From a virus, in IMG/VR virus record IMGVR_UViG_3300035142_000030, positions 1 to 64,000 of that record: 64,000 bases of DNA. The stretch is one strand, 5' to 3'. The notes beneath the pieces are model-generated. The model was given only the letters and a program-made list of their open reading frames with translations. It made no database searches and was not told the origin of the DNA. Of this stretch, positions 1 through 64,000 are shown one piece after another; the first letter of the stretch is position 1; every line of letters begins with the position of its first letter. The translations under genes and the position numbers were made by a program.

Positions 1-1
1 C

Positions 2-2266
2 AAAGCGCAAGCTAAAGTAAAATATCATGGTACAGAATATAGAAAATATGTAGATAAATATCAAGATGTAGACGAATACCAATGGTTAAATACAGATGAT
101 ATAGACCTACATCCTATACGCACAAAGTTACCAGAATGTCCTGACTGGCATCTAATCACTAACTTCGGACAAGAACTAGAAGATCAAGTATTCGTAAGAG
201 AAAAAATTCCTTTTAAATTAGATTATCTTATTAAGAAAACTAGAGCAGATGTTCGCAAGGATAAGAAACTGGACACTATGTCTTCAAAGTATAGAGCTTT
301 CTATAATCAAGTTTGGGATGTATTAGAAGGAGATAGAAATTATTCTGATGTATTAACATGGATAGCTGAACAATGGTACTATAGGTTATATGGTAAATGG
401 TATTTTATTAATGGCAAACCAACATATATTTGCGGGTGGCATTGGTTTTATCTTAATTATTGGCATATAGAAAACTTTGGGTTACCTGAATACAGAGATA
501 GAGATAGAAGGTGGTATTGGGCTATGTGGTATTTTTATAATGATACTACAGTTCCAATTAAAGAAAATGGCAAATTAGTTTACAATGATGATGGAAGCTT
601 AAAATTAGAGGATGTAGGATACAGGACGGTTGATGGAGTAAATGGTCTTAAGGGTCGTCGTATGGGGGATACCACAAAAGCAGATGAAGCAGAGTTCTGT
701 GTGGTAAGTGCTATGCGTGAAGGTAAAGGGGGTATACAAGGAGATTCTGGAGAAACAGGTCAAAAAGCTTTTTTAGAAAAATTAATGTTTTCATATAATA
801 AATTACATTTTATATGGAAGCCTGCACAAACACAATTAAATCCTAGAAGTGAATTATTATTTGATAGTGATGATGTAGATTTTGGTTTGCAGAGTTTAAT
901 TGATTACGCAACAACAGCAGGGAAAAGTCATTATGATGGTCGCAAACTGCATTTCTATCATGGAGACGAGGTTGGGAAAGTGAAGGATCACAGTATTCAT
1001 GAAAGACACTCTGTTGTAAGACGATGTTTAAAGATAGGTAGCAAGACTGTTGGATTTGCTATATATACCACAACAGTAGATGATATGGGGCTTAAATCAG
1101 GGATGGAGTTTGAAAAGCTATCCAATAGTTCTCATTACGAAAAACGGTCAGATAGTGGATTTACTCAATCAGGGATGGTTAATTTATTTTTTCCTGCTTA
1201 TGATGGTTTTGAAGGTTTTATAGGGAAATATGGAGAAAGTATAATAGATACACCTACAGAACAGCAATTGCCATATGTAGCTACCAAGAAAAGAAACTCT
1301 GACGGAAAATATATGGGAGCTAAAGAGTATTTACAAACTGAACGTGATGCATTGACAGAAGTTGGAGACTTTGTAGAATTAGCTCATCAGAAAAGATTAT
1401 ATCCATTTACATTTGCAGAATGTTTTACTCCGCCTGCACAAAATATATTCTTTAATATGGATATATTAGAAACTAATCATATAGATTTAAAGAGAGATAA
1501 TGAAGCAGCTATACAAGGTAACTTCGAGTGGGTAGATGGACAAGACTCTTGGGTAGACTTTTTCCCTTCGTCTAATGGTAAATGGTTTGTGAGTAAAGTG
1601 TTGGACAAATCACAAGCCAATAAAAAGTTTATAAATAGAGGAGTTTATTTTCCTGCCAATGCAGATGTGTTTGTTTCGAGTTCTGATGCTTTTAGATTAG
1701 AGAAAACGCAAGGTGGTATGTCAGATGGAGGTGGAGTTGTTCGATGGAAAAGAGACCCTAAGATAGATGCTGATAATAAAGATATTTCAACATGGGAGTC
1801 GTGTCGTTCTGTTGCTGTATACAGATATAGACCAGCGTCTATAGAAGAATATTGTGAGGATATGCTTAAGCAAGATATTTATTATGGAAGCATGCAATAT
1901 CCAGAGAACAACGTAAACCATGTAGCAGATCATTACAGAAGAAGAGGATATGACGGTTATTTATTACACGATACAGACCCTAAGACAGGAAGGCTAAAAC
2001 CTAATGCAGGTTATCATAGTGGTGGAGCAATGAAACAGAAATTATTTAATTTAGTGGCAGCAGACATACAAAAGCATGGATTAAGAAACAGACACATACA
2101 AATTACAGAAGAATGTATGAAGATTAAGGGATTAGATGATATGACCAACTATGACTTATTTACTGCTTATGGAGGAACTTTACTAGCAGAAGAGTCTCAG
2201 CACTTTCAATATTTACAACAAATGCAGCATGGAGATACGTATGATATTGAAGGGTTCTTTTATTGA
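2..2266 (+). CDS. terL: Terminase large subunit (5' end outside the window)
   Basis: ATP-driven DNA packaging motor and nuclease at the portal vertex. The frame is open from base 2 with no stop, so the ATG at 278 is internal: the 92 upstream codons read as protein (e.g. LDYLIKKTRADVRKDKK) and bring the visible length to 754 residues. Counting from the ATG at 278, the ATPase P-loop region is KGRRMGDTTKAD (about 124-135), Walker B is KLHFYHGDE followed by VGK, and the coupling motif is YTTTVDD. The C-terminal half (DVFVSSSDAFR, YRYRPASIEEYCED) fits the RNase H-like nuclease. The P-loop has Asp where Lys is usual, so it is a deviant Walker A. Portal follows, as expected for packaging genes. Confidence 0.88.
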   Translation, partial: KAQAKVKYHGTEYRKYVDKYQDVDEYQWLNTDDIDLHPIRTKLPECPDWHLITNFGQELEDQVFVREKIPFKLDYLIKKTRADVRKDKKLDTMSSKYRAFYNQVWDVLEGDRNYSDVLTWIAEQWYYRLYGKWYFINGKPTYICGWHWFYLNYWHIENFGLPEYRDRDRRWYWAMWYFYNDTTVPIKENGKLVYNDDGSLKLEDVGYRTVDGVNGLKGRRMGDTTKADEAEFCVVSAMREGKGGIQGDSGETGQKAFLEKLMFSYNKLHFIWKPAQTQLNPRSELLFDSDDVDFGLQSLIDYATTAGKSHYDGRKLHFYHGDEVGKVKDHSIHERHSVVRRCLKIGSKTVGFAIYTTTVDDMGLKSGMEFEKLSNSSHYEKRSDSGFTQSGMVNLFFPAYDGFEGFIGKYGESIIDTPTEQQLPYVATKKRNSDGKYMGAKEYLQTERDALTEVGDFVELAHQKRLYPFTFAECFTPPAQNIFFNMDILETNHIDLKRDNEAAIQGNFEWVDGQDSWVDFFPSSNGKWFVSKVLDKSQANKKFINRGVYFPANADVFVSSSDAFRLEKTQGGMSDGGGVVRWKRDPKIDADNKDISTWESCRSVAVYRYRPASIEEYCEDMLKQDIYYGSMQYPENNVNHVADHYRRRGYDGYLLHDTDPKTGRLKPNAGYHSGGAMKQKLFNLVAADIQKHGLRNRHIQITEECMKIKGLDDMTNYDLFTAYGGTLLAEESQHFQYLQQMQHGDTYDIEGFFY

Positions 2267-2280
2267 AAAATAGTGTGTTA

Positions 2281-2298
2281 GTTAATTTAGTATTTTTG
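2281..2298 (+). promoter_or_regulatory. Promoter, TTAATTTAG-TATTTTTG type
   Basis: A Bacteroidota -7 element TATTTTTG (2291-2298) is preceded by GTTAATTTAG. It is 19 bases before the portal start. The same TTAAWTTAG-TATWTTTG block recurs before 19098 and 27019, which suggests a late-gene promoter class. Confidence 0.6.
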
Positions 2299-2316
2299 TG
2301 GTAAACATTTTGCAGA

Positions 2317-4677
2317 ATGATATACGTAGATGAAAAGTACACGGATGCTTCTAAATTTCAGTTTCCAGATAGATATACTGATCCAAAGGAAAAGAAAAAA
2401 GAATATTGCTTAAAAAACGCACAAGCTATTTATAGCACACACGTAAGGAATAAGTCAGGAATACCAATAGACATTATTCCAGAATGGCAGAATTTAAGAC
2501 TTTATGGGAAAGGACTTCAAGATGAAAATCAATATATACGCACACTAACAGGAGGTAATGAATCCAACAATTCAAGTGTATTGGATGTTGTGTCAACAGA
2601 TTCTACTACATACAACACCAAGTTAGAAAGACGTAAAGCATGGGACAACGTTAATAAGCAAATCATATCACTTGCTCCTAAGATTAAAGATCATTTTTAT
2701 GGGATGTTTAAGAAGCAAGAATATGATGTTACCGCAAATACTATAGATGAAGATTCAGGTGCTTTAATGGAAGATATGAAGTTTAGGCTTTTAGCACAGT
2801 CTATGTTTGCTAAAGAACTAGCTTTACTTCGAAGAACAGGCAACTTACCAGAACCAAGACAAGACTTTTTACCACAAGATATGACCGAATTAGAACTATT
2901 TGAGTCAGCAGGTGGATTTAAACTTAATTACGCTATGGATATGGAAAAGCTTTTGAAGCACACATTCCATATAAGCGATTGGGATAATAATATAAAACAA
3001 AAACTTATAGATGACGCTACAGATATTGGAGTAGTGGCCACTATAGAAGATTATGATGAGGACATAGGTAAATCAAAAATACGATACGTAGATGTATGTA
3101 ATTTAGCTATTCAATATTCAACAGCTTATGATTTTGAAGATTCAGAATGGTTTGGATATATGGAATATTGGCCTGTAAGTAAATTAAGACAAAAAGGTTT
3201 TTCTAAAGACTTCCTAATGGAGCAGATAGAAAATTATGGAGGTAAGTTTGGAAATCCAGATACGGTAGGTTACGAAGAAGACTTAGGGTTTAATAGACAC
3301 AATTATGATGCATTTAAGATTCCAGTATTTATTACTTATTGGATAGATATGGATGCAGAGTACCAAGAAGTTTTTATGGACTCTCAAGGCAGAAAAAGAG
3401 TAAAACCCTTAAAGTTTGGAAAGAAAGTAGACACAGAAAAAAAAGAAACAAGGATAAAAAAGGAACGTCCATTATATACTTCAAAATGGATAGTAGGCAC
3501 AGACGAAGTGTTTGACGAAGGTAAAGCATACAATCAAACTTTTAAGGATGAAAAAGCAATACTTCCGGTACGCGTAGTTAAACTAACAGACAACTCCATA
3601 ATAAAGCGTTTAAAGCCTATATTTGATGATATGCAAATGGCATGGTTGAAGTATCAGAACGCTCAAATAATGGCAATGAACGCAGGCTACGCAATAAATG
3701 TAAGGTTATTAAACAACATTAGTTTAGGTGGTAAAAAGCTATCCATGAAAGATGTGTTTGATATTATGCGCGAAACAGGAAACTTATTCTATTCAGATAC
3801 ACCTATTTTTGGGAAATATGAAGGAGGCGCGGTGAATCCAGTAACACATTTACCTGGTGGTATGGGAAATCAGTTACAAGAGGCAGTTACTAAGTTTGAA
3901 TGGGCTATTAAAATGATAGAACACGAGACGGGGCTTACTCCTATATCAATGGGAGCGACTCCATCTCCAGAGCAAGGTAAGGCAACTACAGAGCTTTCGA
4001 TGGCAGCTACACAGAATGTAATACGTCCTATAATAGATAATATAATGGTGTTAAAGGGTCGTATAGCGGAGAACTCAATGCTTCGCATACAATTACTTAT
4101 TAGAACAAATGAACGTACTAGAAAGGCTTATACGAGGATTATAGGCAAAAAAGGAATAGAGGCATTAAGAGCAGCAGAAGGTAGGGCGGTAGCTTATGGT
4201 ATTGATCTTGAGCCAAGGCCTACGGATGAACAGAAGGCTTGGGTTATGCAATTAGTTAATGAGGCTATTGCACTTGGAAGAGATGGTGTACAGAGCCTTG
4301 AGATCAGCGATGCTTTAGCTCTTATAAATCAGTTAGAAAACGGAGGTAACCTTAAAGAAATAGGAATTAGATTAGCTTATAAAATAAAACAATATAAATT
4401 AGAGCAGCAACAGAAAGCACTGCAATCAATACAAGTCACATCGCAAGAAACTCAGAAACAGAATGCTCAGAAAGCTCAATTAGAATCTCAAAGAAAGCAA
4501 CAAGATGCTCAGATAGAATTGGGTAATATGAAGCAAGAACATAATCAGAATTTACAGATAGAAACGTTCAAAGCTAACGCTGACTATAAAGAACTATTGA
4601 CCGAATTAGCTTTTAAGGAACGCGAATTAGAATCGAAAGAAAGAATTGCTAAACAACAAAAAACAACATCTGTATAA
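2317..4677 (+). CDS. Portal protein
   Basis: Dodecameric head-tail connector, 786 residues, directly after terL. Size and position match the portal of crAss-like and Cellulophaga podoviruses. The long mixed alpha/beta body contains a helical segment ending MGATPSPEQGKATTELS, the kind of region found in portal wings and stems. The C-terminal 100 residues are rich in Gln and Lys and predicted coiled coil (LEQQQKALQSIQ, QKQNAQKAQLESQ). The stop codon overlaps the next ATG (TAATG), so translation is probably coupled. Assignment rests on gene order, length and composition. Confidence 0.75.
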   Translation: MIYVDEKYTDASKFQFPDRYTDPKEKKKEYCLKNAQAIYSTHVRNKSGIPIDIIPEWQNLRLYGKGLQDENQYIRTLTGGNESNNSSVLDVVSTDSTTYNTKLERRKAWDNVNKQIISLAPKIKDHFYGMFKKQEYDVTANTIDEDSGALMEDMKFRLLAQSMFAKELALLRRTGNLPEPRQDFLPQDMTELELFESAGGFKLNYAMDMEKLLKHTFHISDWDNNIKQKLIDDATDIGVVATIEDYDEDIGKSKIRYVDVCNLAIQYSTAYDFEDSEWFGYMEYWPVSKLRQKGFSKDFLMEQIENYGGKFGNPDTVGYEEDLGFNRHNYDAFKIPVFITYWIDMDAEYQEVFMDSQGRKRVKPLKFGKKVDTEKKETRIKKERPLYTSKWIVGTDEVFDEGKAYNQTFKDEKAILPVRVVKLTDNSIIKRLKPIFDDMQMAWLKYQNAQIMAMNAGYAINVRLLNNISLGGKKLSMKDVFDIMRETGNLFYSDTPIFGKYEGGAVNPVTHLPGGMGNQLQEAVTKFEWAIKMIEHETGLTPISMGATPSPEQGKATTELSMAATQNVIRPIIDNIMVLKGRIAENSMLRIQLLIRTNERTRKAYTRIIGKKGIEALRAAEGRAVAYGIDLEPRPTDEQKAWVMQLVNEAIALGRDGVQSLEISDALALINQLENGGNLKEIGIRLAYKIKQYKLEQQQKALQSIQVTSQETQKQNAQKAQLESQRKQQDAQIELGNMKQEHNQNLQIETFKANADYKELLTELAFKERELESKERIAKQQKTTSV

Positions 4678-5294
4678 TGGGACAGTTTAACGATATGCTT
4701 AATAAAATGATGATTGTGGAGAGTATGGGCTTTAATCCATATATAGAAACATATAGTTCAAGAATGGGAAAGATACCAACACAACCAACCAACGGAACAA
4801 GTTCAGATGATGATCCTGTATATAGTGGAGGACAAATATCAGAGGCATACATTACAGAAGGTTATGATGATCCTTTTGCTAACTTAGTGACCGATACAGG
4901 AGAATTAAATTTATCACAACTAAGTACAGGATACAATTTAGCTCCAGAATTAGGAATAGATCAACAACAATATATTGATTTTGTAAATAAAGAATACCAA
5001 CAAAATGTAGAAGATTATTATGGGGTTGGTAACAGAATAGAGGTACGAGAAGGAGGAGCGTTAGGTATAACAAAACCTAAAACTACTAAGCCAAATTATA
5101 GATTTGAACAGGGGGTACGTCAAGGTGATGATTTGGCAGAAGGTAAATTTAAAAAAGGTGACCCAATTTATTATAGATGGGATGACAATACAGGTAAATA
5201 CATAACATATGATACTAAAGAAGCTTACGATAAAGCTAGAGAAAACTATAAAAAGACGACAGGGGAAGAAAGTAATTTAGGCCAAGAAAAGTAG
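4677..5294 (+). CDS. Head-region protein of unknown function
   Basis: A 205-residue acidic, Tyr/Gly-rich soluble protein without signal peptide or membrane segment. Its ATG overlaps the portal stop. It lies between portal and scaffold, where tailed phages often carry a minor head protein, decoration protein or maturation factor. I recognise no family. The low-complexity segment NGTSSDDDPVYSGG near residue 40 suggests a disordered linker. It is very likely a real gene because of the overlap and its place in the structural operon. Confidence 0.6.
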   Translation: MGQFNDMLNKMMIVESMGFNPYIETYSSRMGKIPTQPTNGTSSDDDPVYSGGQISEAYITEGYDDPFANLVTDTGELNLSQLSTGYNLAPELGIDQQQYIDFVNKEYQQNVEDYYGVGNRIEVREGGALGITKPKTTKPNYRFEQGVRQGDDLAEGKFKKGDPIYYRWDDNTGKYITYDTKEAYDKARENYKKTTGEESNLGQEK

Positions 5295-5332
5295 TAAATA
5301 TTTATACCCAAAACGCACATTTACAGTTTTAT

Positions 5333-5340
5333 TATATTTG
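5333..5340 (+). promoter_or_regulatory. -7 promoter element TATATTTG
   Basis: TATATTTG in the 79-base gap before the scaffold gene. No clear TTG -33 box is present, so this is a moderate candidate for separate transcription of the scaffold-capsid pair. Confidence 0.45.
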
Positions 5341-5373
5341 CAAATAGAAAAATTAAACTAACTGAACAACGAT

Positions 5374-6618
5374 ATGAGTACTGAGAAATTTAATAGCGGA
5401 GACGCAGAATTAGATGCATTAATCAATGCAGATAAAGAACAAGCAGAAAAAAAAGTAGATGCTAAAACAGAGACTACTAATACAACAGAAGAAATAAAGA
5501 CCAAAGAAAAGGTCGAAGGTGATAAAAAAGAAGAAACAGACGTTCATATAAATACTGAAAAAAAAGATGCAGAGTCTGATACGGACAAAGTGAAAGATGA
5601 CAAAGTTGAGTTAAATATTGATGCTTTCAACAGGGTGTTTGGAACAGAATATAAATCAACAGAAGACATCAAACCTTTATTAGAGTCAAGTACTCAGTTA
5701 AAAGAACTCAGGGCGAGTTTATCAGAGAAAGAAAGCTTGATAAAAGAAAAGGAAGAACTTTTAAACAAAAAGACCGACGGGTTGAGTTTGTTTGCCGATG
5801 AGACAATGTATAAGATCAACCAAGTTTTAATCAATAATCCAGATTTGAACAAAGAAGCAGTCATTAGATTAGCTTCATCAGATTTGGATAATATGGAAGA
5901 CGTAGACGTCCTTAAACTTCAAAAGTTAGTAAAACTTAAAGGGAAAGGATACGATGAATCAACTATAGAGTATGCTATTAACAAGAAGTATGATTTAGTT
6001 GATGATCCTAGTGATTTAGAGGGGGAAGAATTAAAGCAGTATAACGCAAATAAGTTTCTAAGAAGCGAAGATGCGCAAGCTGCAAGAGATGAACTAAGCA
6101 AGATGATGAAAGTTGATGTTCCTGAAAAGATTGATTTGCTAGAAATGGATAAACAATCTAAAGAAGAGGCAAAAAAGAAATTAAAAGAAAGCTTAGATTC
6201 TTGGAAAAACAAATCCAAAGATGTGATTAAATCGCTAGACAAGTATACTGTAGAGTTTGATAAAGGAGACGAGGGGAGGTTTGATTTTGCATATGATAAT
6301 GAATTTAAGGGGTATCTTGAAAAGAATTTACCAGAATATGCAGCAAGAGTAGGGTTAGATGCTAACGATCCTAAAAGCATGGAAACATTAAAAATGGCTA
6401 TCGAAAAGGATTTTGAACATGCCTATTTACCAAAAATGTTTAAAGCTTTTCGGGAAGACTTAATAGCCAAAATGGAAGATAAAGATTATAAACGTAAGCA
6501 CAATGTAAAAGACCCTAAAGAAGAAGAAGCTCCTGTAAGGTTAAGTGAAGCGGAGAAGAAGAACAAAGAGGTTGATGAAAAAGTATTAAATGACTTAAAT
6601 AAGAATCAATATTTTTAA
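5374..6618 (+). CDS. Capsid scaffold-like protein
   Basis: A 414-residue, highly charged protein directly upstream of the major capsid gene, the usual place for a scaffold that guides procapsid assembly. The first 90 residues are Lys/Glu/Thr-rich and probably disordered (EKKVDAKTETTNTTEEIKTK). A coiled-coil stretch follows near 100-130 (ELRASLSEKESLIKEKEELL), then a helical body. No serine-protease motif is seen, so a fused maturation protease is unlikely. The call is inferred from composition and position. Confidence 0.65.
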   Translation: MSTEKFNSGDAELDALINADKEQAEKKVDAKTETTNTTEEIKTKEKVEGDKKEETDVHINTEKKDAESDTDKVKDDKVELNIDAFNRVFGTEYKSTEDIKPLLESSTQLKELRASLSEKESLIKEKEELLNKKTDGLSLFADETMYKINQVLINNPDLNKEAVIRLASSDLDNMEDVDVLKLQKLVKLKGKGYDESTIEYAINKKYDLVDDPSDLEGEELKQYNANKFLRSEDAQAARDELSKMMKVDVPEKIDLLEMDKQSKEEAKKKLKESLDSWKNKSKDVIKSLDKYTVEFDKGDEGRFDFAYDNEFKGYLEKNLPEYAARVGLDANDPKSMETLKMAIEKDFEHAYLPKMFKAFREDLIAKMEDKDYKRKHNVKDPKEEEAPVRLSEAEKKNKEVDEKVLNDLNKNQYF

Positions 6619-6631
6619 AAGATAAGAAACA

Positions 6632-8083
6632 ATGGCAGCAGATAACGAAGTAGTACAAGGATTATATAACGGATCATGGGCATCATTGCACGATTTTGAT
6701 TTTCCTTATCAGGTACAAAATAAACTTTTCCAGAAATATGGAAGAGGACAGTTCGCAATCGACATTATGCGTCGAATGGGCTTTGAATTTAACTTTGCAG
6801 GTACTCCTCACTATGCACACGAAGAAGGTAAGATGTATTCTACACTTACTACTTTTGGAGCATCAACAGGTGGAGCAACAGCAGGAGCGGAAGTAACATT
6901 TGAGTTAGCAGAAGATAGTGTTGATAGTAATGGAAATACTTTCGCTAGAGTAGGATTTACTGTATTACATAAACATACTGATAAAAAGGTATATGAATTA
7001 CTTATTAAAAGTATTGAAGCATCTTCAGGATCAGTAAGTGGTTCTACTTTTGACACTAAGACCATCACAGCAAAACCATTAGATTCTTCATTAGCTGTAG
7101 GTGTTGGTGGTATTGAAGACGGAACAGTATTAACAGTAGGAGCTTCAGCTAAAGCAGAAGACACTGATTCAGTAACAGGAACAACTAAGGGAGTGTTCCG
7201 TAGAGCTTTCTACGACAGAATATCAAGAGAAAATAAGACATTAACAGGATATCAATTAGGTAGAGAAAGATGGACTGACAAGTTGATCGGTGGAACAAGA
7301 TATTTATGGTCAGATGTTTATGCTCATGAAGATTTTTTAATGGATGCTCAAATTGAGTTAGGTTCATTTATTGGACAAAGAAATACTAATAGTGTAACAG
7401 AAACAGACAACGAAGGTAATGCAGCTCCAGTTAAGAGTGCAGATGGTTACTGGAAGTGGATGGATGGATATGCAGGTAAAATAACTTATGGGACTGGAGA
7501 TTTTGATTTCTATACTTTTGATGAAGTTCCTGAGTATCTAAGATCACAGCATGTTATTTCTAATATGGCATGGTTAGCCGTAGGCCCTAAATTGTATAAG
7601 AAAATGGAAAATGCTGGTTACGAATTTGTACAGCAAGTTTCAGGTGGAACTGATTTTACTAAGTTAGTATCAGCAGGATTTAAAGGAGATGAGCAAAGAT
7701 TGCTAGGAACTAACTTCTCAGTATTCCATAAAAATGGAATCATGTTTTACGTAACAGTTCTTGATTCATTTGGTAATCCTGACATGTTAGGTAACGACGA
7801 CTTAGACTTCCAAGAGTCAGGTTTCATTATTCCTATGGGGAATGGTATTGTTGATCCTAAGACAGGAAAGAGCTTACCAAACGTAGGATTAGGCTATAAT
7901 ATTTATGGAGATGTAAACCGTAAGAGAGTTATTGCTCCATTAGATGGTATGACAGGACGTAAAGGGGCTAGAGTTGTATCATCTAAAGATAGAACAAGCA
8001 TTGAGATGTTGTCTCACTACATGCCTTTCATGATGGGAGTTAATCAAACAATGCAATTATTACCTTTTGAGTCTTATACATAG
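6632..8083 (+). CDS. Major capsid protein
   Basis: A 483-residue protein following the scaffold gene by 13 bases. Its size suits the HK97-fold capsid proteins of crAss-like phages (about 490 residues). The N-terminal part (MAADNEVVQGLYNGSWASLHDFDFPYQVQNK) is followed by a Gly/Ser/Thr-rich beta insertion (about 70-190), then an alpha/beta core. It is low in Cys and high in Gly and Asn, and its codon use looks like that of a highly expressed gene. A terminator-like hairpin follows at once, which fits high separate expression. Confidence 0.78.
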   Translation: MAADNEVVQGLYNGSWASLHDFDFPYQVQNKLFQKYGRGQFAIDIMRRMGFEFNFAGTPHYAHEEGKMYSTLTTFGASTGGATAGAEVTFELAEDSVDSNGNTFARVGFTVLHKHTDKKVYELLIKSIEASSGSVSGSTFDTKTITAKPLDSSLAVGVGGIEDGTVLTVGASAKAEDTDSVTGTTKGVFRRAFYDRISRENKTLTGYQLGRERWTDKLIGGTRYLWSDVYAHEDFLMDAQIELGSFIGQRNTNSVTETDNEGNAAPVKSADGYWKWMDGYAGKITYGTGDFDFYTFDEVPEYLRSQHVISNMAWLAVGPKLYKKMENAGYEFVQQVSGGTDFTKLVSAGFKGDEQRLLGTNFSVFHKNGIMFYVTVLDSFGNPDMLGNDDLDFQESGFIIPMGNGIVDPKTGKSLPNVGLGYNIYGDVNRKRVIAPLDGMTGRKGARVVSSKDRTSIEMLSHYMPFMMGVNQTMQLLPFESYT

Positions 8084-8110
8084 ACTTTAATTAATTAATA
8101 TTATAGAGTG

Positions 8111-8146
8111 TAGCCCTCGTTCAAGCATCGGGGGCTATTCTTGTAC
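8111..8146 (+). terminator. Rho-independent terminator after the capsid gene
   Basis: Arms TAGCCCTCG (8111-8119) and CGGGGGCTA (8129-8137) form a 9-bp stem with one G-U pair. A T-rich run (TTCTTGT) follows. Confidence 0.7.
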
Positions 8147-8168
8147 TTAAAAACTAAATATAAACGCT

Positions 8169-9230
8169 ATGATTTACGTAAACAACGAAAAAGCAAATTT
8201 AAAAGATCACAAATCACAGGTAGGTAAGGAATATGCGAAAGCATTAGATTACTTTAATAAAATAGGATGGCCTGTAAGATTTAAAGTAAAGAAACAAATT
8301 TTATCTCCAGATGAGACAGAGGACGGTAGAGTGTTTATGGTAATGCCAAGTTACTATATACATCACTCAGCAATTATCAATACAGAATATGGAACAGAAC
8401 AATGGAGATATAGTCCTAATCCTCCAATCGATAAAAACGTAAGAGGACAATCCGTATTGGAATGGCCTAAAGAAGGTAGAGGTAAAACATATAATCGCAA
8501 GGTTATATCCTTTAAAAAAGAACAAGCAGACCTAGTATTCTTTTTATGGTTTAAGAGCAAACCATTTCAATCTATTTATGACATTGATGACGCTAAAGCG
8601 CAAGCAGAAGCAGAAGTAAGAGCTAAAATGGATGCAGTTAAATTAGATAGTGTATTCTACAATGAGTCCTCTGTGCTTCATACGGACGAGAATAAGCTAA
8701 GAACTATTGCAAGGGCATATAATGTATCACAAGTAGACACAAAGGACAAGAATCAAGTCCTAGTAGCCTTAGATAACGTAGTAAGAAACTTAGTAAAGAG
8801 CAAAGTATTAACAGTAGATGAATTTATGGAATCATTAAGTTTAGATACTTTAACAGAGTTGTCTGCTAAGATTCAGAAAGCACATGATGATAAGCTAATC
8901 ACATTTGATGACAAGCAGAACACATGGTTCTATGTTGATGCGGGAGGTAGAGTATCTGAAGAGATTGTACGCGTTCCTATGAGTAAGACAGAACATAAAT
9001 ATAATTATTTAAGGGATTTCTTTATGACTAATACGCGTAAGTTAGAAGTTTTCTTAGAACATATCGAAAACGATTCTAACAAAGCACTAACGATAGACTT
9101 GGATAACTTAGAAAGTTTAGATTGGACTAAAGAGATACTACCATTTATTAATGCAGTAGGAATAGCAGGTACAGGAGCAGGAAGAACTAAGGCTGTTGTA
9201 TATAATGAGATCAGAGAGAAGTGTCGGTAA
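8169..9230 (+). CDS. Head-associated structural protein
   Basis: A 353-residue protein following the capsid gene. The N-terminal half is beta-rich and contains aromatic repeats (WRYSPNPPIDKNV). The middle is a charged helical segment (AKAQAEAEVRAKMD near 135), and the C-terminal half is helical. No enzymatic motif is visible. In related phages this position holds an auxiliary capsid or head-completion protein; that role is inferred from synteny. It ends before a strong terminator. Confidence 0.55.
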   Translation: MIYVNNEKANLKDHKSQVGKEYAKALDYFNKIGWPVRFKVKKQILSPDETEDGRVFMVMPSYYIHHSAIINTEYGTEQWRYSPNPPIDKNVRGQSVLEWPKEGRGKTYNRKVISFKKEQADLVFFLWFKSKPFQSIYDIDDAKAQAEAEVRAKMDAVKLDSVFYNESSVLHTDENKLRTIARAYNVSQVDTKDKNQVLVALDNVVRNLVKSKVLTVDEFMESLSLDTLTELSAKIQKAHDDKLITFDDKQNTWFYVDAGGRVSEEIVRVPMSKTEHKYNYLRDFFMTNTRKLEVFLEHIENDSNKALTIDLDNLESLDWTKEILPFINAVGIAGTGAGRTKAVVYNEIREKCR

Positions 9231-9254
9231 AAATGTGATATAATTAATATTAGG

Positions 9255-9288
9255 AAGCTTTGTCAAAAAATTGGCAAAGCTTTTTTTG
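9255..9288 (+). terminator. Rho-independent terminator
   Basis: AAGCTTTG (9255-9262) pairs with CAAAGCTT (9275-9282), followed by TTTTTTTG. The hairpin overlaps the next promoter, so stop and restart signals share bases. Confidence 0.8.
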
Positions 9289-9298
9289 TTTATATTTG
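9271..9298 (+). promoter_or_regulatory. Promoter for the fibre gene
   Basis: TTG (9271-9273), 17 bases, TATATTTG (9291-9298): a good Bacteroidota promoter lying within the terminator stem and 25 bases before the fibre start. Confidence 0.65.
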
Positions 9299-9323
9299 TA
9301 CTATTATTTAAAAGAATAAAATT

Positions 9324-12300
9324 ATGGCGTTTAGTAACAGTGATCTTGATGTTTCGTTATATTTCGATTTAGATAACAATCGTTTTAGACTAAAAGATAA
9401 TTCAGACTATGCAGGAGCATCTCCAGCAATAGCATTAGCAGATGTAGTGGGGGTGTACACATTGACTGATCCTAATTCAAATATATTACACCAGAATGTA
9501 GATTTTGACAGTCCAGACATAGATTTAGACAGCAGCTTGTATAGTTCGTATGTATCTTTTACTCCTACAGATGGAGATTATACATTGTTATATTCAGTAT
9601 ATGATTCAGATACTATTACAACTTATACAAAATCATTTACATTCACATATGACGCAGATGATATTCCTGATGTAGTTATAGGCATCGAGTCGAATGTAGG
9701 ATTGGCAACTATTGAAGCGACAGATGAAACAGCATATGGAGCTACTATAACCCTAAATAGCAGAACACATACTTTAACATATCCTAGTACATGGGGAAGT
9801 ACTACATCAACAAGCATATTAGTAGACACTATATCTCTTACAGATTTATATACAGGAGAGTATTCTGATACTATTACTTCAGATATTACTATAACAGGAA
9901 CAGATAACCTTATTTTAGAGAAAACAATTACAGGAACTCAAACTCACGATGTTTGGGATCAGGATGGTTATTATGCAGTAAGAACAGCATTAGATACGTT
10001 TTATGATAGATGGACTACAGCACAAACAGATAATCCTAAAAAAGGAAGAGAATACGCAGAAAAATGGAATAAGATAAGTGCTAATTATGGGATGTATAAT
10101 GCACATAAACAGAATGGAGATTTAGAGAATGCAGGAGAGTATCTAAATAACATTAAAACATTATTAGCAGCAGAGGGTATAGATACGACTATAGACCCTA
10201 GTGTTAGCGTTCCAGTTACAGCATCTATTCCAGGATATGCAGCCCAATGGCTTAGTGGAAGCGGAGCGCCAGCCGCAAGTTTAGGTAGAATTGTAGATTT
10301 TTACTATAGAGAGGACACTAATGGGATTTATTCGAAAGCTACAGGCAGTTGGGTTTTAATTGGTACAGCAGGGGCTAATACTATTATAGAATTTAGTGCT
10401 GATGGGGCTACTGGATGGACGACGACATATGCAAATGGATTAAATTATATAAGATTTAGTGGAAATGGAGGTATAACATGGACTGTTGCAGCTAAATTTA
10501 TAGATGGATATTATTATTATGCTTATGCTAGTGATGATAGTGGTACAGATTTTATATGTAATGATAATCCAACTTTTATATTTAATCCAGTATTAGAATA
10601 TATAGCTATTAAAAAGTTTAGTTCATCTCATAATGGAGATTTAGTTGCAGGAGACTTTAGTGGATTATTTACTAAATATAGAGATAATGGGATAATAGCA
10701 TATTGCACAACTCCTTCTGTGGGAATATCTACTGATTCGGATGGTAATAATCCTATATTTCCAGCAACTAATCCAAAGGTATTAGTTCAAGATGGAGAAA
10801 ATGATGTAACAAGTAATTGGACTGTTGCTATATCTGATACTACTGGTGTTACTGCATCTATAGTTAGTGATAATCAAGTTGATATTACTGGAATATCTGC
10901 TAATGTTGGAAGTATTGAAATAACTTGCAGTAGATCAGGATATGATGATTTACAGGTTATTATAGCAGTTTTTAAGTCTAAGGATGCAGCTACAAATATT
11001 AATCTTAGTAGTATTGATAATTTAACATTGGAAATTACTGATGCTTATGGTAGAATGGGAAATATTACTAGCATTAGTGGTATGGATAAACCTTCTATTA
11101 CTAAATTAGATTACAGAACTATTGCTTATATTGATGAAGGAAATCATTTATTATCTACATATAGATATGATGTTGATTCTAAAAATTTCCAACTTGTAGG
11201 CAACACTCTTGATATAGGTGGAACTATAGTAAAGCCAGCAATTTCAGCTTTAAATTCTACTACCATTGCTTTAATAGAAGAAACAGGAGATGCGCTAACT
11301 GTGTATAGTTGGGATGGAACTGATTGGACTTCTGTTGGAACGCCTTTAGTTAGGTCTGGGTCTGATTTTGCATTAACAAAATTAGATACGAATAGAATTG
11401 TTTTAGTTGATGGAGTTAACATTGAAACTTATGATTGGGATATAGGGACAGAAACATGGTCTAAAGTAGGAAATACTTTAGATATTGAAACTGCTGGATC
11501 AGCTACTTACGGTTGGACGTTTAGCGGATTACCTTCAGTTACAGCTATAGATAGTGAAACTGTTGCATATTCTATAGATGCTCAATCAAGTTTAGGTACA
11601 GGAGTACATATAATGATAATAACATTTAATGGCACTAATTGGTCATTAAATATAGCTAGTGTTGGTACAGAAGGTCAAGAAGGGAATGTAGCTGTAGAAT
11701 ATATAGGGCAAGATTCTAGTGGTTATGATAATGTTCTTATGTCTATAGGAAGGGATGGGGTTGATTCAGATAATAAATTGGCATTATGGATTTGGGAAGG
11801 TTCTGGAATTTTTTATTTAGACGATGATGTAAATCTACAAAGTACTACTAATTGTAATGCTTCCATATCTATACTTGAGATATTAGACATTGATGCAGGA
11901 GAATTACATGTGTTACGTGCGGAAGATGGTAACAATAGGTTGGAATTTTATAACCCTTTTAATCCTTCAATAGTGTATGTAGGTAGAGAAGGGGTGAGAG
12001 AATATACGTTAAGTGATGGTGTTTTTGACGGAGAAACTATAACAAGAGATAATGATGGAAAGTTTTTAGTAGATTTTGTTGATTTAGATAAGACTTTTAA
12101 AAAGGTAAGTGATTCATCTGAAGTTTTTGAAGTTGATTACACCGAAGCTTTATTTTATGCTGGTGGTGTAGCTCCGTTAACTGAAACAAGAATAGCTATT
12201 TTATATGCAGATTCTCCTGGAGGGTTTTATCTAAAAACTATAGATTATAATAATGGTATATGGTCTATAGTAGGTAATACTTCTTCTTCTTTAACTAATT

Positions 12301-13022
12301 TCGGAACGTCAGGAATCAAGTTGGAGAATTTTGGTAAAAATAGAGTTTTAGCTTTCGGTTCACCAACTCCTAGTTGGAGTACGTTAGAGGTGTTTAGTTT
12401 TGATGGAACTAATTGGAGTAGTGATGGTTCTCAATTATTAGATTTTACTACAGGAAACTTAGCGGTTAATTGTGTAACTGTTGTTGATGATGAACATGTG
12501 ATTGTTGCTCTTGCAGATCAAAGGACAACAGGACACATTACACTTAGAAAATATCAATTTACTGGGGGAAGTTTTTCACAAGTCGGTAATGATTTTCAGA
12601 TTGTAGATACTTCTGTTACACATAGTCCTAACATAGACTTTCAAATGGAAAAAATTAATGAATCATATTTTTATATGTATTATTATATAAATGCTACAGG
12701 ATTAAATTATTTTGGAAAATTTCATTTTGATGGTACTAACTTTACGCAAGTGTCTTCTGAAAATATAGATTTAGGAGCTGGTATTTCAATAAAATGTTTA
12801 CAAGATGGCACTTTATTAATATGGAGAGATACGACAGAGAAGATATATAATTATAAGTATATAAATGGAGCTTTACATGTTCTTGATAGTGGCACAACGT
12901 TGAGAGCTTCTGTAGATTATGGTGTAATTAATCTTATGTTTGATGGGAAGATTTTAGGACATTATACTGGAACTAGTGCCGATACTCCAGTTGATTTGTA
13001 TTTTAGATATAAATTTTCATAG
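9324..13022 (+). CDS. Large tail-fibre or receptor-binding protein with beta-propeller-like repeats
   Basis: 1232 residues, very rich in Asp, Ser, Thr and Gly. The N-terminal part is beta-sandwich-like (phage Ig-like). Residues 215-290 form a helical stretch (DTFYDRWTTAQTDNPKKG), followed by a segment (about 330-390) typical of fibre shafts. From about residue 610 the sequence repeats blades of the form F-x-W/F-D-G-T-x-W-x-x-V-G-x-x-L (e.g. YSWDGTDWTSVGTPL, YDWDIGTETWSKVGNTL, FSFDGTNWSSDGSQL). This pattern indicates a beta-propeller that likely binds a host surface glycan or protein. No catalytic motif is seen. The stop is immediately followed by the next ATG. Confidence 0.65.
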   Translation: MAFSNSDLDVSLYFDLDNNRFRLKDNSDYAGASPAIALADVVGVYTLTDPNSNILHQNVDFDSPDIDLDSSLYSSYVSFTPTDGDYTLLYSVYDSDTITTYTKSFTFTYDADDIPDVVIGIESNVGLATIEATDETAYGATITLNSRTHTLTYPSTWGSTTSTSILVDTISLTDLYTGEYSDTITSDITITGTDNLILEKTITGTQTHDVWDQDGYYAVRTALDTFYDRWTTAQTDNPKKGREYAEKWNKISANYGMYNAHKQNGDLENAGEYLNNIKTLLAAEGIDTTIDPSVSVPVTASIPGYAAQWLSGSGAPAASLGRIVDFYYREDTNGIYSKATGSWVLIGTAGANTIIEFSADGATGWTTTYANGLNYIRFSGNGGITWTVAAKFIDGYYYYAYASDDSGTDFICNDNPTFIFNPVLEYIAIKKFSSSHNGDLVAGDFSGLFTKYRDNGIIAYCTTPSVGISTDSDGNNPIFPATNPKVLVQDGENDVTSNWTVAISDTTGVTASIVSDNQVDITGISANVGSIEITCSRSGYDDLQVIIAVFKSKDAATNINLSSIDNLTLEITDAYGRMGNITSISGMDKPSITKLDYRTIAYIDEGNHLLSTYRYDVDSKNFQLVGNTLDIGGTIVKPAISALNSTTIALIEETGDALTVYSWDGTDWTSVGTPLVRSGSDFALTKLDTNRIVLVDGVNIETYDWDIGTETWSKVGNTLDIETAGSATYGWTFSGLPSVTAIDSETVAYSIDAQSSLGTGVHIMIITFNGTNWSLNIASVGTEGQEGNVAVEYIGQDSSGYDNVLMSIGRDGVDSDNKLALWIWEGSGIFYLDDDVNLQSTTNCNASISILEILDIDAGELHVLRAEDGNNRLEFYNPFNPSIVYVGREGVREYTLSDGVFDGETITRDNDGKFLVDFVDLDKTFKKVSDSSEVFEVDYTEALFYAGGVAPLTETRIAILYADSPGGFYLKTIDYNNGIWSIVGNTSSSLTNFGTSGIKLENFGKNRVLAFGSPTPSWSTLEVFSFDGTNWSSDGSQLLDFTTGNLAVNCVTVVDDEHVIVALADQRTTGHITLRKYQFTGGSFSQVGNDFQIVDTSVTHSPNIDFQMEKINESYFYMYYYINATGLNYFGKFHFDGTNFTQVSSENIDLGAGISIKCLQDGTLLIWRDTTEKIYNYKYINGALHVLDSGTTLRASVDYGVINLMFDGKILGHYTGTSADTPVDLYFRYKFS

Positions 13023-13382
13023 ATGAGAAAAATTATTTTATGTTTGTTATTATTATTGTTATCTTTTATAGGTTTATCCCAAGTTAGGGATACTATAATT
13101 ATTGATAACATAAAATATGAAATTATTATTAATACTATAACCCATAAGGTTAAGAGTTGTGAAATAATAGAAGAGGAAACATTTTTTGAAAAAATTTATA
13201 TTGGATTTTCTACTCCTATAAATTATGGAAATTATAAGCAAGAGATTATATACGATGCTAGTGAGTGGGGAAAACTGTCGTTGGGATATGATTTTGGACA
13301 TAAAGCAATAACTATTGGAGCTTATGTTAGTTTAGGAAGGTTACATAAAAGAGAAGACAAAATTAATGTAATATATTTTTAG
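13023..13382 (+). CDS. Small secreted or outer-membrane-directed protein
   Basis: 119 residues with a clear Sec signal peptide (MRKIILCLLLLLLSFIGLSQ) and no later membrane helix. The rest alternates short hydrophobic and polar strands and ends in an aromatic (INVIYF), as in small outer-membrane beta proteins. It sits without spacing between the fibre gene and the ring-protein genes, so it is co-expressed late. An exported protein inside a virion operon could modify the host surface, for example superinfection exclusion, but that is inference. Confidence 0.6.
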   Translation: MRKIILCLLLLLLSFIGLSQVRDTIIIDNIKYEIIINTITHKVKSCEIIEEETFFEKIYIGFSTPINYGNYKQEIIYDASEWGKLSLGYDFGHKAITIGAYVSLGRLHKREDKINVIYF

Positions 13383-13384
13383 AT

Positions 13385-14134
13385 ATGGCTTACACAAATA
13401 ATGATATATTAAATATAATCAACTTCACTATACGTAAAGATACTAATGGACAACCTCTAACACAAGAAAGGTTTACGAATCTATTAGATATGAGAGGATT
13501 AGAATATTTTGAGGAAATGTATGATAGATACGAACAGACTCAAGAGATGACTGATTCCTTAAAAAGATTTAAAGTGACAAATAGTTCTTTAACGCCTAGT
13601 GGTACAAATTATTTAACAATACCCACTAACTATGCTCATTCAGGATATTTATATTATAAAAAAGAAGGTATAGATATAAGGCCAGTAGAAATTGTGAGTG
13701 ACGATCAATTTATGATGAGGCAAAGTTCATCAATAGAAGTCCCTAGCTCTAGTTATCCTATTGCAAGATTTACTACTGATTATATAGAATATTTACCTGC
13801 AACATTAGATGATAATTATTTTACTCTATCTTATTTGAGGTATCCAACATCTCCAGTATATGATTATTATATAGATGCTAATGGTATTGTACAGTATTTA
13901 GAGGTGGGAGAAGGTCATAATTGGTCTGATGGAGAAACAGATTCAAGTGGAGTAGTACATAATGAAGCTAGTACGTCTGTAAGTGGATACGAATATACAT
14001 CACAAACAGTAGAGTTGGATTTTAATGAAGAAGACAAGTTAAAGATAGCGGCTAAGATATTACAATCTATGAGTATTTCGATTAATGAAGCAGGAGTGTT
14101 CCAGTACGCAGAAAAAATTAAAAACGAAAGCTAA
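13385..14134 (+). CDS. Head-tail connector or ring-like protein
   Basis: 249 residues, first of three stop/start-overlapping genes (13385, 14134, 14763) leading into the muzzle-like gene. It begins with a helical part (NDILNIINFTIRKDTNGQPL, then MRGLEYFEEMYDRYEQTQEM) and continues beta-rich with Tyr-dense strands. Three small proteins between fibre and the giant tail protein match the ring/adaptor set of crAss-like tails. Family-level identity cannot be checked here. Confidence 0.5.
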   Translation: MAYTNNDILNIINFTIRKDTNGQPLTQERFTNLLDMRGLEYFEEMYDRYEQTQEMTDSLKRFKVTNSSLTPSGTNYLTIPTNYAHSGYLYYKKEGIDIRPVEIVSDDQFMMRQSSSIEVPSSSYPIARFTTDYIEYLPATLDDNYFTLSYLRYPTSPVYDYYIDANGIVQYLEVGEGHNWSDGETDSSGVVHNEASTSVSGYEYTSQTVELDFNEEDKLKIAAKILQSMSISINEAGVFQYAEKIKNES

Positions 14135-14763
14135 TGATTACTAAAAAAGAATTAATAGAGCTAGTAAGGCATCGAGTGAATGGAGAATTTCAAGCCAAGC
14201 AGCTAGGTAAGGTTGGAGATCAGATGTTAGCTTATTATATAGGAAGAGCATTTAATCAGATGCTCATTGAGGTTTTTAGACGTAATCTAGCAAACTTTGA
14301 TCCTTATACAAAAGAATATACAGGTATAGCTATAAGTCAAGATGAAACTACTAATGTTTATTATTCCACATTACCAGCACCAGTAGTACAGTTACCTAGA
14401 ATAGGTGATGGAGTGTTACAGGTAAGTGGAGACACTAGCGCAAGTTTAGAATTTGTGCCAATAACAAACAATTGTTTGCAGGTTAAAGATGGATTAGATG
14501 TAGATACGATAGATGATGTTGTTGGTTATTGTTTTAAGAATGGTCGAATAGAATATCAGGGGATAACTAACACGATTGCAGAAGGAACGGTCAGAATGCT
14601 TCTTGTAATACCTTTTGAGGAATATTTAGAAGATGACTATGTTCAGATACCAACAGGTACAGATGAAGCTCTTATACGGTCTGTAATTGATCTTCTTATA
14701 GGTACTCCAGATGCAGATAGAGCTAACAACGCAAATTCACTAAATAAAAATATGATACAATAA
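14134..14763 (+). CDS. Tail or head-tail adaptor protein
   Basis: 209 residues, ATG overlapping the previous stop. The N-terminal helices (KKELIELVRHRVNGEFQAKQ, then MLAYYIGRAFNQMLIEVFRR) precede a beta-rich middle and a short C-terminal helix. This is the general shape of connector/adaptor subunits. It is probably part of the same ring assembly as its neighbours. Unsure beyond a structural role. Confidence 0.5.
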   Translation: MITKKELIELVRHRVNGEFQAKQLGKVGDQMLAYYIGRAFNQMLIEVFRRNLANFDPYTKEYTGIAISQDETTNVYYSTLPAPVVQLPRIGDGVLQVSGDTSASLEFVPITNNCLQVKDGLDVDTIDDVVGYCFKNGRIEYQGITNTIAEGTVRMLLVIPFEEYLEDDYVQIPTGTDEALIRSVIDLLIGTPDADRANNANSLNKNMIQ

Positions 14764-15482
14764 TGGCACACTCAAGTGGATGGATAAGTATAAAAAACAT
14801 GACTAAAGAAATACTTCTTGAGACAGGTCGTGATATGGGAGAATATAAGAAGTTAATGCACTATGTTATTAACGGGGTTCGAGACCTTAACATATACCAT
14901 TATGACAACGTAAAGACGGTAAAGAAAATATGCAATGATATAGGAGTTATAAACTTCCCTTCAGATTATGTGAGCTTTGTATCATTAGCTATGGCTGATG
15001 GAGGATTAATATGGACACTTACACGTAGAGATGATCTGATACGCACAACAACTGAATTAAACGGAGACGAAACTTTAGATTCTACTATTGGAGAAGGGGT
15101 AGATATAGATACAGGAACGAATTATGGATATAAAACTATCGGAGGGAAGAACGATTATTATTATACTTTAGAGGAAGAAAATAATAGGATAATAGTAAGA
15201 CCAGTTTCTACTACTAGAACATTTTTCTTACAATATATTACATCAGGAATAGATTTAGATGATGGAAACGAAACAACCATTCCAGTAAAAATTAAAGAAG
15301 CATTAAAATATTGGGTTTTATATAAAGAAGCTATGAATAGCGATAGTGGAAATAAGAATCTTGTGGCTATGTATAAGAACGAATACAGAGAAGAAGTAAG
15401 CAAATTAAGATTCTTACAGCTTCCTACAGCAGACGAATTAAGAGATATGGTATATGCTAATTATGAAAGATTAAATAGATAA
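14763..15482 (+). CDS. Tail adaptor protein, gp4/gp11-like
   Basis: 239 residues, overlapping both neighbours by stop/start. It is helical at the N terminus, beta in the middle, and ends with a conserved-looking helical pair (IKEALKYWVLYKEAMNSD, then MYKNEYREEVSKLRFLQLP). A helix in which residues are occupied by A-x-x-Y/W followed by Y-x-x-E-x-x-x-L-R is common in podovirus head-tail adaptors (T7 gp11 and P22 gp4 type). A ring or adaptor role next to the muzzle gene is therefore likely. Confidence 0.55.
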   Translation: MAHSSGWISIKNMTKEILLETGRDMGEYKKLMHYVINGVRDLNIYHYDNVKTVKKICNDIGVINFPSDYVSFVSLAMADGGLIWTLTRRDDLIRTTTELNGDETLDSTIGEGVDIDTGTNYGYKTIGGKNDYYYTLEEENNRIIVRPVSTTRTFFLQYITSGIDLDDGNETTIPVKIKEALKYWVLYKEAMNSDSGNKNLVAMYKNEYREEVSKLRFLQLPTADELRDMVYANYERLNR

Positions 15483-18400
15483 TGAACGATATTACAGATC
15501 AAATATTATTTACAGGTGGATTAGATCAAGACTCAGATGAGAAGTTTATACAACAGGGAGATTATGTGGATGCTAAGAATATAATTACAGTTGAAGATGG
15601 GAGTAAAGGTATAGTTATTAACATTAAAGGAAATGAGTTTATTTTTTCTGCTGGAGGATATGGAAACTATATATATGATTTACTAGGATGGACATATTAT
15701 GACAGGACAAACAGCGTTATTTTATTTCTCAAAGGAGTTCAGACAGGTTCTCCAGTTGTGGGGCAATTAGAGCAAATTATAGAATATAATCCAGAAAGTG
15801 ATTCGTCTACAGTTCTTATTGATGACACCGATGTATCTTTAGGTTTTTTAGACCCCAAAACTAATGATTATTACATTGATATAAAAGTAGCAGGAGATTG
15901 GTTGGCATGGGCAGACAATGTAAATCCTCCTCGTATGATTAATATTGAAGACGTTAGGAATGGAAATATTACTATAAATGAGGCATATCTAGATTTACAT
16001 AAAAAAAGACCAACAGCATCATCAGCAAGCAAGCATATTCCTCCATTGGTTTCGTTGGGATATGATTCCGATAAAGAATACAACAATTTAGATACAGGAT
16101 ATCAATTTAAATATAGATTTGGTTATTCAGATTTTAGATATAGCACATGGAGTCCCGCTTCTGATTTGGCTATTAATCGTAATTTAGTTAGAGCGGGAGA
16201 TAATTACAATTTGTTAGGGACAGAGAATTACATTGATGTACAATTTAATTCGGGAGATGTTAATGTAGATTATATAGATATAGCAGTTCGTGAAGGAAAT
16301 ACTGGTAATTGGTTTCGTATTATTAAGATAGATAAAAGCGATCCAGAAAAAGTATACAGTACAGGAGGTGTTTTACAAACAAGTGCATTGTCTGACGACA
16401 CAGATTATGATTATAGGTTTTATAATAATGAAGGTAGAATAGCTGTTAGTAATGACGAAGCTAATAAAGCTTATGACATCGTTCCAGATACATGTGAAAC
16501 TTTATCTTTTATTGGGGATAATAGATTAGTGTTAGGAGGATGTGTTGAGGGTAAAAATCTAATTAATATAGATGTTAGCTTATCTGCTTATGATGTTTCA
16601 ATAAACCAATTTGAGTCTTTAGGAATTAGTTCCGTTACTTTTTCTGGAAACAAAGTATATGTTGATTTTGATCTTTCTAATTGTATTTTTGATGACAACG
16701 GTGAAGCTTTAGCAGGAGACTATGTTTATTTTTATTATAGGGTTGAGGTAACCTTAACACTTGGTGCATCAGATACAGCTGAAGCTGATCCGACTTATTG
16801 TGTGTTTCCAAATAATATTACGGGGATTGATAATATAGGAAATTATTTAGCAGACAATTTAACGATTGGAGATAGTAGAAGTTACAATAGTTCAACAAAT
16901 GTATTGAGGATAACATATCAATATCCTGGATACAATGTAACAGGTGTTCAGTCTCCACCTTACACGACTGACAGTTCCTTAATATTTACTAAATCATATG
17001 ACTTAAACACCTCTACTACAGGGTACGTAAATGATTTAGGTTTTAGTGATGGAACTACTCATAAATTTGCATTAATTTATGAAGATAAATATGGAGTTAA
17101 GTATCCAGCACTAACATCTTCAGACACAGAAATAGAAATTGAACCGATATCCAGTGGTACAACTCCAAAACACAGGTCTATAAGCTATACTATAAATAAT
17201 ACAGCACCATCAGGAGCAGTTGCTTATAGATGGGCGTATGCTTACAAACAAAAGAATTTTGTACAAACAATTATAACAGATGTTAGTCAATTTGAAGACG
17301 AAACAGGAGACCTTAATACAAATATGTTAGCTTTAGATGTATCAGGTTATAGTCAAATTGATAATTTTGGATATACCTTTGAATCTGGGGATCATATTCG
17401 CATAATAAGGGAGGGAGGGAGTTATGGTTCTCTTGGATCATATGTTGATGACGCTCCTTTTTTTGTTGTTGAAGACGTTAAGAGCGTTATTAATGATGGA
17501 AGTGACGATCTTTATGGGAAATGGTTAATTATCAAACAATCTTTAGTAGACGGATATTCCATATCAAATATAGGAGACCCATCTAAATTTATGAACGCTT
17601 TTATAGAAGTGCGAAAGTTAGAAGAACAAGACCAAGATTATGTGTTTTATGAAATAGGTAGTGGAGGGTATTGTGTAGGCGGAACTACGAATCACGATGA
17701 TTGGTTTACTGGAACAAATACTGGATATCTAAATCAAGGAGACGTTTGGTATCGTAATATTGTTGGGTATAGGAGAGAAGCGTCTGGAAAGGGTTCTGTT
17801 TCAGCAGGATCACCTTTTGGGCAGTCTCCACTTCCTTATGTAAATGCGCCCCGTAGGGATGTTGGGATTGCAGATGTTAATGTTGAATTTCCAGAATCAG
17901 AAAATAAATATTTTAACATTATACGATGGTCTAATAACTTTATAGAAGATACTAAGGTAAATGGTTTGTCTACATTTGACAATTTAGATAGAGTTAAAGT
18001 ATCTGAAAATCATGGAAAGATTAAAGGATTAGAAGAATTAGGAGATAGTTTAGTTGTTATATGTGAAGAAAAGGTACTTAGTTCATATGTAGGAGCTACA
18101 GAGTATACAGATACGCAAGGAAATGTTAATGTAGTAAAAAGTACTACACCATTAAGTTACTTAAGGGCGCACAACGAAAGATATGGAACGTTCTTAAAAG
18201 AAAGCATTGTAAATACGGGTAGTTATATATACTTCTATGATTTATATAATGGAGTTGTAGTGCGCAAGTCTAAAAATGGATTATATCCTATATCTGGAAG
18301 AATAGAAACTTCTAATGGAGGGTATGACTATAAAATGAGAACATTCTTTAAACAGATATCTGATGATTTAGTTTCTACATTAGAAGATAATGACGTTTAT

Positions 18401-19030
18401 GATGTTAAATGTTTTATGGGATATGATCCATATTATGAGAACATTTACATTAAATTTTTAGATAGACAAACAGCAGCTAACAACAAATGCCTAATCTTTC
18501 ACGAGCCATCAAATAGGTGGATCGGAGAATATGAAGTAGATGATGGTAGTAATAAGTCTACATTATTCCCTTTTACTAAAAAAGATATATTTAGTTTTAT
18601 TGAATCAGATGGAGGTTTATATATATTAAACAGCGACAATGTTAATAGATGTAATATTTATGGATTAGCAAGAAGCTGTTACATCCAATTCGTAACGCAT
18701 GAAAAACCTAATCTAATAAAAGTATTTAACAGCATAGGTATACATGCAGACAGCCAATGGACAGTAGACCCTATAGAAGGGGAGGCGAATAGCAACTATC
18801 CTAATGGATTCTATTCTAAGATTATAGATAGCGAATTTATCAAAGAAGAAGGAGTGTGGAGAGTAGCTATGCCTCGAAATATGAAGACGCGTAGTTCGTC
18901 AGCAACTAATTACGATAGAATTAACGGTGATGAAGCTCGCGGATATGTATTAAAGTTTAAATTGACCAATAGTGATACTGATGAAGCTAAACTATTTAAA
19001 GTGGACATTAATTCAATAGTGAGTAAGTAA
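15482..19030 (+). CDS. Tail stabilization or muzzle-like protein
   Basis: 1182 residues, translationally coupled (TAATG) to the adaptor gene. It begins ITDQILFTGGLDQDSDEKFI with QQGDYVDAKNIITVEDG after it, a start typical of the large Bacteroidota podovirus tail-nozzle proteins. The body is mostly beta, with Asp/Asn/Gly turns throughout. Size and place (after adaptors, before ejection proteins) match the muzzle protein that closes the crAss-like tail tube. The role is inferred from synteny and composition. Confidence 0.6.
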   Translation: MNDITDQILFTGGLDQDSDEKFIQQGDYVDAKNIITVEDGSKGIVINIKGNEFIFSAGGYGNYIYDLLGWTYYDRTNSVILFLKGVQTGSPVVGQLEQIIEYNPESDSSTVLIDDTDVSLGFLDPKTNDYYIDIKVAGDWLAWADNVNPPRMINIEDVRNGNITINEAYLDLHKKRPTASSASKHIPPLVSLGYDSDKEYNNLDTGYQFKYRFGYSDFRYSTWSPASDLAINRNLVRAGDNYNLLGTENYIDVQFNSGDVNVDYIDIAVREGNTGNWFRIIKIDKSDPEKVYSTGGVLQTSALSDDTDYDYRFYNNEGRIAVSNDEANKAYDIVPDTCETLSFIGDNRLVLGGCVEGKNLINIDVSLSAYDVSINQFESLGISSVTFSGNKVYVDFDLSNCIFDDNGEALAGDYVYFYYRVEVTLTLGASDTAEADPTYCVFPNNITGIDNIGNYLADNLTIGDSRSYNSSTNVLRITYQYPGYNVTGVQSPPYTTDSSLIFTKSYDLNTSTTGYVNDLGFSDGTTHKFALIYEDKYGVKYPALTSSDTEIEIEPISSGTTPKHRSISYTINNTAPSGAVAYRWAYAYKQKNFVQTIITDVSQFEDETGDLNTNMLALDVSGYSQIDNFGYTFESGDHIRIIREGGSYGSLGSYVDDAPFFVVEDVKSVINDGSDDLYGKWLIIKQSLVDGYSISNIGDPSKFMNAFIEVRKLEEQDQDYVFYEIGSGGYCVGGTTNHDDWFTGTNTGYLNQGDVWYRNIVGYRREASGKGSVSAGSPFGQSPLPYVNAPRRDVGIADVNVEFPESENKYFNIIRWSNNFIEDTKVNGLSTFDNLDRVKVSENHGKIKGLEELGDSLVVICEEKVLSSYVGATEYTDTQGNVNVVKSTTPLSYLRAHNERYGTFLKESIVNTGSYIYFYDLYNGVVVRKSKNGLYPISGRIETSNGGYDYKMRTFFKQISDDLVSTLEDNDVYDVKCFMGYDPYYENIYIKFLDRQTAANNKCLIFHEPSNRWIGEYEVDDGSNKSTLFPFTKKDIFSFIESDGGLYILNSDNVNRCNIYGLARSCYIQFVTHEKPNLIKVFNSIGIHADSQWTVDPIEGEANSNYPNGFYSKIIDSEFIKEEGVWRVAMPRNMKTRSSSATNYDRINGDEARGYVLKFKLTNSDTDEAKLFKVDINSIVSK

Positions 19031-19054
19031 TATTTATATATTTATATGGTTGGG

Positions 19055-19072
19055 TTAAATTTAGTATATTTG
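19055..19072 (+). promoter_or_regulatory. Promoter, TTAAATTTAG-TATATTTG type
   Basis: TATATTTG (19065-19072) with the upstream block TTAAATTTAG, then an AT-rich leader to the start at 19098. It is nearly identical to the elements before 2317 and 27019. Confidence 0.65.
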
Positions 19073-19097
19073 TAAACAGTTTAAAATATTATAAGAT

Positions 19098-19697
19098 ATG
19101 AGTTTAGATATTGGCGCAATTGTACAAGGAGGTACTGGAATTGGCGAGATTGTTGCTGGCATGTTAATACAAGATAAAACAAGTGATAAGCTTAAATCTA
19201 ATTGGGAAGATAGACCTGTATACGAAATTCCAACAAGTATACAACAACAAGTAGAGCTGTTGAGACAAAGAGCCCAACAAGGATTACCGGGAGAAGATTT
19301 AATAAGTTCACAAATACAACAAGAGACAGCACAAGGAGTTTCGGCTAGTAGGGAAGCGGCAACGTCAGCAGCAGATTTGTTGGGAGCTACAACTAATTTA
19401 TATGGACAACAAACACAGGCTTTGACAGATTTGCAGATACAATCAGCAACGCAGAGAGCGGCTAATGAATTACAATATGCACAAGGTTTGGGGACTATGG
19501 CTCAATATGAAGATAAAGCTTGGAATTGGAACGAGAGTTTAGAGTGGCAAACTAGAAGGAATGAATTAATGGGAATACAACAATCTGCATATGATATGTT
19601 AGTAGGTGGCGTAAATACGCTAGCTCAATCAGGGGCTAATATGAGCGGTAGTGGTCAGAGCTTTAATACATCATCTAGTAACCCTAACAACTATTAA
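19098..19697 (+). CDS. Internal or ejection protein (Gln-rich, helical)
   Basis: 199 residues. The first 25 (LDIGAIVQGGTGIGEIVAGM) are hydrophobic and Gly-rich. The rest is Gln/Ala-rich helix (QQVELLRQRAQQGLPGED, SATQRAANELQYAQGLG). Such compositions are seen in podovirus internal-virion proteins that leave the capsid with DNA. It starts the ejection-protein group right after the muzzle gene, behind its own promoter. Function inferred from context. Confidence 0.5.
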   Translation: MSLDIGAIVQGGTGIGEIVAGMLIQDKTSDKLKSNWEDRPVYEIPTSIQQQVELLRQRAQQGLPGEDLISSQIQQETAQGVSASREAATSAADLLGATTNLYGQQTQALTDLQIQSATQRAANELQYAQGLGTMAQYEDKAWNWNESLEWQTRRNELMGIQQSAYDMLVGGVNTLAQSGANMSGSGQSFNTSSSNPNNY

Positions 19698-19734
19698 TTC
19701 GAGGTCAATATATGTACAGATAAATAAACAACAT

Positions 19735-21189
19735 ATGACATCAACACCAATAATATACACAGGCAAAGAAGTAGCAGTACCTAATTGGAATGAGTTTAAT
19801 AGGAACTTCAATGCTCGTATGGCTCAAATAAGTCAACAAAGGCAACAACAGAGACAATTTGAACAACTACAAAAAGAAAGACGAAGAAAAGAGTTCTTTG
19901 AAAGTTTAGATATTGATCAGTTTAACTTTACAAGCGAGAACTTAAAATCTAAACAATATCAAGTTGTAAAGGGTGTTGAGGATTATATTACAAATACTCT
20001 TAAACAAAGTGATGGAGATTTATCTGATGAAGATTTATTAAAATCAAGAATGCTTTCAGGGAGAGCCCAACAAGAAATACAGAAATATGCTAATTGGGAA
20101 AAGAATTGGAAAGTAGACTTACAAGCAGCACAGGATAGCTTAGGAGTATTATATGACGAAGAAAAAGTTAAAGAACTTATTGCTGGTTGGGATGGTAACA
20201 CACCTTATAAAAAATCAAGATTAGAACAAGCTTTTAGAGATGTATCTCCAGAAGAAATTAGAGCAAGAAGATTCCAAAAAACACAAGACCCTAATTATAT
20301 AAATGTAGTAGGACGCATGAACGGTAAAGACGTTCAAGGAAGAGAACAATATGACGAAGCTTATTATAACAAAAGAGTAGATGAAGACGGTAATGAATAT
20401 CTTGTGCCAGACTATAGAGCTCAGGTTGGATTTTTAAAGTCAATGACAGTAGAAGAAGAAGAGCAAGGATTGTTGGCAGAGAGAGCATACGATAAACAGT
20501 TTAATTCTTTAGGGGATGATCTTAAAAAGACATATATAGAAAAAGCTAAGGGATTAGGATTAGGAGAGGATGATGCTAAATATGTATATGAATTAGATCA
20601 AGCGGGAGGAGCATATTTTTCACAGCCTACTAAATTTAAGGCTACAGAAAAACAAGACCCTAAGACAGGAGGTAAAGATAAACGAACAGTCATAGATGTA
20701 ACGTCAGGAAGTGGTCAATTTGGAGATAAGTCTATAGTATCATCAGGTACTAAAATGTACTTTGATAAAGAAGGGAATAAGAAAAAAGGAACATTTAGAA
20801 GAGGAGATTTAGTATATACAGATATTGAATGGGCAAAAAATCCAGAAACAGGAGATGAGGAATGGATGGTTAAAGGATATATCCCTAAAGCAGGAGAGAT
20901 AGACATTCCAGAAGACGCATCAGAATCAGAATTAGTAAGAGCTATACTACAAGCATCTGCTATTAAGGGTGAACGTGCAGTAGAAGAAGTAAGAATACCT
21001 TACGAGTTCATTAAAGAAGAGATGGATAGAAACTATAGGTTAGAAGGTATGGATGATTTTGAGCCACTTACAACTACCTATGTTTATAATGGTGCAGAAT
21101 ATAGTGAAGATGAAATACGACAAGCAGCAGATGCGTTAGATATGTCTGTTGATGCGTATGTAAAAAAATACAAGATAAAGACTCAATAA
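19735..21189 (+). CDS. Internal virion or cargo-like protein
   Basis: 484 residues. I chose the ATG at 19735 (MTSTPIIYTGKEVAVPNW) because the longer frame from 19651 overlaps the previous gene and has a non-protein-like leader. It has a Gln/Arg-rich helical N terminus (QQRQQQRQFEQLQKERRRKEF) and a charged body with alternating basic and acidic helices. No motif for an enzyme is seen. It is the middle member of three consecutive genes that are probably ejected with the genome. Confidence 0.5.
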   Translation: MTSTPIIYTGKEVAVPNWNEFNRNFNARMAQISQQRQQQRQFEQLQKERRRKEFFESLDIDQFNFTSENLKSKQYQVVKGVEDYITNTLKQSDGDLSDEDLLKSRMLSGRAQQEIQKYANWEKNWKVDLQAAQDSLGVLYDEEKVKELIAGWDGNTPYKKSRLEQAFRDVSPEEIRARRFQKTQDPNYINVVGRMNGKDVQGREQYDEAYYNKRVDEDGNEYLVPDYRAQVGFLKSMTVEEEEQGLLAERAYDKQFNSLGDDLKKTYIEKAKGLGLGEDDAKYVYELDQAGGAYFSQPTKFKATEKQDPKTGGKDKRTVIDVTSGSGQFGDKSIVSSGTKMYFDKEGNKKKGTFRRGDLVYTDIEWAKNPETGDEEWMVKGYIPKAGEIDIPEDASESELVRAILQASAIKGERAVEEVRIPYEFIKEEMDRNYRLEGMDDFEPLTTTYVYNGAEYSEDEIRQAADALDMSVDAYVKKYKIKTQ

Positions 21190-21192
21190 TAT

Positions 21193-24100
21193 ATGTCTAC
21201 ACAAAAGCCAATATTACCAGGATTAGAAGGAAGCAATGTTTCTAACAAACCAATATTGCCAGGCCTAGATGTAAAAAAAAAAGAATTTACAGAGGAGCAA
21301 TTAAAAGAAGCAGAAACTTCTTTAAAGGGATATTCAGTAGTGTCTCAAGAATTAAAATCAGAAGTCCCTTCTATTACTAAAGAATCCACAGAATTAGACA
21401 TTGTTCAAGAACAAATAAAAAACATAACTGATTTACGTGATAAAGCACAAGCAGAAAGAATGTCATATGCTCAGCGTAAGATATCTTTAGAAAGAGAAAA
21501 GAAACAACTAGAGAGACAACTTTCTTCATTGCGTGGATCATTAAGTTCCCCTACAGGAAGAACATCTGTTAAGATAGATAAGTCAAAACAGCAAATACAG
21601 GAGAGATTAAAAGAGATTAATGATGAATTTAAGGTATCAGACCAAGATTTACAAACAACTATAGATAAAGAAAGAGATTTAGAGCAAGCACATGACTTCC
21701 TTAAAAAGTCAGAAACACTACTAGAGCAACCTAATGACAATAGTCTAAAAACATTTAAAGAAGGGTTATTCTCTCCATTAGCTAAAGATTTTTTCACTTT
21801 AGGCGTATCGCAGATGGCTAGTCAATATAATATTATGGATATTGCTAACAAGTACAGAGAAGAGGGAGAAGAGGCTTTATCTAAAGAAGAAAGAGCCACT
21901 CTTGGTGCTTATGGTATGTTTTTATTAGCCAATCAACAGCCGCAGTCGGTTACATTTAATGTTGGTAAAGCAATCGCAGAAATGATCCCTTATATGGCTC
22001 AATTTGCGTTAACAGGTGGAGTAGGAGATTTAGCTAAAGGAGCAACCCAAACGTTACTTAAGGCTGGAACAAAAAAAGGAATACAAAAAGCACTATCTCA
22101 AGGTACTGCATTTGCAGCTGGGGCTCTAGCACGTACGCCATTAATGACAATGACGCAAGAAGGCTATGCTCGACGCAGAACGGGTTTAGTTGAACCTAAA
22201 TTAACAAATGAGGGTATTGAGGGGGAAGTGAAAGCAGGAACGGAAGATAGTGTGGGAGAAGCCGCATATAAGGCATTTGCAACTACATTTGCAGAAGTGT
22301 TTACGGAAGAATTAGGAGGAATTGTTACTAAACCATTAGGTAAATTAGCTAATAGAATAGGTATTAATAGTCTCACTAAGAATATTGATAACGCAATAAT
22401 CTCAAGAATAAAAGATGTTGCTAAATTTAATGGTGTTGTAGGAGAATATTCTGAAGAGCTTATAAATAGTTATTTACAAGCAAGTCTTACTAGAGATCAA
22501 CCTTTATCTGAGGTTTGGAATGGCAAACAGCAATTAGAAACATTATTAACTGTTGGTACTATGGGGTCTTTATTTATGGTAGCGAACGTAACACTTCCTA
22601 AATCAAAAAAGAATAAATCTAAATTATCTGATGAAAGAACAAAGTCATTTGATAAAATTAACGATCAGTATAAAGAAGAAGTTCAAAAGATTTCAGATAT
22701 AGAGGATGTTACCGAGAAGGCTACTGTTATGGAACAATACCTCTATGAAAAGAATATAGAAAGCGATCAACTAAAAAATATAGTAGAATACTTAACTTAT
22801 GATAATACGATTAAATCTATAGATGTAGTAGAGGATGAAATACGCCCAGAAACTAAAATAAAAGCCGACACAGGCACTCAAATAGTTTCCGAAGAAGAAA
22901 CTACCACAGAACAAAAAGAAGCCGTTAAGCAGGCTAAAATTAAAAAAACGGAGGTAAAAGATGTACAAGAGCAAGAAAAAATGCAAGAAGAAGCCTTACA
23001 AAAAGAGCAAGAAATACAAGCGCAAGTAGAGGTTTTAGAGAAAGAGAAAGATAGCTTACAAAAAACTTTAGAAAGAGTTCCTGAAGATCAAAAACCAAAG
23101 ATTGAACGGGAGATAAGTGATGTAAATCAACAAATTGAAACACTTAAAGAAGATGCCGAAAAAATTACACAGGTGCGTCAAGAAGTTACAGAGGAAGTGG
23201 TACAGCGAGAAGAGCAGTTGGGCGATATGCAAAAGCAGCCAAAAGAAGAAGCACAAAAAAAAGTAGAACCTTACAAAACGAAAGAAGAATTTAAAAAAGA
23301 TTTCTTATCAAATGAGGTTATTGGAGAAACAGGCAAGACTATTGCAGAGATTAACTTACAAGATACTAATGTTCCAGGTTTAAAAACTTCAGAAAAGATT
23401 TCTGCTGCTAAGAACTTGCGAGAGGGTAAGATGACTAAGCAAGCAGAGATATTGAAAGACTATCTCAATAAAGCTTTTGAATCTGGCACATTAGAAATAA
23501 TTCCTATAAAAGCAGGAGGCAAATCTGTTAAAACAAATATGCCTATTACTGAAATTGCAAGACCGCAGCAAGTGATTGAAGAAACTCCTTTAACCAACAA
23601 AAGAGCTATGGGGCAAAAAGCTTTAGATTCTAAAGTATTAAATTCAGAAGTTAAAGCTAAAATAAAACAACATGGTATTGATTATTTTGTAAGAGGAGAT
23701 CAAGTAGTAACCGAAGAAGCTAATGAGATAGCAAGAATATATCAGGTTACAGGTAATAGAGATGGATTAAAATCACTTATACTAGATACTACTAATAACA
23801 TAAAAGGCGATACTCGTACAGAATTAGCTGTTGCTTACGCAGAAGAAACTCAAAAATTAGTAGATACAGCTAAGACGGTAGAAGAAAGAAAAGTTTATGA
23901 ACAAGATATAGCTGATGTTTATATAGCAGAGATGGAAGGAGCTACGGAGACAGCAAGAGATTTAAGATCAAAAGTAAGATGGCAGCGTGTTTTACAGAAC
24001 AATCCAGATGTAGTTGTTGAGTACAAAAAGCGTCAAGTTAACAAAGAAAACCAAGAGTTTTTAGAAAAAAACAAAGACGACATAAAAACAGCTAAACAAG

Positions 24101-26958
24101 TTATTGATGAGTATTTAGAGAGTGATGACTTTAAAAAGAAAGTTAGAGAAGCTGTTAAGTTAGAAAAAGGAGAATCTATAACTAAACGTCGAGAAAGAGG
24201 ACAACAAAAAATATCTAGTGCTTTAGATAAATTAGCAAATCTTTCAGGGGCTAAAAAGAATTTTGTAGCAGATAATGATGTAAATACTAATAAGGCAGAT
24301 ATTATTGAAGCTGTTACAGAACTTGCTAGTGGGATATTAGACTTAGGAGTTGCCAATATAGAAGATTTAATTCATAAAATAAAAGTTCAAACGAGAGAAT
24401 ATCTTTCTCCAACAGTTATAGATGATATTAAGGATAAGGTAATAAAAGCCACTGATGCTGAAAACAATCTGCAAGAGAAGAAGCTAACAGCAAAAGATGT
24501 CTTAGATTCTAAAGATATTAAGAAAGTTGTTGATAAGATATATTCAAAGGCATTAAAAGCAAACAGAGCAGACCTTAAACGAATACTCTTAGAATCTATT
24601 GATGTAATATTAGAAGAAGGGAGTATAGATAGCAATGCTTTTCAAGAACTATATGCTAAAGCAGCAGGCAAACCTTATGTAGATACAGAGCTATCCAATG
24701 AAATAAGACAGTCTCAAGAAACCATAAATGATGCAAGAAAGATACGTAATAATATTGAGTCATTACTAGATGAGGCTATTGCCGAAACCAAGAAAGATAG
24801 TCCAGACACAGAGAGACTAAAAAGATTAGAAGATCAAATTAAAATACAACAAAAAGAGTACAAGAAAGCTTATAGAGAGGCAGAAAAAGCTAATGCCAAC
24901 CTATCGAGGATATTTGCTCCAGAGATGACAGGAGCGCAGAAATTAAGTTCTGGTGTCCAGGCAGGACTTATGACGTTTTCTACATTCCTATTAAACCCAT
25001 TAGCTAATATGGTATCTACTATTCCTAGAACTGTAAAGATGTATATAGAATGGGGACTCGATTATGGAATGTATAGATTAGGAACAATAAAAGAAATATG
25101 GTTAGATAAACTAGACAGAAAAAAATATCCAACACTATATAGAACGATAGCTACATTGCCCGATCCTATAATGACAAGAAATGCACCTGCCTTTAGTAAG
25201 TATTATTTTAAAAACATCCCATCAGCAGTTAAGCAATCATTTCAAGATGTACTTACAGGACAAACCCCAGATGATGCCTACGTAAGAGAAATTGCAAGGG
25301 GGCTACATCCTTTAGATGCAGCTATAAGAGTTTATGAGAGATTAATAGGCAAGCGCAAAAGAGATTTTGGAAAACTATTAGGAGATATGTGGGAGTCTAG
25401 TTTAGGAGCTTATGCAGAAGGAGTATTTAGACTTTTAAACTTAGGAGATAAACCATTTAGGATTCCTGCTATGTTAGCAAGATTAAATGAGATTGCAACC
25501 ATTAAAAAGCTAAAAGGGTTAGAGAGGGAGAAATTCTTAATAAATCCTGATGAAGAATCTTTAAACGATGCTGTGCAAACAGGATTAGAATCAACATTCC
25601 AACAAACAACAAAAGCTTCTAAGATGATTATACAAATGAAGAATTGGGGGAATGATTTACCTTCAGACAATCCATTATCTAAAGTAGCTAAAGGGTTTGC
25701 AACATTATTTACTACAACACAAATACCTTTTGTTAAGACATTAGTAAATATAGCCAATGAAGGCGCTAAATACACATTTCCTTGGTATTCTGGAGTATTA
25801 GGGACAAGAGATGTGTTGCGAGGGAATAGACGGGGAGCATTGGATAACTATTCAAAAGCTATTGTAGCAAACATTATAGGAATGGGTATTGCAGAGCTAA
25901 TGGCTACAGGTCTGATGACATTAGGACGAGGAGGAAGAGAAGAAGATGATGATAAGTATAACAGAAGAAAAGTAGAAAAAGCTGAATATGTTGGTGATTA
26001 TGGTGCAAACAGATTAAATATAACAGGTACATTAAGATATTTAGCAGGAGGCAACCCAGAGTGGAGAGATGATGATGTGACGATTAATTATCAAGGATTA
26101 GGAATTATGGGAGTTGCAGCATCAGCTAAAGCAGAAGCATATAGAGGATTATCGCCAGAGGAAATACAAGAACAAGCATGGTTTGATTATACATTAGGAA
26201 TGGCGTGGGGTACGTTGCAGGGGGTGACAGAACAACCATTTTTTACAGGGCCAGCTACATTCTTGAGAGCATTTACAGAAGGAGGATACGCATTAGATAA
26301 TTGGATTCAAAATACATTAAGTGCGTTAAAAGTAGCAGCAATACCAAATACATATGTAGCAATTAATAAATATAGAGATAATAGGATTAGAGAGGTAAGA
26401 GAAAAATATTTAGAACAAACTAAGAGCAAAGGATGGAAGGAAGTTAAGAATAGATTAATATCAGAACTAAAACCAAATTCAGACTTACCAGTTAAGGTAT
26501 CTATTTATGGAGAAGATGTAGAGAGATATAAAGATAAGCAGTGGTGGAATTTGATTGATCCGTTAAAAATTAAAAGACATGAGTCAGACTTTGCTTTTAA
26601 GGTATTTGATTTATACAATAGGACTAAAGATGAATCTGTATTCCCATCATATCCTAAAGCATCTATAAAAGATAAGGACATTAGTAATGAATATGTAAAA
26701 TTAGATGCTAATCTGTATAACAAATACGCAAAAACATTGTTGTCATTTAAAGCTACAATTCTGAAAGCAGTAGTTAATTCTGCTGACTGGGAGCAAATGT
26801 CAGATAATGATAGAGTTGCTGTTTTAAGAAAAATACATGATATGTATATGCGAGAAGGAGAAGCTGGTTACATAATGAAAAAGGTTTTTATCGCACAAAA
26901 TTATGAAGAGCTAAAATTATTAGCAGAAAAACAAAAGAAAGAAAAAGAAGATAATTAA
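21193..26958 (+). CDS. Giant ejection or cargo protein
   Basis: 1921 residues. The order is: a Lys/Glu coiled coil (about 60-190), a hydrophobic membrane-active region (about 225-320, with MIPYMAQFALTGGVGD), a long charged coiled coil (about 485-700), a further helical domain, and a second hydrophobic patch (about 1260-1300, LMTFSTFLLNPLANMVSTIP) followed by a basic, amphipathic C-terminal third. Two membrane-compatible regions separated by coiled coils fit a protein that forms part of a trans-envelope DNA channel. No transglycosylase or polymerase motif was found by eye. The name is inferred from position and architecture. Confidence 0.55.
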   Translation: MSTQKPILPGLEGSNVSNKPILPGLDVKKKEFTEEQLKEAETSLKGYSVVSQELKSEVPSITKESTELDIVQEQIKNITDLRDKAQAERMSYAQRKISLEREKKQLERQLSSLRGSLSSPTGRTSVKIDKSKQQIQERLKEINDEFKVSDQDLQTTIDKERDLEQAHDFLKKSETLLEQPNDNSLKTFKEGLFSPLAKDFFTLGVSQMASQYNIMDIANKYREEGEEALSKEERATLGAYGMFLLANQQPQSVTFNVGKAIAEMIPYMAQFALTGGVGDLAKGATQTLLKAGTKKGIQKALSQGTAFAAGALARTPLMTMTQEGYARRRTGLVEPKLTNEGIEGEVKAGTEDSVGEAAYKAFATTFAEVFTEELGGIVTKPLGKLANRIGINSLTKNIDNAIISRIKDVAKFNGVVGEYSEELINSYLQASLTRDQPLSEVWNGKQQLETLLTVGTMGSLFMVANVTLPKSKKNKSKLSDERTKSFDKINDQYKEEVQKISDIEDVTEKATVMEQYLYEKNIESDQLKNIVEYLTYDNTIKSIDVVEDEIRPETKIKADTGTQIVSEEETTTEQKEAVKQAKIKKTEVKDVQEQEKMQEEALQKEQEIQAQVEVLEKEKDSLQKTLERVPEDQKPKIEREISDVNQQIETLKEDAEKITQVRQEVTEEVVQREEQLGDMQKQPKEEAQKKVEPYKTKEEFKKDFLSNEVIGETGKTIAEINLQDTNVPGLKTSEKISAAKNLREGKMTKQAEILKDYLNKAFESGTLEIIPIKAGGKSVKTNMPITEIARPQQVIEETPLTNKRAMGQKALDSKVLNSEVKAKIKQHGIDYFVRGDQVVTEEANEIARIYQVTGNRDGLKSLILDTTNNIKGDTRTELAVAYAEETQKLVDTAKTVEERKVYEQDIADVYIAEMEGATETARDLRSKVRWQRVLQNNPDVVVEYKKRQVNKENQEFLEKNKDDIKTAKQVIDEYLESDDFKKKVREAVKLEKGESITKRRERGQQKISSALDKLANLSGAKKNFVADNDVNTNKADIIEAVTELASGILDLGVANIEDLIHKIKVQTREYLSPTVIDDIKDKVIKATDAENNLQEKKLTAKDVLDSKDIKKVVDKIYSKALKANRADLKRILLESIDVILEEGSIDSNAFQELYAKAAGKPYVDTELSNEIRQSQETINDARKIRNNIESLLDEAIAETKKDSPDTERLKRLEDQIKIQQKEYKKAYREAEKANANLSRIFAPEMTGAQKLSSGVQAGLMTFSTFLLNPLANMVSTIPRTVKMYIEWGLDYGMYRLGTIKEIWLDKLDRKKYPTLYRTIATLPDPIMTRNAPAFSKYYFKNIPSAVKQSFQDVLTGQTPDDAYVREIARGLHPLDAAIRVYERLIGKRKRDFGKLLGDMWESSLGAYAEGVFRLLNLGDKPFRIPAMLARLNEIATIKKLKGLEREKFLINPDEESLNDAVQTGLESTFQQTTKASKMIIQMKNWGNDLPSDNPLSKVAKGFATLFTTTQIPFVKTLVNIANEGAKYTFPWYSGVLGTRDVLRGNRRGALDNYSKAIVANIIGMGIAELMATGLMTLGRGGREEDDDKYNRRKVEKAEYVGDYGANRLNITGTLRYLAGGNPEWRDDDVTINYQGLGIMGVAASAKAEAYRGLSPEEIQEQAWFDYTLGMAWGTLQGVTEQPFFTGPATFLRAFTEGGYALDNWIQNTLSALKVAAIPNTYVAINKYRDNRIREVREKYLEQTKSKGWKEVKNRLISELKPNSDLPVKVSIYGEDVERYKDKQWWNLIDPLKIKRHESDFAFKVFDLYNRTKDESVFPSYPKASIKDKDISNEYVKLDANLYNKYAKTLLSFKATILKAVVNSADWEQMSDNDRVAVLRKIHDMYMREGEAGYIMKKVFIAQNYEELKLLAEKQKKEKEDN

Positions 26959-26978
26959 GTACAACAAACGATTAACTA

Positions 26979-26995
26979 TTAATTTAGTATATTTG
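26979..26995 (+). promoter_or_regulatory. Promoter, TTAATTTAG-TATATTTG type
   Basis: TATATTTG (26988-26995) with TTAATTTAG before it, 24 bases ahead of the gene at 27019. Third copy of the late-type element; even the downstream TTTTAAAAT is shared in part with the copy at 19055. Confidence 0.65.
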
Positions 26996-27018
26996 TAATA
27001 ATTTTAAAATAGATAGAT

Positions 27019-27294
27019 ATGGGTAATGGATTTGGATATATTTTAGCAGGTAGAGGAGGAGTAGTTCCTTACAAAGGTACTACAGAAATAACAGAAACTT
27101 TTTATGGTTTTATTCCTCAACAAGATATGACGCCAACATCATTAAAAGAGCATGGAAGCACAGATAATGTAGTTAAAGCAGGAGTAACCTACAAACAAGG
27201 ACACTTCTATGCAGCAAGAAGCACTTACTTCACAAGTATGGTTATGGCTAATGCGGATGATGAGGTTGATATTGTATTGACTAAAGAACAATAA
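27019..27294 (+). CDS. Small conserved-looking virion protein
   Basis: 91 residues, Gly-rich start (MGNGFGYILAGRGGVVPYKG), soluble, no signal. It has the look of a small beta protein. It is the first gene of a late transcript with 27305 and 28210 and ends 10 bases before 27305. Unknown function; likely structural by context. Confidence 0.55.
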   Translation: MGNGFGYILAGRGGVVPYKGTTEITETFYGFIPQQDMTPTSLKEHGSTDNVVKAGVTYKQGHFYAARSTYFTSMVMANADDEVDIVLTKEQ

Positions 27295-27304
27295 TAGTGA
27301 TATT

Positions 27305-28213
27305 ATGCCAGGAGTTGGAATTATAAATAGAACACCAAGTATATTAAGAGCTGGGGCAGGATTACCTTACCCCACAGAAGGTTTAGAAATACAATTATTA
27401 AACTCAACCTATGAAGATGGTGGTACTACATATTACCGTAATTTATTAGGTCAAGATATTCCTGTAGTTGGAACTGATGGAGGCGATGATATACTTGATT
27501 TTTCAATTTTTAATGACGATAGATTTGATAAAGGGGCAGTAGTAGGTAATAGTTTAGGATTACCAGAATATTATAATAGTCCTTTAGATGATTATTTTTA
27601 TTACGACGACACAAGTCAAACAACAAGAAGATACTGGAAACTGAAAGATTTTCATTATTTTTATGTACAAAGGCAAACTGATATTACACCAAGATTATTA
27701 AATAACGAATTTTTCTTAAAAGCCAAAGCTACCACAGATACAAGTAATGTAATTGACAGTATAAGTGAGTTATTAATATATTCAACCGAACAAACCGATA
27801 ACAACCTTTCTAAACTTAGAAAGTATATAGGTATTCAAGATGATTTTGAAATTAATATTTATGATTTTGGCGGATTTATTACTGACAGTTGGATTGCCAG
27901 AACAGGTGGAAGTATTGATTCAGAATATACAATATCTGGAAATGGAGCGTTTACAAATAATAAAATATTTGCAAGTGGCGTAAAATATAGATTATTAGTA
28001 GCGAGTGATGATTTTTCTAATGTAAACAGTTTTTATGGTTCAGGATCAAGTGGAACAGATTGGTTTTATATAACATCGGATTTTGAAGATAATATATTTG
28101 TAGCTGGTGGTGATGGTGTAGTCGATAGAGGAATAGTTATAAATACATCTGGTCAATTTACCGTAGAAACTATATGTGTATGTCAAATATATGAAAACTA
28201 CTATAAATCATGA
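27305..28213 (+). CDS. Tail or fibre-associated protein
   Basis: 302 residues. The N terminus (PGVGIINRTPSILRAGAGLP) is followed by Asp/Tyr-rich beta strands and a C-terminal segment resembling a carbohydrate-binding or trimerising fibre tip. It overlaps the next ATG by 4 bases (ATGA). Probably a second fibre-like or fibre-accessory protein; no catalytic motif visible. Confidence 0.45.
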   Translation: MPGVGIINRTPSILRAGAGLPYPTEGLEIQLLNSTYEDGGTTYYRNLLGQDIPVVGTDGGDDILDFSIFNDDRFDKGAVVGNSLGLPEYYNSPLDDYFYYDDTSQTTRRYWKLKDFHYFYVQRQTDITPRLLNNEFFLKAKATTDTSNVIDSISELLIYSTEQTDNNLSKLRKYIGIQDDFEINIYDFGGFITDSWIARTGGSIDSEYTISGNGAFTNNKIFASGVKYRLLVASDDFSNVNSFYGSGSSGTDWFYITSDFEDNIFVAGGDGVVDRGIVINTSGQFTVETICVCQIYENYYKS

Positions 28214-28590
28214 GTGGAAACAGAAATTTAAGTATAGAAATAAGAATAAGTGATATATCAAATATACCGCAAACTATAATTGATAAATATGATATTCAAT
28301 TTTCAAGTAAAGAAAATTGTTATATTCTTTGGATACATCCAGATGGATATAAATCATTTGATCGTAAGTTATTACCATATATGCAATATGTAAAAAGTGC
28401 TTACAATCGAAGAACGAAATCAGACCATTTAGATTTATTTATCGAAAGCAAAGAAATTGACGAATATGGAATTATCATCGGAGAAATCAAATATAAAAAT
28501 ATTCGATGGTCAGAGATTATGAATGTTGATTTATCTAAAATATTGCTTAAAAAAGAAATTGAAACGTTACAAAAACAAATGTTTAATTAA
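28210..28590 (+). CDS. Hypothetical protein coupled to 27305
   Basis: 126 residues, mixed alpha/beta, C-terminal Lys/Glu helix (KILLKKEIETLQKQMF). Its start overlaps the preceding stop, which points to translational coupling with the fibre-like gene. It could be a small chaperone or attachment protein for that gene product, but no family is recognised. Confidence 0.5.
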   Translation: MSGNRNLSIEIRISDISNIPQTIIDKYDIQFSSKENCYILWIHPDGYKSFDRKLLPYMQYVKSAYNRRTKSDHLDLFIESKEIDEYGIIIGEIKYKNIRWSEIMNVDLSKILLKKEIETLQKQMFN

Positions 28591-28601
28591 TATTATAAAT
28601 T

Positions 28602-28697
28602 ATGAAAAATTTTAAAAAATTAGAAGACGAATTAGAAAAAGAAAAAGAGGGTGAAGATGATAAAAATAATGATGAAGTTGAGCCAGATCCTGATTAA
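28602..28697 (+). CDS. Acidic 31-residue peptide
   Basis: MKNFKKLEDELEKEKEGEDD followed by more Asp/Asn/Glu. The start ATG is well spaced after 28590. It overlaps the beginning of the membrane-protein frame at 28657. Composition is coherent, but the short length leaves it uncertain. Confidence 0.4.
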   Translation: MKNFKKLEDELEKEKEGEDDKNNDEVEPDPD

Positions 28698-29058
28698 TAA
28701 AAAATTAATTTTACTTTTTACTTTTTTGTTTATACTGGGAAGCTATCATTTGCTAATGACATTGGTAAAACTTAATGTATTTAATTTAAATGAAGAAGCT
28801 ATTCCAAAAGTTACGTTTATATTAATAAGATTTTACCATTTTAGTTATAGCATGTTAATAGGTTTAGGAATATCTTTTAAATGGGCAAAAAATATAAACT
28901 GGATTTGGTTATATTTAACATTTAGGATAATTTACACTTTTTCAAGGCTAATACCAATTATAGATGATATTGTTAGTAAGACATTAATAGATGGTTTAAG
29001 TTTTGGAATTTTGATAATAGTGATATTGTTAATTTTCAGAAATGAAAAAAATTGGTAA
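28657..29058 (+). CDS. Multi-pass membrane protein
   Basis: About 133 residues with four hydrophobic helices (e.g. LILLFTFLFILGSYHLLMTL near 15-35 and a C-terminal SFGILIIVILLIF). Start is ambiguous: GTG 28651 or ATGs at 28657, 28669 and 28672. It opens a run of small membrane proteins and a peptidase, so a holin or envelope role is plausible. It overlaps the next gene by 17 bases. Confidence 0.5.
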   Translation: MIKIMMKLSQILINKKLILLFTFLFILGSYHLLMTLVKLNVFNLNEEAIPKVTFILIRFYHFSYSMLIGLGISFKWAKNINWIWLYLTFRIIYTFSRLIPIIDDIVSKTLIDGLSFGILIIVILLIFRNEKNW

Positions 29059-29242
29059 TTTTATATTGAAAAGTTTATACATTTTCATTTTGATGATATT
29101 ATCATTAATTTTGTTTTGGGAATTATACGCTAAAAATTACGTTCAAAAATATATCGATTTTGAATACGGTCACGACATCAAAGAAACTAAGAGTAATAGT
29201 AATTTAATAATTGAAATGTTAAACGATGAGCCCGAAGGATAA
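29042..29242 (+). CDS. Single-pass membrane protein
   Basis: 66 residues, basic N terminus then one helix (LKSLYIFILMILSLILFWEL near 8-27) and a polar, acidic C-terminal tail. Overlaps both neighbours. The layout resembles a small inner-membrane lysis accessory protein. Confidence 0.5.
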   Translation: MKKIGNFILKSLYIFILMILSLILFWELYAKNYVQKYIDFEYGHDIKETKSNSNLIIEMLNDEPEG

Positions 29243-29549
29243 CAGTAGATTGAAAATAATAACTTGGATAGTCGCAATATTTATGCCCTTAATGTTTGCA
29301 ATTCTTGTTGCTTATTTTCCGATAATAAACAACAATTCAAAAGCGGCTACAGAAGCGTTGGTGGGAATCAAAAATTTAGAAAAAAGTCAAGCAAAAGAAT
29401 TTGAAAATATTAACGATCAAATTAACAATGTCAAAACCGATATTAGTATAAATAAACAAAATTTTAGAATAGTTACGGATAAATTGCGAGATCAGGGATT
29501 ATTGAAAAATGTTGTAATAATCGATAGAAGTTTTATTGAAAATAATTAA
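29226..29549 (+). CDS. Membrane-anchored coiled-coil protein
   Basis: 107 residues: one N-terminal helix (IITWIVAIFMPLMFAILVAY) and a helical outer part (IKNLEKSQAKEFENINDQIN). This topology fits a small signal-anchored periplasmic protein such as an i-spanin-like factor. It directly precedes the M15 peptidase gene, consistent with a lysis module. Confidence 0.5.
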   Translation: MSPKDNSRLKIITWIVAIFMPLMFAILVAYFPIINNNSKAATEALVGIKNLEKSQAKEFENINDQINNVKTDISINKQNFRIVTDKLRDQGLLKNVVIIDRSFIENN

Positions 29550-29560
29550 AAATAAATAGC

Positions 29561-29935
29561 ATGAATTTATCAAATCATCAATTTGAATTTCTAAAAGATT
29601 TGTCGTCTTTGATTGATTTTATATCAAATGTCAAAAAAATAAAAATAACAGCTACATGGTTGCATAGACCGCAAGAAGTTCAACAACAATTATATAATGA
29701 AGGTTTAACAAAAACATTAGAATCAAATCATTTGTATAGTTGTGCGATTGATTTAAACATTTTTATTGGAAATCGAATTTTAACAAATTTAAGAAAAAAA
29801 GATTTAACAAAAGAAGAAGTTTATTTGTTAAATGAAATTGGTGCTTTTTGGGAAAATTTAAATAAATTAAATCGTTGGGGTGGTTTTTGGAAATCTATTT
29901 ATGACCCTGGTCACTTTGAACGAAATGTTAAATAA
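29561..29935 (+). CDS. M15-type peptidase endolysin
   Basis: 124 residues cutting peptidoglycan cross-links or stem peptides (L-alanyl-D-glutamate or D,D-carboxypeptidase class). The family's Zn site is visible: SNHLYSCAIDLNIF (H-x6-D) and DPGHFE near the C terminus, with the upstream R-x2-E-x-Q-Q-x-L helix (RPQEVQQQLYNEGL). No signal peptide is present, so it needs the holin-like membrane proteins beside it. Full family length is about 125-150 residues. Confidence 0.85.
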   Translation: MNLSNHQFEFLKDLSSLIDFISNVKKIKITATWLHRPQEVQQQLYNEGLTKTLESNHLYSCAIDLNIFIGNRILTNLRKKDLTKEEVYLLNEIGAFWENLNKLNRWGGFWKSIYDPGHFERNVK

Positions 29936-29956
29936 TATAAAAAAATATATAATGAC

Positions 29957-30166
29957 ATGAAAAACGCAATGAAGGATTGGATCACTAATATAGTAGCTAT
30001 ATTATTATGGGGAATTAGTACATATGCTTATTTCTTTACCGATAAAGAAATGAAGTTCTTAGTTTATATTGGAGTGATGATGTTAGGTTTTTCTTTTTTG
30101 TTTATAGATTCTAAACAAATAAGAGCATTAATTATTAAGTTTGTAAATAAGAGAATAGAATCATGA
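29957..30166 (+). CDS. Two-helix membrane protein, holin candidate
   Basis: 69 residues with two hydrophobic helices (NIVAILLWGISTYAYFF and LVYIGVMMLGFSFLFI) and a basic C terminus (VNKRIES). Size, topology and the gene order peptidase-then-this suggest a holin. It overlaps the next start by 4 bases. Confidence 0.55.
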   Translation: MKNAMKDWITNIVAILLWGISTYAYFFTDKEMKFLVYIGVMMLGFSFLFIDSKQIRALIIKFVNKRIES

Positions 30167-30876
30167 AAATACTAACAAAACTACTAAACGTTTTGGCAAT
30201 GATCTTTGTGGTAATCGGCATCTATTCGACTATCATGTATTTTATATCCATAAAACCATTAAAAGAAAAACACAGTGAACTTGTGCAAAAGAAGCACAGG
30301 TTGGATAGTATAATTCAAAATAATGACAAAACAATAAATATTTTAAGGGATTCTATAGAAGTAAAAGAAGCAGAAATAAGATATTCAGAAGAGAGGATAG
30401 GAGAATTAGAAACAGACATCTATAATCTAAAGAAGAAACATAAAGAAAAACTACAAGAGTTAGAGGATTACACTTTAGAACAAGTTTTAGATTATATTTT
30501 AGATTATTATGATACAGATAGTACAGAAGCATGTATCAGAACCACAGATAAAGGTATTGAGATCGTCATACAACCACGTTTAGTGTATGAGTGGACATAT
30601 ACTATAGAAAAACTAGAAAGTACCTCAAATGAACTTATATTAACCAAAAATAAAGCATCAGAATATTCTATATTAACAGAAGACCTAAAAGATAAGATTA
30701 ATTTACTAGAAGGAAGGGATAGTGTGATGGTTAATTCGTTGGAAACGGCACAAGAAAAGAATGGAGTTCTTCAACAGTTGATTGAAAATAGAGATAAACG
30801 CATCAAACAAATCAAAACACAACGTAATATAGTTGCAGGAGTAGCAGTGATAATAATAGTAATTTCTTTAATATAG
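30163..30876 (+). CDS. Membrane-anchored coiled-coil protein, spanin-like
   Basis: 237 residues with an N-terminal helix (LLNVLAMIFVVIGIYSTIMY), a long charged coiled coil (about 40-215) and a C-terminal hydrophobic tail (NIVAGVAVIIIVISLI). Anchors at both ends joined by a coiled coil are compatible with a unimolecular spanin that bridges membranes, but the second anchor is a helix rather than a lipoprotein signal, so this stays tentative. Confidence 0.45.
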   Translation: MKILTKLLNVLAMIFVVIGIYSTIMYFISIKPLKEKHSELVQKKHRLDSIIQNNDKTINILRDSIEVKEAEIRYSEERIGELETDIYNLKKKHKEKLQELEDYTLEQVLDYILDYYDTDSTEACIRTTDKGIEIVIQPRLVYEWTYTIEKLESTSNELILTKNKASEYSILTEDLKDKINLLEGRDSVMVNSLETAQEKNGVLQQLIENRDKRIKQIKTQRNIVAGVAVIIIVISLI

Positions 30877-30899
30877 TTTCTTTTTCATGATTAGTTTTG

Positions 30900-30933
30900 G
30901 CGTCTGGCTTTTAGGAGTCAGACGTTTTTTTTT
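30900..30933 (+). terminator. Rho-independent terminator of the late operon
   Basis: CGTCTG (30901-30906) pairs with CAGACG (30919-30924), followed by nine or more T. It closes the lysis block. Confidence 0.8.
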
Positions 30934-30955
30934 ATGAATAAATGTTAATAAATAC

Positions 30956-30986
30956 TTGTTTATGTCAAAATTTAGTTGTATTTTTG
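30956..30986 (+). promoter_or_regulatory. Promoter of the accessory block
   Basis: TTG (30956-30958), 20 bases, TATTTTTG (30979-30986). The leader after it (to 31097) has a 16-codon frame from 31010 that ends at TAA. The leader also has GTTAAGC near 31033, a match to the GTTRRRY integron core pattern. Confidence 0.6.
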
Positions 30987-31097
30987 GATAAAATTAATAG
31001 GTAAAAATTATGAAAGATGAAATTTTATACAACGTTAAGCTTATGATACGTTGCGTTTAATAACATAACTTTTTGATAAAAATAAAAATTATATAAA

Positions 31098-31478
31098 ATG
31101 AATATACTTAACAAATTAGCAAAATGTAAGCAATGGATTATACGCATTGTTAGCAGTAGTTTATCTGGGAGGGTTTTTTATGATAATGGTAAAAAATATA
31201 TTATTCCTAAACACGTTTGGTTTAGCACAACTTTTAAAAAATATGGGAATGTACATAAAGCAAAGTTTGTTATCAACAAATACTCAAAGTCAGAACCAAA
31301 ACGAAGAATATGTAAATACATAGATGTTACAACTGGAACATATTTTTGTTTTGTAACCGCAAAAAGCAAAATAGAAGCACAAAAATTATTTTATAAGCAA
31401 TTGTGCGAATCAGGTGTTATTTTAAATGAAGAAGAAGAATGGAATCAATTTTTTTTCGGGCATGAACAAAGCGAATAA
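31098..31478 (+). CDS. Hypothetical protein
   Basis: 126 residues, basic N-terminal half (KHVWFSTTFKKYGNVHKAKF), mixed beta/alpha, acidic end. No signal or membrane helix. It is the first gene behind the 30956 promoter. No family recognised; a nucleic-acid-binding role is possible from the basic charge but unproven. Confidence 0.5.
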   Translation: MNILNKLAKCKQWIIRIVSSSLSGRVFYDNGKKYIIPKHVWFSTTFKKYGNVHKAKFVINKYSKSEPKRRICKYIDVTTGTYFCFVTAKSKIEAQKLFYKQLCESGVILNEEEEWNQFFFGHEQSE

Positions 31479-31489
31479 AATTTGACATT

Positions 31490-31762
31490 ATGGATATAGT
31501 AGAACATGCCATTAATAGAATTGAGTTTAATGAACACAAAATAAATGAATCTTTAAAAGAATTAAAAGAACTTAAAGATAATTTAATTGTAAAATATAAA
31601 CATCCTGAAATTGATATTAAGAGATTACTTCAAGATGAAAAATATAGATACATTATAGCACTTAAATTATCGAAAAATAATGTAGAAACTGCTAAATTAT
31701 TAGGAACTACTGAAAGAACATTTTATAGAAAAATGAATGAATTTAATTTACATAACCAATAA
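31490..31762 (+). CDS. Small Fis-type helix-turn-helix protein
   Basis: 90 residues: a charged coiled coil (about 5-35) followed by a C-terminal HTH of the Fis/NtrC kind (ALKLSKNNVETAKLLGTTER then TFYRKMNEF). The pattern N-x4-AKLLG-x-T-x-R-T-x-YRK is what HTH_8 proteins carry in their recognition helix. It probably binds DNA as a dimer and could regulate this accessory block. Confidence 0.65.
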   Translation: MDIVEHAINRIEFNEHKINESLKELKELKDNLIVKYKHPEIDIKRLLQDEKYRYIIALKLSKNNVETAKLLGTTERTFYRKMNEFNLHNQ

Positions 31763-31774
31763 AAATTAGAAATT

Positions 31775-31984
31775 ATGAGACAAGAAGTAAAATTTAGAGC
31801 ACCAATTAAAGTAATTGAAAGCGACAACTATTATTTGGTAATAGAGGATGCCGTTGGAGTTACGCATTATTTTCACAAAGAACATGATAATAAGTATGGA
31901 AAATTTAAACAAGGCGAATATGATGGATGGAGTAAACAAATTCGTAGTTTAAATGATAATACGAAAAAATGTTGTGGATTTTAA
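31775..31984 (+). CDS. Small hypothetical protein
   Basis: 69 residues, beta-rich start (KFRAPIKVIESDNYYLVIED), basic middle, Cys pair near the end (KKCCGF). Stop overlaps the ATG of the next gene (TAATG). Unknown. Confidence 0.5.
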   Translation: MRQEVKFRAPIKVIESDNYYLVIEDAVGVTHYFHKEHDNKYGKFKQGEYDGWSKQIRSLNDNTKKCCGF

Positions 31985-32367
31985 TGTCCCGTTTAGAGGT
32001 ATATCCCGAAATAAAAAAAAAACTCGTAGAGTTTTGGGGGTACGGGATGGGTTGTGGGAATACCGAGCAAGCAATGGTTTATAACACAGCGGGATTTATG
32101 GGACGGTTTGGGGCTTTTGCCCCAAAATGGACTATGAAATCACAGTTAGGCATAAAATTTTTTGATATGGAATTTATAGTAGAATTAGAAGAAGGTGTTT
32201 ATTTGGCTACTTGGTCTGGCGACCCTGGGCGAACACTAAAGATTGAAAACGCACAAGTATTTGTCCGCGATAAAGATGCTGATAATGCTCTTGTTAGAGC
32301 CAGATATTATAGACCATTTAAGTATGCCAAAGTGCGAAGGCAAAAGGAAGGGTTGCGAAGCAGCTAA
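31984..32367 (+). CDS. Hypothetical protein
   Basis: 127 residues. The ATG at 31984 overlaps the upstream stop and is preferred to 31969. It has Gly/Met/Phe-rich motifs (GYGMGCGNTEQAMVYNTAG) and a basic C terminus (FKYAKVRRQKEGLRSS) encoded by DNA of higher GC than the rest, as in the cassette-like regions. No family recognised. Confidence 0.5.
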   Translation: MSRLEVYPEIKKKLVEFWGYGMGCGNTEQAMVYNTAGFMGRFGAFAPKWTMKSQLGIKFFDMEFIVELEEGVYLATWSGDPGRTLKIENAQVFVRDKDADNALVRARYYRPFKYAKVRRQKEGLRSS

Positions 32368-32386
32368 GGATGGGGGGGATTTTTAT

Positions 32387-32420
32387 GCCTAACGGTTTGG
32401 CTATGTTTAGTAGCCTAACC
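32387..32420 (+). repeat. Short palindrome with a GCCTAAC core
   Basis: GCCTAAC (near 32387-32393) is followed by GGTTTGGCTA (32394-32403) and its partner TAGCCTAACC (32411-32420), 9 of 10 paired. GCCTAAC matches the integron inverse-core pattern RYYYAAC, but no matching GTTRRRY closes it on this side. Confidence 0.45.
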
Positions 32421-32442
32421 ACTAACTTTGAAATATTTACTA

Positions 32443-32450
32443 AATTTGCA
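32443..32450 (+). promoter_or_regulatory. -7 element TAAATTTG before the structured RNA
   Basis: TAAATTTG with an expected start near 32456, about 30 bases before the first long stem of the RNA at 32484. No clear TTG at the best spacing. Confidence 0.4.
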
Positions 32451-32483
32451 TAGGCTATTAAATATAGCTTTTGTTATAAACTT

Positions 32484-32638
32484 TTAAGGGGGCTTCTTCG
32501 GAAGTATCAGCAGAAGGGGAACTTCGATAGCACAGTTGGTATGAGGCAACGACTTCAAACATCGTATATCGTAGGTTCGATTCCTACCGAATGACTTAAA
32601 ACGAGGCGTTACTGCACGCCTACCCTCTGCCCCCTTAA
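32484..32638 (+). ncRNA. Structured RNA with a tRNA-like core
   Basis: Outer stem TTAAGGGGGC (32484-32493) with GCCCCCTTAA (32629-32638). Then a CTTC-TTCG-GAAG tetraloop hairpin (32493-32504) and a second stem GCAGAAGGG (32510-32518) with CCCTCTGC (32623-32630). Inside, 32523-32591 has tRNA geometry: TTCG/CGAA closing stem, D-arm-like AGTTGGTAT, anticodon-arm-like ACGAC-TTCAAAC-ATCGT, a 5-nt variable loop, and a canonical T arm GTAGG-TTCGATT-CCTAC. A hairpin AGGCG/CGCCT follows. The acceptor stem is incomplete and no CCA is encoded, so it is not an ordinary tRNA. The minus-strand frame here is a shadow. Confidence 0.6.
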
Positions 32639-32745
32639 TTGTTTTATAACTATTAAATAAACACACCTGCATTAAAACTATTATATTTAATATAAATTTT
32701 AATATAAAAATCAAGAATTACCATAAAATTAGGGGAAATTTTTAT

Positions 32746-32753
32746 TATATTTG
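32746..32753 (+). promoter_or_regulatory. Promoter of the replication block, near-leaderless
   Basis: TATATTTG ends 4 bases before the ATG at 32758. At the usual -7 spacing the transcript would begin at or next to the start codon. Confidence 0.6.
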
Positions 32754-32757
32754 TATT

Positions 32758-33111
32758 ATGAAAACACTAATATTATTTCTATTATTATTTCCTATCTATT
32801 CTTATTCGCAACAGGTAGGAGAAAAACTAACCCAAAAAGAATCATTAGCTCTTGTAGAAAAAGATCATTGTAACAAGTACTATTATACCTCAGAAGATAG
32901 TATCATTACTATTAGGACAAGAAAGTCAGATGATCTTATATGGGATATAGACTATCAAGTAAAGAGGACAAGTAAACTTTCATGGGTAACACAATACACT
33001 CAAATAGGAAGAAACGTATTCTATGATGAAGGAGATTATTATTTTGTATTTATTATAGGAGAATATTATTTAATACAGATTAGGAATGCGGAGAAAGTGT
33101 CGTCCTTATAA
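32758..33111 (+). CDS. Secreted protein at the head of the replication block
   Basis: 117 residues with a Sec signal peptide (MKTLILFLLLFPIYSYSQQ) and a polar beta-rich mature part of about 98 residues. No membrane helix afterwards. It is expressed from a promoter that would give a leaderless mRNA. An exported early protein may act on the host envelope. Overlaps the following gene by 26 bases. Confidence 0.55.
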   Translation: MKTLILFLLLFPIYSYSQQVGEKLTQKESLALVEKDHCNKYYYTSEDSIITIRTRKSDDLIWDIDYQVKRTSKLSWVTQYTQIGRNVFYDEGDYYFVFIIGEYYLIQIRNAEKVSSL

Positions 33112-33775
33112 TTATGTTAATGTACATGAAATTATTAAAAGTGATAAGGTTTATGTGCCTAAGTTGAAATGGAAATTTGAATATGAAAGCTATTTTTTAA
33201 GTGGTGATAGGCAGCAAATATTGGATGCTATGTTTCAGCCCAAAAGTAAGGTTGTAAGAACAAATACAAGTTTTATCAGGAAGTTGGTTATAGAGATAGG
33301 GATTCAGGAGTTAAAGATTCGTAAGATAGTAGAAGGTAAAACAGCTAAAGGGTATCCTAAGATTATAGTATCTTGGCATAAACATCCTGGAAAGTATATG
33401 ATAGATGGGGAGGAGTTTAATAATTCTAGCGCTAGCAATAAGGACAACATTTATGATACTATAGACTGTTTGCATTTAGTACAAGATAAAGATAGAGCTT
33501 CTTTTGCAAAATATTGGTTTAGACCATTTACTAATTCATTTTCAAGGGAAACATTATTAAGAATCCCTAAGGGAAGGAAGTTTAAATGTATAGTTGCTCA
33601 TGTAGAAGAAGCTTTTAAGGAAAGAGACAAGCAGATGTATTACAAACAAGGGAACAGAATAGGGCAGCCAATAGTATTATTAAAGCCAGAGATAGTTAAG
33701 GTTTATCCATTAGAAACTCCCAATAAGGATATAAAAATAGATTATTTTAAATTATATAAACCTATAAAATTATAA
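33086..33775 (+). CDS. Hypothetical protein of the replication block
   Basis: 229 residues, basic, soluble, beta-rich C terminus. The first ATG overlaps the previous gene; a later start is possible. No motif recognised. The gene is in the same transcript as the ATPase, exonuclease and resolvase, so a nucleic-acid function is likely but unproven. Confidence 0.5.
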   Translation: MRRKCRPYNYVNVHEIIKSDKVYVPKLKWKFEYESYFLSGDRQQILDAMFQPKSKVVRTNTSFIRKLVIEIGIQELKIRKIVEGKTAKGYPKIIVSWHKHPGKYMIDGEEFNNSSASNKDNIYDTIDCLHLVQDKDRASFAKYWFRPFTNSFSRETLLRIPKGRKFKCIVAHVEEAFKERDKQMYYKQGNRIGQPIVLLKPEIVKVYPLETPNKDIKIDYFKLYKPIKL

Positions 33776-33778
33776 AAC

Positions 33779-34120
33779 ATGGAACAAATAATAGAGTATG
33801 AAGCTTTAGAAAGGAAAACAATATCTCGTGTTGTATGGTTAGACATGGATAGAGTGTTTTTTATTTTTAACGATGATTCTTTTTGTATTATTAAAGGAAG
33901 CGGGTGGGAAGAACCATATGCTGAAATAGATACAAATGAATATAATTTAGAACCTTACGAATGGAACTATAATGATTTATATAAATTAGGATTCATATCG
34001 AAAGAAGAATATAAGAAAATAGCTAATAATGCTAAGGATATGCACAGAAAGAGAATAGAAGAAGCAGATTTAGAAAAAATAAACATACTAAAACAAAAAT
34101 ACCCACAATATTTTAAATAA
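33779..34120 (+). CDS. Hypothetical acidic protein
   Basis: 113 residues, N-terminal beta strands (VVWLDMDRVFFIFNDDSFCI) and a C-terminal helical end (KKIANNAKDMHRKRIEEADL). It is separated by one base from the ATPase gene. Unknown. Confidence 0.5.
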   Translation: MEQIIEYEALERKTISRVVWLDMDRVFFIFNDDSFCIIKGSGWEEPYAEIDTNEYNLEPYEWNYNDLYKLGFISKEEYKKIANNAKDMHRKRIEEADLEKINILKQKYPQYFK

Positions 34121-34121
34121 C

Positions 34122-35405
34122 ATGGATACACAATTTTTTACAATAGATGAAATATCAGCCAAAAACTTTAAAGGGCTTAAAGATTTTAAAGCTGACCTAA
34201 ATAATGTTTCTGTAATATTATCAGGATCAGAAGGAGTAGGCAAGTCTAATATCTATCATTTGGTTGAAGGATTAAGAAAATTTAAAGGAGCTAAAATTAC
34301 TAAAGGGGAAAAAGAAGGTAGTGGAGAGATCAGCATAAGTAAAGGGGACACTAACTATCGATTCTGCTTTAGTTTTACAGAGGACAATAAACATAAACTA
34401 ACAACATATGTAGATGGAGAAGCTAAACCGATAACAAAAGCAAGGCAAGCTTATATTTTAGAACAACTATTAGCTCCAACATTTGATATTGATGCCTTAT
34501 TAAACTCTTCAGGACAGAAACAAGCAGAAATGGTAAAAGAGGCTTTACGGATAGATACTGTAAAAGAAGAGGCATACTACCAACAGAAGTTTGAAGAAAG
34601 AAGAGATTTAAAAAGGGATTTATCTAAAAATCCTAAACCAGAAGAAGTGCCGGAAGCTAAAGAGGTAGACATAAATGATCTTTTAAAGCAGAAAAAGGCG
34701 ATAGAAGAATTTAATGCTGAACAAGACGCTAAACAAAAGATTATAGATTTCTATTTATCTATGAGTAAGAAGTTAGATAAACAGATTACCGATCCTGGTT
34801 CAGATGCTTACCTTAAACATATAGCTACCTCTAAAAACATGCATAAAGATATTATTAAGTTTATCACAGAAAACATTTTCAAGTTAGATCAACCTAAAAA
34901 ACATAAAACGCTTGAAGATGTAAATAGAAGCCTTGAGGGTGCGCAAAAGACTAACGAGAACGCTTTAGCTTATAAAAAATATTTGAGCTCTATAAAGGCT
35001 TTTAATGAGCTTAAAATAAAAGTTGATAAAGCAGAAGATGAAGTAAAGGAGGCTAGAGAAAGATTGTTAAACAAGATGAAGCAAGTGGACATTCCTGTGG
35101 ACGGGCTTGAACTAGATATGCAGATGTCAGATAGTGGAAAGATAAGCACTACATTAACTTATAATGGGCTAGAGATGAACGATGCTAATATTAATACGAG
35201 TAAAAAATACGCCATTGCAGCTTACTTACAAATGAATTTATTTAAAGAAGGGAATCTAGGAGTATTCCATGTTAATTCTTCATTTATGAGTAATTCTACA
35301 TTGCAAGATATAGCAAGGGAGTGTAGAAGATTAAATTTACAATGTCTTTTTGAGATAACTAGTAGAAAAGCTAATGAACCACTTAAAGTTGAATCTATTT
35401 TATAA
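34122..35405 (+). CDS. RecF/SbcC-like ATPase
   Basis: 427 residues. The N terminus (EISAKNFKGLKDFKADLNN) and Walker A (GSEGVGKSN, about residues 34-42) are those of SMC/RecF/SbcC ATPases. The middle is coiled coil (about 150-330). The C-terminal part should carry the signature and Walker B halves, though VFHVNSSF is degenerate. Phage members act with a nuclease in recombination or DNA-end processing. The partner could be the DEDDy exonuclease at 36922 or the resolvase at 38370. Confidence 0.7.
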   Translation: MDTQFFTIDEISAKNFKGLKDFKADLNNVSVILSGSEGVGKSNIYHLVEGLRKFKGAKITKGEKEGSGEISISKGDTNYRFCFSFTEDNKHKLTTYVDGEAKPITKARQAYILEQLLAPTFDIDALLNSSGQKQAEMVKEALRIDTVKEEAYYQQKFEERRDLKRDLSKNPKPEEVPEAKEVDINDLLKQKKAIEEFNAEQDAKQKIIDFYLSMSKKLDKQITDPGSDAYLKHIATSKNMHKDIIKFITENIFKLDQPKKHKTLEDVNRSLEGAQKTNENALAYKKYLSSIKAFNELKIKVDKAEDEVKEARERLLNKMKQVDIPVDGLELDMQMSDSGKISTTLTYNGLEMNDANINTSKKYAIAAYLQMNLFKEGNLGVFHVNSSFMSNSTLQDIARECRRLNLQCLFEITSRKANEPLKVESIL

Positions 35406-35417
35406 AACAATTGCTAA

Positions 35418-35618
35418 ATGAGAATAAATAAGTGTAAACTATTTGGTCATAAATGGATTCCTGTATTTATTAAAGGAGAATATAATGGAAAAACCATTAA
35501 ATTTATTGCTTGCTTTTGTGATAGATGCAGGAAAGGATATAATGAGGCACATGATATTAATAAGGCAGCAATAAATAGAGAATATGGAACTTATAGTGAG
35601 AAATATTTTAAGGATTAA
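35418..35618 (+). CDS. Small zinc-ribbon-like protein
   Basis: 66 residues with C-x4-H (CKLFGH) and C-x-C-x2-C (CFCDRC), a pattern able to bind one Zn. Basic C terminus. Short phage proteins of this type are common and mostly of unknown role. Confidence 0.55.
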   Translation: MRINKCKLFGHKWIPVFIKGEYNGKTIKFIACFCDRCRKGYNEAHDINKAAINREYGTYSEKYFKD

Positions 35619-35621
35619 GTA

Positions 35622-35891
35622 ATGACCCAACAAAAGAAAACATTTCTAATTAAATATACGGCTTTTGACAAGAAAGGGAAGGTTCTTAAAGCTAATGGTG
35701 AAATGAAGGTCAAGAATAAGGTTAGTAAATTTGAAGCTCAATGTAGCTTTGAAGAACATCTTAAAAAGAAGTATAATGATTTTGGAAGACTTGTGATTCA
35801 TGGTTGCACTGAAGATATTGTGAGTAATATGTTTGGCGATATCGATTCGAATGCAATGGATATTTTCAATAAAATGTTTGGAGGATTATGA
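35622..35891 (+). CDS. Hypothetical protein
   Basis: 89 residues, basic N-terminal beta part (FLIKYTAFDKKGKVLKANGE), helical C terminus (MDIFNKMFGGL). No family recognised; position within the block supports it being real. Confidence 0.5.
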   Translation: MTQQKKTFLIKYTAFDKKGKVLKANGEMKVKNKVSKFEAQCSFEEHLKKKYNDFGRLVIHGCTEDIVSNMFGDIDSNAMDIFNKMFGGL

Positions 35892-35892
35892 A

Positions 35893-36036
35893 ATGATACT
35901 ACTATGGATATTATTTATATTAATCATTGTTTACTATATCTTTAAACCAGATATAGATATAACAAGAGAGAAGGATGTAATTCTCTATTATAATTGGTAT
36001 AATACCAGAAAGTACATAATAGTGTTTAGATTGTAA
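35893..36036 (+). CDS. Small membrane protein
   Basis: 47 residues starting MILLWILFILIIVYYIF, one membrane helix then a polar tail. The ATG at 35893 follows the previous stop; the longer frame from 35833 overlaps the upstream gene and is rejected. Confidence 0.5.
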   Translation: MILLWILFILIIVYYIFKPDIDITREKDVILYYNWYNTRKYIIVFRL

Positions 36037-36446
36037 TGGAGCTAAAAATATACGACGAACAGTGTAAATTAGATTTGTATAATGAACTAAAACGTAGGCG
36101 GCTGCCCTATAAGGTTAAAATAGCTCCTATATTTCAGAATAGAACTCCTACACAAAATAAATATTACTGGAGTGTTGTGGTTAGGGGGCTTTCAGAAGAA
36201 CTTGGGTACTATCCACATGAGATACACCAACTACTGTTAAGTATGTTTGCTATGTTAGAAGAAAAAATAGATGAATATGGGAAAGCATACATAGTAGTTG
36301 AAAGTACAGCAAACATGGATAGCGTAAGAATGGAAATCTACTTAGATGACATTAGAAACTTCTTTTTGGCTGACTTTAATATTTACATACCAATGCCAGG
36401 AGAAGTTATTATAGAAGAAGTAACAGAGAAAATAATATATAAATAA
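36036..36446 (+). CDS. NinB-like recombination protein
   Basis: 136 residues with RTPTQNKYYWSVVVRGLSEE near 35-54. R-x3-QN-x2-YW followed by a helix and L-x-S/Q-x-F is the mark of NinB/Orf-type single-strand DNA-binding recombination mediators and their relatives. Start overlaps the previous stop. It sits beside exonuclease and resolvase genes, which fits. Confidence 0.5.
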   Translation: MELKIYDEQCKLDLYNELKRRRLPYKVKIAPIFQNRTPTQNKYYWSVVVRGLSEELGYYPHEIHQLLLSMFAMLEEKIDEYGKAYIVVESTANMDSVRMEIYLDDIRNFFLADFNIYIPMPGEVIIEEVTEKIIYK

Positions 36447-36448
36447 TT

Positions 36449-36922
36449 ATGGAAAACAGAAAATCTAAAACAAAAGAAAGAAAGTTTTATAAGGAAAGCG
36501 AATATAACGGAAGATCACAATTTACTTTCTTAATAAAATTTGAAGGTGATGACAAACAATATGTTTATAATTCATCTGTGAAAGAACCTAAATATTTTAA
36601 AGAGGGGGAGGAACAAGAATATACCTATGAACATAAGACAGGAACAAAAAAAGATGGCACATCATGGGAGATGCATGTAGTAAAGCCCGTATACCCTAAA
36701 CCTAATTTTGGAGGAAAAGGAGGATTCCAGCAGATGACTATTGAGGATTACATTCAAAGACAGAAAGTAGATTCTGTAGGATATGCTATGAGCTATGCAG
36801 AGAAGTTAGCAGAAGCTAAAGCAATAGAAATAAATAATCTATCGGAATACGCTAAGATAGTCCTTAACTGGATGTTAGCAGAAATAGATGAAGTAGCTAA
36901 AACTTTTAAAGAAAACGAATAA
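36449..36922 (+). CDS. Possible OB-fold ssDNA-binding protein
   Basis: 157 residues: basic N terminus, a beta-rich part (FTFLIKFEGDDKQYVYN, KEGEEQEYTYEHKTGTKKDG), Gly-rich linker (PNFGGKGGFQQ), then a helical C-terminal half. The beta part could be an OB fold, and the order just before the exonuclease supports a DNA role. No acidic SSB tail is present. Tentative. Confidence 0.35.
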   Translation: MENRKSKTKERKFYKESEYNGRSQFTFLIKFEGDDKQYVYNSSVKEPKYFKEGEEQEYTYEHKTGTKKDGTSWEMHVVKPVYPKPNFGGKGGFQQMTIEDYIQRQKVDSVGYAMSYAEKLAEAKAIEINNLSEYAKIVLNWMLAEIDEVAKTFKENE

Positions 36923-37590
36923 TGGAAGATTACACAGAACAAAGATTAATAAATGTCCTTACTTTGGATATTGAAACGCTGCCATCGGGTAATCGCTTGA
37001 CAGTTGATGAAATGAGAGAGAACGCCCCCAAAAACTATAAGAAAGAAGACACCATAGTTAAATGGTGTGAGGAAAATATAGAAAATGAATATAGAGGTAG
37101 ATCGTTAGATAGTTTAAAAGGGCGCATTTTATGTATTGGAATGAAATATAATGACGAAGAACCTATCATTATTCCTTATTATAAAGATGAGAGAGACTTA
37201 ATGGATGATTTTACAGAGAAGCTTAACTCAATAGGTAAAGAAATCTATTCATGCGCTATTATGGGACATAACATTCGCAAATTTGATCTTCCTTGGCTTA
37301 TACAGAGAGGTTTTAAATATGGTTTAAAAGATATTATAAGATTACTTCCTACAGATAAGTTTGATAAAAGATTAGTAGATACTAATGAATTGTTTAATGT
37401 GGGAGTGTATGCTCATTATACGAAATTAAAAGATATGTGTATGTTCTTGGGGGTAGATACTCCGAAAGATGATATTGACGGCTCAGAAGTATATGATGTG
37501 TTTATGAAAGGAGAATTAGACAGAATCTATACTTACTGCAAAAAAGATGTAGTTGCTACTTATGAATGCTATCAAAAGATGTTACCATAA
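36922..37590 (+). CDS. DEDDy 3'-5' exonuclease
   Basis: 222 residues. Exo I is LTLDIETLPSG (about 14-24), Exo II is MGHNIRKFDLPWL (about 113-125), and Exo III is YCKKDVVATY near the C terminus, giving the D-E-D-D plus Tyr set. It is a stand-alone exonuclease related to the proofreading domain of family B polymerases. Likely trims DNA in repair or recombination. Confidence 0.85.
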   Translation: MEDYTEQRLINVLTLDIETLPSGNRLTVDEMRENAPKNYKKEDTIVKWCEENIENEYRGRSLDSLKGRILCIGMKYNDEEPIIIPYYKDERDLMDDFTEKLNSIGKEIYSCAIMGHNIRKFDLPWLIQRGFKYGLKDIIRLLPTDKFDKRLVDTNELFNVGVYAHYTKLKDMCMFLGVDTPKDDIDGSEVYDVFMKGELDRIYTYCKKDVVATYECYQKMLP

Positions 37591-37793
37591 TGAATATACA
37601 CTACAAAAAGGGAAAGCGTGCCAAAGAGTTATTAAATATATATAAGAATCCTTATAGACAAAATACTTATGAACACGAACAATGGAAGAAAGGATTTGAT
37701 GAGGGCATACATGAACCTATAGATTATGAAGTAGAGATTCCTGATTGTGATGATGTATTAATTGAATATGAACCCTTAAATATAGATAAATGA
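37590..37793 (+). CDS. Small RMF-like protein
   Basis: 67 residues. I use the ATG at 37590, which overlaps the exonuclease stop. NPYRQNTYEHEQWKKGFDEG resembles the ribosome modulation factor pattern N-P-Y-R...W-x-x-G, seen in many short phage proteins. The C-terminal third is acidic. It might bind RNA or ribosomes, but the match is short. Confidence 0.45.
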   Translation: MNIHYKKGKRAKELLNIYKNPYRQNTYEHEQWKKGFDEGIHEPIDYEVEIPDCDDVLIEYEPLNIDK

Positions 37794-38077
37794 CAGAACA
37801 GCTATATAGGAAGAAAGGACGTAGATATGTACCAATAGGATATTCGGATGGCTTTAATGGCTTTCCTAGTGATGGATTTTGGTTAGTTCAGCAACGAGAT
37901 GGGGTTAAGTCTTCAGAATGCATTATTAAGATAGATGATTTAGAAAACTTAAAACCTGCTGCTAATTTTATATATGCATATAAGGATAGAATAGTCGACT
38001 TTATGTTGAAAAATGAGGTAAGTAGCAACAGTCTTAATCAATATGTTTTACAAATGATAAAGAATATTACAAAATGA
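37790..38077 (+). CDS. Hypothetical protein
   Basis: 95 residues, 4-base overlap (ATGA) with the upstream gene. Aromatic/Gly-rich N terminus (GFNGFPSDGFWLVQQRDG) then helices. No family recognised. Confidence 0.5.
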   Translation: MTEQLYRKKGRRYVPIGYSDGFNGFPSDGFWLVQQRDGVKSSECIIKIDDLENLKPAANFIYAYKDRIVDFMLKNEVSSNSLNQYVLQMIKNITK

Positions 38078-38373
38078 GTATGGGAAAAATATTTAATATT
38101 AACGATGATTATAGAATAACATCAGATAAATATCAGTATATCGTACAGAAACGATTCATTATTGATAAAGAAGGATCAAAGAATCATGGACAAGTGGACT
38201 GGCGTAATGAAGTTTACTTACCTAAAATAGAAGATGTATTAGAATATTTTATGGATTTAGGAATTAAAGACCACATAGAGCACATCCATATGATTAATGA
38301 ATATTTTAAAGATATGAGTGGTAAGTTTAAAGAGTTCTTAGATGCTTATAAAGATAGGAAGGGAAGGAAATGA
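38074..38373 (+). CDS. Hypothetical phage protein, DUF5405-like pattern
   Basis: 99 residues overlapping both neighbours. DDYRITSDKYQYIVQKRFII then WRNEVYLPKIEDVLEYFMDL: a short beta sheet and helix layout widespread in phage recombination blocks. No catalytic residues evident. Family link is from memory of the pattern. Confidence 0.45.
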   Translation: MSMGKIFNINDDYRITSDKYQYIVQKRFIIDKEGSKNHGQVDWRNEVYLPKIEDVLEYFMDLGIKDHIEHIHMINEYFKDMSGKFKEFLDAYKDRKGRK

Positions 38374-38882
38374 TAAAAATAGGAATCGATCCAGGAAAGA
38401 ATGGATTTATATGCATAATGGACGATATATCTGATATTGGATATATAGAGTGTAGATACTATCCTATTCCAGTTATTGGCAAGGAAATAGACTTAAAGGG
38501 ATTAAATATTATATTTGAGAACCCTAAATTGAAAATGGGAAATATACATTGCGTAATAGAAGATGTACATGCTATATTTGGTTCATCAGCTAAAGCTACA
38601 TTTAGCTTTGGATGGATAGTAGGAGTATTAGAAGCTATGTTAGTGGCACATCAAATTTCTTATACTAAAGTTAAACCTAAAGATTGGCAAAAAGTAATGT
38701 GGGAAGGTATACCTAAACAAAAGAAACCTAATGGCAGAACAGACACTAAAGCTATGAGCTTATTAGCTGCAAAGAGATTGTTCCCTAATGAGGATTTAAC
38801 AGCTACAGAAAGATCAATTAAACCTCACGATGGAAAAATAGATGCTTTATTGTTAGCTGAATATTGTAGGAGGAAATTCTAA
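38370..38882 (+). CDS. RuvC-like Holliday-junction resolvase
   Basis: 170 residues of RNase H fold. The acidic residues appear in order: IGIDPGKNGF (D7), CVIEDVHAIF (Glu near 71) and KPHDGKIDALLLAEY (Asp pair near the end). It resolves branched DNA before packaging. It overlaps 38074 by 4 bases and the next gene by one base (TAATG). Confidence 0.8.
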   Translation: MIKIGIDPGKNGFICIMDDISDIGYIECRYYPIPVIGKEIDLKGLNIIFENPKLKMGNIHCVIEDVHAIFGSSAKATFSFGWIVGVLEAMLVAHQISYTKVKPKDWQKVMWEGIPKQKKPNGRTDTKAMSLLAAKRLFPNEDLTATERSIKPHDGKIDALLLAEYCRRKF

Positions 38883-39376
38883 TGCCCAAACAATGTAAAT
38901 ATCCTGGATGTACAAATATTCCTTTCAGCAACACGCATGGATATTGCCTGTTTCACATGCCTAGAGCTCGTATAAAGAAAAAAAACATTTCTAAAGGGGA
39001 AAGTATTACAAAAAAGAGAAAGTCGATAAAAAACGCTTATTTTGGCTTTAAAACGCAAATGGAAATGTTTGACTATATATGGAACACAAGACCACACATT
39101 TGTTGGATGACACGAAGGCAATTAAAATATGGCAAAGGAGATAGTAAATGGAAAAATCAGTTTGCACATGGTCTTCGTAAAGGAACTTACACATATTTTA
39201 AGTTGAATCCTGACAACATAAAACTACTTGATCCAATAATACATGATCTTGTAGATAATTTTAAAGAGGAATATAGACAACAACTTCCACATATAGATTT
39301 TGATAAATGGTTTAGTTACCAAGCAGAAATGAAAATTAAATACAAAGATTTTAAAGATAAAAATTTATTGGCATGA
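38882..39376 (+). CDS. Zinc-binding HNH-like or NinG-like protein
   Basis: 164 residues. The N-terminal Zn site is CKYPGCTN then GYCLFH (C-x4-C...C-x2-H). Further on FAHGLRKGTYTYFKLNPDNI then HDLVDNF recalls the C-terminal half of HNH-type phage endonucleases (NinG/Rap-like), where A-H-x-L-x-K-G-x-Y, N-P-x-N-I and H are conserved. Follows the resolvase gene directly. A nuclease role is likely but not firm. Confidence 0.45.
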   Translation: MPKQCKYPGCTNIPFSNTHGYCLFHMPRARIKKKNISKGESITKKRKSIKNAYFGFKTQMEMFDYIWNTRPHICWMTRRQLKYGKGDSKWKNQFAHGLRKGTYTYFKLNPDNIKLLDPIIHDLVDNFKEEYRQQLPHIDFDKWFSYQAEMKIKYKDFKDKNLLA

Positions 39377-39648
39377 GAACTCCAAGAACAGACTTCGAAA
39401 AATTATTATTTGCTCATAATTATATTAAGATACTCAAAAAACAAGTAAAAGATTTAGAGTATAAGGTGTATTGCCTTAGTTATTTAGAGAATGAAAAAGA
39501 AGTTAATATAGAGTCTAATAAGTTTAAAAAATATAATAGGAATCTAATTAAACAGAATAAGGATTTAATAAAAAAGAATAAACAGCAAAAGGATAATATT
39601 AACCAATTGCAAATAGCAATTAATAAATTAAAGAAGGAAAAAGTATGA
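39373..39648 (+). CDS. Coiled-coil protein
   Basis: 91 residues, nearly all Lys/Asn/Gln/Leu helix (KKQVKDLEYKVYCLSYLENE, KKNKQQKDNINQLQIAINKL). Overlaps both neighbours by 4 bases. Probably an oligomerising partner; function unknown. Confidence 0.5.
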   Translation: MRTPRTDFEKLLFAHNYIKILKKQVKDLEYKVYCLSYLENEKEVNIESNKFKKYNRNLIKQNKDLIKKNKQQKDNINQLQIAINKLKKEKV

Positions 39649-39830
39649 AAATAAGCAAAACAATTAAAGAAGGCAAGATAACATCATTCTCTATCACATT
39701 TGAAGATGACGAGGAGGTAGGATGTGCTGAAGATATGACTATATTCTCGGAAAGAGCATTGGTTAATCATTTTGAATATAGAAATAAACTACCAGATATT
39801 GTGTCACGCATTAAAAAGGAACTACAATGA
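39645..39830 (+). CDS. Hypothetical small protein
   Basis: 61 residues, short beta sheet (TIKEGKITSFSITFEDDEEV) then helix. ATGA overlap with the next gene. Unknown. Confidence 0.45.
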   Translation: MKISKTIKEGKITSFSITFEDDEEVGCAEDMTIFSERALVNHFEYRNKLPDIVSRIKKELQ

Positions 39831-40009
39831 AAGAATATGAGCAATTTTTATTGGATGAATTTAATAATCTTAAAGAAGAATATCCAGCATTAATAAACAC
39901 AGCAAAGGAATACAAAGAAGGATTTAATATAGTCCTTGCAGCAATAGAACGTAGAACAAAAGCACATAAAGCAGTACTTACAAAATGGCTAAAGCAAAAA
40001 CTATCATAG
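39827..40009 (+). CDS. Hypothetical small helical protein
   Basis: 60 residues, helical, basic C terminus (KAVLTKWLKQKLS). It overlaps the DnaA-like gene by 25 bases. Unknown. Confidence 0.45.
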   Translation: MKEYEQFLLDEFNNLKEEYPALINTAKEYKEGFNIVLAAIERRTKAHKAVLTKWLKQKLS

Positions 40010-40452
40010 AAGACCCTAAAATAGATTCTATATGGAAAGTTATAGAATCTACAGTGTTGGGCGCATTGAATAAAGAACCTATGCTATTTGGTTCTCCTAA
40101 ACATATCGTAACAGTAGATATGTTACGCAATAAAGGGCGTAAAAAGGAAATAGTTGTATCTCGACAGTTGTGTTATTATTTTGCTATGTATGTTTTTAAC
40201 GATGTACTAAACGATCAACCGGGACGTAATAAAGTTAATTATATGGCATTAGCATCCAGATACGATCAAGATCATGCTACAGTTATTCATTCAATAGAGA
40301 CTATAAAAAAATATCGTGACACAGAACGTCAAATATTACGTCTTATTCTTTCTTGTATAGACAAAATATTGGGTAAAATTAAAGACGGAAGTATAAGACA
40401 GCCAGCCCATAAATACTACGATTGGTTGTATCCTAAAAGCGAAATATATTAA
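39985..40452 (+). CDS. DnaA domain IV-like DNA-binding protein
   Basis: 155 residues without an AAA+ ATPase part. The central segment MLRNKGRKKEIVVSRQLCYY then YMALASRYDQDHATVIHSIE and TIKKYRD follows the signature of the DnaA origin-binding domain (R-x2-I-x-x-x-R-Q...LG-x2-F/Y-x-x-DH-[ST]-T-V-[IL]-H-[AS]). It could recognise DnaA boxes and recruit or block host initiation, or act at the phage origin. Last gene of the block. Confidence 0.7.
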   Translation: MAKAKTIIEDPKIDSIWKVIESTVLGALNKEPMLFGSPKHIVTVDMLRNKGRKKEIVVSRQLCYYFAMYVFNDVLNDQPGRNKVNYMALASRYDQDHATVIHSIETIKKYRDTERQILRLILSCIDKILGKIKDGSIRQPAHKYYDWLYPKSEIY

Positions 40453-40529
40453 TACATTTGTTTTGTTAAATTATTATTCGTATATTAGCCCCTTTAAAAT
40501 TAACCAAATGTTAAACGAAATTAAAAGTA

Positions 40530-41054
40530 ATGAAATGCGTAATAATAACTTTAATAGTCATTTTTATTAATTTAAGCACATTTAAAGGACTTTATACCCC
40601 GAATCTATCTAACTATGTCACGGAACAAAAAGAGTCGAATATAGAGCGTAAAATACGCTTAAACGAAATTTTAAATCAAAAAGAGTTCTCTGAGCAAGCC
40701 TTAAGAGAACTTTTAGTATTATTAGAAGTACCTGATCCTAAAATTTCTTTTAATCAAGCAAGACTTGAAACAGGAAACTTTACATCAAGAGTTTTTAAAG
40801 AGGGGAATAACTTATTTGGCATGCACATGCCAAGAGTGAGAGACACTTATGCTTTTGAATATATGATAGCTGATAATAATAGAAGGGTAGCAAAGTATAG
40901 AAGTTGGCAATCAGGAGTGCTTGACTATGTACTTCTTATTAAATATTACTCTGATTTGGGGTACGACACTACTTGTTTTTATACATTTTTAATAAATATA
41001 AATTATTGCGAGTTAGGGGGAGGGTATCTAGATATTCTCAAACAAATGACGTAA
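40530..41054 (+). CDS. Glucosaminidase-like (GH73) peptidoglycan hydrolase with N-terminal anchor
   Basis: 174 residues. Residues 1-20 form a signal or anchor (MKCVIITLIVIFINLSTF). The catalytic-type segment FNQARLETGNFTSRVFKEGN followed by NLFGM and YRSWQSGVLDYV matches the FlgJ/GH73 pattern (Q-A-x-x-E-[ST]-G...NLFG). Glu in RLETG is the likely acid. A second wall enzyme beside the M15 endolysin; it could help in lysis or entry. Confidence 0.7.
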   Translation: MKCVIITLIVIFINLSTFKGLYTPNLSNYVTEQKESNIERKIRLNEILNQKEFSEQALRELLVLLEVPDPKISFNQARLETGNFTSRVFKEGNNLFGMHMPRVRDTYAFEYMIADNNRRVAKYRSWQSGVLDYVLLIKYYSDLGYDTTCFYTFLININYCELGGGYLDILKQMT

Positions 41055-41055
41055 A

Positions 41056-41085
41056 AAAGGGAAGACTAATCATCTTCCCTTCCTT
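41056..41085. terminator. Bidirectional terminator between convergent genes
   Basis: GGGAAGA (41059-41065) pairs with TCTTCCC (41073-41079). T-rich runs lie on both sides (TTCCTTTT on +, CTTTTTT on -). It overlaps the last codons of the minus-strand gene 41066-41284. Confidence 0.7.
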
Positions 41086-41284
41086 TTAATACATTTCGTA
41101 ATACTACGACATCTTCATTCTGTGTAAGCACCTTTCTAATCTTTCTAAAATCACCTGTTTTACTTTTGAAGTTATTGCGCTCTATACATAGCTCTACTGC
41201 TTGAGCTTCTTCTACAGGGTTTAACTTATAACTAAATTCAGGAAAATCTTGCATTACGCTTTCTAATTGTACTGTATCAATCAT
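41066..41284 (-). CDS. Hypothetical small protein
   Basis: 72 residues, helical and charged (VEEAQAVELCIERNNFKSKT). Last gene of the long leftward block; its final codons form half of the shared terminator stem. Unknown. Confidence 0.5.
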   Translation of the reverse strand: MIDTVQLESVMQDFPEFSYKLNPVEEAQAVELCIERNNFKSKTGDFRKIRKVLTQNEDVVVLRNVLKGREDD

Positions 41285-41347
41285 ATATGTTTATAGGTTT
41301 TAAATAAAGTAAAAATGGATTGTAAATATACTTCAAAAAAGGTTACA

Positions 41348-41620
41348 CTATTGCTCTATATTTTCTTCCTTAAAAACAAATAGTTGACCTGATTTTATAT
41401 ATTTAAGCAGATGTTCGTCTGTGGTGTGTTCGGTTATTTCATAAAGCTCATATCTTTTTGAGAGACATCCATAGATAAGATATTTCATTCCTATATTACG
41501 CCTGTGATAGTTCCATTCATTAGGGTCTATGGTTACAAAAGCCCATATACTTTTACATGGGCTTGCGTTGTCTGGTAGTTCATTGTAGAACTCTAATCCT
41601 AGAAAGTCTGTTTTATGCAT
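41348..41620 (-). CDS. Hypothetical protein
   Basis: 90 residues, aromatic-rich, soluble (LGLEFYNELPDNASPCKSIW). No motif recognised. Part of the leftward array of small early-type genes. Confidence 0.5.
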   Translation of the reverse strand: MHKTDFLGLEFYNELPDNASPCKSIWAFVTIDPNEWNYHRRNIGMKYLIYGCLSKRYELYEITEHTTDEHLLKYIKSGQLFVFKEENIEQ

Positions 41621-41666
41621 CTTTATTTCTTATTTCTTTTTATTAAAACGCAATCTTTGTTATCTT

Positions 41667-41945
41667 TCATATCTTAGTATATTTAATTAATTCTTGAGGA
41701 AGTCTATATAGTGTAATAAGAATATCATCATGAAAGAAAAATACATTCTCTCCATATATTCTAGGATTATTACATACTTTATGTATCTTCCATTTTCTGT
41801 TTAAATATTTTGTTAGTTTACTTTTTGTGTCAGCATGAGTCATGCCTTCTTCAAATGCTTTCTTAGCCATTCTTTCTAATGTCTTGTTCTTCCATTTGAA
41901 GCGTTCTTTTGCCTTATCTTTGGCGTGAGATGTTATTTGTATCAT
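41667..41945 (-). CDS. Small basic protein of the phage HA-R-ER type
   Basis: 92 residues from MIQITSHAKDKAKERFKWKN; the longer frame begins inside the upstream gene. The T-x-HA-x-x-R/K-x-x-ER start and a later VFFFHDDILITLYRLP strand recall a common small phage family of unknown role, weakly similar to RelE-like toxins. No catalytic claim. Confidence 0.45.
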   Translation of the reverse strand: MIQITSHAKDKAKERFKWKNKTLERMAKKAFEEGMTHADTKSKLTKYLNRKWKIHKVCNNPRIYGENVFFFHDDILITLYRLPQELIKYTKI

Positions 41946-42273
41946 AATATAATTCTTTTTTATCCGATTTCCCTTTAATGGCATATACTACTTGATCTCC
42001 TTTTTGAGTTTTAGGAATAGTGAATTCAGCAATAGCTAAGATAGTAAACTCATCAACTTTTGTAATGGACATTAAATACTCATCTATTTGTTTTATTTCG
42101 TATTCTCTTATTTCTTCCCAATATTTATCTAATACAATTTCTTCATCAAACATAGGAATATTTTCTCCTTTAGGAGTCATCCAGAAGAAACTATTAGGGT
42201 CTAATATGGGCTTTGTATATATCTTAACAACAATATCCCCATCTTTTATTTCATTTCCTTGCCAGTCTTTCAT
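41914..42273 (-). CDS. YopX-like or SH3-like small protein
   Basis: 119 residues. MKDWQGNEIKDGDIVVKIY has the D-x-G-x-E-[IV]-x-x-GDIV start of YopX-type phage proteins, an SH3-like beta barrel. It overlaps both neighbours. Function unknown. Confidence 0.5.
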   Translation of the reverse strand: MKDWQGNEIKDGDIVVKIYTKPILDPNSFFWMTPKGENIPMFDEEIVLDKYWEEIREYEIKQIDEYLMSITKVDEFTILAIAEFTIPKTQKGDQVVYAIKGKSDKKELYYDTNNISRQR

Positions 42274-42938
42274 AATATAGCCATTACATCTTTACGTTGA
42301 AAATAAACATATTGATTACCATCTAATCTTAATTGGTATTCAGCTTCTAAAACAGGATAATTTTTAGCTTTAGTAATTACTTTACTTCCTTCAGTAATTA
42401 TAGGATCATCGGTTATGTTGTCATCCTTGTAGGCAGTGTTATGAACTCCTGCTACTTTTATTTCAAATCTATCCTCGTAAAAGGATTCCTTAATCTCCAA
42501 TTCAGATCCCTTTGTTTTAGGTAGTTTTTGAGCCAATACAAAGCCGTTTAACATCTCTGTGGTATCAGTGTCCATATTGGGATTTAATTGCAATATGAGG
42601 CTTCTATATGGTAATACGTAGTATATTATATTATCACATACTACTTTTTCACAGGTTATGCCTTCGAGGTAACCGAAATAAACAATGTTACCTATTCTAG
42701 GGACAGTAGGGTTATGCCAGGGAGTTCCTGCTTCGTCATAAGTAACGCTTTCTGGTAACTTAGTTATATAACCACGCCTTACGCTATGCTCACCAGCGTC
42801 CCAGTCTAATCCATCCTTTGTTTTGCCTAACTTTATTTCTACGTCTCCTATGTTTAGCTTATCAGTATCATCAATGATTTTTACTAAAACATAGTTCTTT
42901 CTTATTTTAGCTTTTTCTATATCTGTTATTTGTATCAT
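42270..42938 (-). CDS. GroES-like co-chaperonin, long form
   Basis: 222 residues. The N-terminal half (KAKIRKNYVLVKIIDDTDKL, then RRGYITKLPESVTYDEAG, VPRIGNIVYFGYLEG, YYVLPYRSLILQL) follows the Cpn10 order: strand R-x-x-V-L-V-K, G-x-I/V near a Pro, and a later V-G-D-x-V-x-F strand. A second, weaker copy may lie in residues 120-222. Phage Cpn10 proteins replace host GroES during capsid folding. Confidence 0.6.
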   Translation of the reverse strand: MIQITDIEKAKIRKNYVLVKIIDDTDKLNIGDVEIKLGKTKDGLDWDAGEHSVRRGYITKLPESVTYDEAGTPWHNPTVPRIGNIVYFGYLEGITCEKVVCDNIIYYVLPYRSLILQLNPNMDTDTTEMLNGFVLAQKLPKTKGSELEIKESFYEDRFEIKVAGVHNTAYKDDNITDDPIITEGSKVITKAKNYPVLEAEYQLRLDGNQYVYFQRKDVMAIL

Positions 42939-43168
42939 ATTTTAGTTTTTATATATTCTTTAACATCTCGTAAAATAGTTCCATTATGCTTACATACAAT
43001 ATCAGCTATTTGTATATCATGCTCAAGTTCGTCATCATATTGAACATGTTCGATACTGTTATTTAATTGAGCCTCCAATGGATATACTAATAAGGCAGCT
43101 AATAAATCATTGTATTTGCCTAATAGTACCTCCATATACTTTTTATTAAAATATTCTTGTTTTGTCAT
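42935..43168 (-). CDS. Hypothetical protein
   Basis: 77 residues, helical and acidic (MEVLLGKYNDLLAALLVYPL). ATGA overlap with the GroES-like gene. Unknown. Confidence 0.5.
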   Translation of the reverse strand: MTKQEYFNKKYMEVLLGKYNDLLAALLVYPLEAQLNNSIEHVQYDDELEHDIQIADIVCKHNGTILRDVKEYIKTKI

Positions 43169-43170
43169 AA

Positions 43171-43401
43171 TTAATATTGTTTTAATGGTTCTTTAGAGTC
43201 TGGCCTTCTCATAAAATTTAAATCGTTTATCAACTCTTTTGGTAAATGATCTAACATATGCATTTCAAAAACATTGTCCTCGATATGTTCAAACCAATAG
43301 GATAAAAATCTATATTTTATTATACCCTCATGCGATATTTTAGTTCCGTGATTGATTAATAAATTCACTACATCTTCAGATAATTTTATTGTATATTTCA
43401 T
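43171..43401 (-). CDS. Hypothetical protein
   Basis: 76 residues, beta start (YTIKLSEDVVNLLINHGTKI) and His/Met-rich middle. Overlaps the HAD-kinase gene by 4 bases. Unknown. Confidence 0.5.
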   Translation of the reverse strand: MKYTIKLSEDVVNLLINHGTKISHEGIIKYRFLSYWFEHIEDNVFEMHMLDHLPKELINDLNFMRRPDSKEPLKQY

Positions 43402-44336
43402 AACATATTTGAATTAAATTCTTCTGCTCTGCTTTCGAGCCTAAATATACGCATAAAGACACCTAACTCTTTGTATAAATATTCTTTTTTATTAGAGTCA
43501 TTATTTATTACATAATTAAATTCTGTGTCTTTCATGTTAAAGCGTCCTTTGTCCCTATCTACTCTTTCGTCTCCTACAGATTCTCTACGATCAAATTCTC
43601 CTCTGTGTATACGTACACTATATATATCATACACTTCTCCCCATTCTTTTTGTAACATCTCTAATCCATCTTCAGTAATAAGATAAGTATTTATATGACT
43701 CATATCATTAGTTAAAGAACAATAGCTATATTGCTCTTTACCTTTTTCCCCAAAAGTAGTTTCTGCTAATTTTTCTCCTAAAAGATCATTATATTCTTTT
43801 GTAGATAGAAATATATGATCGGTATCTTCTGGATTACGTTGTTTTCTGTTTGTGTAGCTATTAACTAGATTAATATTATAATGATTATATAGATATTTAG
43901 CGGCTAGAGATTTTCCAGCTCCACTCTCACCAATAATACATATAATACAAGGTTTCTCTATAAATTCAAATTGTTTTAATGATGTATTCCAGAGTTGATT
44001 GTTATAATTCTCTAAACCAATCATCTTTTTAAGGGTCACATCATTTAAGCTCTTATCATCTATATACACATCAGCGCTTATCTTTCTTGTGTCCGTACCA
44101 TAACGTTCTATCAATAATGAATCGTTCTCGTTAAAGTAATCGTACTTGATTCCTTCTGCTTCTAACCATATCTTAGCCTGTTCTGCATAATGTAAAGCAC
44201 GACAAGTGTTGATTACAATTGTATGTCCCCTATTATATAAATAGTTAATACAATATTTTGCATTAGGCAATATGTCCCCTATAAAAGGATATTCTTGTTT
44301 ACAAATAGTTCCGTCAAAATCACAAGATATTACCAT
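43398..44336 (-). CDS. HAD phosphatase - P-loop nucleotide kinase fusion
   Basis: 312 residues, two domains. The N-terminal HAD motif I is CDFDGTIC (5-12), motif II is the INTCR region, and VYIDDKSL (about 90) is motif IV. The second domain starts with a P-loop CIIGESGAGKS (about 132-142) and continues like guanylate or nucleoside kinases (VNSYTNRKQRNPEDTDHIFL). T4 polynucleotide kinase has the same activities in the opposite order. It may act on nucleic-acid ends or on nucleotides. Confidence 0.7.
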   Translation of the reverse strand: MVISCDFDGTICKQEYPFIGDILPNAKYCINYLYNRGHTIVINTCRALHYAEQAKIWLEAEGIKYDYFNENDSLLIERYGTDTRKISADVYIDDKSLNDVTLKKMIGLENYNNQLWNTSLKQFEFIEKPCIICIIGESGAGKSLAAKYLYNHYNINLVNSYTNRKQRNPEDTDHIFLSTKEYNDLLGEKLAETTFGEKGKEQYSYCSLTNDMSHINTYLITEDGLEMLQKEWGEVYDIYSVRIHRGEFDRRESVGDERVDRDKGRFNMKDTEFNYVINNDSNKKEYLYKELGVFMRIFRLESRAEEFNSNML

Positions 44337-44338
44337 AA

Positions 44339-44635
44339 CTATTTTAATTTAGTTTCTAATATTCCTATTAAGTTACGACAATGTATCAGAATACCATCTT
44401 CAGTATCTTTTGCCCCAGATGTTGTAAAAGTTACCACATCTCCGGGTTCAACTTTTTTTTCTGTCCATTCTCCCTTTACAGCTAACTTTAATATAAGTAC
44501 ATATACATCATCTTTTATAGCTAATACAGTACCCTTACGCTCCTTTTTAAGATATTGTTTAGGTATATATATAGAAGAATTATTTTCTTGCTTATTTACT
44601 TTTAATAATACATATTTTCCTGTAGGCTTTATCAT
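44339..44635 (-). CDS. GroES-like co-chaperonin, short form
   Basis: 98 residues, normal Cpn10 length. IKPTGKYVLLKVNKQENNSS, KKERKGTVLAIKDDVY, KKVEPGDVVTFTTSG show the expected strand order with G-T-V-L-A-I and V-x-P-G-D-x-V-x-F. It starts on the stop of the 42-residue gene upstream (ATGA) and ends two bases before the HAD-kinase gene. Confidence 0.7.
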   Translation of the reverse strand: MIKPTGKYVLLKVNKQENNSSIYIPKQYLKKERKGTVLAIKDDVYVLILKLAVKGEWTEKKVEPGDVVTFTTSGAKDTEDGILIHCRNLIGILETKLK

Positions 44636-44760
44636 AATAGTTTTAAATTAAATTCTTTAATAAGCCCCAGAAGTTGCTTATTCTTTTTATACATGATAAT
44701 TATCTTCTCCTGGGGCGTTAGTTCTTTACCTTCTTTAGGTGTATGTTTCTTGTTTTTCAT
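44632..44760 (-). CDS. Small basic protein coupled to the GroES-like gene
   Basis: 42 residues (MKNKKHTPKEGKELTPQEKI, then IIMYKKNKQLLGLIKEF). Stop and next start share ATGA. Function unknown; coupling supports it being translated. Confidence 0.5.
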   Translation of the reverse strand: MKNKKHTPKEGKELTPQEKIIIMYKKNKQLLGLIKEFNLKLL

Positions 44761-44786
44761 ATAAGTCCTCAAAATATATTACCATT

Positions 44787-45149
44787 TTAGAATGGTAAAG
44801 GATCATTATCATTATCTTCCACAGGTGGTATTTCTTCATTAGCAGAAGTTTTATTTGCTTCTACATGTGTTAGACGCCACGCTTGAAGACTATTAAAATA
44901 ACCAACCCTACCATCTTTTTCCCACTTTCTGCCTCTTACATTAAATTCTACTTTAATGCCTTCTCCTACGGAAAAACTATCTAATGCAGATACGTTATTT
45001 TGGGTTATCTCAAACTTAATATAGTCAACAAATTCTTTTTGTCCCACTAGCTCTGTTTTAGTAATTACAAACTCTCTTTTCTTAAATTTGTCAGATATTA
45101 CTATAACATCTGTTTTCATTTCTAATTTTCCTTCAATTGAATAATTCAT
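44787..45149 (-). CDS. DUF3127-type single-strand DNA-binding protein
   Basis: 120 residues from MNYSIEGKLEMKTDVIVISD; the longer frame's first 21 residues overlap the neighbour and look noncoding. SDKFKKREFVI, VDYIKFEITQNN, GEGIKVEFNVRGRKWEK and YFNSLQAWRL match the DUF3127 OB fold of Bacteroidota, and the tail DNDNDPLPF is an SSB-type acidic tip. It should coat ssDNA and recruit partners by the tail. Confidence 0.8.
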   Translation of the reverse strand: MNYSIEGKLEMKTDVIVISDKFKKREFVITKTELVGQKEFVDYIKFEITQNNVSALDSFSVGEGIKVEFNVRGRKWEKDGRVGYFNSLQAWRLTHVEANKTSANEEIPPVEDNDNDPLPF

Positions 45150-45540
45150 TTTTTTCTTTTTTATATTTATAATTAAACCATGCTTCAAATTCTTTTTCTG
45201 AAAACTCTCCACTTAATTCTTTTACGTCTCTATAACATTCTTTTAGCTCTTCTTTTAAAAGTTTTTCAATATCTTCTTCTATTCGATAATACCTTAAAAG
45301 GTCTACTCTATAACCAGTGTTGGATTTCTCCTTGTATTTGTAGAGTATGTTATCAATTTTATCCTCTATCATTAAAATTTTAGATTCTACATCAACAACA
45401 TCAGATATATTTAAATCTTCTGCTTGTGTAGTCATAGGATAAAATTCCCATTTAACTTCAGGGTTAAATTCATTCATTTTGCTTAAGAAGTTATCTAAAG
45501 CAACTTTATTTTCTGGATTTAAGTTTTTTATATTTGCCAT
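45133..45540 (-). CDS. Hypothetical protein upstream of the SSB-like gene
   Basis: 135 residues, acidic and helical (LLRYYRIEEDIEKLLKEELK, FSEKEFEAWFNYKYKKEKNE), overlapping the SSB-like gene by 17 bases. No motif recognised. The overlap sugg ests joint expression with the SSB-like protein. Confidence 0.5.
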   Translation of the reverse strand: MANIKNLNPENKVALDNFLSKMNEFNPEVKWEFYPMTTQAEDLNISDVVDVESKILMIEDKIDNILYKYKEKSNTGYRVDLLRYYRIEEDIEKLLKEELKECYRDVKELSGEFSEKEFEAWFNYKYKKEKNELFN

Positions 45541-45607
45541 AATAATAAATTTTTATTGGTTATTAATTCTAATATATATTTGTACTGCTCTCAGCGCAAC
45601 AATTTAT

Positions 45608-45698
45608 AACTACGTATAAATTCAAAAACCATGTGATAAGCTCATAAACTTTAAGATTACTCCGTAATCCAGTTTCTGAACTTATACGTTTGAACGTT
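45608..45698 (-). repeat. attC-like folded site, 91 bp
   Basis: AAC (45608) to GTT (45698). The core is a long imperfect hairpin at 45636-45685: ATAAGCTCA pairs with TGAACTTAT, AAACT with AGTTT, GATTAC with GTAATC. Outside it TTCAAA/TTTGAA and the AAC/GTT ends also match. The layout (conserved triplets at the ends, unpaired spacers, stem-loop inside) is that of an integron attC site for the leftward gene at 45808. Confidence 0.6.
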
Positions 45699-45807
45699 AG
45701 GCTCAATCGCTTGCACTCCTTCCCTCATTTAAAATTGTATCAATTTGTTATTTTAAATGCTAAAATATCAACAGTTAATCGGATTTAATACGGTTAATTG
45801 CTTATAT

Positions 45808-45924
45808 TTAAACAATTTTAAATTCCATCCTTACAACCCTCAAAATGCCAAATATTATTTTGCCTAACAATTTGGAAAATAAGCCTTCACACAAGTCCTT
45901 TAACGTCTCTTCTATCTGTTGCAT
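45808..45924 (-). CDS. 38-residue cassette peptide
   Basis: MQQIEETLKDLCEGLFSKLL, then GKIIFGILRVVRMEFKIV: an amphipathic helix followed by a basic hydrophobic one. It lies exactly between GTTAGGC (45696-45702, + strand) and GCCTAAC (45943-45949), so it would be the gene of a minimal cassette. It could be a small membrane-active peptide. Translation not proven. Confidence 0.4.
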   Translation of the reverse strand: MQQIEETLKDLCEGLFSKLLGKIIFGILRVVRMEFKIV

Positions 45925-45966
45925 TTTACCTAATATTACAATGCCTAACTAGTAAATAAAGTCCAT

Positions 45967-45987
45967 AAAAATCAAAACTCTGTGTTT
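45967..45987. repeat. 21-bp repeat, copy 1
   Basis: Contains ATCAAAACTCTGTGTTTA and is identical to 50060-50080. Both copies lie just after the stop of a leftward gene. On the minus strand the copies read AAACACAGAGTTTTGATTTT, a weak hairpin with a T-rich run. Confidence 0.75.
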
Positions 45988-46010
45988 ATAAAAAATAAAA
46001 CCACCGCACA

Positions 46011-46307
46011 CTACCAACTGTTATAGAATCTGATTTTATGCACACCTTTAGGTAAATCTTTAATAAATATCTCATATCCAGAAGAAGCATCGTCATCATA
46101 TTCTTTATAATGTTTTCCTGCTTCTAAGTTTATTTCTAATTTTTCATCCAATAAGTATTCTTCTGGATATTCACTGCCAAAATATTCAGCAGTAGCCTTT
46201 GGTAAATCTACATCAGCTTCTAAACAGGCTAATAATACTTTTTTGTGTTTTTGGTAAGTTTCATCCGTATCAGGTATGAATGCTTGTACATGTGTTGACA
46301 TTCCCAT
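46011..46307 (-). CDS. Hypothetical protein
   Basis: 98 residues starting MGMSTHVQAFIPDTDETYQK. Helical centre, acidic, C-terminal strand LPKGVHKIRFYNSW. It has its own promoter. The start MSTHVxAFIPDTDETYxKHKK feels like a family spread among mobile elements, but I cannot name it. Confidence 0.55.
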   Translation of the reverse strand: MGMSTHVQAFIPDTDETYQKHKKVLLACLEADVDLPKATAEYFGSEYPEEYLLDEKLEINLEAGKHYKEYDDDASSGYEIFIKDLPKGVHKIRFYNSW

Positions 46308-46325
46308 CTCTTTTTATTTTTCCGT

Positions 46326-46357
46326 CAAACATATTTTTAATTTTTCATAACGTTCAA
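46326..46357 (-). promoter_or_regulatory. Leftward promoter
   Basis: On the minus strand TTG (46357-46355), 21 bases, TATGTTTG (46333-46326), ahead of the gene starting at 46307. Confidence 0.6.
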
Positions 46358-46358
46358 A

Positions 46359-46595
46359 TTAACAACACAAAAATTCAATCGCATCTTGTTCTTTTTTAAA
46401 GGGGCTTTCACATCCTTCAATTAAAAAAGATGATTTATATGGGTAAATAACACCAATAACAGATAAGCATCCTTTATTTGCTACAATTAATTTATTTCCA
46501 CATCTTTTAAATAAGAATTTAGGAAGTTTAATTTCTTCTTCTTCTTCTACATTATTATTTTTAATAAAATCTAATGACAAAATTTCTTCTTTCAT
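46359..46595 (-). CDS. Hypothetical protein
   Basis: 78 residues, acidic start (MKEEILSLDFIKNNNVEEEE), beta-rich C-terminal part ending CC. Own promoter. Unknown. Confidence 0.5.
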   Translation of the reverse strand: MKEEILSLDFIKNNNVEEEEEIKLPKFLFKRCGNKLIVANKGCLSVIGVIYPYKSSFLIEGCESPFKKEQDAIEFLCC

Positions 46596-46618
46596 AATAG
46601 TAAGTTTTAAAGTCTAAT

Positions 46619-46649
46619 CAAATGTATGGTAAATATTTTTAATATGCAA
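46619..46649 (-). promoter_or_regulatory. Leftward promoter
   Basis: Minus strand: TTG (46649-46647), 20 bases, TACATTTG (46626-46619). Near-ideal Bacteroidota spacing, upstream of the gene starting at 46595. Confidence 0.65.
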
Positions 46650-46650
46650 A

Positions 46651-46752
46651 TTATATCCCTAAAAAGATTAATATAATTACTACAGATTTAATAAAAAGAA
46701 ATCCTCCTATTATCCAAAGTAGTGCTACTGCTAGTAATTTTAACTTTTTCAT
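46651..46752 (-). CDS. 33-residue membrane peptide
   Basis: MKKLKLLAVALLWIIGGFLF then IKSVVIILIFLGI: basic tip and one or two hydrophobic segments. The ATG overlaps the stop of the next gene upstream (46749). Small phage membrane protein of unknown role. Confidence 0.5.
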   Translation of the reverse strand: MKKLKLLAVALLWIIGGFLFIKSVVIILIFLGI

Positions 46753-47051
46753 AGTTTTCTATTTAAAAATGTAAATAATGCTGGTATATTCTCTCTAAAT
46801 ATAGAAGCATTTAACTCAGTACCCTCTATTTCTTCATATAAAGCTGTATAGTCGTCTTTCAATACTTTCATATATATTTGCCCCAAATTAAGACCATTAT
46901 ACTCCTGAGCGAGTATATCTGCCTTTAAAATGAATTGATTAAATTTAACTTGCTTGTCCATAATTCTATGTTTTATGAGTTGTTTTCTTTTTAGTTCTTT
47001 TAGATGTTTATGGTTTAACATCTCTAAGTGATCACATATAAAATCATTCAT
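46749..47051 (-). CDS. Hypothetical helical protein
   Basis: 100 residues from MNDFICDHLEMLNHKHLKEL. The longer frame runs back into the HNH gene, so I use this start, which overlaps that gene's stop by 8 bases. Charged helices throughout. Unknown. Confidence 0.5.
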   Translation of the reverse strand: MNDFICDHLEMLNHKHLKELKRKQLIKHRIMDKQVKFNQFILKADILAQEYNGLNLGQIYMKVLKDDYTALYEEIEGTELNASIFRENIPALFTFLNRKL

Positions 47052-47466
47052 TGTTTTTATTAATATCCGATAATTTTTCAAAATAAAAAACTCCATCAAA
47101 AGGTTTATTCTCAGTAATTCCAAAATATTCAGCAACTTTTAATAAATACTTTTTACGCTTAATAGACTTTTCAGTTTTTGGATTTTTAGGTAACTTTCTA
47201 AGTCTTTTATGTAAGCCGCCTAAATACCAAGTTCTGAAAGTTTCTAAATCTAGTGATCCTTTATAATGGTTTATTATTTTTTGAACGGGAAACATATTTT
47301 CAATATTATGCGCTCTTTCATTCATAGCCGTATTAGTCCACCAATTTCTAATTAGTGGTTCAACATGGTCTACTTGCCAATCATCTTCCAGATCAGTTCC
47401 TGAATAGGCACATTTACCATTGAATTTTGGTCTTATAATTTCTCTATTCTTTTTTGAAATGTACAT
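47044..47466 (-). CDS. HNH endonuclease
   Basis: 140 residues. KCAYSGTDLEDDWQVDHVEP gives the first Cys and the D-H pair, NIENMFPVQKIINHYKGSLD the N...N-x-x-K-x end of the beta-beta-alpha metal motif. A second zinc ligand is not obvious. It may be a homing endonuclease or a helper of packaging. Basic C-terminal half binds DNA. Confidence 0.75.
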   Translation of the reverse strand: MYISKKNREIIRPKFNGKCAYSGTDLEDDWQVDHVEPLIRNWWTNTAMNERAHNIENMFPVQKIINHYKGSLDLETFRTWYLGGLHKRLRKLPKNPKTEKSIKRKKYLLKVAEYFGITENKPFDGVFYFEKLSDINKNNE

Positions 47467-47524
47467 ATATTACAAAGTTTTCGAATGCTATTAATAAGTT
47501 CTATTTGGTAAAGTCTAAGTAAAA

Positions 47525-47770
47525 TCATACAATCATTTTTTCAATAATAAAAAAAGTTTTTCCAAGTATTAAATAAGGAATTTTACCTGATTCAATTCTG
47601 TTTCTAACAGTTTTATCATTTACTTTATATTTTTTCACATATTCTGATATTTCAATTAATTCATATTGATTAAACATAAATACAATTAATTGTAAATATT
47701 CAGAATAATCGAGATGCTTATTTACAATTTTTTGTATATCAAATAGACAATACTTTCTTATATTGTTCAT
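47525..47770 (-). CDS. Helix-turn-helix protein, excisionase/MerR-like
   Basis: 81 residues. The C-terminal half EISEYVKKYKVNDKTVRNRI then ESGKIPYLILGKTFFI matches HTH_17-type winged helices (A-x-x-L-x-V-S-x-x-T-V-x-x-x-I-x-x-G-x-I/L-P). Probably a regulator. It lies just left of the palindrome chain, so it could bind its border, but that is speculation. Confidence 0.65.
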   Translation of the reverse strand: MNNIRKYCLFDIQKIVNKHLDYSEYLQLIVFMFNQYELIEISEYVKKYKVNDKTVRNRIESGKIPYLILGKTFFIIEKMIV

Positions 47771-47772
47771 AA

Positions 47773-47814
47773 TATCAATTAGTTAAAATTTATGTTCCAC
47801 CTATCGATTAGTTA
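47773..47814. repeat. Direct repeat at the left edge of the palindrome chain
   Basis: TATCAATTAGTTA (47773-47785) and TATCGATTAGTTA (47802-47814) differ at one base and are 29 bases apart. The second copy contains the first GTT of the chain (47811). Confidence 0.65.
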
Positions 47815-48125
47815 GCTGTAATAAAATTTACTATCGTTCTACCCAAAAAGGATATTCCCCTGTATAAACTACTTTATTGCCAGCATTTGGCACGTATTCC
47901 CCTCGCTCGGTTTTCATCCAGTTCATTAGTGGTTCAAATGATGTTTTAGTTTCGTAACCGAAGCATCCATATTTAAACTTTATCTCCTTTTTGAAACCTT
48001 CATTTTCAGTTAAATCTCCAAATGGTGTAACATAAGGGAATACTACCATATCACCCTCGCACACTTCAATTCCGTTTTTATCAAATATATTACTTTTCAT
48101 GCCGTAAATTTTACATACCGCTAAC
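47811..48125 (-). repeat. Gene-flanking inverted repeat (gene 47831)
   Basis: GTTAGCTGTAATAAAATTT plus AC (47811-47831) against GTAAATTTTACATACCGCTA plus AC (48104-48125): GTTAGC, GTA and TAAAATTTAC pair, with one mismatch and a small bulge. It encloses one leftward gene. Confidence 0.65.
47831..48100 (-). CDS. YopX-like small protein (cassette gene)
   Basis: 89 residues from MKSNIFDKNGIEVCEGDMVV. The longer frame to 48244 adds 48 residues that are translated from the attC-like palindrome, so I reject it. D-K-N-G-I-E-V-x-x-G-D-x-V is the YopX-type start; the C-terminal part is GCFGYETKTSFEPLMNW. Typical small cassette protein of unknown role. Confidence 0.55.
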   Translation of the reverse strand: MKSNIFDKNGIEVCEGDMVVFPYVTPFGDLTENEGFKKEIKFKYGCFGYETKTSFEPLMNWMKTERGEYVPNAGNKVVYTGEYPFWVER

Positions 48126-48214
48126 AAGCGGTCATAGTTAATAAAGCCAATTAAGTTTAGTTCGTTGTAGGTTGCGGTAGTGGGTGGCTTTACTAACCAT
48201 ACCGCATCTACGTT
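48123..48214 (-). repeat. attC-like palindrome, 92 bp
   Basis: AAC at 48123 and GTT at 48212. Arms GCGGTCATAGTTAATAAAGC plus CA (48128-48149) and TGGCTTTACTAACCATACCG plus C (48185-48205): about 20 pairs with one extrahelical C and two G-T-type mismatches. A second hairpin GTAG(GT)TGCGGTA/TACCGCA(T)CTAC competes with it. Confidence 0.65.
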
Positions 48215-48673
48215 ACAGACAATTGCCCGCACGGCATTCCGCACGGGCTATCGCTCACAACCCACTCTAAATTTTGTTTAGAATTTGTTCCAACGCCCAA
48301 TACTCTGGATTTGCAAGAGCAGTAACTACATTATTAATATCACAAATACTAATAATCAGCCAAATACATAAAATGATTGCAAGTATAACAATTGCAATCC
48401 AATGTCCAACTTCAGTATCATTATCATAGCATTTTTGATAATTTTTAGCAAACCATTTTATGTATCGCACATATGGTATAATTAAGAGAAAAGAAATAAT
48501 GATTAAGGTAATTCCCACAAATGCATCAATAGGTGCTTGCTTAATCATAACTCCCCACAAGTATTCGGTCGTTGTACCAAGCTTACTTGCTAAGCTTTCT
48601 AATAATGTTGTTAATTCATTCATTTTAATATAATTTAGTTAAACAAAATTTTCTAATGTCAATTGTCTGTAAC
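48212..48673 (-). repeat. Gene-flanking inverted repeat (gene 48267)
   Basis: GTTACAGACAATTG (48212-48225) and CAATTGTCTGTAAC (48660-48673) are perfect 14-base complements. Within the left flank is GCCCG-CA-CGG-CATT-CCG-CA-CGGGC, another hairpin. Confidence 0.75.
48267..48623 (-). CDS. Membrane protein (cassette gene)
   Basis: 118 residues with at least two strong membrane helices (FVGITLIIISFLLIIPYVRY and WIAIVILAIILCIWLIISIC). Enclosed in a perfect 14-bp inverted repeat. Cassettes often carry small membrane proteins. Unknown role. Confidence 0.55.
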   Translation of the reverse strand: MNELTTLLESLASKLGTTTEYLWGVMIKQAPIDAFVGITLIIISFLLIIPYVRYIKWFAKNYQKCYDNDTEVGHWIAIVILAIILCIWLIISICDINNVVTALANPEYWALEQILNKI

Positions 48674-48810
48674 AGTCGCCTAAATACAGCATTCGTCGCA
48701 GCTTCGTATCAAATTGGTTCATATCGTATTGAAACCCTAAGGCAACTATCTGTAACTACTAAATACAAGCCAGCGAGACAAGCTCGCCATCGTGTATTTA
48801 GGCGACTGTT
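48671..48810 (-). repeat. Gene-free palindrome with perfect 18-bp arms
   Basis: AACAGTCGCCTAAATACA (48671-48688) and TGTATTTAGGCGACTGTT (48793-48810). The 104-base loop contains the hairpin GCGAG/CTCGC. Outer triplets AAC and GTT are shared with neighbours. Size fits the longer attC sites. Confidence 0.8.
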
Positions 48811-48885
48811 AGATTCCATACTCCCACGGCATTCCCACAAACCCCGCTACGCCCCACCGCACAAAAACCATCGTATGAAATCTAA
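48809..48885 (-). repeat. Gene-free palindrome, 77 bp, C-rich loop
   Basis: TTAGATTCCATAC (48809-48821) and GTATGAAATCTAA (48873-48885), 12 of 13 paired. Its C-rich loop resembles that of 49292-49370. Confidence 0.7.
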
Positions 48886-49293
48886 TGGTACGGCAAGTAG
48901 TACCACTCGCTCAATACCATTTACGTATCTGAATCTTATTACTTCCTCCAACGTACAGAATCTAACTGTCAAGTCAGAGGAAAGTAATTTTAGAACTCAT
49001 TCTAAACAATACGTTTACAGCTTAATTCCCAATGTACTTGTTCGGCAACTTTTAATCTACGAACTGAACTTTTTCCAGTTTCAGGTAATTTGCCTTCATT
49101 TAACCATAATAATATCATTTGTATAAAGTTGCCTGCTGGCAATTCTACTTTTTGACCTTTACCATCTATATAATAAACTGTATCAGTCAATTCGCTGTAA
49201 ACTAATTCTTTTTTTTGCTCAATCATTTCTATATAATTTTATCTGTTAATAAACAATGTTCTAAAATTCCCATCCACTACTTGCCGTACCATT
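48884..49293 (-). repeat. Perfect 18-bp inverted repeat around gene 49002
   Basis: AATGGTACGGCAAGTAGT (48884-48901) and ACTACTTGCCGTACCATT (49276-49293) enclose one leftward gene and extra hairpins (TTACTTCCTC with GAGGAAAGTAA, one-base bulge). Confidence 0.8.
49002..49226 (-). CDS. Hypothetical cassette protein
   Basis: 74 residues (MIEQKKELVYSELTDTVYYI, then DGKGQKVELPAGNFIQMILL). Soluble, mixed. The last residues are read from the hairpin-rich flank. Unknown. The frame 48656-49126 on the other strand is a palindrome artefact. Confidence 0.5.
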   Translation of the reverse strand: MIEQKKELVYSELTDTVYYIDGKGQKVELPAGNFIQMILLWLNEGKLPETGKSSVRRLKVAEQVHWELSCKRIV

Positions 49294-49370
49294 GTAACTC
49301 AATTGACAGCTCTCCATCCGCACAAGGCTTCCCATCCGCCCCGCAAAATACCAAAGCAATTGAGTTACAA
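49292..49370 (-). repeat. Gene-free palindrome, 79 bp, C-rich loop
   Basis: TTGTAACTCAATTG (49292-49305) and CAATTGAGTTACAA (49357-49370), perfect. Loop has CATCCGCACAAGGCTTCCC and CCGCCCCGCAAAATACC, similar to the loop of 48809-48885. Confidence 0.75.
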
Positions 49371-49806
49371 CGCTCGGAGTTCATTCGATGTAAAAATTAT
49401 GAAACACCGAGTTTATGAGCTTCTTCATCAAATGCAATTTTTATATTTGTAATTTCAGTTTGAATTTCTAATAAAAGTTCATGAAATTCTTGTTGCTTAT
49501 CTTCAATTTGTTTGTCAGCAAATTGCATTTTTGAAATTATGTTCTCCTTATAAGCATAAGCAGAGTTCAAATCATTTTTTAATTTTGTGTGCTTAGCTTT
49601 AAGAACATCAAGTCTATTTAAGTAATTACCATACTGTTCTTGAAAATTCATAATTTTTACCTTTCTATATTTAAGTTTATAATGTTCGATACGTCACAGC
49701 GTACAACTACGTGTAATGCAGAATTGCTACAATCGAATGATGCCGATTTACGGCTTTACTTTGCCTTGCGGCAAATCGCCGCAACTCAGCATACACTCCG
49801 AGCGTT
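49369..49806 (-). repeat. Inverted repeat around gene 49397 with an inner folded site
   Basis: AACGCTCGGAGT (49369-49380) and ACTCCGAGCGTT (49795-49806), perfect. On the gene's promoter side an inner palindrome GTGTATGCTGAGTTGC / GCAATTCTGCATTACAC (about 49713-49795) holds the hairpin TTTGCC-TTGC-GGCAAA. Confidence 0.75.
49397..49651 (-). CDS. Coiled-coil protein (cassette gene)
   Basis: 84 residues, almost all helix (LNRLDVLKAKHTKLKNDLNS, DKQQEFHELLLEIQTEITNI). No membrane segment. Likely forms dimers or trimers. Unknown function; enclosed in a 12-bp perfect inverted repeat. Confidence 0.55.
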   Translation of the reverse strand: MNFQEQYGNYLNRLDVLKAKHTKLKNDLNSAYAYKENIISKMQFADKQIEDKQQEFHELLLEIQTEITNIKIAFDEEAHKLGVS

Positions 49807-49961
49807 ATGCGTAAAAATACCCGCATCCTAGTTCGCTAACGCTCACCCATCCGCATCCTCCCACTTATCAATATACAATTTTAGCTTATAAATAAGTATT
49901 CCTATTACAATTCCGATTCCTATTAATATTAAATTCATATCCAAATATTTTTACGCATAAC
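49804..49961 (-). repeat. Perfect 16-bp inverted repeat around a 31-codon gene
   Basis: GTTATGCGTAAAAATA (49804-49819) and TATTTTTACGCATAAC (49946-49961). Confidence 0.8.
49843..49938 (-). CDS. 31-residue membrane peptide (cassette gene)
   Basis: MNLILIGIGIVIGILIYKLK then LYIDKWEDADG: one membrane helix and an acidic tail. It is the only frame between perfect 16-bp inverted repeats, and its composition is clearly protein-like. Confidence 0.5.
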   Translation of the reverse strand: MNLILIGIGIVIGILIYKLKLYIDKWEDADG

Positions 49962-50059
49962 ACCAGAGAAAATATACCGTCCCGCAGGAGACGTTCTCCA
50001 GTATCTGCAAGTTTATATTCCTAATATTTCTACTCATAACTAAAAAATCATAGCACATT

Positions 50060-50080
50060 AAAATCAAAACTCTGTGTTTA
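50060..50080. repeat. 21-bp repeat, copy 2
   Basis: Identical to 45967-45987. Lies between the stop of gene 50096 and its flanking palindrome arm. Confidence 0.75.
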
Positions 50081-50095
50081 ATAAAATAAAGCCAA

Positions 50096-50446
50096 TTAAT
50101 ATATATTCTTTCTACCCCTGTCAGCGTGCAATGGTACTAAATGATCACACGAACCGCAAAAATGTTTAGCTTTAGTCTCCCAGTAAATTCCTTCAGAATG
50201 TGTATCAAAAAGCGAATTACAATTGCTACACATCTCAATATGGTCTGGTAGTAAAGGAAAATGTTCTTGTAAATAATAAATTATTGCAAACGCTTTTTTA
50301 GCTGTCATCTTTGGCTGATGCCCACGCTTAAAAGAAAGTTGTTCAGGTAATTCACCTTGTAAAAAATTGTAAAATTCTTCTATCCATTCAAGGTCTGTAT
50401 CAATCCTCTGATCATTATTTTTAAGCAATTTTATTTCATTGTACAT
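50096..50446 (-). CDS. Zinc-finger cassette protein
   Basis: 116 residues. C-x2-C (CSNC) near 80 and C-x2-C (CGSC) near 98 make one Zn site; the N-terminal half is helical. The end HADRGRKNIY is basic. It could bind nucleic acid. No family named. Confidence 0.55.
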   Translation of the reverse strand: MYNEIKLLKNNDQRIDTDLEWIEEFYNFLQGELPEQLSFKRGHQPKMTAKKAFAIIYYLQEHFPLLPDHIEMCSNCNSLFDTHSEGIYWETKAKHFCGSCDHLVPLHADRGRKNIY

Positions 50447-50551
50447 AAGGCTTTATTTTTAATTAGTACTAAATTTATAATCATATTTTACCTGTAATTT
50501 CATCAAGTTTCAATCAATGTTTTAATTTTACCGTCCCATATTTTCTCTGGT

Positions 50552-50933
50552 GTTAGAAAACATGCCGTTTCGAACGGACGCAAAAATCATTTTGCTTTCT
50601 TATATTTAGAGCCTTTACTATTACAAAAATCACATATTGCATTGTTAGGTTTGTTAGATATACATGAACTGCAAAATTTCCATTTTTGCTCATGTTTTCT
50701 AACGGTTTCACGTTCGTTTGATATTAAAATTTGATTGATAAAGTCATTCAATTGGACTATAGCGTATTCAACAGACAACATATCTAATGTGTCTTCATCT
50801 CCAATTGTATCAAGTCTATCCATTAATATCTTACGTATTCCATCAGTATAATCTTTTTTATGTTTCATAATATCAAATTTTAATTATTAATACTAATTTA
50901 GTTTATCAATTCTCAACGTCACGATTTTCTAAC
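50552..50933 (-). repeat. Inverted repeat around gene 50587
   Basis: GTTAGAAAA (50552-50560) and TTTTCTAAC (50925-50933) pair perfectly; pairing continues imperfectly inward (TG, CGTT). GTTAGAA is close to GTTRRRY. Confidence 0.6.
50587..50868 (-). CDS. Zinc-ribbon cassette protein
   Basis: 93 residues: helical, then FCSSCISNKPNNAICDFCNS (C-x2-C...C-x2-C) and a basic tail KGSKYKKAK. Probable zinc ribbon. Second Zn protein in adjacent cassettes. Confidence 0.55.
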   Translation of the reverse strand: MKHKKDYTDGIRKILMDRLDTIGDEDTLDMLSVEYAIVQLNDFINQILISNERETVRKHEQKWKFCSSCISNKPNNAICDFCNSKGSKYKKAK

Positions 50934-51032
50934 CAACGTTTATGCTTAATTAAAGCTATCAAACGATGCTCCGTTAAAGCTTTTCTTGCGTTTCACGCAA
51001 CCGCTTTAACAAAGCATACACGTGAAACCGTT
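50931..51032 (-). repeat. attC-like palindrome, 102 bp
   Basis: AAC at 50931, GTT at 51030. Arms 50936-50956 (ACGTTTATGCTTAATTAAAG plus C) and 51003-51023 (GCTTTAACAAAGCATACACG plus T) pair at 18 of 21 positions. Inner hairpins GTTAAAGC/GCTTTAAC and TTGCGT-TTC-ACGCAA. Unpaired spacers separate arms and end triplets, as in attC sites. Confidence 0.75.
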
Positions 51033-51375
51033 AGAGTGCATTTAATCCAAGTGAATAAGCATTTCTCCCCACGCACTTCTACCTTTCACTTTCGGTAGTG
51101 ATGTGTAGTGTAGTGTCATTCCTGTAAATTCACACTCTTTGTTATTTAAACTTTTTTTAACCATCCAGTCTTTTGCTTCTTTCCTTATAATATCATCTTC
51201 ATTGTTTCGATGCCAGCCCACGCTAATTATCAAATTACCAATTCTAATTTTACTAAGTGAAAAACGCACTCTAACAATAGATAAAATCCATTGCTTAAAA
51301 TGTGCTAATTCGTTACGTAAGTATTTCATATCAATGTTTTTATAAGTTTGAAAATTCAGTTCATTAAATCGCAAC
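51030..51375 (-). repeat. Imperfect inverted repeat around gene 51042
   Basis: GTT...GC-ATTTAAT (51030-51046) with ATTAAATCGCAAC (51363-51375). The match is broken by a 5-base bulge; it is the weakest of the chain. Confidence 0.45.
51042..51374 (-). CDS. Hypothetical cassette protein
   Basis: 110 residues, basic (NELAHFKQWILSIVRVRFSL), beta-rich C terminus with TGMTLHYTSLPKVKGRSAWG. The last codons lie in the palindrome arm. Unknown. Confidence 0.5.
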   Translation of the reverse strand: MRFNELNFQTYKNIDMKYLRNELAHFKQWILSIVRVRFSLSKIRIGNLIISVGWHRNNEDDIIRKEAKDWMVKKSLNNKECEFTGMTLHYTSLPKVKGRSAWGEMLIHLD

Positions 51376-51472
51376 GTATCTTATCAGAGCCGTTGCACAC
51401 AATGCCCCATCTAGGGGACGTGCGACTCGCTATCGCTCCTGTCGCACTCATTGTGTGCAACAGTTTGGCGTT
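51373..51472 (-). repeat. attC-like palindrome, 100 bp
   Basis: AAC at 51373, GTT at 51470. GTTGCACACAATG and CATTGTGTGCAAC (about 51392-51404 and 51449-51461) are perfect. The loop holds CCCC-ATCTA-GGGG and GTGCGAC/GTCGCAC. Confidence 0.75.
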
Positions 51473-51485
51473 AGCTTGTAAATAA

Positions 51486-51662
51486 TTATTCGCTCAGTAC
51501 TTCTAAACTATAAGATGATACATAATCAATCTTTTTACCAACTATTACAACTGCATACGGTATATCATCAGCTCCCCGCACGTATCCATCAATGTATCCA
51601 ACATCTCCAACCTTAAACATCATATGTTGGTATTCTTTAATAATTTTAACTTTTGTCTTCAT
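51486..51662 (-). CDS. Small hypothetical cassette protein
   Basis: 58 residues (MKTKVKIIKEYQHMMFKVGD, then VGYIDGYVRGADDIPYAVVI). The beta-rich content suggests an SH3-like small domain. Too short for the usual gene cut-offs, but clearly protein-like and placed next to an attC-like site. Confidence 0.55.
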   Translation of the reverse strand: MKTKVKIIKEYQHMMFKVGDVGYIDGYVRGADDIPYAVVIVGKKIDYVSSYSLEVLSE

Positions 51663-51697
51663 AATTATTTATTTAGTTATTTGTTAATTTCTGCTTA

Positions 51698-51868
51698 CTA
51701 GATGGTGCACAATGTGCAACTAGCGTTTATGCGTAATTGTAATAGGCAATTTCCAATCTCCCAGTAACTTGCGCCTAAACGTTCCAATATCATTTCAGCT
51801 TTCTCAAAGCTCCAACTTTTATAACATTGATAAAAGTTCCCTTTATAGGTATACATTATATGAATCAT
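51698..51868 (-). CDS. Small hypothetical cassette protein
   Basis: 56 residues from MIHIMYTYKGNFYQCYKSWS. The longer start at 51949 is read from a palindrome and is rejected. FEKAEMILERLGASYWEIGN is helical. The last residues come from hairpin DNA (TGCACAATGTGCA), so the true end may be shorter. Confidence 0.5.
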   Translation of the reverse strand: MIHIMYTYKGNFYQCYKSWSFEKAEMILERLGASYWEIGNCLLQLRINASCTLCTI

Positions 51869-51937
51869 AATTTTATATTTAAAGTTTGTACTAAATTTTA
51901 ACAATACCCTAAAAATCCTTCCCATATCTTTCGGAGT

Positions 51938-51992
51938 GTTATGGCTCAATTTCGCTACGCTCTACGATGACTTCATTTAATTGAGCCATAAC
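51938..51992 (-). repeat. Gene-free palindrome, 55 bp
   Basis: GTTATGGCTCAATT (51938-51951) and AATTGAGCCATAAC (51979-51992), perfect, 27-base loop. Confidence 0.8.
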
Positions 51993-52168
51993 GAGACAAC
52001 GTATGAAGTACAGGCTCAGTGTACTATATTAATTCTATTTTAATTTATCCGCTCAACTAGAGCATAACTACATATAAGCGTAATACTATGAGCCTTACTT
52101 CAAAGCTCTCAGAATATTTCACCGATAAAAATCGGCTCATATTCCTACGCTTATACGTTGTCTCGTTA
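51989..52168 (-). repeat. Gene-free palindrome, 180 bp, nested arms
   Basis: TAACGAGACAACGTAT (51989-52004) and ATACGTTGTCTCGTTA (52153-52168), perfect 16 bp. Directly inside, GAAGTACAGGCTCA pairs with TGAGCCTTACTTC with one extrahelical C. ATAAGCGTA/TACGCTTAT and CCGAT/ATCGG offer further hairpins. No gene. The plus-strand frame here is an artefact. Confidence 0.8.
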
Positions 52169-52211
52169 GTAGCAAGCGGGTTCAGTTCTCGTATCAAACA
52201 TTGTGCGTATT

Positions 52212-52242
52212 TGAAAGAAAAAGAAAAGCCCCGCCCGCTTTT
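52212..52242 (-). terminator. Leftward terminator
   Basis: Minus strand AAAAGC-GGGCGGG-GCTTTT followed by CTTTTTCTTT, 12 bases after the stop of gene 52254. Confidence 0.65.
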
Positions 52243-52253
52243 GGCAAAGCCAA

Positions 52254-52868
52254 TTAGGATAAAGCTGCAAGTAGTTCAGTTACCCACTTATTTGAATCTT
52301 CACATCTTTTCAATTCTGCATTGTGTTCTTTTGTGTGGTATTCAATATCCCAGTTGGCATCTGCAATCATATCCTTTCTAATATCAGCAGCATTTATGTT
52401 TTCTAATTGAGAATCTATCTTGCTTAACTCATCATCGTGGTACTTTGTGTCTCCATCGTGGTCAATAGTTGTCACTATCTGTTCAATCATAAATTTAGCA
52501 ATTCCTTCGTGGTCTTTTGTTGGTGGTTTGAAATCCCTTGCTTTAATTAAAAACTCATCAAGTTTAACCCTTGCTTTTTTTATTTCCTTAATTCTTTCGG
52601 TGTGATAGGTTCTACTTTCTTTTATCTGTTTTTTGCGAGAGGCAATTATTTCAGAATCGGTAAGTTTCTCAGCTTGATTTAATTTTTCATTAGCTGTTTT
52701 TAACGCTTTAATATGGTAATCGCTCGGCGTTCTTGGCACGTACTCTTTATTCATACTTTCATCTCTCATATGTATAGTTGCTCCAAAAGCTCTCATACAT
52801 TGTTTTGCAAAATCTTGGAATGTTTCGGTTGTGCCGTCAATAATTCCTGCTGTGTAACCTGTTGGCAT
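52254..52868 (-). CDS. Conserved-type hypothetical protein
   Basis: 204 residues starting MPTGYTAGIIDGTTETFQDF then AKQCMRAFGATIHMRDESMN. The rest is long charged helices. I recall this type of start from phage and genomic-island proteins, but know of no function. Has its own terminator. Confidence 0.6.
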   Translation of the reverse strand: MPTGYTAGIIDGTTETFQDFAKQCMRAFGATIHMRDESMNKEYVPRTPSDYHIKALKTANEKLNQAEKLTDSEIIASRKKQIKESRTYHTERIKEIKKARVKLDEFLIKARDFKPPTKDHEGIAKFMIEQIVTTIDHDGDTKYHDDELSKIDSQLENINAADIRKDMIADANWDIEYHTKEHNAELKRCEDSNKWVTELLAALS

Positions 52869-52914
52869 AATTTCTAATATTTAGTTATTAATAAAATTCT
52901 TTTTCCCACAAGCA

Positions 52915-53262
52915 TCAATCAAAATAAATGACTTGCTTAAATTTAGGTTCAACAAACTCAACTTTATATTCCGTATGTGGAAATTTAGATTGAACTTTTA
53001 TGTATTTGTCATTTATTTTTAATATGCTAAAATCATAATGTTCAAATGTTTCAACGTATAACTCTTTTAAATAAGTCTTATCCATAGCCCACACACAAAC
53101 TTCTTCTAACATCCACATAGCTGTATATAAGTCATTAGCTACATAAGTCAAAAACTTATTTTTAGTATCAGTTAAACTACATTTATCTCTATCAATTTTA
53201 TCCCAATGTTTATTTGCAAATTCATACATATATTCACAAATAAGTTTTTCTTCTGGTTTCAT
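52915..53262 (-). CDS. Hypothetical protein
   Basis: 115 residues, helical N-terminal two thirds (YVANDLYTAMWMLEEVCVWA) and beta C terminus (KFPHTEYKVEFVEPKFKQVI). No motif recognised. Confidence 0.5.
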   Translation of the reverse strand: MKPEEKLICEYMYEFANKHWDKIDRDKCSLTDTKNKFLTYVANDLYTAMWMLEEVCVWAMDKTYLKELYVETFEHYDFSILKINDKYIKVQSKFPHTEYKVEFVEPKFKQVIYFD

Positions 53263-53295
53263 AATTCTATAATATTTTATTTTTAGTTTAATAAA

Positions 53296-53553
53296 TCATA
53301 AATTTCGTTGTTTCTGAATGTTAATGTCAGATTTACGCTGTGTTCTGTACTCTCCATCTATTTCAAATATTTCTAGATTATTATATATTTTATGTTTAGG
53401 CTTAATCCCATCACGTACTCTAAACCATCCCATAATAGTATCACGAGGTATATTTAATAAATCCCTTAAAACACCTTTATTTTTACATAGATATTGTTCT
53501 CCTGTACTACGGTCTCTTACAAATACTTTAGTAGTTCTTCTAAATATTATCAT
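53296..53553 (-). CDS. Small DNA-binding-like protein
   Basis: 85 residues, strongly basic. KNKGVLRDLLNIPRDTIMGW followed by FRVRDGIKPKHKI could be a short helix-turn-helix. Its start overlaps the stop of the HNH-like gene 53550. Possibly a regulator or part of the nuclease system. Confidence 0.45.
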   Translation of the reverse strand: MIIFRRTTKVFVRDRSTGEQYLCKNKGVLRDLLNIPRDTIMGWFRVRDGIKPKHKIYNNLEIFEIDGEYRTQRKSDINIQKQRNL

Positions 53554-54080
53554 TTTCTTATTTGTGTAAGTGGATTAATATACTTTAGTCCCTCTTTCAT
53601 CCTATCGTGGAATTGCCTATTAAGGTATGATTGCCTGGGGTTGTTCCCAAATTTAGCAATTATCATTGCCCTCACTGCTTCTTTTGATATGCCAAGCTCT
53701 TTACCTATTTTAGTATACCACCAACGCTTATTGGTAAATAGATGATATGCCTTCTCTTTAATATCGTTGGGTATCTCTTTACCTTCAATGTTAAGTGTTA
53801 GATTCTCTTTATCGTTGTTTTGGATATCTCCGTCTTTATGTATCACTTTAGCGTGAGGGTTGAATATTCCATAAAACATCAAATATTTGAACTCATCTAC
53901 CGACACATCCACACGAAGCGAATAACCGAGCATTAATCGGTAGATGTATTTCTTATTTATAAACATCACTTTTACGGGTCTTTTCTGCTTTGTATTTAAT
54001 AGCTCTTCTTTTTTAGTGTCAAAGGTATACTTACCGATAGAAAGTGCCCCTAAACAAACGTACTGAGTTTTTAAATCCAT
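53550..54080 (-). CDS. HNH-like endonuclease with C-terminal HTH
   Basis: 176 residues. FNPHAKVIHKDGDIQNNDKE gives the H-x-D-x-D...N motif of HNH_3-type homing nucleases. The C-terminal WWYTKIGKELGISKEAVRAM is a helix-turn-helix that would add DNA specificity. Homing endonuclease or related DNA-cutting enzyme. Confidence 0.65.
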   Translation of the reverse strand: MDLKTQYVCLGALSIGKYTFDTKKEELLNTKQKRPVKVMFINKKYIYRLMLGYSLRVDVSVDEFKYLMFYGIFNPHAKVIHKDGDIQNNDKENLTLNIEGKEIPNDIKEKAYHLFTNKRWWYTKIGKELGISKEAVRAMIIAKFGNNPRQSYLNRQFHDRMKEGLKYINPLTQIRK

Positions 54081-54081
54081 G

Positions 54082-54531
54082 TTATTTATTTAAAGTTTTA
54101 ATTACTTGTCTGTAGATCTCTTTAAGAGATTCTACAGGAACGTATTTTCTCCATTTATCTCCGAATATATCAGGAAAAATATTTATTCCTTTAAAATATA
54201 AAGAGCACGCATCAGAGAATAGATAGTCACTATCAAAGTGTTTATGGAACTCCTGTTTTTCATCCATAAACCCCCTATAAAAGTTAAATAGTATAGATTT
54301 TCTATTATATACTTTGCAAGGATCAAGATTACATCCTTTTAATATTCCTTTCTCATACACAAATCTTGCATAGTCACCAAGCTCATGCATATCAGTAAAA
54401 AAAACCTTTGGATGTGTCTGTTTAGAAGATATGAACTTAAAGATTTCGCTCCAGCAATGAGAAATTACAGTCTTAGGAATATCTTTTCTTCTGGATACTA
54501 TTTGAATAGTTGTTGGATGTAGTAGCCTCAT
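54082..54531 (-). CDS. Hypothetical protein
   Basis: 149 residues, aromatic and Cys-containing (CNLDPCKVYNRKSILFNFYR). One base from the HNH-like gene, so co-transcribed. No family recognised. Confidence 0.5.
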   Translation of the reverse strand: MRLLHPTTIQIVSRRKDIPKTVISHCWSEIFKFISSKQTHPKVFFTDMHELGDYARFVYEKGILKGCNLDPCKVYNRKSILFNFYRGFMDEKQEFHKHFDSDYLFSDACSLYFKGINIFPDIFGDKWRKYVPVESLKEIYRQVIKTLNK

Positions 54532-54583
54532 AACTATAATTTTTGTGCAAGATACAATTAATTTTCATAAAAGTCAAATAGTA

Positions 54584-54796
54584 TTACAAATAATCTAAAA
54601 TTAACTTAAACATTATCTGACTATTAAAGTTGTTTAAAGAGTCTTTATTCCTATAAACATAGACTAAGAATTGTTTTCTCTGTAGGACATTTAATTGAGA
54701 TACCCCCATCTCAAATCCTATATAATCTTGATCCTTAAAAATATCAATTAAAGAATCAAAATATAAATCCTGTTGTTCTTTTGAATCGAATCTCAT
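54584..54796 (-). CDS. Hypothetical small helical protein
   Basis: 70 residues (MRFDSKEQQDLYFDSLIDIF, then KDQDYIGFEMGVSQLNVLQR). Soluble, helical. Unknown. The 192 bases upstream (54797-54988) hold nothing clear. Confidence 0.45.
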   Translation of the reverse strand: MRFDSKEQQDLYFDSLIDIFKDQDYIGFEMGVSQLNVLQRKQFLVYVYRNKDSLNNFNSQIMFKLILDYL

Positions 54797-54988
54797 AAAA
54801 TGCTTTTTTAATAGTTAGTATTTTTATTTTGCTTTTTATATTCCTTTTAAAATATTAGTTTCATTGTTAATATTAAGAAGAACGCATTAAATTCTAATTT
54901 GCGTTTAAAATTATTAACCATCTCTTATTGTCAATATGTAATTTTGCGTCATTGTTAAGTATTATAATCAAATCTTAGTTACCTTTAT

Positions 54989-55186
54989 TTACCCATTAGA
55001 ACGTATATAATACAAGTTAGTGCATTTTGATATATACATACTACTTTCAATAGTTATTGGATTAGAAGCGTTAAAATGTGCCTTAATTAGTTTACTAAAC
55101 ATATAACTATCTATTTTATGATATTCTGGTATTAAATGCCCATATATAGATAGTATCTTTTTTATATGTTCCTTATCTAGTTTCAT
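54989..55186 (-). CDS. Hypothetical small protein
   Basis: 65 residues, helical (KLDKEHIKKILSIYGHLIPE). Unknown; leftward array context. Confidence 0.45.
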   Translation of the reverse strand: MKLDKEHIKKILSIYGHLIPEYHKIDSYMFSKLIKAHFNASNPITIESSMYISKCTNLYYIRSNG

Positions 55187-55238
55187 AATCTGAGAATTAT
55201 AATTCTTTTGCGTTTCCCATTTTATCGATGATTTTTAG

Positions 55239-55445
55239 TTAATATTTAAGTAATTCATTATTTAAGCCGTCTATACGACCTTTACAAAACTTAATCTGCT
55301 CGTTTATTTTGTGATATGTATCACAAGCAAAATTACCGTGAAGATTTACGTCAGTATTATATATTCCTTTTATTTTTTTCAAAGCAGCAATACTTTTTTC
55401 ATATTTTCGAATATTTTCTTTAATAATTAATTTTCTTGGTTTCAT
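55239..55445 (-). CDS. Hypothetical basic helical protein
   Basis: 68 residues, basic start (MKPRKLIIKENIRKYEKSIA) and helices ending RIDGLNNELLKY. Unknown. Confidence 0.45.
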   Translation of the reverse strand: MKPRKLIIKENIRKYEKSIAALKKIKGIYNTDVNLHGNFACDTYHKINEQIKFCKGRIDGLNNELLKY

Positions 55446-55551
55446 AATTTTAATATTTAAATTTATTTTTAGTTAATACTTCGGTTATAGATATAACGGT
55501 TTCTATTCGTTAATATATAGTATATAACAATTAATTGAATAGTGTATCAAT

Positions 55552-55565
55552 TCAGAGGGTTTAAA
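55552..55565. repeat. Dispersed inverted repeat, left copy
   Basis: TCAGAGGGTTTAAA; its complement TTTAAACCCTCTGA is at 58984-58997, and CAATTC continues the match beyond a 2-base gap. Confidence 0.6.
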
Positions 55566-55588
55566 CGTCCTTTATTCGTAAAGGCAGA

Positions 55589-55852
55589 TTAATAAAATTT
55601 AACTATATTTATACAATACATTAACGACCAAGTTTTGAAACCGTAACAAATTGCCTGGATTTTGCTTTTAATCTGATTTTTTAGCCTCTTTTCTGTCTCT
55701 TTTGGTTTAGTTTCGATATAATCAAACTCTGCTGTGCTAGACAATAAACAGCTATGTGTTATTGGGGTGAGATTAAAGCCAAAACAATGCAACATTGGAA
55801 AGGATTTTTCCAATAACACAAGCTGAATATTTAGTTTCTTTGTATTCTGCAT
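55589..55852 (-). CDS. Uncertain hypothetical protein
   Basis: 87 residues (MQNTKKLNIQLVLLEKSFPM). A good leftward promoter element lies 23 bases upstream, which is the main support. The sequence is Cys/Phe-rich in the middle and basic at the end. It may be a remnant. Confidence 0.35.
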   Translation of the reverse strand: MQNTKKLNIQLVLLEKSFPMLHCFGFNLTPITHSCLLSSTAEFDYIETKPKETEKRLKNQIKSKIQAICYGFKTWSLMYCINIVKFY

Positions 55853-55874
55853 TATTTTAACTTAATCTCAAATG

Positions 55875-55882
55875 CAAATATA
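55875..55882 (-). promoter_or_regulatory. Leftward -7 element TATATTTG
   Basis: Minus strand TATATTTG followed by CATTTGAG, 23 bases from the ATG of 55852. Confidence 0.55.
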
Positions 55883-55978
55883 CAAAATATATCAATACCC
55901 TATTTTTTAGTAAATGTAAGAACGTTTGTTTAATATTTTTTATCTGTTCATTGTCGCTGAACAAACAAAATAAATGAA

Positions 55979-56167
55979 CTAATAAGCTAAATTATAATAA
56001 ATAGATGGTTCGCTAGTCACATTATATATATAACTTCCACACTTAACAAGAAGAACATCTTTACCATAATATTTATCTTTCATTCCTTTTATACTGCCTG
56101 ATGCGCTAAAATTAGGTAAATCCTTTACTTTGTCGTAAAATTCAGCTTTTAAATATTTTGTTTTCAT
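55979..56167 (-). CDS. Hypothetical small protein
   Basis: 62 residues, basic N terminus (MKTKYLKAEFYDKVKDLPNF) and beta C terminus. Unknown. Confidence 0.45.
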   Translation of the reverse strand: MKTKYLKAEFYDKVKDLPNFSASGSIKGMKDKYYGKDVLLVKCGSYIYNVTSEPSIYYNLAY

Positions 56168-56196
56168 AATTTCATAATTTTAGTTAATAATTTTGC

Positions 56197-56256
56197 GCCC
56201 CTATACCGAATCGAACGGCCTTCCTTATTATTTCGGACACTCCAAGTATTAGAGGC
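56197..56256 (-). ncRNA. Truncated tRNA-like remnant
   Basis: On the minus strand GCCTCTA (56256-56250) can pair with TAGGGGC (56203-56197) as a 7-bp acceptor with one G-U. A T-arm-like segment GCCG-TTCGATT-CGGT comes before the 3' half. Only 60 nt, with a single internal hairpin and no D arm. Probably a decayed tRNA, if tRNA at all. Confidence 0.3.
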
Positions 56257-56262
56257 TTATTT

Positions 56263-56364
56263 TTAGCCTAAATAATGAACCATTAAACCAAACAGATATA
56301 AAACTATCAGAATAGATAAAAATATCATTAAATAGGCTAATATATAGTTAAATTTGTGTTTCAT
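56263..56364 (-). CDS. 33-residue membrane peptide
   Basis: MKHKFNYILAYLMIFLSILI then VLYLFGLMVHYLG: a single membrane helix. It directly follows gene 56366 leftward. Small size, but composition is clear. Confidence 0.45.
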   Translation of the reverse strand: MKHKFNYILAYLMIFLSILIVLYLFGLMVHYLG

Positions 56365-56365
56365 T

Positions 56366-56644
56366 TTATAACATCTTACTTTTGCATCCTTGATAAGTAT
56401 AATTTGTGTGTAGTAATTCGTCTTCTGATACTTCAAACACAGCTACGTGATTTGTGTCTTCACAAAAGTGCTTATACTCCCAAGCTTGTTTTGCTGTTTC
56501 TGGTTCGTTGTCCGTGCCTTCCGGGCAGAAGTCTGTTTCTTCATACATTCTTTTAAATTCCTGTTCAATTTCTTGTAAATTATCACTTGCAAACACTTCT
56601 TTTGCAATTTGTTGTCCCGATTTATAAATTCCTATTTTATACAT
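56366..56644 (-). CDS. Hypothetical acidic protein
   Basis: 92 residues (MYKIGIYKSGQQIAKEVFAS), acidic, Cys-containing. It looks like a small alpha/beta domain that modifies or binds something in the host, but no match comes to mind. Confidence 0.5.
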   Translation of the reverse strand: MYKIGIYKSGQQIAKEVFASDNLQEIEQEFKRMYEETDFCPEGTDNEPETAKQAWEYKHFCEDTNHVAVFEVSEDELLHTNYTYQGCKSKML

Positions 56645-56664
56645 AACATTAAATCTTTTAAGGG

Positions 56665-56835
56665 TTAAAAAATAATACTAAGAATAGTTAAGCCAATTAT
56701 AAATGATAATACAATAGCTTTTAATGTACGAACATTCTTTTTAGTAATTAGTTCGTGTTGCTTTTTGAGTTCCATAACAGATATATTATTGTTATCTGCT
56801 ATAATTCTTAATTCTTGTTTAGTTAAGTTTTTCAT
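56665..56835 (-). CDS. 56-residue tail-anchored membrane protein
   Basis: MKNLTKQELRIIADNNNISV then a basic stretch and a C-terminal helix LKAIVLSFIIGLTILSIIF. Too short for standard cut-offs; start and stop fit tightly between neighbours. Confidence 0.5.
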   Translation of the reverse strand: MKNLTKQELRIIADNNNISVMELKKQHELITKKNVRTLKAIVLSFIIGLTILSIIF

Positions 56836-56846
56836 AGTTGTATAGT

Positions 56847-57071
56847 TTAGTGTAAAACTTTATGTAATATTTTACCATTCCTTAAATAATTAAAATAGTT
56901 ATCGTGAGAATCGTAAGGAAATAAACTATTTCCTTTATTGTCCTGTGTAATTTTACAACCACATACATAGTCTATATGTATTTGTAGTTGTTTTAAACTA
57001 AATTTTGGATGTACATTGTCGTTAAAACTATCAAGACAATCAATAATGTGTTTATCGTTTATAATTTTCAT
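56847..57071 (-). CDS. Hypothetical small protein
   Basis: 74 residues (MKIINDKHIIDCLDSFNDNV). Its ATG overlaps the stop of gene 57071 by one base. Unknown. Confidence 0.5.
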   Translation of the reverse strand: MKIINDKHIIDCLDSFNDNVHPKFSLKQLQIHIDYVCGCKITQDNKGNSLFPYDSHDNYFNYLRNGKILHKVLH

Positions 57072-57733
57072 TATATTTTAGATATTTCAAAAACATCAAA
57101 AGTTTTTCCGCTTGCAATAGTTTTAAAACTAAAACCTACTTTTTGCATAATATCATCATAACAAGAAACGCCTACACCACCTTCTAAATGTGGTAAAATA
57201 CCATAACCAATACCATAACTAAATAATTCATGATTTTTAGTCTCAATATTAATATCTTTTAAAGTATAAAGTAATTTTCTAAAAGATAAACTTTGATTTA
57301 CTGCTTTTGCTACTGCTACACTTTCCTTGTCATAGCCGCACCCAGAAATAGAACCAGAGTTAAAATGCTCGCATGTTCCATCGGTATAAAATACTGTTGC
57401 TTCTGCTGTTGGATTTTTCCCCCACATTTGGGACTTTTTCCACTCAACACTAATTGTAATGATTTTTAATTCTTTTGCGCTTTTAACTTGTTCAATGTGG
57501 CTTAATTGATCATTTAGTTTTTTAGCAGCTTTTTTATTTAATCTTTTAATTAAATAGTCTTTTAATTGGTCAACATTTTCCCAATCTCTATTCCTACTAC
57601 TTGCAGGTATTAAATTATTGTAATACCATTTATTAAGAATATCCTTTATTGATGTTTCTTTTTTAAGATCGCTTAAACTCTCGTTTAACTCTCTTTTATT
57701 TTCTTCTGTGATGTGATTAATTAAATTTTTCAT
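57071..57733 (-). CDS. Hypothetical protein with G-C-G-Y-D-K motif
   Basis: 220 residues. N-terminal helical third, then a beta-rich domain with FNSGSISGCGYDKESVAVAK, a segment I associate with a conserved phage and mobile-element family of unknown function (S-G-C-G-Y-D-K-x-S-x-A-x-A). The C terminus contains GYGILPHLEGGVGVSCYDDI. No catalytic claim. Confidence 0.55.
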   Translation of the reverse strand: MKNLINHITEENKRELNESLSDLKKETSIKDILNKWYYNNLIPASSRNRDWENVDQLKDYLIKRLNKKAAKKLNDQLSHIEQVKSAKELKIITISVEWKKSQMWGKNPTAEATVFYTDGTCEHFNSGSISGCGYDKESVAVAKAVNQSLSFRKLLYTLKDINIETKNHELFSYGIGYGILPHLEGGVGVSCYDDIMQKVGFSFKTIASGKTFDVFEISKI

Positions 57734-58090
57734 AGCTGTAAATTTTAGTTGTTTAAATCTTTAGCAATATTACAACCGATATTTCAAAAAAACAAATTTA
57801 TTTTTAATGATTTTGTAAAATATTTTAAGGCCATTAATTAAAATACGCATAAATAAAGGCTTTAAACCATAAACATAGAATGATTTTAAATTAATAAATC
57901 TTTAAGGGACATAAACACACCTTATATATATAAGAACTAATACGCATGAAAAAATAATGCCCTGAAACCATTATAAAGTATAAAAAAATGAAAATAAATT
58001 AAAAATAATTAATAAAATACTTGACTTATATAATAATTTATTTATACATTTGCAGAATAAAACTAAATATTAATTTAAAACTATAGAGAT
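57734..58090. promoter_or_regulatory. Divergent regulatory region
   Basis: 357 bases without a gene between divergent blocks. Leftward: TAAATTTG on the minus strand (57800-57793). Rightward: the promoter at 58021-58052. A perfect palindrome CTTATATATATAAG (57921-57934) and ACGCATAAA (57845) with ACGCATGAA (near 57944) may be operator sequences. Confidence 0.5.
58021..58052 (+). promoter_or_regulatory. Rightward promoter
   Basis: TTG (58021-58023), 21 bases, TACATTTG (58045-58052), ahead of gene 58091. Confidence 0.7.
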
Positions 58091-58378
58091 ATGAAACAAG
58101 AAGAGATTATACAAAACAATAAACTTATTGCTGAGTTTATGACAGGACAAAGCAAAGAATCGACAGTATTTATGGATTTGAACCGTTCTGCAAATGATTT
58201 AGAATATCATTCATCTTGGGATTGGTTAATGCCTGTAATTAATAAAATATATGAAATTCCTTTAAATCATGGGTGGTTTAGAATTAAATATATTATAGAC
58301 TCTTTTTATCCTATGGATATTGAAAAGACTTATAAAGAAGTTGTGGAGTATATTGAATGGTATAACGAAAACAAATAA
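58091..58378 (+). CDS. Conserved-type small phage protein
   Basis: 95 residues. YHSSWDWLMPVINKIYEIPL and the end TYKEVVEYIEWYNENK match a small protein very common in Bacteroidota phages and prophages (SWDWLMPV...T-x-x-x-V-V-x-F/Y-I-x-WYN). Function unknown; often early. A strong promoter precedes it. Confidence 0.7.
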   Translation: MKQEEIIQNNKLIAEFMTGQSKESTVFMDLNRSANDLEYHSSWDWLMPVINKIYEIPLNHGWFRIKYIIDSFYPMDIEKTYKEVVEYIEWYNENK

Positions 58379-58414
58379 TTAATTTATTTAAAAAAATTTT
58401 AAACATATAAGGAT

Positions 58415-58579
58415 ATGAAGACAAAAAAAGAACTACAAAAAGAAAATAAAGAATTAAAAGAATCTTTAAAAGATATAATTCGACAAGTAGAATATCCACA
58501 AAGATCATTAAGTGACAGGAATGGAATTATGATACAAAAACCAATATTAAAGATAAAAATATTAGATTTAGTTTCATAG
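58415..58579 (+). CDS. Small coiled-coil protein
   Basis: 54 residues (MKTKKELQKENKELKESLKD then IIRQVEYPQRSLSDRNGIMI). Helical, basic. Second gene of the short rightward transcript, followed by a terminator. Confidence 0.5.
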   Translation: MKTKKELQKENKELKESLKDIIRQVEYPQRSLSDRNGIMIQKPILKIKILDLVS

Positions 58580-58608
58580 TTTAATAGTTAATTTTAGTTG
58601 ATTTAAAG

Positions 58609-58636
58609 GCCTGTATTTAATCGTACAGGCTTTTTT
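58609..58636 (+). terminator. Rho-independent terminator
   Basis: GCCTGTA (58609-58615) and TACAGGC (58624-58630) followed by TTTTTT. Confidence 0.8.
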
Positions 58637-58740
58637 AATATAATATACCTCATAGGATATAAAATAGCCTTAAAAGCCTTAAATTATATCTTTTCGGGTA
58701 TAATTACACGCATAAACTAGGAATTAACAATAATTATAAC

Positions 58741-58926
58741 TATATTTGTAACTCTATTAGTAATAGTACCCAGAACCAAATAACAATTAATATGAATTAA
58801 CGAGATGTAGACCGGCCTGGCGATAAATCCAGAAGAACACACAAGAAAAGGAATTATAAAAACAAGTGTTAAACTTATTTTTATTGTACAAATAGCCTGG
58901 TTTAAATTAGATCAGGTTATTTTTTA
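58741..58926 (+). ncRNA. Candidate small RNA
   Basis: Promoter element TATATTTG at 58741-58748 and a terminator-like hairpin AGCCTG/CAGGTT plus TTTTTT at 58894-58926 would bound a transcript of about 170 nt with no gene. It contains the hairpin CTGG-CGATAAAT-CCAG. Inferred from signals only. Confidence 0.35.
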
Positions 58927-58983
58927 TGCTTAAAGATTAAGTTTATTAAGTCTAAATAAACGTTAAAAGCCTAGATATTAAGA

Positions 58984-58997
58984 TTTAAACCCTCTGA
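58984..58997. repeat. Dispersed inverted repeat, right copy
   Basis: TTTAAACCCTCTGA, complement of 55552-55565. Confidence 0.6.
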
Positions 58998-59645
58998 GAA
59001 TTGAATATTTGAAACGCTCATGCACTATGATACTGTACAGATTACTCTCAAGGACTTAAATATTAAGAACTTAAACAAATAACACGCATAAACCATAAAT
59101 CAAACATAAAATCCTTTCAAGGATATTACATATATAAGAAAGAGACAATAACAAAAAAAAACATCAATATAATAAATAATAAATACCAGCAAACTATTTA
59201 ACAATTATTATATATTTCTGTTTGCTGGATAGAATAGAGTAAGTATTTGGACAGGAAATAGATATAAATAGTATTTTAACTCCGTTAGAATTGGATATTC
59301 ATATCTATTGTGTAATATGATAGATGATATTATAAAGAATCTGTATTAAATAGATAGAATATAGTGTTATTTCAGCTAAAATATACCTTTTTGACTCACA
59401 TTTTTAGTTAAAATATCATATTTAATAATCAGGCACTTATATAATTTTGGTCTCAGTTCCACACAGCGCGAAGACCAACTTTTGAAGATTTAATATACCT
59501 CAGTTATTATCTTAGATATATAGAGAGGATTTTAACAGGATATTAGTATTATTAAAGAATGGGCAAGCTCATCAACTAATAATATATAGCATACTACTAT
59601 GTTATACCAAGTGTTTCAAAATGGAACACTTTTAGGTAAAATAAA

Positions 59646-59668
59646 CCCAACCTATTTTTTAGGTTGGG
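59646..59668 (-). terminator. Leftward terminator of the homing-nuclease gene
   Basis: CCCAACCTA (59646-59654) and TAGGTTGGG (59660-59668) form a 9-bp stem. On the minus strand TTTATTTTA follows. Confidence 0.75.
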
Positions 59669-59771
59669 AACAAAAAAGGCTGTAAGGCTTATAAATACTA
59701 AAGAATTGTGAAAAACGATAAATTGATTATTTGTCCAATAATTAGTATTTTGTTAATATGATTATGAGACA

Positions 59772-60368
59772 TTATAGCACATCAGGCTTGAACTCAAAGA
59801 TATATGCTTTATGCCTAGTTTCATCTTTTAAATATCGATTAATTGTTTTGCGATCTACACCGAAATGTTTAGCCGCATCGACAACAGAATCAAACTGTAA
59901 TTGTTCCCTGGTTTGTATGTGTGTGGTTAATATAGGTTTTTTCTTTGCATTTGACATTTTTATGCGTGTTTCAAGGTTGTGCGGAGGTTTTATTTTGCCT
60001 TTCCAATAACTATTCCTTTGTCCTGTCTGAAAGGATTTTAATATGTTTTCGCTATGAGTTACCCACTCTAAGTTAGATATATGATTATTTAACTTATCGT
60101 GGTCAATATGGTTAACCTCTTTCTTATATTTATTGTCGCTATATCCCTTGAAAGTGATTAATACGAGCCTATGAGCGAAGAATATCTTTGTGCGTGGTTT
60201 ATCTCTGTTCTCTTCTGTCTTCTCTTGCGTAAGATGGTATAATATATAGCCACAACTATTTAGTTGAGGTTTTAAGAATCTTTGCTTTCTGATAGAATAC
60301 ACATCACCGTTTTCATATATATAATATAAGTTTTCAAATCCTGGTAACATTATTGTTTTTCTTTTCAT
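59772..60368 (-). CDS. NUMOD4/HNH homing endonuclease
   Basis: 198 residues. MLPGFENLYYIYENGDVYSI is a NUMOD4-type start. HNH_3 follows: EVNHIDHDKLNNHISNLEWV (N-H-I-D-x-D-K-x-N-N...N-L-E-W). The C-terminal part SVVDAAKHFGVDRKTINRYL is a NUMOD1/IENR1 repeat that binds DNA. A free-standing homing nuclease with its own promoter and terminator. Confidence 0.88.
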   Translation of the reverse strand: MKRKTIMLPGFENLYYIYENGDVYSIRKQRFLKPQLNSCGYILYHLTQEKTEENRDKPRTKIFFAHRLVLITFKGYSDNKYKKEVNHIDHDKLNNHISNLEWVTHSENILKSFQTGQRNSYWKGKIKPPHNLETRIKMSNAKKKPILTTHIQTREQLQFDSVVDAAKHFGVDRKTINRYLKDETRHKAYIFEFKPDVL

Positions 60369-60399
60369 AATGAATTATTTAATTAATATTGATGTGTGA

Positions 60400-60430
60400 C
60401 AAATGTACAAAATATAATTAATATATACAA
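60400..60430 (-). promoter_or_regulatory. Promoter of the homing-nuclease gene
   Basis: Minus strand TTG (60430-60428), 20 bases, TACATTTG (60407-60400). Confidence 0.7.
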
Positions 60431-60744
60431 ATTGCTTTTTCTTTGGCTCAAACATTTAGGAAGGAAATAATACTAGGAGTATGTTTATTTACTTAATACA
60501 GACGATCTGATGCACTTTTATAGTATGAGCGGATACTTTTTCATTTTCAATAAGTTAATGTCTTTAAAGGGGTTAATTTTAAAGGGGGTAGGTTCGCAAA
60601 TTTCGTTTTAGGTTAGCAAGTGACACCCCTCATTTTATATCTTTAAGCCCATATAGAGAATAGTACAAACATTTTAAATCCTTAAAATATACACTATTAG
60701 CTATAATAATCAGTAATAAATTATGATATTAACTATTTTATCCT

Positions 60745-60752
60745 TATATTTG
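60745..60752 (+). promoter_or_regulatory. -7 element TATATTTG
   Basis: TATATTTG with downstream TATAAAATAAAATATAA. It would drive the methyltransferase-like fragment and perhaps the cassette-like genes behind it. Confidence 0.55.
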
Positions 60753-60772
60753 TATAAAATAAAATATAATAT

Positions 60773-60835
60773 GTGAATGTACTAAGTTTATTTGATGAGA
60801 TATCATCAAAGCTACTTCATCTTAATGGAGTCTAA
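60773..60835 (+). pseudogene. Possible N-terminal remnant of a C5-methyltransferase gene
   Basis: The frame GTG-AAT-GTA... reads VNVLSLFDEISSKLLHLNGV then stop. Phage C5-methyltransferases typically begin M-N-V-L-S-L-F-D-G-I-S-C-G. The expected ATG is present two bases off frame (ATGTGAATG). The intact enzyme at 62952 has the same motif (NVVSMFDGASCG). Only about 11 residues support this. Confidence 0.3.
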
Positions 60836-60932
60836 TGGTTGAGTATATGAGTAGTGTCCCAAACGTACAGTGGGACGCACATAAATTTTAAAAAATGTAC
60901 AAACGAGAATATAAACTATAAAAACACGAGTG

Positions 60933-61346
60933 ATGAAAAATTTAAAACAGGCATTAATTGAAAATATCGCTGACATTTTAGATAGTGAAGATGTACGGTG
61001 TGAAGAGGTGTTAAACGGAATTTCCGACCCGATAAAAAGAGAAAAAAGCGAGTTGCATATAAGGATGGCAGAAGCTGCACTTGCTGAATACAAAAGAACG
61101 TGCGAGGACAGGGCAATGGAATTAGATATTGAAATATTTGACAAAAACAGAAAGGTATTACATATAGGTAGTATTATAAGCCGTTATTTATTTAAACTTG
61201 CAGAAAAGCACGATAAAGATGTTGAAGATTTACTACTAGGTATAGAACTAAGCCAACCAATTAGAGATGATGGAAAGAACATCATAGAATTAGTGGACTT
61301 AGACCTTAATAGAATTGACAAGGTTTTATGTTCTAATGGCTTATAA
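60933..61346 (+). CDS. Hypothetical protein (cassette-like)
   Basis: 137 residues, start at ATG 60933 (GTG at 60930 also possible). Helical, acidic; the last residues VLCSNGL run into hairpin DNA. GC content is higher than in the virion genes. No family recognised. Confidence 0.55.
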   Translation: MKNLKQALIENIADILDSEDVRCEEVLNGISDPIKREKSELHIRMAEAALAEYKRTCEDRAMELDIEIFDKNRKVLHIGSIISRYLFKLAEKHDKDVEDLLLGIELSQPIRDDGKNIIELVDLDLNRIDKVLCSNGL

Positions 61347-61430
61347 CGTTGAATGTATGGGTAGGGCGTGAAATACCTGCAGCCCTACACGCGATAGATA
61401 AACATTAAATAACATAAATAGCGAACGATT

Positions 61431-61826
61431 ATGAAACACGTAATAGAATTACTTACAGAACAATTAGAATTGATTAGTGACGAAATAAGATATGCAGAAG
61501 GTGAAGAACTGAAACAGTTAGACTGCAGAAACACAGAAATAGGGACTGCTCTTAAAATACTGCAGTTAGTGAGCGGTGTAAATACGGAGAACGAACAAGC
61601 CTTACCTATACATATTGTTAGGGTTTGTGCTTGGGAGGATGCTGCAGACGAGGATAAAGTACCATTTTTAGAAAAAGCTGCAGAACTTGCAGGTGATTCA
61701 ATGTTTTGTACGCGCGTTTGGAGTGCGTGGGGAGTTGGAACTATGAGCGAGAACGACTTTGTTGATGCTGCAGATGATGATGATTACGTATACGAAATAG
61801 CAAAAGCGATTTGGGAGGGGTATTAA
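61431..61826 (+). CDS. Hypothetical acidic protein (cassette-like)
   Basis: 131 residues. Coiled N terminus (MKHVIELLTEQLELISDEIR), Asp/Ala/Trp-rich C terminus (MSENDFVDAADDDDYVYEIA). Higher GC than neighbours in the virion region. Unknown. Confidence 0.55.
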   Translation: MKHVIELLTEQLELISDEIRYAEGEELKQLDCRNTEIGTALKILQLVSGVNTENEQALPIHIVRVCAWEDAADEDKVPFLEKAAELAGDSMFCTRVWSAWGVGTMSENDFVDAADDDDYVYEIAKAIWEGY

Positions 61827-61829
61827 CCC

Positions 61830-62155
61830 TAACGCCTTAAAGCGTAAACTCCGTTACATGGAGAACGTAGTTCGGGAATGTAACGAGTTTAAAATGCTGT
61901 AATGGAGTTTACGCATAGTTACAAACCGTGCCAATGGCACAAAGATTATTAGAATGTTGAACTTAAAATAAATTTTATGAAACGTTTATGTAAAATGAAA
62001 CCATATTATGTAATACCAAGAGTATTTTATATATATGCTGGCTATACTGGATTAGATAATGGATTAGCAATAGGTTGGCTTGGCAGAATGTTTATTATAA
62101 TTATTCCTGTTAATGAAAGGGAATAAAATTTATGCATTTTAGCTTTAAGGCGTTA
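61830..62155 (+). repeat. Perfect 14-bp inverted repeat around gene 61977
   Basis: TAACGCCTTAAAGC (61830-61843) and GCTTTAAGGCGTTA (62142-62155). Inside the left part, GCGTAAACTCC (61842-61852) pairs with GGAGTTTACGC (61904-61914), and AAACTCCGTTACAT pairs with ATGTAACGAGTTT with one extrahelical base. Confidence 0.8.
61977..62126 (+). CDS. 49-residue membrane protein (cassette-like)
   Basis: MKRLCKMKPYYVIPRVFYIY then AGYTGLDNGLAIGWLGRMFI: one or two short hydrophobic segments. It lies between the arms of a perfect 14-bp inverted repeat. Confidence 0.5.
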   Translation: MKRLCKMKPYYVIPRVFYIYAGYTGLDNGLAIGWLGRMFIIIIPVNERE

Positions 62156-62238
62156 CAAAACCATAGGCAAACAGTGGAAACGGTGAGCGAAGCGAATAAG
62201 TTTCGTTTGCCGTGCCTCGATGGCATGGTTTTGTAACG
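62151..62238 (+). repeat. attC-like palindrome, 88 bp
   Basis: CGTTACAAAACCAT (62151-62164) and ATGGTTTTGTAACG (62225-62238), perfect. Inner GGCAAAC/GTTTGCC and GAAAC/GTTTC. CGTTA is shared with the repeat on its left. Confidence 0.8.
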
Positions 62239-62465
62239 TACGTGTATACGCCTGTTGGTATGATTATTAATAGTATAAACTTAAATTAATAAATAATAAA
62301 ATTACGTAAATTCGCAAAAATAATAAAGACAACGAAAACAGATTTGCAGAAATGATAATACCCAGAAAAGATATTGATATAATAATTAAGAGACAAAGAT
62401 CAATATTATAACAAAGTGTTAATCAAAAATTGAATGAATAATAAACGTATTAAATATATAATATT

Positions 62466-62633
62466 ATGATAGAGCGATTTGAAGCTTTAATAGGACAATA
62501 TGAAGCTGAACTAAAGAAATTACTTAATGAATTTCGAAAAGCTGAACCATCTCCACATAAATCTGAATTAGAGATTATGATTAGGGAAAAAAAAAGAGTA
62601 ATTTCTGATTTAAAGTGGGTTTTAGTTTATTAG
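62466..62633 (+). CDS. Small helical protein
   Basis: 55 residues (MIERFEALIGQYEAELKKLL then NEFRKAEPSPHKSELEIMIR). Two helices; unknown. The 226 bases upstream (62240-62465) are AT-rich and contain a 33-codon open frame (NKDNENRFAEMIIPRKDIDI) that may be a broken gene. Confidence 0.5.
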   Translation: MIERFEALIGQYEAELKKLLNEFRKAEPSPHKSELEIMIREKKRVISDLKWVLVY

Positions 62634-62681
62634 AATAACAAACTTTAAAAAATTATTAAAAATTTATAAAAAATATGAGCG

Positions 62682-62855
62682 ATGGTAACAAGCGACAATT
62701 ATTACGAAAAGAAAATTAAAAACAGTATTGGGAAAAGATTCACACAAAAAGAAGCAATTGAATTTGAAAGAGAAATGATTAATTCCCCAACTGGCACTAA
62801 CAATTATACATGGTTTGATAGTAAAACAAAACAGCCAATTGCGTTTAATTATTGA
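62682..62855 (+). CDS. Small hypothetical protein
   Basis: 57 residues (MVTSDNYYEKKIKNSIGKRF then TQKEAIEFEREMINSPTGTN). Its stop is right before a 58-bp attC-like palindrome, as in a cassette gene. Confidence 0.5.
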   Translation: MVTSDNYYEKKIKNSIGKRFTQKEAIEFEREMINSPTGTNNYTWFDSKTKQPIAFNY

Positions 62856-62859
62856 GCGG

Positions 62860-62917
62860 TAACGGTGGCAATAAGATTAAGCGTAGCGACCCGTAGGGTT
62901 AATTTTATTGCGTGTTA
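62860..62917 (+). repeat. attC-like palindrome, 58 bp
   Basis: TAAC (62860-62863) ... GTTA (62914-62917). Inside, after unpaired GGTG on the left and GT on the right, GCAATAAGATTAA (62868-62880) pairs with TTAATTTTATTGC (62899-62911) with one mismatch. Length and layout are those of a classical 59-base element. Confidence 0.7.
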
Positions 62918-62951
62918 TACACTAGCACGAATTATTACTAAAGATGATTAA

Positions 62952-63932
62952 ATGAACGAAAGTAGCAATAACAGTTTTTTGAGCGTTGGTGGAAAAGCCG
63001 AAGGGATAAATGTAGTAAGTATGTTTGATGGTGCAAGCTGTGGACAAATAGCTTTAGAAAAAGCAAAAGTAATGGTAAAAAATTATGTTGCTTCTGAAAT
63101 AAAGCCACATGCTATAGTAACATCTAAATTACATTACCCAAACACTATACATGTTGGAGATGTTAGATACTTGCATGTAGTAAATACGGGTGTTGAAGTT
63201 AATATTAATAGAGCACAATATAGAACAATAGGAATTGGATTAATTGATTTAATAATCGGTGGTAGCCCCTGCAAAGGGATAAGCAGATTAAACAAAAATC
63301 AAGAAGGGTTAAAGCACAAGGAAAGTATTTTATTTTGGGAGTTTGTGAGGGTTTTAGAACAAGCTAAACTGTGTAACCCAGATGTATATTTTTTACTTGA
63401 AAATACGCACGGAAATAAAGAAGCAACTCAAATAATAACTGAGACATTAGGCGTTAAACCTATTAGCATTAACAGTAAACTTGTTACAGCACAAAATAGA
63501 CCTAGATACTATTGGACAAATATACCAGGCATTGAGCAACCAAAAGACAAAGGAATAACGACCAACGATGTTTTTAAATACAACGGGGACATAGTAGATG
63601 ATTGTAGGGTAAAATGGCTTAATAACGATAGTGGTAAAAACTCTGTAAAAAAAGGATACACAAGAATAAACCCTTACCCTAAAAGTGGTTGCTTAACTGC
63701 CAATGGACATAAAAAATGGAACGAGAATTATTTGTATAAAGATGGTGTGTACAGATATTTATCTAAAGAAGAGCTAGAGGTATTGCAAACATTTCCAATT
63801 GGATATACAAAACATTTAAGTTATGATGATGCTTATGATTTAATTGGCGAGGCTTGGACGATTGATATTATAGCACATATATTTTCTTATTTGCCGATAG
63901 GCAAAAGAGGGGGAGAAAAAGATGTATGTTAA
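62952..63932 (+). CDS. DNA (cytosine-5) methyltransferase
   Basis: 326 residues. Motif I is NVVSMFDGASCGQIALEKA (about 20-38), motif IV GGSPCKGISR with the catalytic Cys, motif VI LLENTHG (usual ENV), motif VIII AQNRPRYYWTNIPG, motifs IX-X near the C terminus (LSKEELEVLQTFPIGYT, YDLIGEAWTIDIIAHIF). The target-recognition part is short. The first 19 residues come before motif I and look unrelated. It likely protects phage DNA from host restriction. Confidence 0.88.
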   Translation: MNESSNNSFLSVGGKAEGINVVSMFDGASCGQIALEKAKVMVKNYVASEIKPHAIVTSKLHYPNTIHVGDVRYLHVVNTGVEVNINRAQYRTIGIGLIDLIIGGSPCKGISRLNKNQEGLKHKESILFWEFVRVLEQAKLCNPDVYFLLENTHGNKEATQIITETLGVKPISINSKLVTAQNRPRYYWTNIPGIEQPKDKGITTNDVFKYNGDIVDDCRVKWLNNDSGKNSVKKGYTRINPYPKSGCLTANGHKKWNENYLYKDGVYRYLSKEELEVLQTFPIGYTKHLSYDDAYDLIGEAWTIDIIAHIFSYLPIGKRGGEKDVC

Positions 63933-64000
63933 TAGCAGCGGCTATTAGACCAGATGTTTTTATTGATGCCGGGATTATTTTTGTTGTCATGATTATTGGA
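63926..64000 (+). CDS. Partial gene at the right edge
   Basis: MLIAAAIRPDVFIDAGIIFV then VMIIG, open to the window end. ATG lies inside the methyltransferase stop region (7-base overlap). It may be a membrane or nucleoside-binding protein; too short to tell. Confidence 0.4.
   Translation, partial: MLIAAAIRPDVFIDAGIIFVVMIIG

Follow-up and report, generated by a model that had tools for sequence, protein, structure and literature searches.

A probable integron-type cassette array with hairpins complementary to cassette junctions in a phage genome

The window analysed here, 64,000 nucleotides long (positions 1 to 64,000 of the 76.7-kb IMG/VR virus record IMGVR_UViG_3300035142_000030), contains a chain of hairpins and small genes, the features of which are collected in Table 1. 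The array genes lie on the minus strand, and the cassette polarity, as used here, is that of the plus strand. Hairpins of the classical attC type were found at both array ends and also in the interior, where their recognition was partly made by eye; a clear classical arm was not recognised in C2 or C4 (in C4, the left arm). The R''/R' core AAC ... GTT is present in every classical site and at most borders between tiles, with A replacing G at two borders, and every position at which the earlier note had placed AAC, GTT, AA or TT read as such. In the stem search, the spacers of the classical sites were unpaired (1–4 and 6–9 nt). With regard to the extrahelical R''-L'' bases that set the strand in attC sites, mismatches were noted by reading in single sites.

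Table 1. Features of the cassette array and of the smaller chain found in the same record.
Feature	Position	Strand	Remarks
Whole cassette array	45607–52168	+	Limits from covariance-model hits 45607–45700 and 52065–52169; tiled repeats between
attC-like site, array left end	45607–45700	+	Model R1, 24 bits, E 0.04
Cassette A, attC-like site	48123–48214	+	TAAC-AA-GCGGT ... ACCGC-ATCTAC-GTTA; read from sequence
Cassette C1	48212–48808	+	Left end GTTACAGACAATTG, right end TGTATTTAGGCGACT|G
Cassette gene, 118 aa	48267–48623	-	Similar to phrog_1486 (phage membrane protein family; E 1.5e-12)
C1, K2	48660–48688	+	29 nt, exact reverse complement of joined cassette ends
C1, classical attC	48756–48811	+	AAC-TA-CTAAATACA ... 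TGTATTTAG-GCGACT-GTTA; stem search
C2 (48808–49291), K2	48873–48901	+	One mismatch in 29
Cassette ORF, 74 aa	49002–49226	-	Between K2 and right end of C2
C3 (49291–49804), K2	49357–49380	+	24 nt, exact
Cassette ORF, 84 aa	49397–49651	-	
C3, classical attC	49706–49806	+	AAC-TAC-GTGTAATGC ... GCATACAC-TCCGAGC-GTT; by reading and second-arm test
Cassette ORF, 33 aa	49843–49944	-	One predicted membrane helix, by reading
C4 (49804–50552), K2	49946–49975	+	30 nt, exact
Cassette ORF, 116 aa	50096–50446	-	C-terminus Cys-rich
Cassette ORF, 93 aa	50587–50868	-	C-terminus Cys-rich; K2 of C5 inside
C5 (50552–51030), K2	50691–50713	+	23 nt, exact; within ORF 50587–50868
C5, classical attC	50931–51032	+	AAC-CA-ACGTTTATGC ... 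GCATACACGT-GAAACC-GTTA; by reading and second-arm test
Cassette ORF, 110 aa	51042–51374	-	
Degenerate chain part	51372–51940	+	Imperfect 23-nt cassette-end pair 51392–51414/51698–51720 around gene 51486–51662; extra 13-bp partner at 51449–51461, right arm not clear
Last, gene-less cassette (51938–52165), K2	51979–52004	+	26 nt, exact; also folded
Last cassette, classical attC, array right end	52066–52168	+	R1 15.2 bits, E 1.4; 10-bp stem
Mini-chain, same arrangement	61831–62238	-	One cassette, 62237 down to 61833; gene 61977–62126 on plus strand
Minus-strand cassette, classical attC	61831–61920	-	11-bp stem, stem search
Minus-strand cassette, K2	62142–62164	-	23 nt, exact

Since a first stem search, with its requirement for perfect stems of 7 bp, was poorly suited to imperfect attC sites, we complemented it with a covariance model (R1) derived from attC-like sites of other viral sequences. 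Within the record, the three highest-scoring R1 hits were the two array ends and an isolated 13-bp repeat, with modest scores (E 0.04–1.4). R1 also detected the Polaribacter phages P12002L and P12002S, and 26 other viral loci, 354 kb in total, gave no hits at E values of up to 10. As for the CALIN criterion, the R1 hits at the array ends lie 6.4 kb apart, and the structural sites between them are spaced by less than 3 kb. A second attC pattern, built for the window's own subtype, matched no viral contig; the protein alignment and the attC pattern run against genome contigs gave no matches either, and none of the known RNA families scored above the gathering score. At the DNA level, the record had no match in plasmids and none in phages by megablast, a more distant search returned as its sole match 34 bp in an HNH gene, and no close relative of this phage was found. 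The cassette proteins encoded at 50099–50446, 50590–50868, and 48270–48623 had no useful homologues in phages or viral contigs; their sole homologue hit was L003, in an unrelated contig.

The tiling of inverted repeats that the earlier note had described between 47811 and 52168 is real. Counting perfect arms of at least 12 bp with partners within 700 bp, this stretch holds 16 perfect inverted repeats, against a mean of 0.35 and a maximum of 3 in 200 dinucleotide shuffles, and eight end-to-end neighbours sharing one to six bases, against none in the same shuffles. No other non-overlapping 4.4-kb stretch of the record approaches this tiling; together with the shuffles, this rules out chance palindromes. 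The arm sequences vary from unit to unit, as had been noticed. Where neighbouring tiles overlap, the common bases form the termini of half-sites, and these half-sites are exchanged precisely at N|TT.

An extra element, which we call K2, rather than the attC sites themselves, gives rise to the long perfect palindromes. In seven cassettes, K2 is a 23–30-nt reverse complement of the would-be circle junction of its own cassette (right end | left end), exact in six of them and with one mismatch in the seventh. The matches stop sharply and are centred on the N|TT cut, with about 13 nt per side, whereas junction complements in shuffled genomes do not exceed 19 nt. K2 pairs with the two ends of its cassette, left and right, and the tiled palindromes consist of these pairings. 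The K2 stems contain no unpaired spacer and no bulged or extrahelical base; since they lack a spacer, K2 by itself does not qualify as a standard attC arm. The half-site ..GTACCA|TT ends in A, not G, in both of its copies, at 48884–48886 in the K2 of C2 and at the border at 49291. The tile proposed earlier from 50552 to 50931 has to be corrected: both positions are right, but the GTT at 50552 has its perfect partner at 50691–50703, inside ORF 50587–50868, and the AAC at 50931 is a classical attC arm. In the second-arm test, five of the eight attC sites of this phage have a second arm of 9–15 nt (cassette A has neither this nor K2), whereas the 49 attC sites taken from other viral contigs all lack one (longest, 7 nt), and no K2-type mirror copy of a circle seam was present in any other cassette array checked. 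Within the array, the junctions recur as inverted copies only, with no direct ones.

The folding of the DNA strands offers a hint of what K2 may do. The right cassette end pairs with K2 at a probability of 0.83–1.0, and the classical attC stem has a probability of 0.00–0.04 as long as K2 is allowed. When K2 was barred, the classical stem emerged (0.33–0.89) in four of five cassettes on at least one strand; in C3, it was absent even then. The predicted folding is thus one in which the classical attC stem is displaced by K2. In a Vibrio attC, bottom-strand recombination fell 85,000-fold once the bulged bases had been deleted and the spacer closed (PMC2727003). Given this predicted displacement and stems with neither spacer nor bulge, the most likely function of K2 would be that of a lock, keeping the folded site out of its recombinogenic form. 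It is a tentative proposal, which we hold at less than even chance, that a cassette-borne complement of its own circle junction decides mobility, as a lock or as a guide for single-strand recombination; that such a lock or guide is conserved as a pairing rule only, and not as a sequence, seems possible to the same limited degree.

Taken as a whole, the locus is probably an array of integron-type cassettes that lacks an integrase gene (CALIN), in a flavobacteriophage, with K2 as a proposed lock. Each cassette would extend between successive G|TT borders and carry small genes; usually, it also has a classical attC hairpin, the right arm of which terminates at the border. A recombinase of the IntI kind would cut the folded strand at G|TT and so move whole cassettes. 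The record, which may be a fragment, contains no match to an integron integrase (TIGR02249, PF00589) and none to PF00239, so neither a tyrosine nor a serine recombinase was found in it; the recombinase would therefore act in trans, presumably supplied by the host. With IntI integron cassettes the array shares the GTT..gene..AAC borders, the folded AAC..GTT site, the unpaired spacers in classical sites, and arms that vary in sequence and are maintained by pairing. It differs from IntI integrons in the missing integrase, in the antisense orientation of its genes relative to the polarity with which the block ends agree, and in the perfect junction-complementary arms that it adds to attC. By gene orientation, the other arm would carry the canonical cut, which counts against our reading. 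A cut at that arm was considered and rejected, as the blocks of P12002L and P12002S end instead at GTT, on the 3' side of the gene.

Phage CALINs have already been published, among them that of P12002L, for which IntI recombination on the folded bottom strand was assayed by conjugation (Qi et al. 2023, PMC9892861); what distinguishes the present phage is the doubling of the hairpins by K2 in a cassette array. Between the sister phages P12002L and P12002S, whole blocks are swapped, with five of six block ends at GTT, and it is in these phages only that block exchange at GTT was observed. They resemble the present phage in being flavobacteriophages with no integrase reported, in their small minus-strand genes, attC-like hairpins, and GTT borders, and in inverted repeats at cassette ends (up to 14–18 bp in P12002L/S); in contrast, they lack K2, their longest second arm being at chance level, and the chain of tiled perfect palindromes. 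The integron logic put forward in the earlier note is well supported as regards a phage cassette array, by the attC-like sites, the GTT/AAC borders, the absence of a detected recombinase, and the exchange in P12002L/S. As no such tiling is seen in ordinary arrays, those of other flavobacteriophages included, this logic alone does not produce the palindrome chain, which requires K2, an element that had not been separated from the attC arms.

The strongest competitor of the lock, although still unlikely, is that K2 is a functionless by-product of mutation, in which template switching in folded strands perfected older, imperfect arms. This would account for the perfection without selection, and ordinary attC arms already pair 9–11 nt past the core (PMC2727003); moreover, in-gene partners matching just the left end are present in P12002S gp58 (15 of 17 nt) and at 32145 (13 nt). 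Such switching would nevertheless require adjacent cassette ends, in a circle or in tandem, as template. It would also require seven events in one phage against none in about 49 other sites, with the match centred on the cut every time.

Only slightly less plausible is a K2 that works as a second arm, forming with the cassette ends a symmetric folded core cut in its middle, so that either strand could be cut, and AAC, like GTT, would be a point of entry or exit for units. The symmetry of the K2 match about the cut and the presence of genes in GTT..AAC as well as in AAC..GTT intervals agree with this, as does the loss of strand preference in Vibrio attC without its bulged bases; the same change, however, drastically cuts recombination there (PMC2727003), all array genes have a single orientation, and the sister-phage block ends lie at GTT only. 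In the folded attP of phage CTX, two distant inverted sites pair into a double-stranded core that is dif-like and cut inside by XerCD. The pairing of distant inverted sites into a double-stranded core containing the cut is similar here, but the sequence is specific to each cassette, and both unit ends are complemented by K2.

An action of the palindromes in RNA, as terminators or in closed transcripts, or an assembly artefact, is improbable: some short hairpins within units are terminator-like and the source is a metagenome-type virus record, but the loops reach 600 nt, the halves are common to neighbours exactly at N|TT, and the reading frames remain open, including the one containing K2. Least credible of all are invertible segments switching gene orientation, as in shufflons and invertons, in which a recombinase acts on repeats of shared sequence around genes, because, although inverted repeats of 12–18 bp do flank genes in this array, their arms are not common to units, all genes have one orientation, and the record yielded no recombinase.

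To our knowledge, integrase-less cassette arrays are known in few phages. If functional, K2 would be a cis element controlling attC folding, with one copy located inside a gene, and its removal should alter recombination of the site. Complete integrons have rarely been reported in Bacteroidetes (PMC9024848), yet attC-like sites of one recognisable type are common in flavobacteriophage-like IMG/VR contigs, where a single narrow pattern found them in 31 stretches.

Every border coordinate that the earlier note had assigned to the chain of end-to-end palindromes at 47811-52168 was correct on re-reading of the sequence, and the tiling it described is real, since shuffled sequence gives nothing similar: the stretch holds 16 perfect inverted repeats (arms of 12 bp or more), against a mean of 0.35 and a maximum of 3 in 200 shuffles, and 8 pairs of neighbouring repeats overlap by 1-6 bases, against 0 in the shuffles. 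No comparable non-overlapping stretch was found elsewhere in the record, except for a mini-chain at 61.8-62.2 kb. Long perfect palindromes as tiles are absent from ordinary arrays; here, they are produced by a second arm, an extra internal element that we call K2.

For seven cassettes, the junction that circle formation would create (right end to left end, cut between N and TT) was written out and compared with the internal site. K2, 23-30 nt long, proved to be the reverse complement of this junction, covering 10-16 nt on the right-end side and 12-15 nt on the left-end side, exact in six of the seven cassettes and with a single mismatch in the other. In all seven, the cut lies at the centre of the match, and the sequence outside the match is unrelated; such triads reached 19 nt at most in shuffled genomes. 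Joins between cassettes (right end of one, left end of another) returned nothing beyond the array borders and partial overlaps with these. The right half-site of C2 carries a terminal A in place of G in both copies; therefore, the exchange point lies between this A and TT.

Features of the cassette array and its surroundings (window coordinates)
Feature	Position	Strand	Remarks
Cassette C1	48212-48808		K2 between gene and attC
Cassette C2	48808-49291		K2 between left end and gene
Cassette C3	49291-49804		K2 between left end and gene
Cassette C4	49804-50552		K2 between two ORFs
Cassette C5	50552-51030		K2 inside coding sequence
Last cassette	51938-52165		K2 in gene-less unit
R1 best hit	45607-45700		24 bits; one end of array
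R1 second hit	32389-32476	minus	18 bits; coincides with isolated 13-bp inverted repeat 32145-32393
R1 third hit	52065-52169		15 bits; other end of array
attC-like sites between array ends	48123, 48756, 49706, 50931		stem search and reading of sequence
attC-like site outside array	61831-61920	minus	stem search and reading of sequence
31-bp direct repeat	45964-45994, 50056-50086		90% identical
Terminator-like hairpins	48225-48248, 49978-49993, 50565-50577		
phrog_8905 gene	52254-52868		right of array

K2 is special to this phage: at 49 attC sites of other viral contigs and phages, the right end has an exact second arm of 7 nt at most (usually 1-3 nt), whereas this arm measures 9-15 nt at five of the eight classical sites of the record. 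Cassette rows lacking an integrase gene (CALINs) have already been published for virulent phages, the Polaribacter phage P12002L included, for which divergently directed attC sites and recombination of one site with IntI1 were described (Qi et al. 2023, PMC9892861). No description of K2 was found in the literature searched, to which most subscription journals do not belong, and K2 is therefore best regarded as a variation on this published kind of array.

According to predicted DNA folding, in both array and circle, K2 pairs with the 12 terminal nt of the right end at a probability of 0.83-1.0, and the classical stem (inner right arm with classical left arm) forms at 0.00-0.04. With K2 barred from pairing, the classical stem is predicted on one or both strands for four of the five cassettes (0.33-0.89), C3 being the exception (0.03). 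The K2 stem lacks both the unpaired central spacer and bulged bases, and in a Vibrio attC, bottom-strand recombination fell 85,000-fold when the bulged bases were removed and the spacer was closed (PMC2727003). Taken together, these data suggest as the simplest functional reading that K2 would act as a lock, holding the cassette ends in a form poorly usable by the recombinase. Two rival readings, K2 as a strand-neutral working site and a purely mutational origin of K2, are somewhat less likely.

The GTT border logic of the earlier note was borne out in the nearest published system, P12002L and its sister phage P12002S, which share long blocks 97.8-99.9% identical but have different cassette regions. 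Of six block ends, five coincide with a GTT, with identity on one side and unrelated sequence on the other. P12002S has three extra cassette genes (gp57-gp59), one ending in a 14-bp inverted repeat (GTTGTGCATAGTAC/GTACTATGCACAAC), and the breakpoint of this gain is ambiguous, about 8-14 bases ahead of GTT. The left end of the gp58 cassette (L087:39957-40128) matches a site within its own gene at 15 of 17 nt, possibly a partial parallel to the in-gene K2. Both the P12002L/S block ends and the K2 logic place the cut at the GTT on the 3' side of the gene. However, 76 of 78 neighbouring genes around 41 related sites lie antisense to the polarity assigned here to attC, which suggests a classical cut at the other arm; the two indications are in tension.

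Through one pattern, 31 attC-like stretches were gathered from viral contigs, of which 20 were aligned to make the covariance model R1; stem cells of this alignment pair in 98%, versus 94% in shuffles, most pairs being already fixed by the pattern. R1 matched P12002L and P12002S at about 1e-6 and matched nothing at E values up to 10 in 26 other viral loci totalling 354 kb. Its top three hits in the record are both array ends and the isolated minus-strand site adjoining the 13-bp inverted repeat; the far arm of this repeat falls in the open frame 31969-32367, in the gene region on the structural side. The sites share a common plan, in which AAC is followed by a short spacer, a stem, a loop, the stem again and a longer spacer before GTT. 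One type of attC-like site (TAACACCGTATATAAT ... ATATACAATACGTTAG) occurs frequently in flavobacteriophage-like viral contigs (L089-L119, L086, L087); three of these (L098, L099, L106) carry identical 54-bp attC cores, each flanked by different genes, and their similarity ends near AAC and 13-20 bases beyond GTT.

No tyrosine recombinase, integron integrase, serine recombinase or Y1 transposase was detectable in the 76,721-bp record, most of which is the window, and no close relative of the phage was found. Its terminase shares about 27% identity with the terminases of Flavobacterium, Cellulophaga, Tenacibaculum and Maribacter phages, so the virus is most likely a flavobacteriophage. Terminator-like hairpins directly follow three cassette genes, and some cassettes may thus be complete transcription units. 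The 31-bp direct repeat (AAAATCAAAACTCTGTGTTTA) lies downstream of two different cassette genes, and phrog_8905 also adjoins attC-like hairpins in two further viral contigs (L002:8001-8621, L006:7001-7612).
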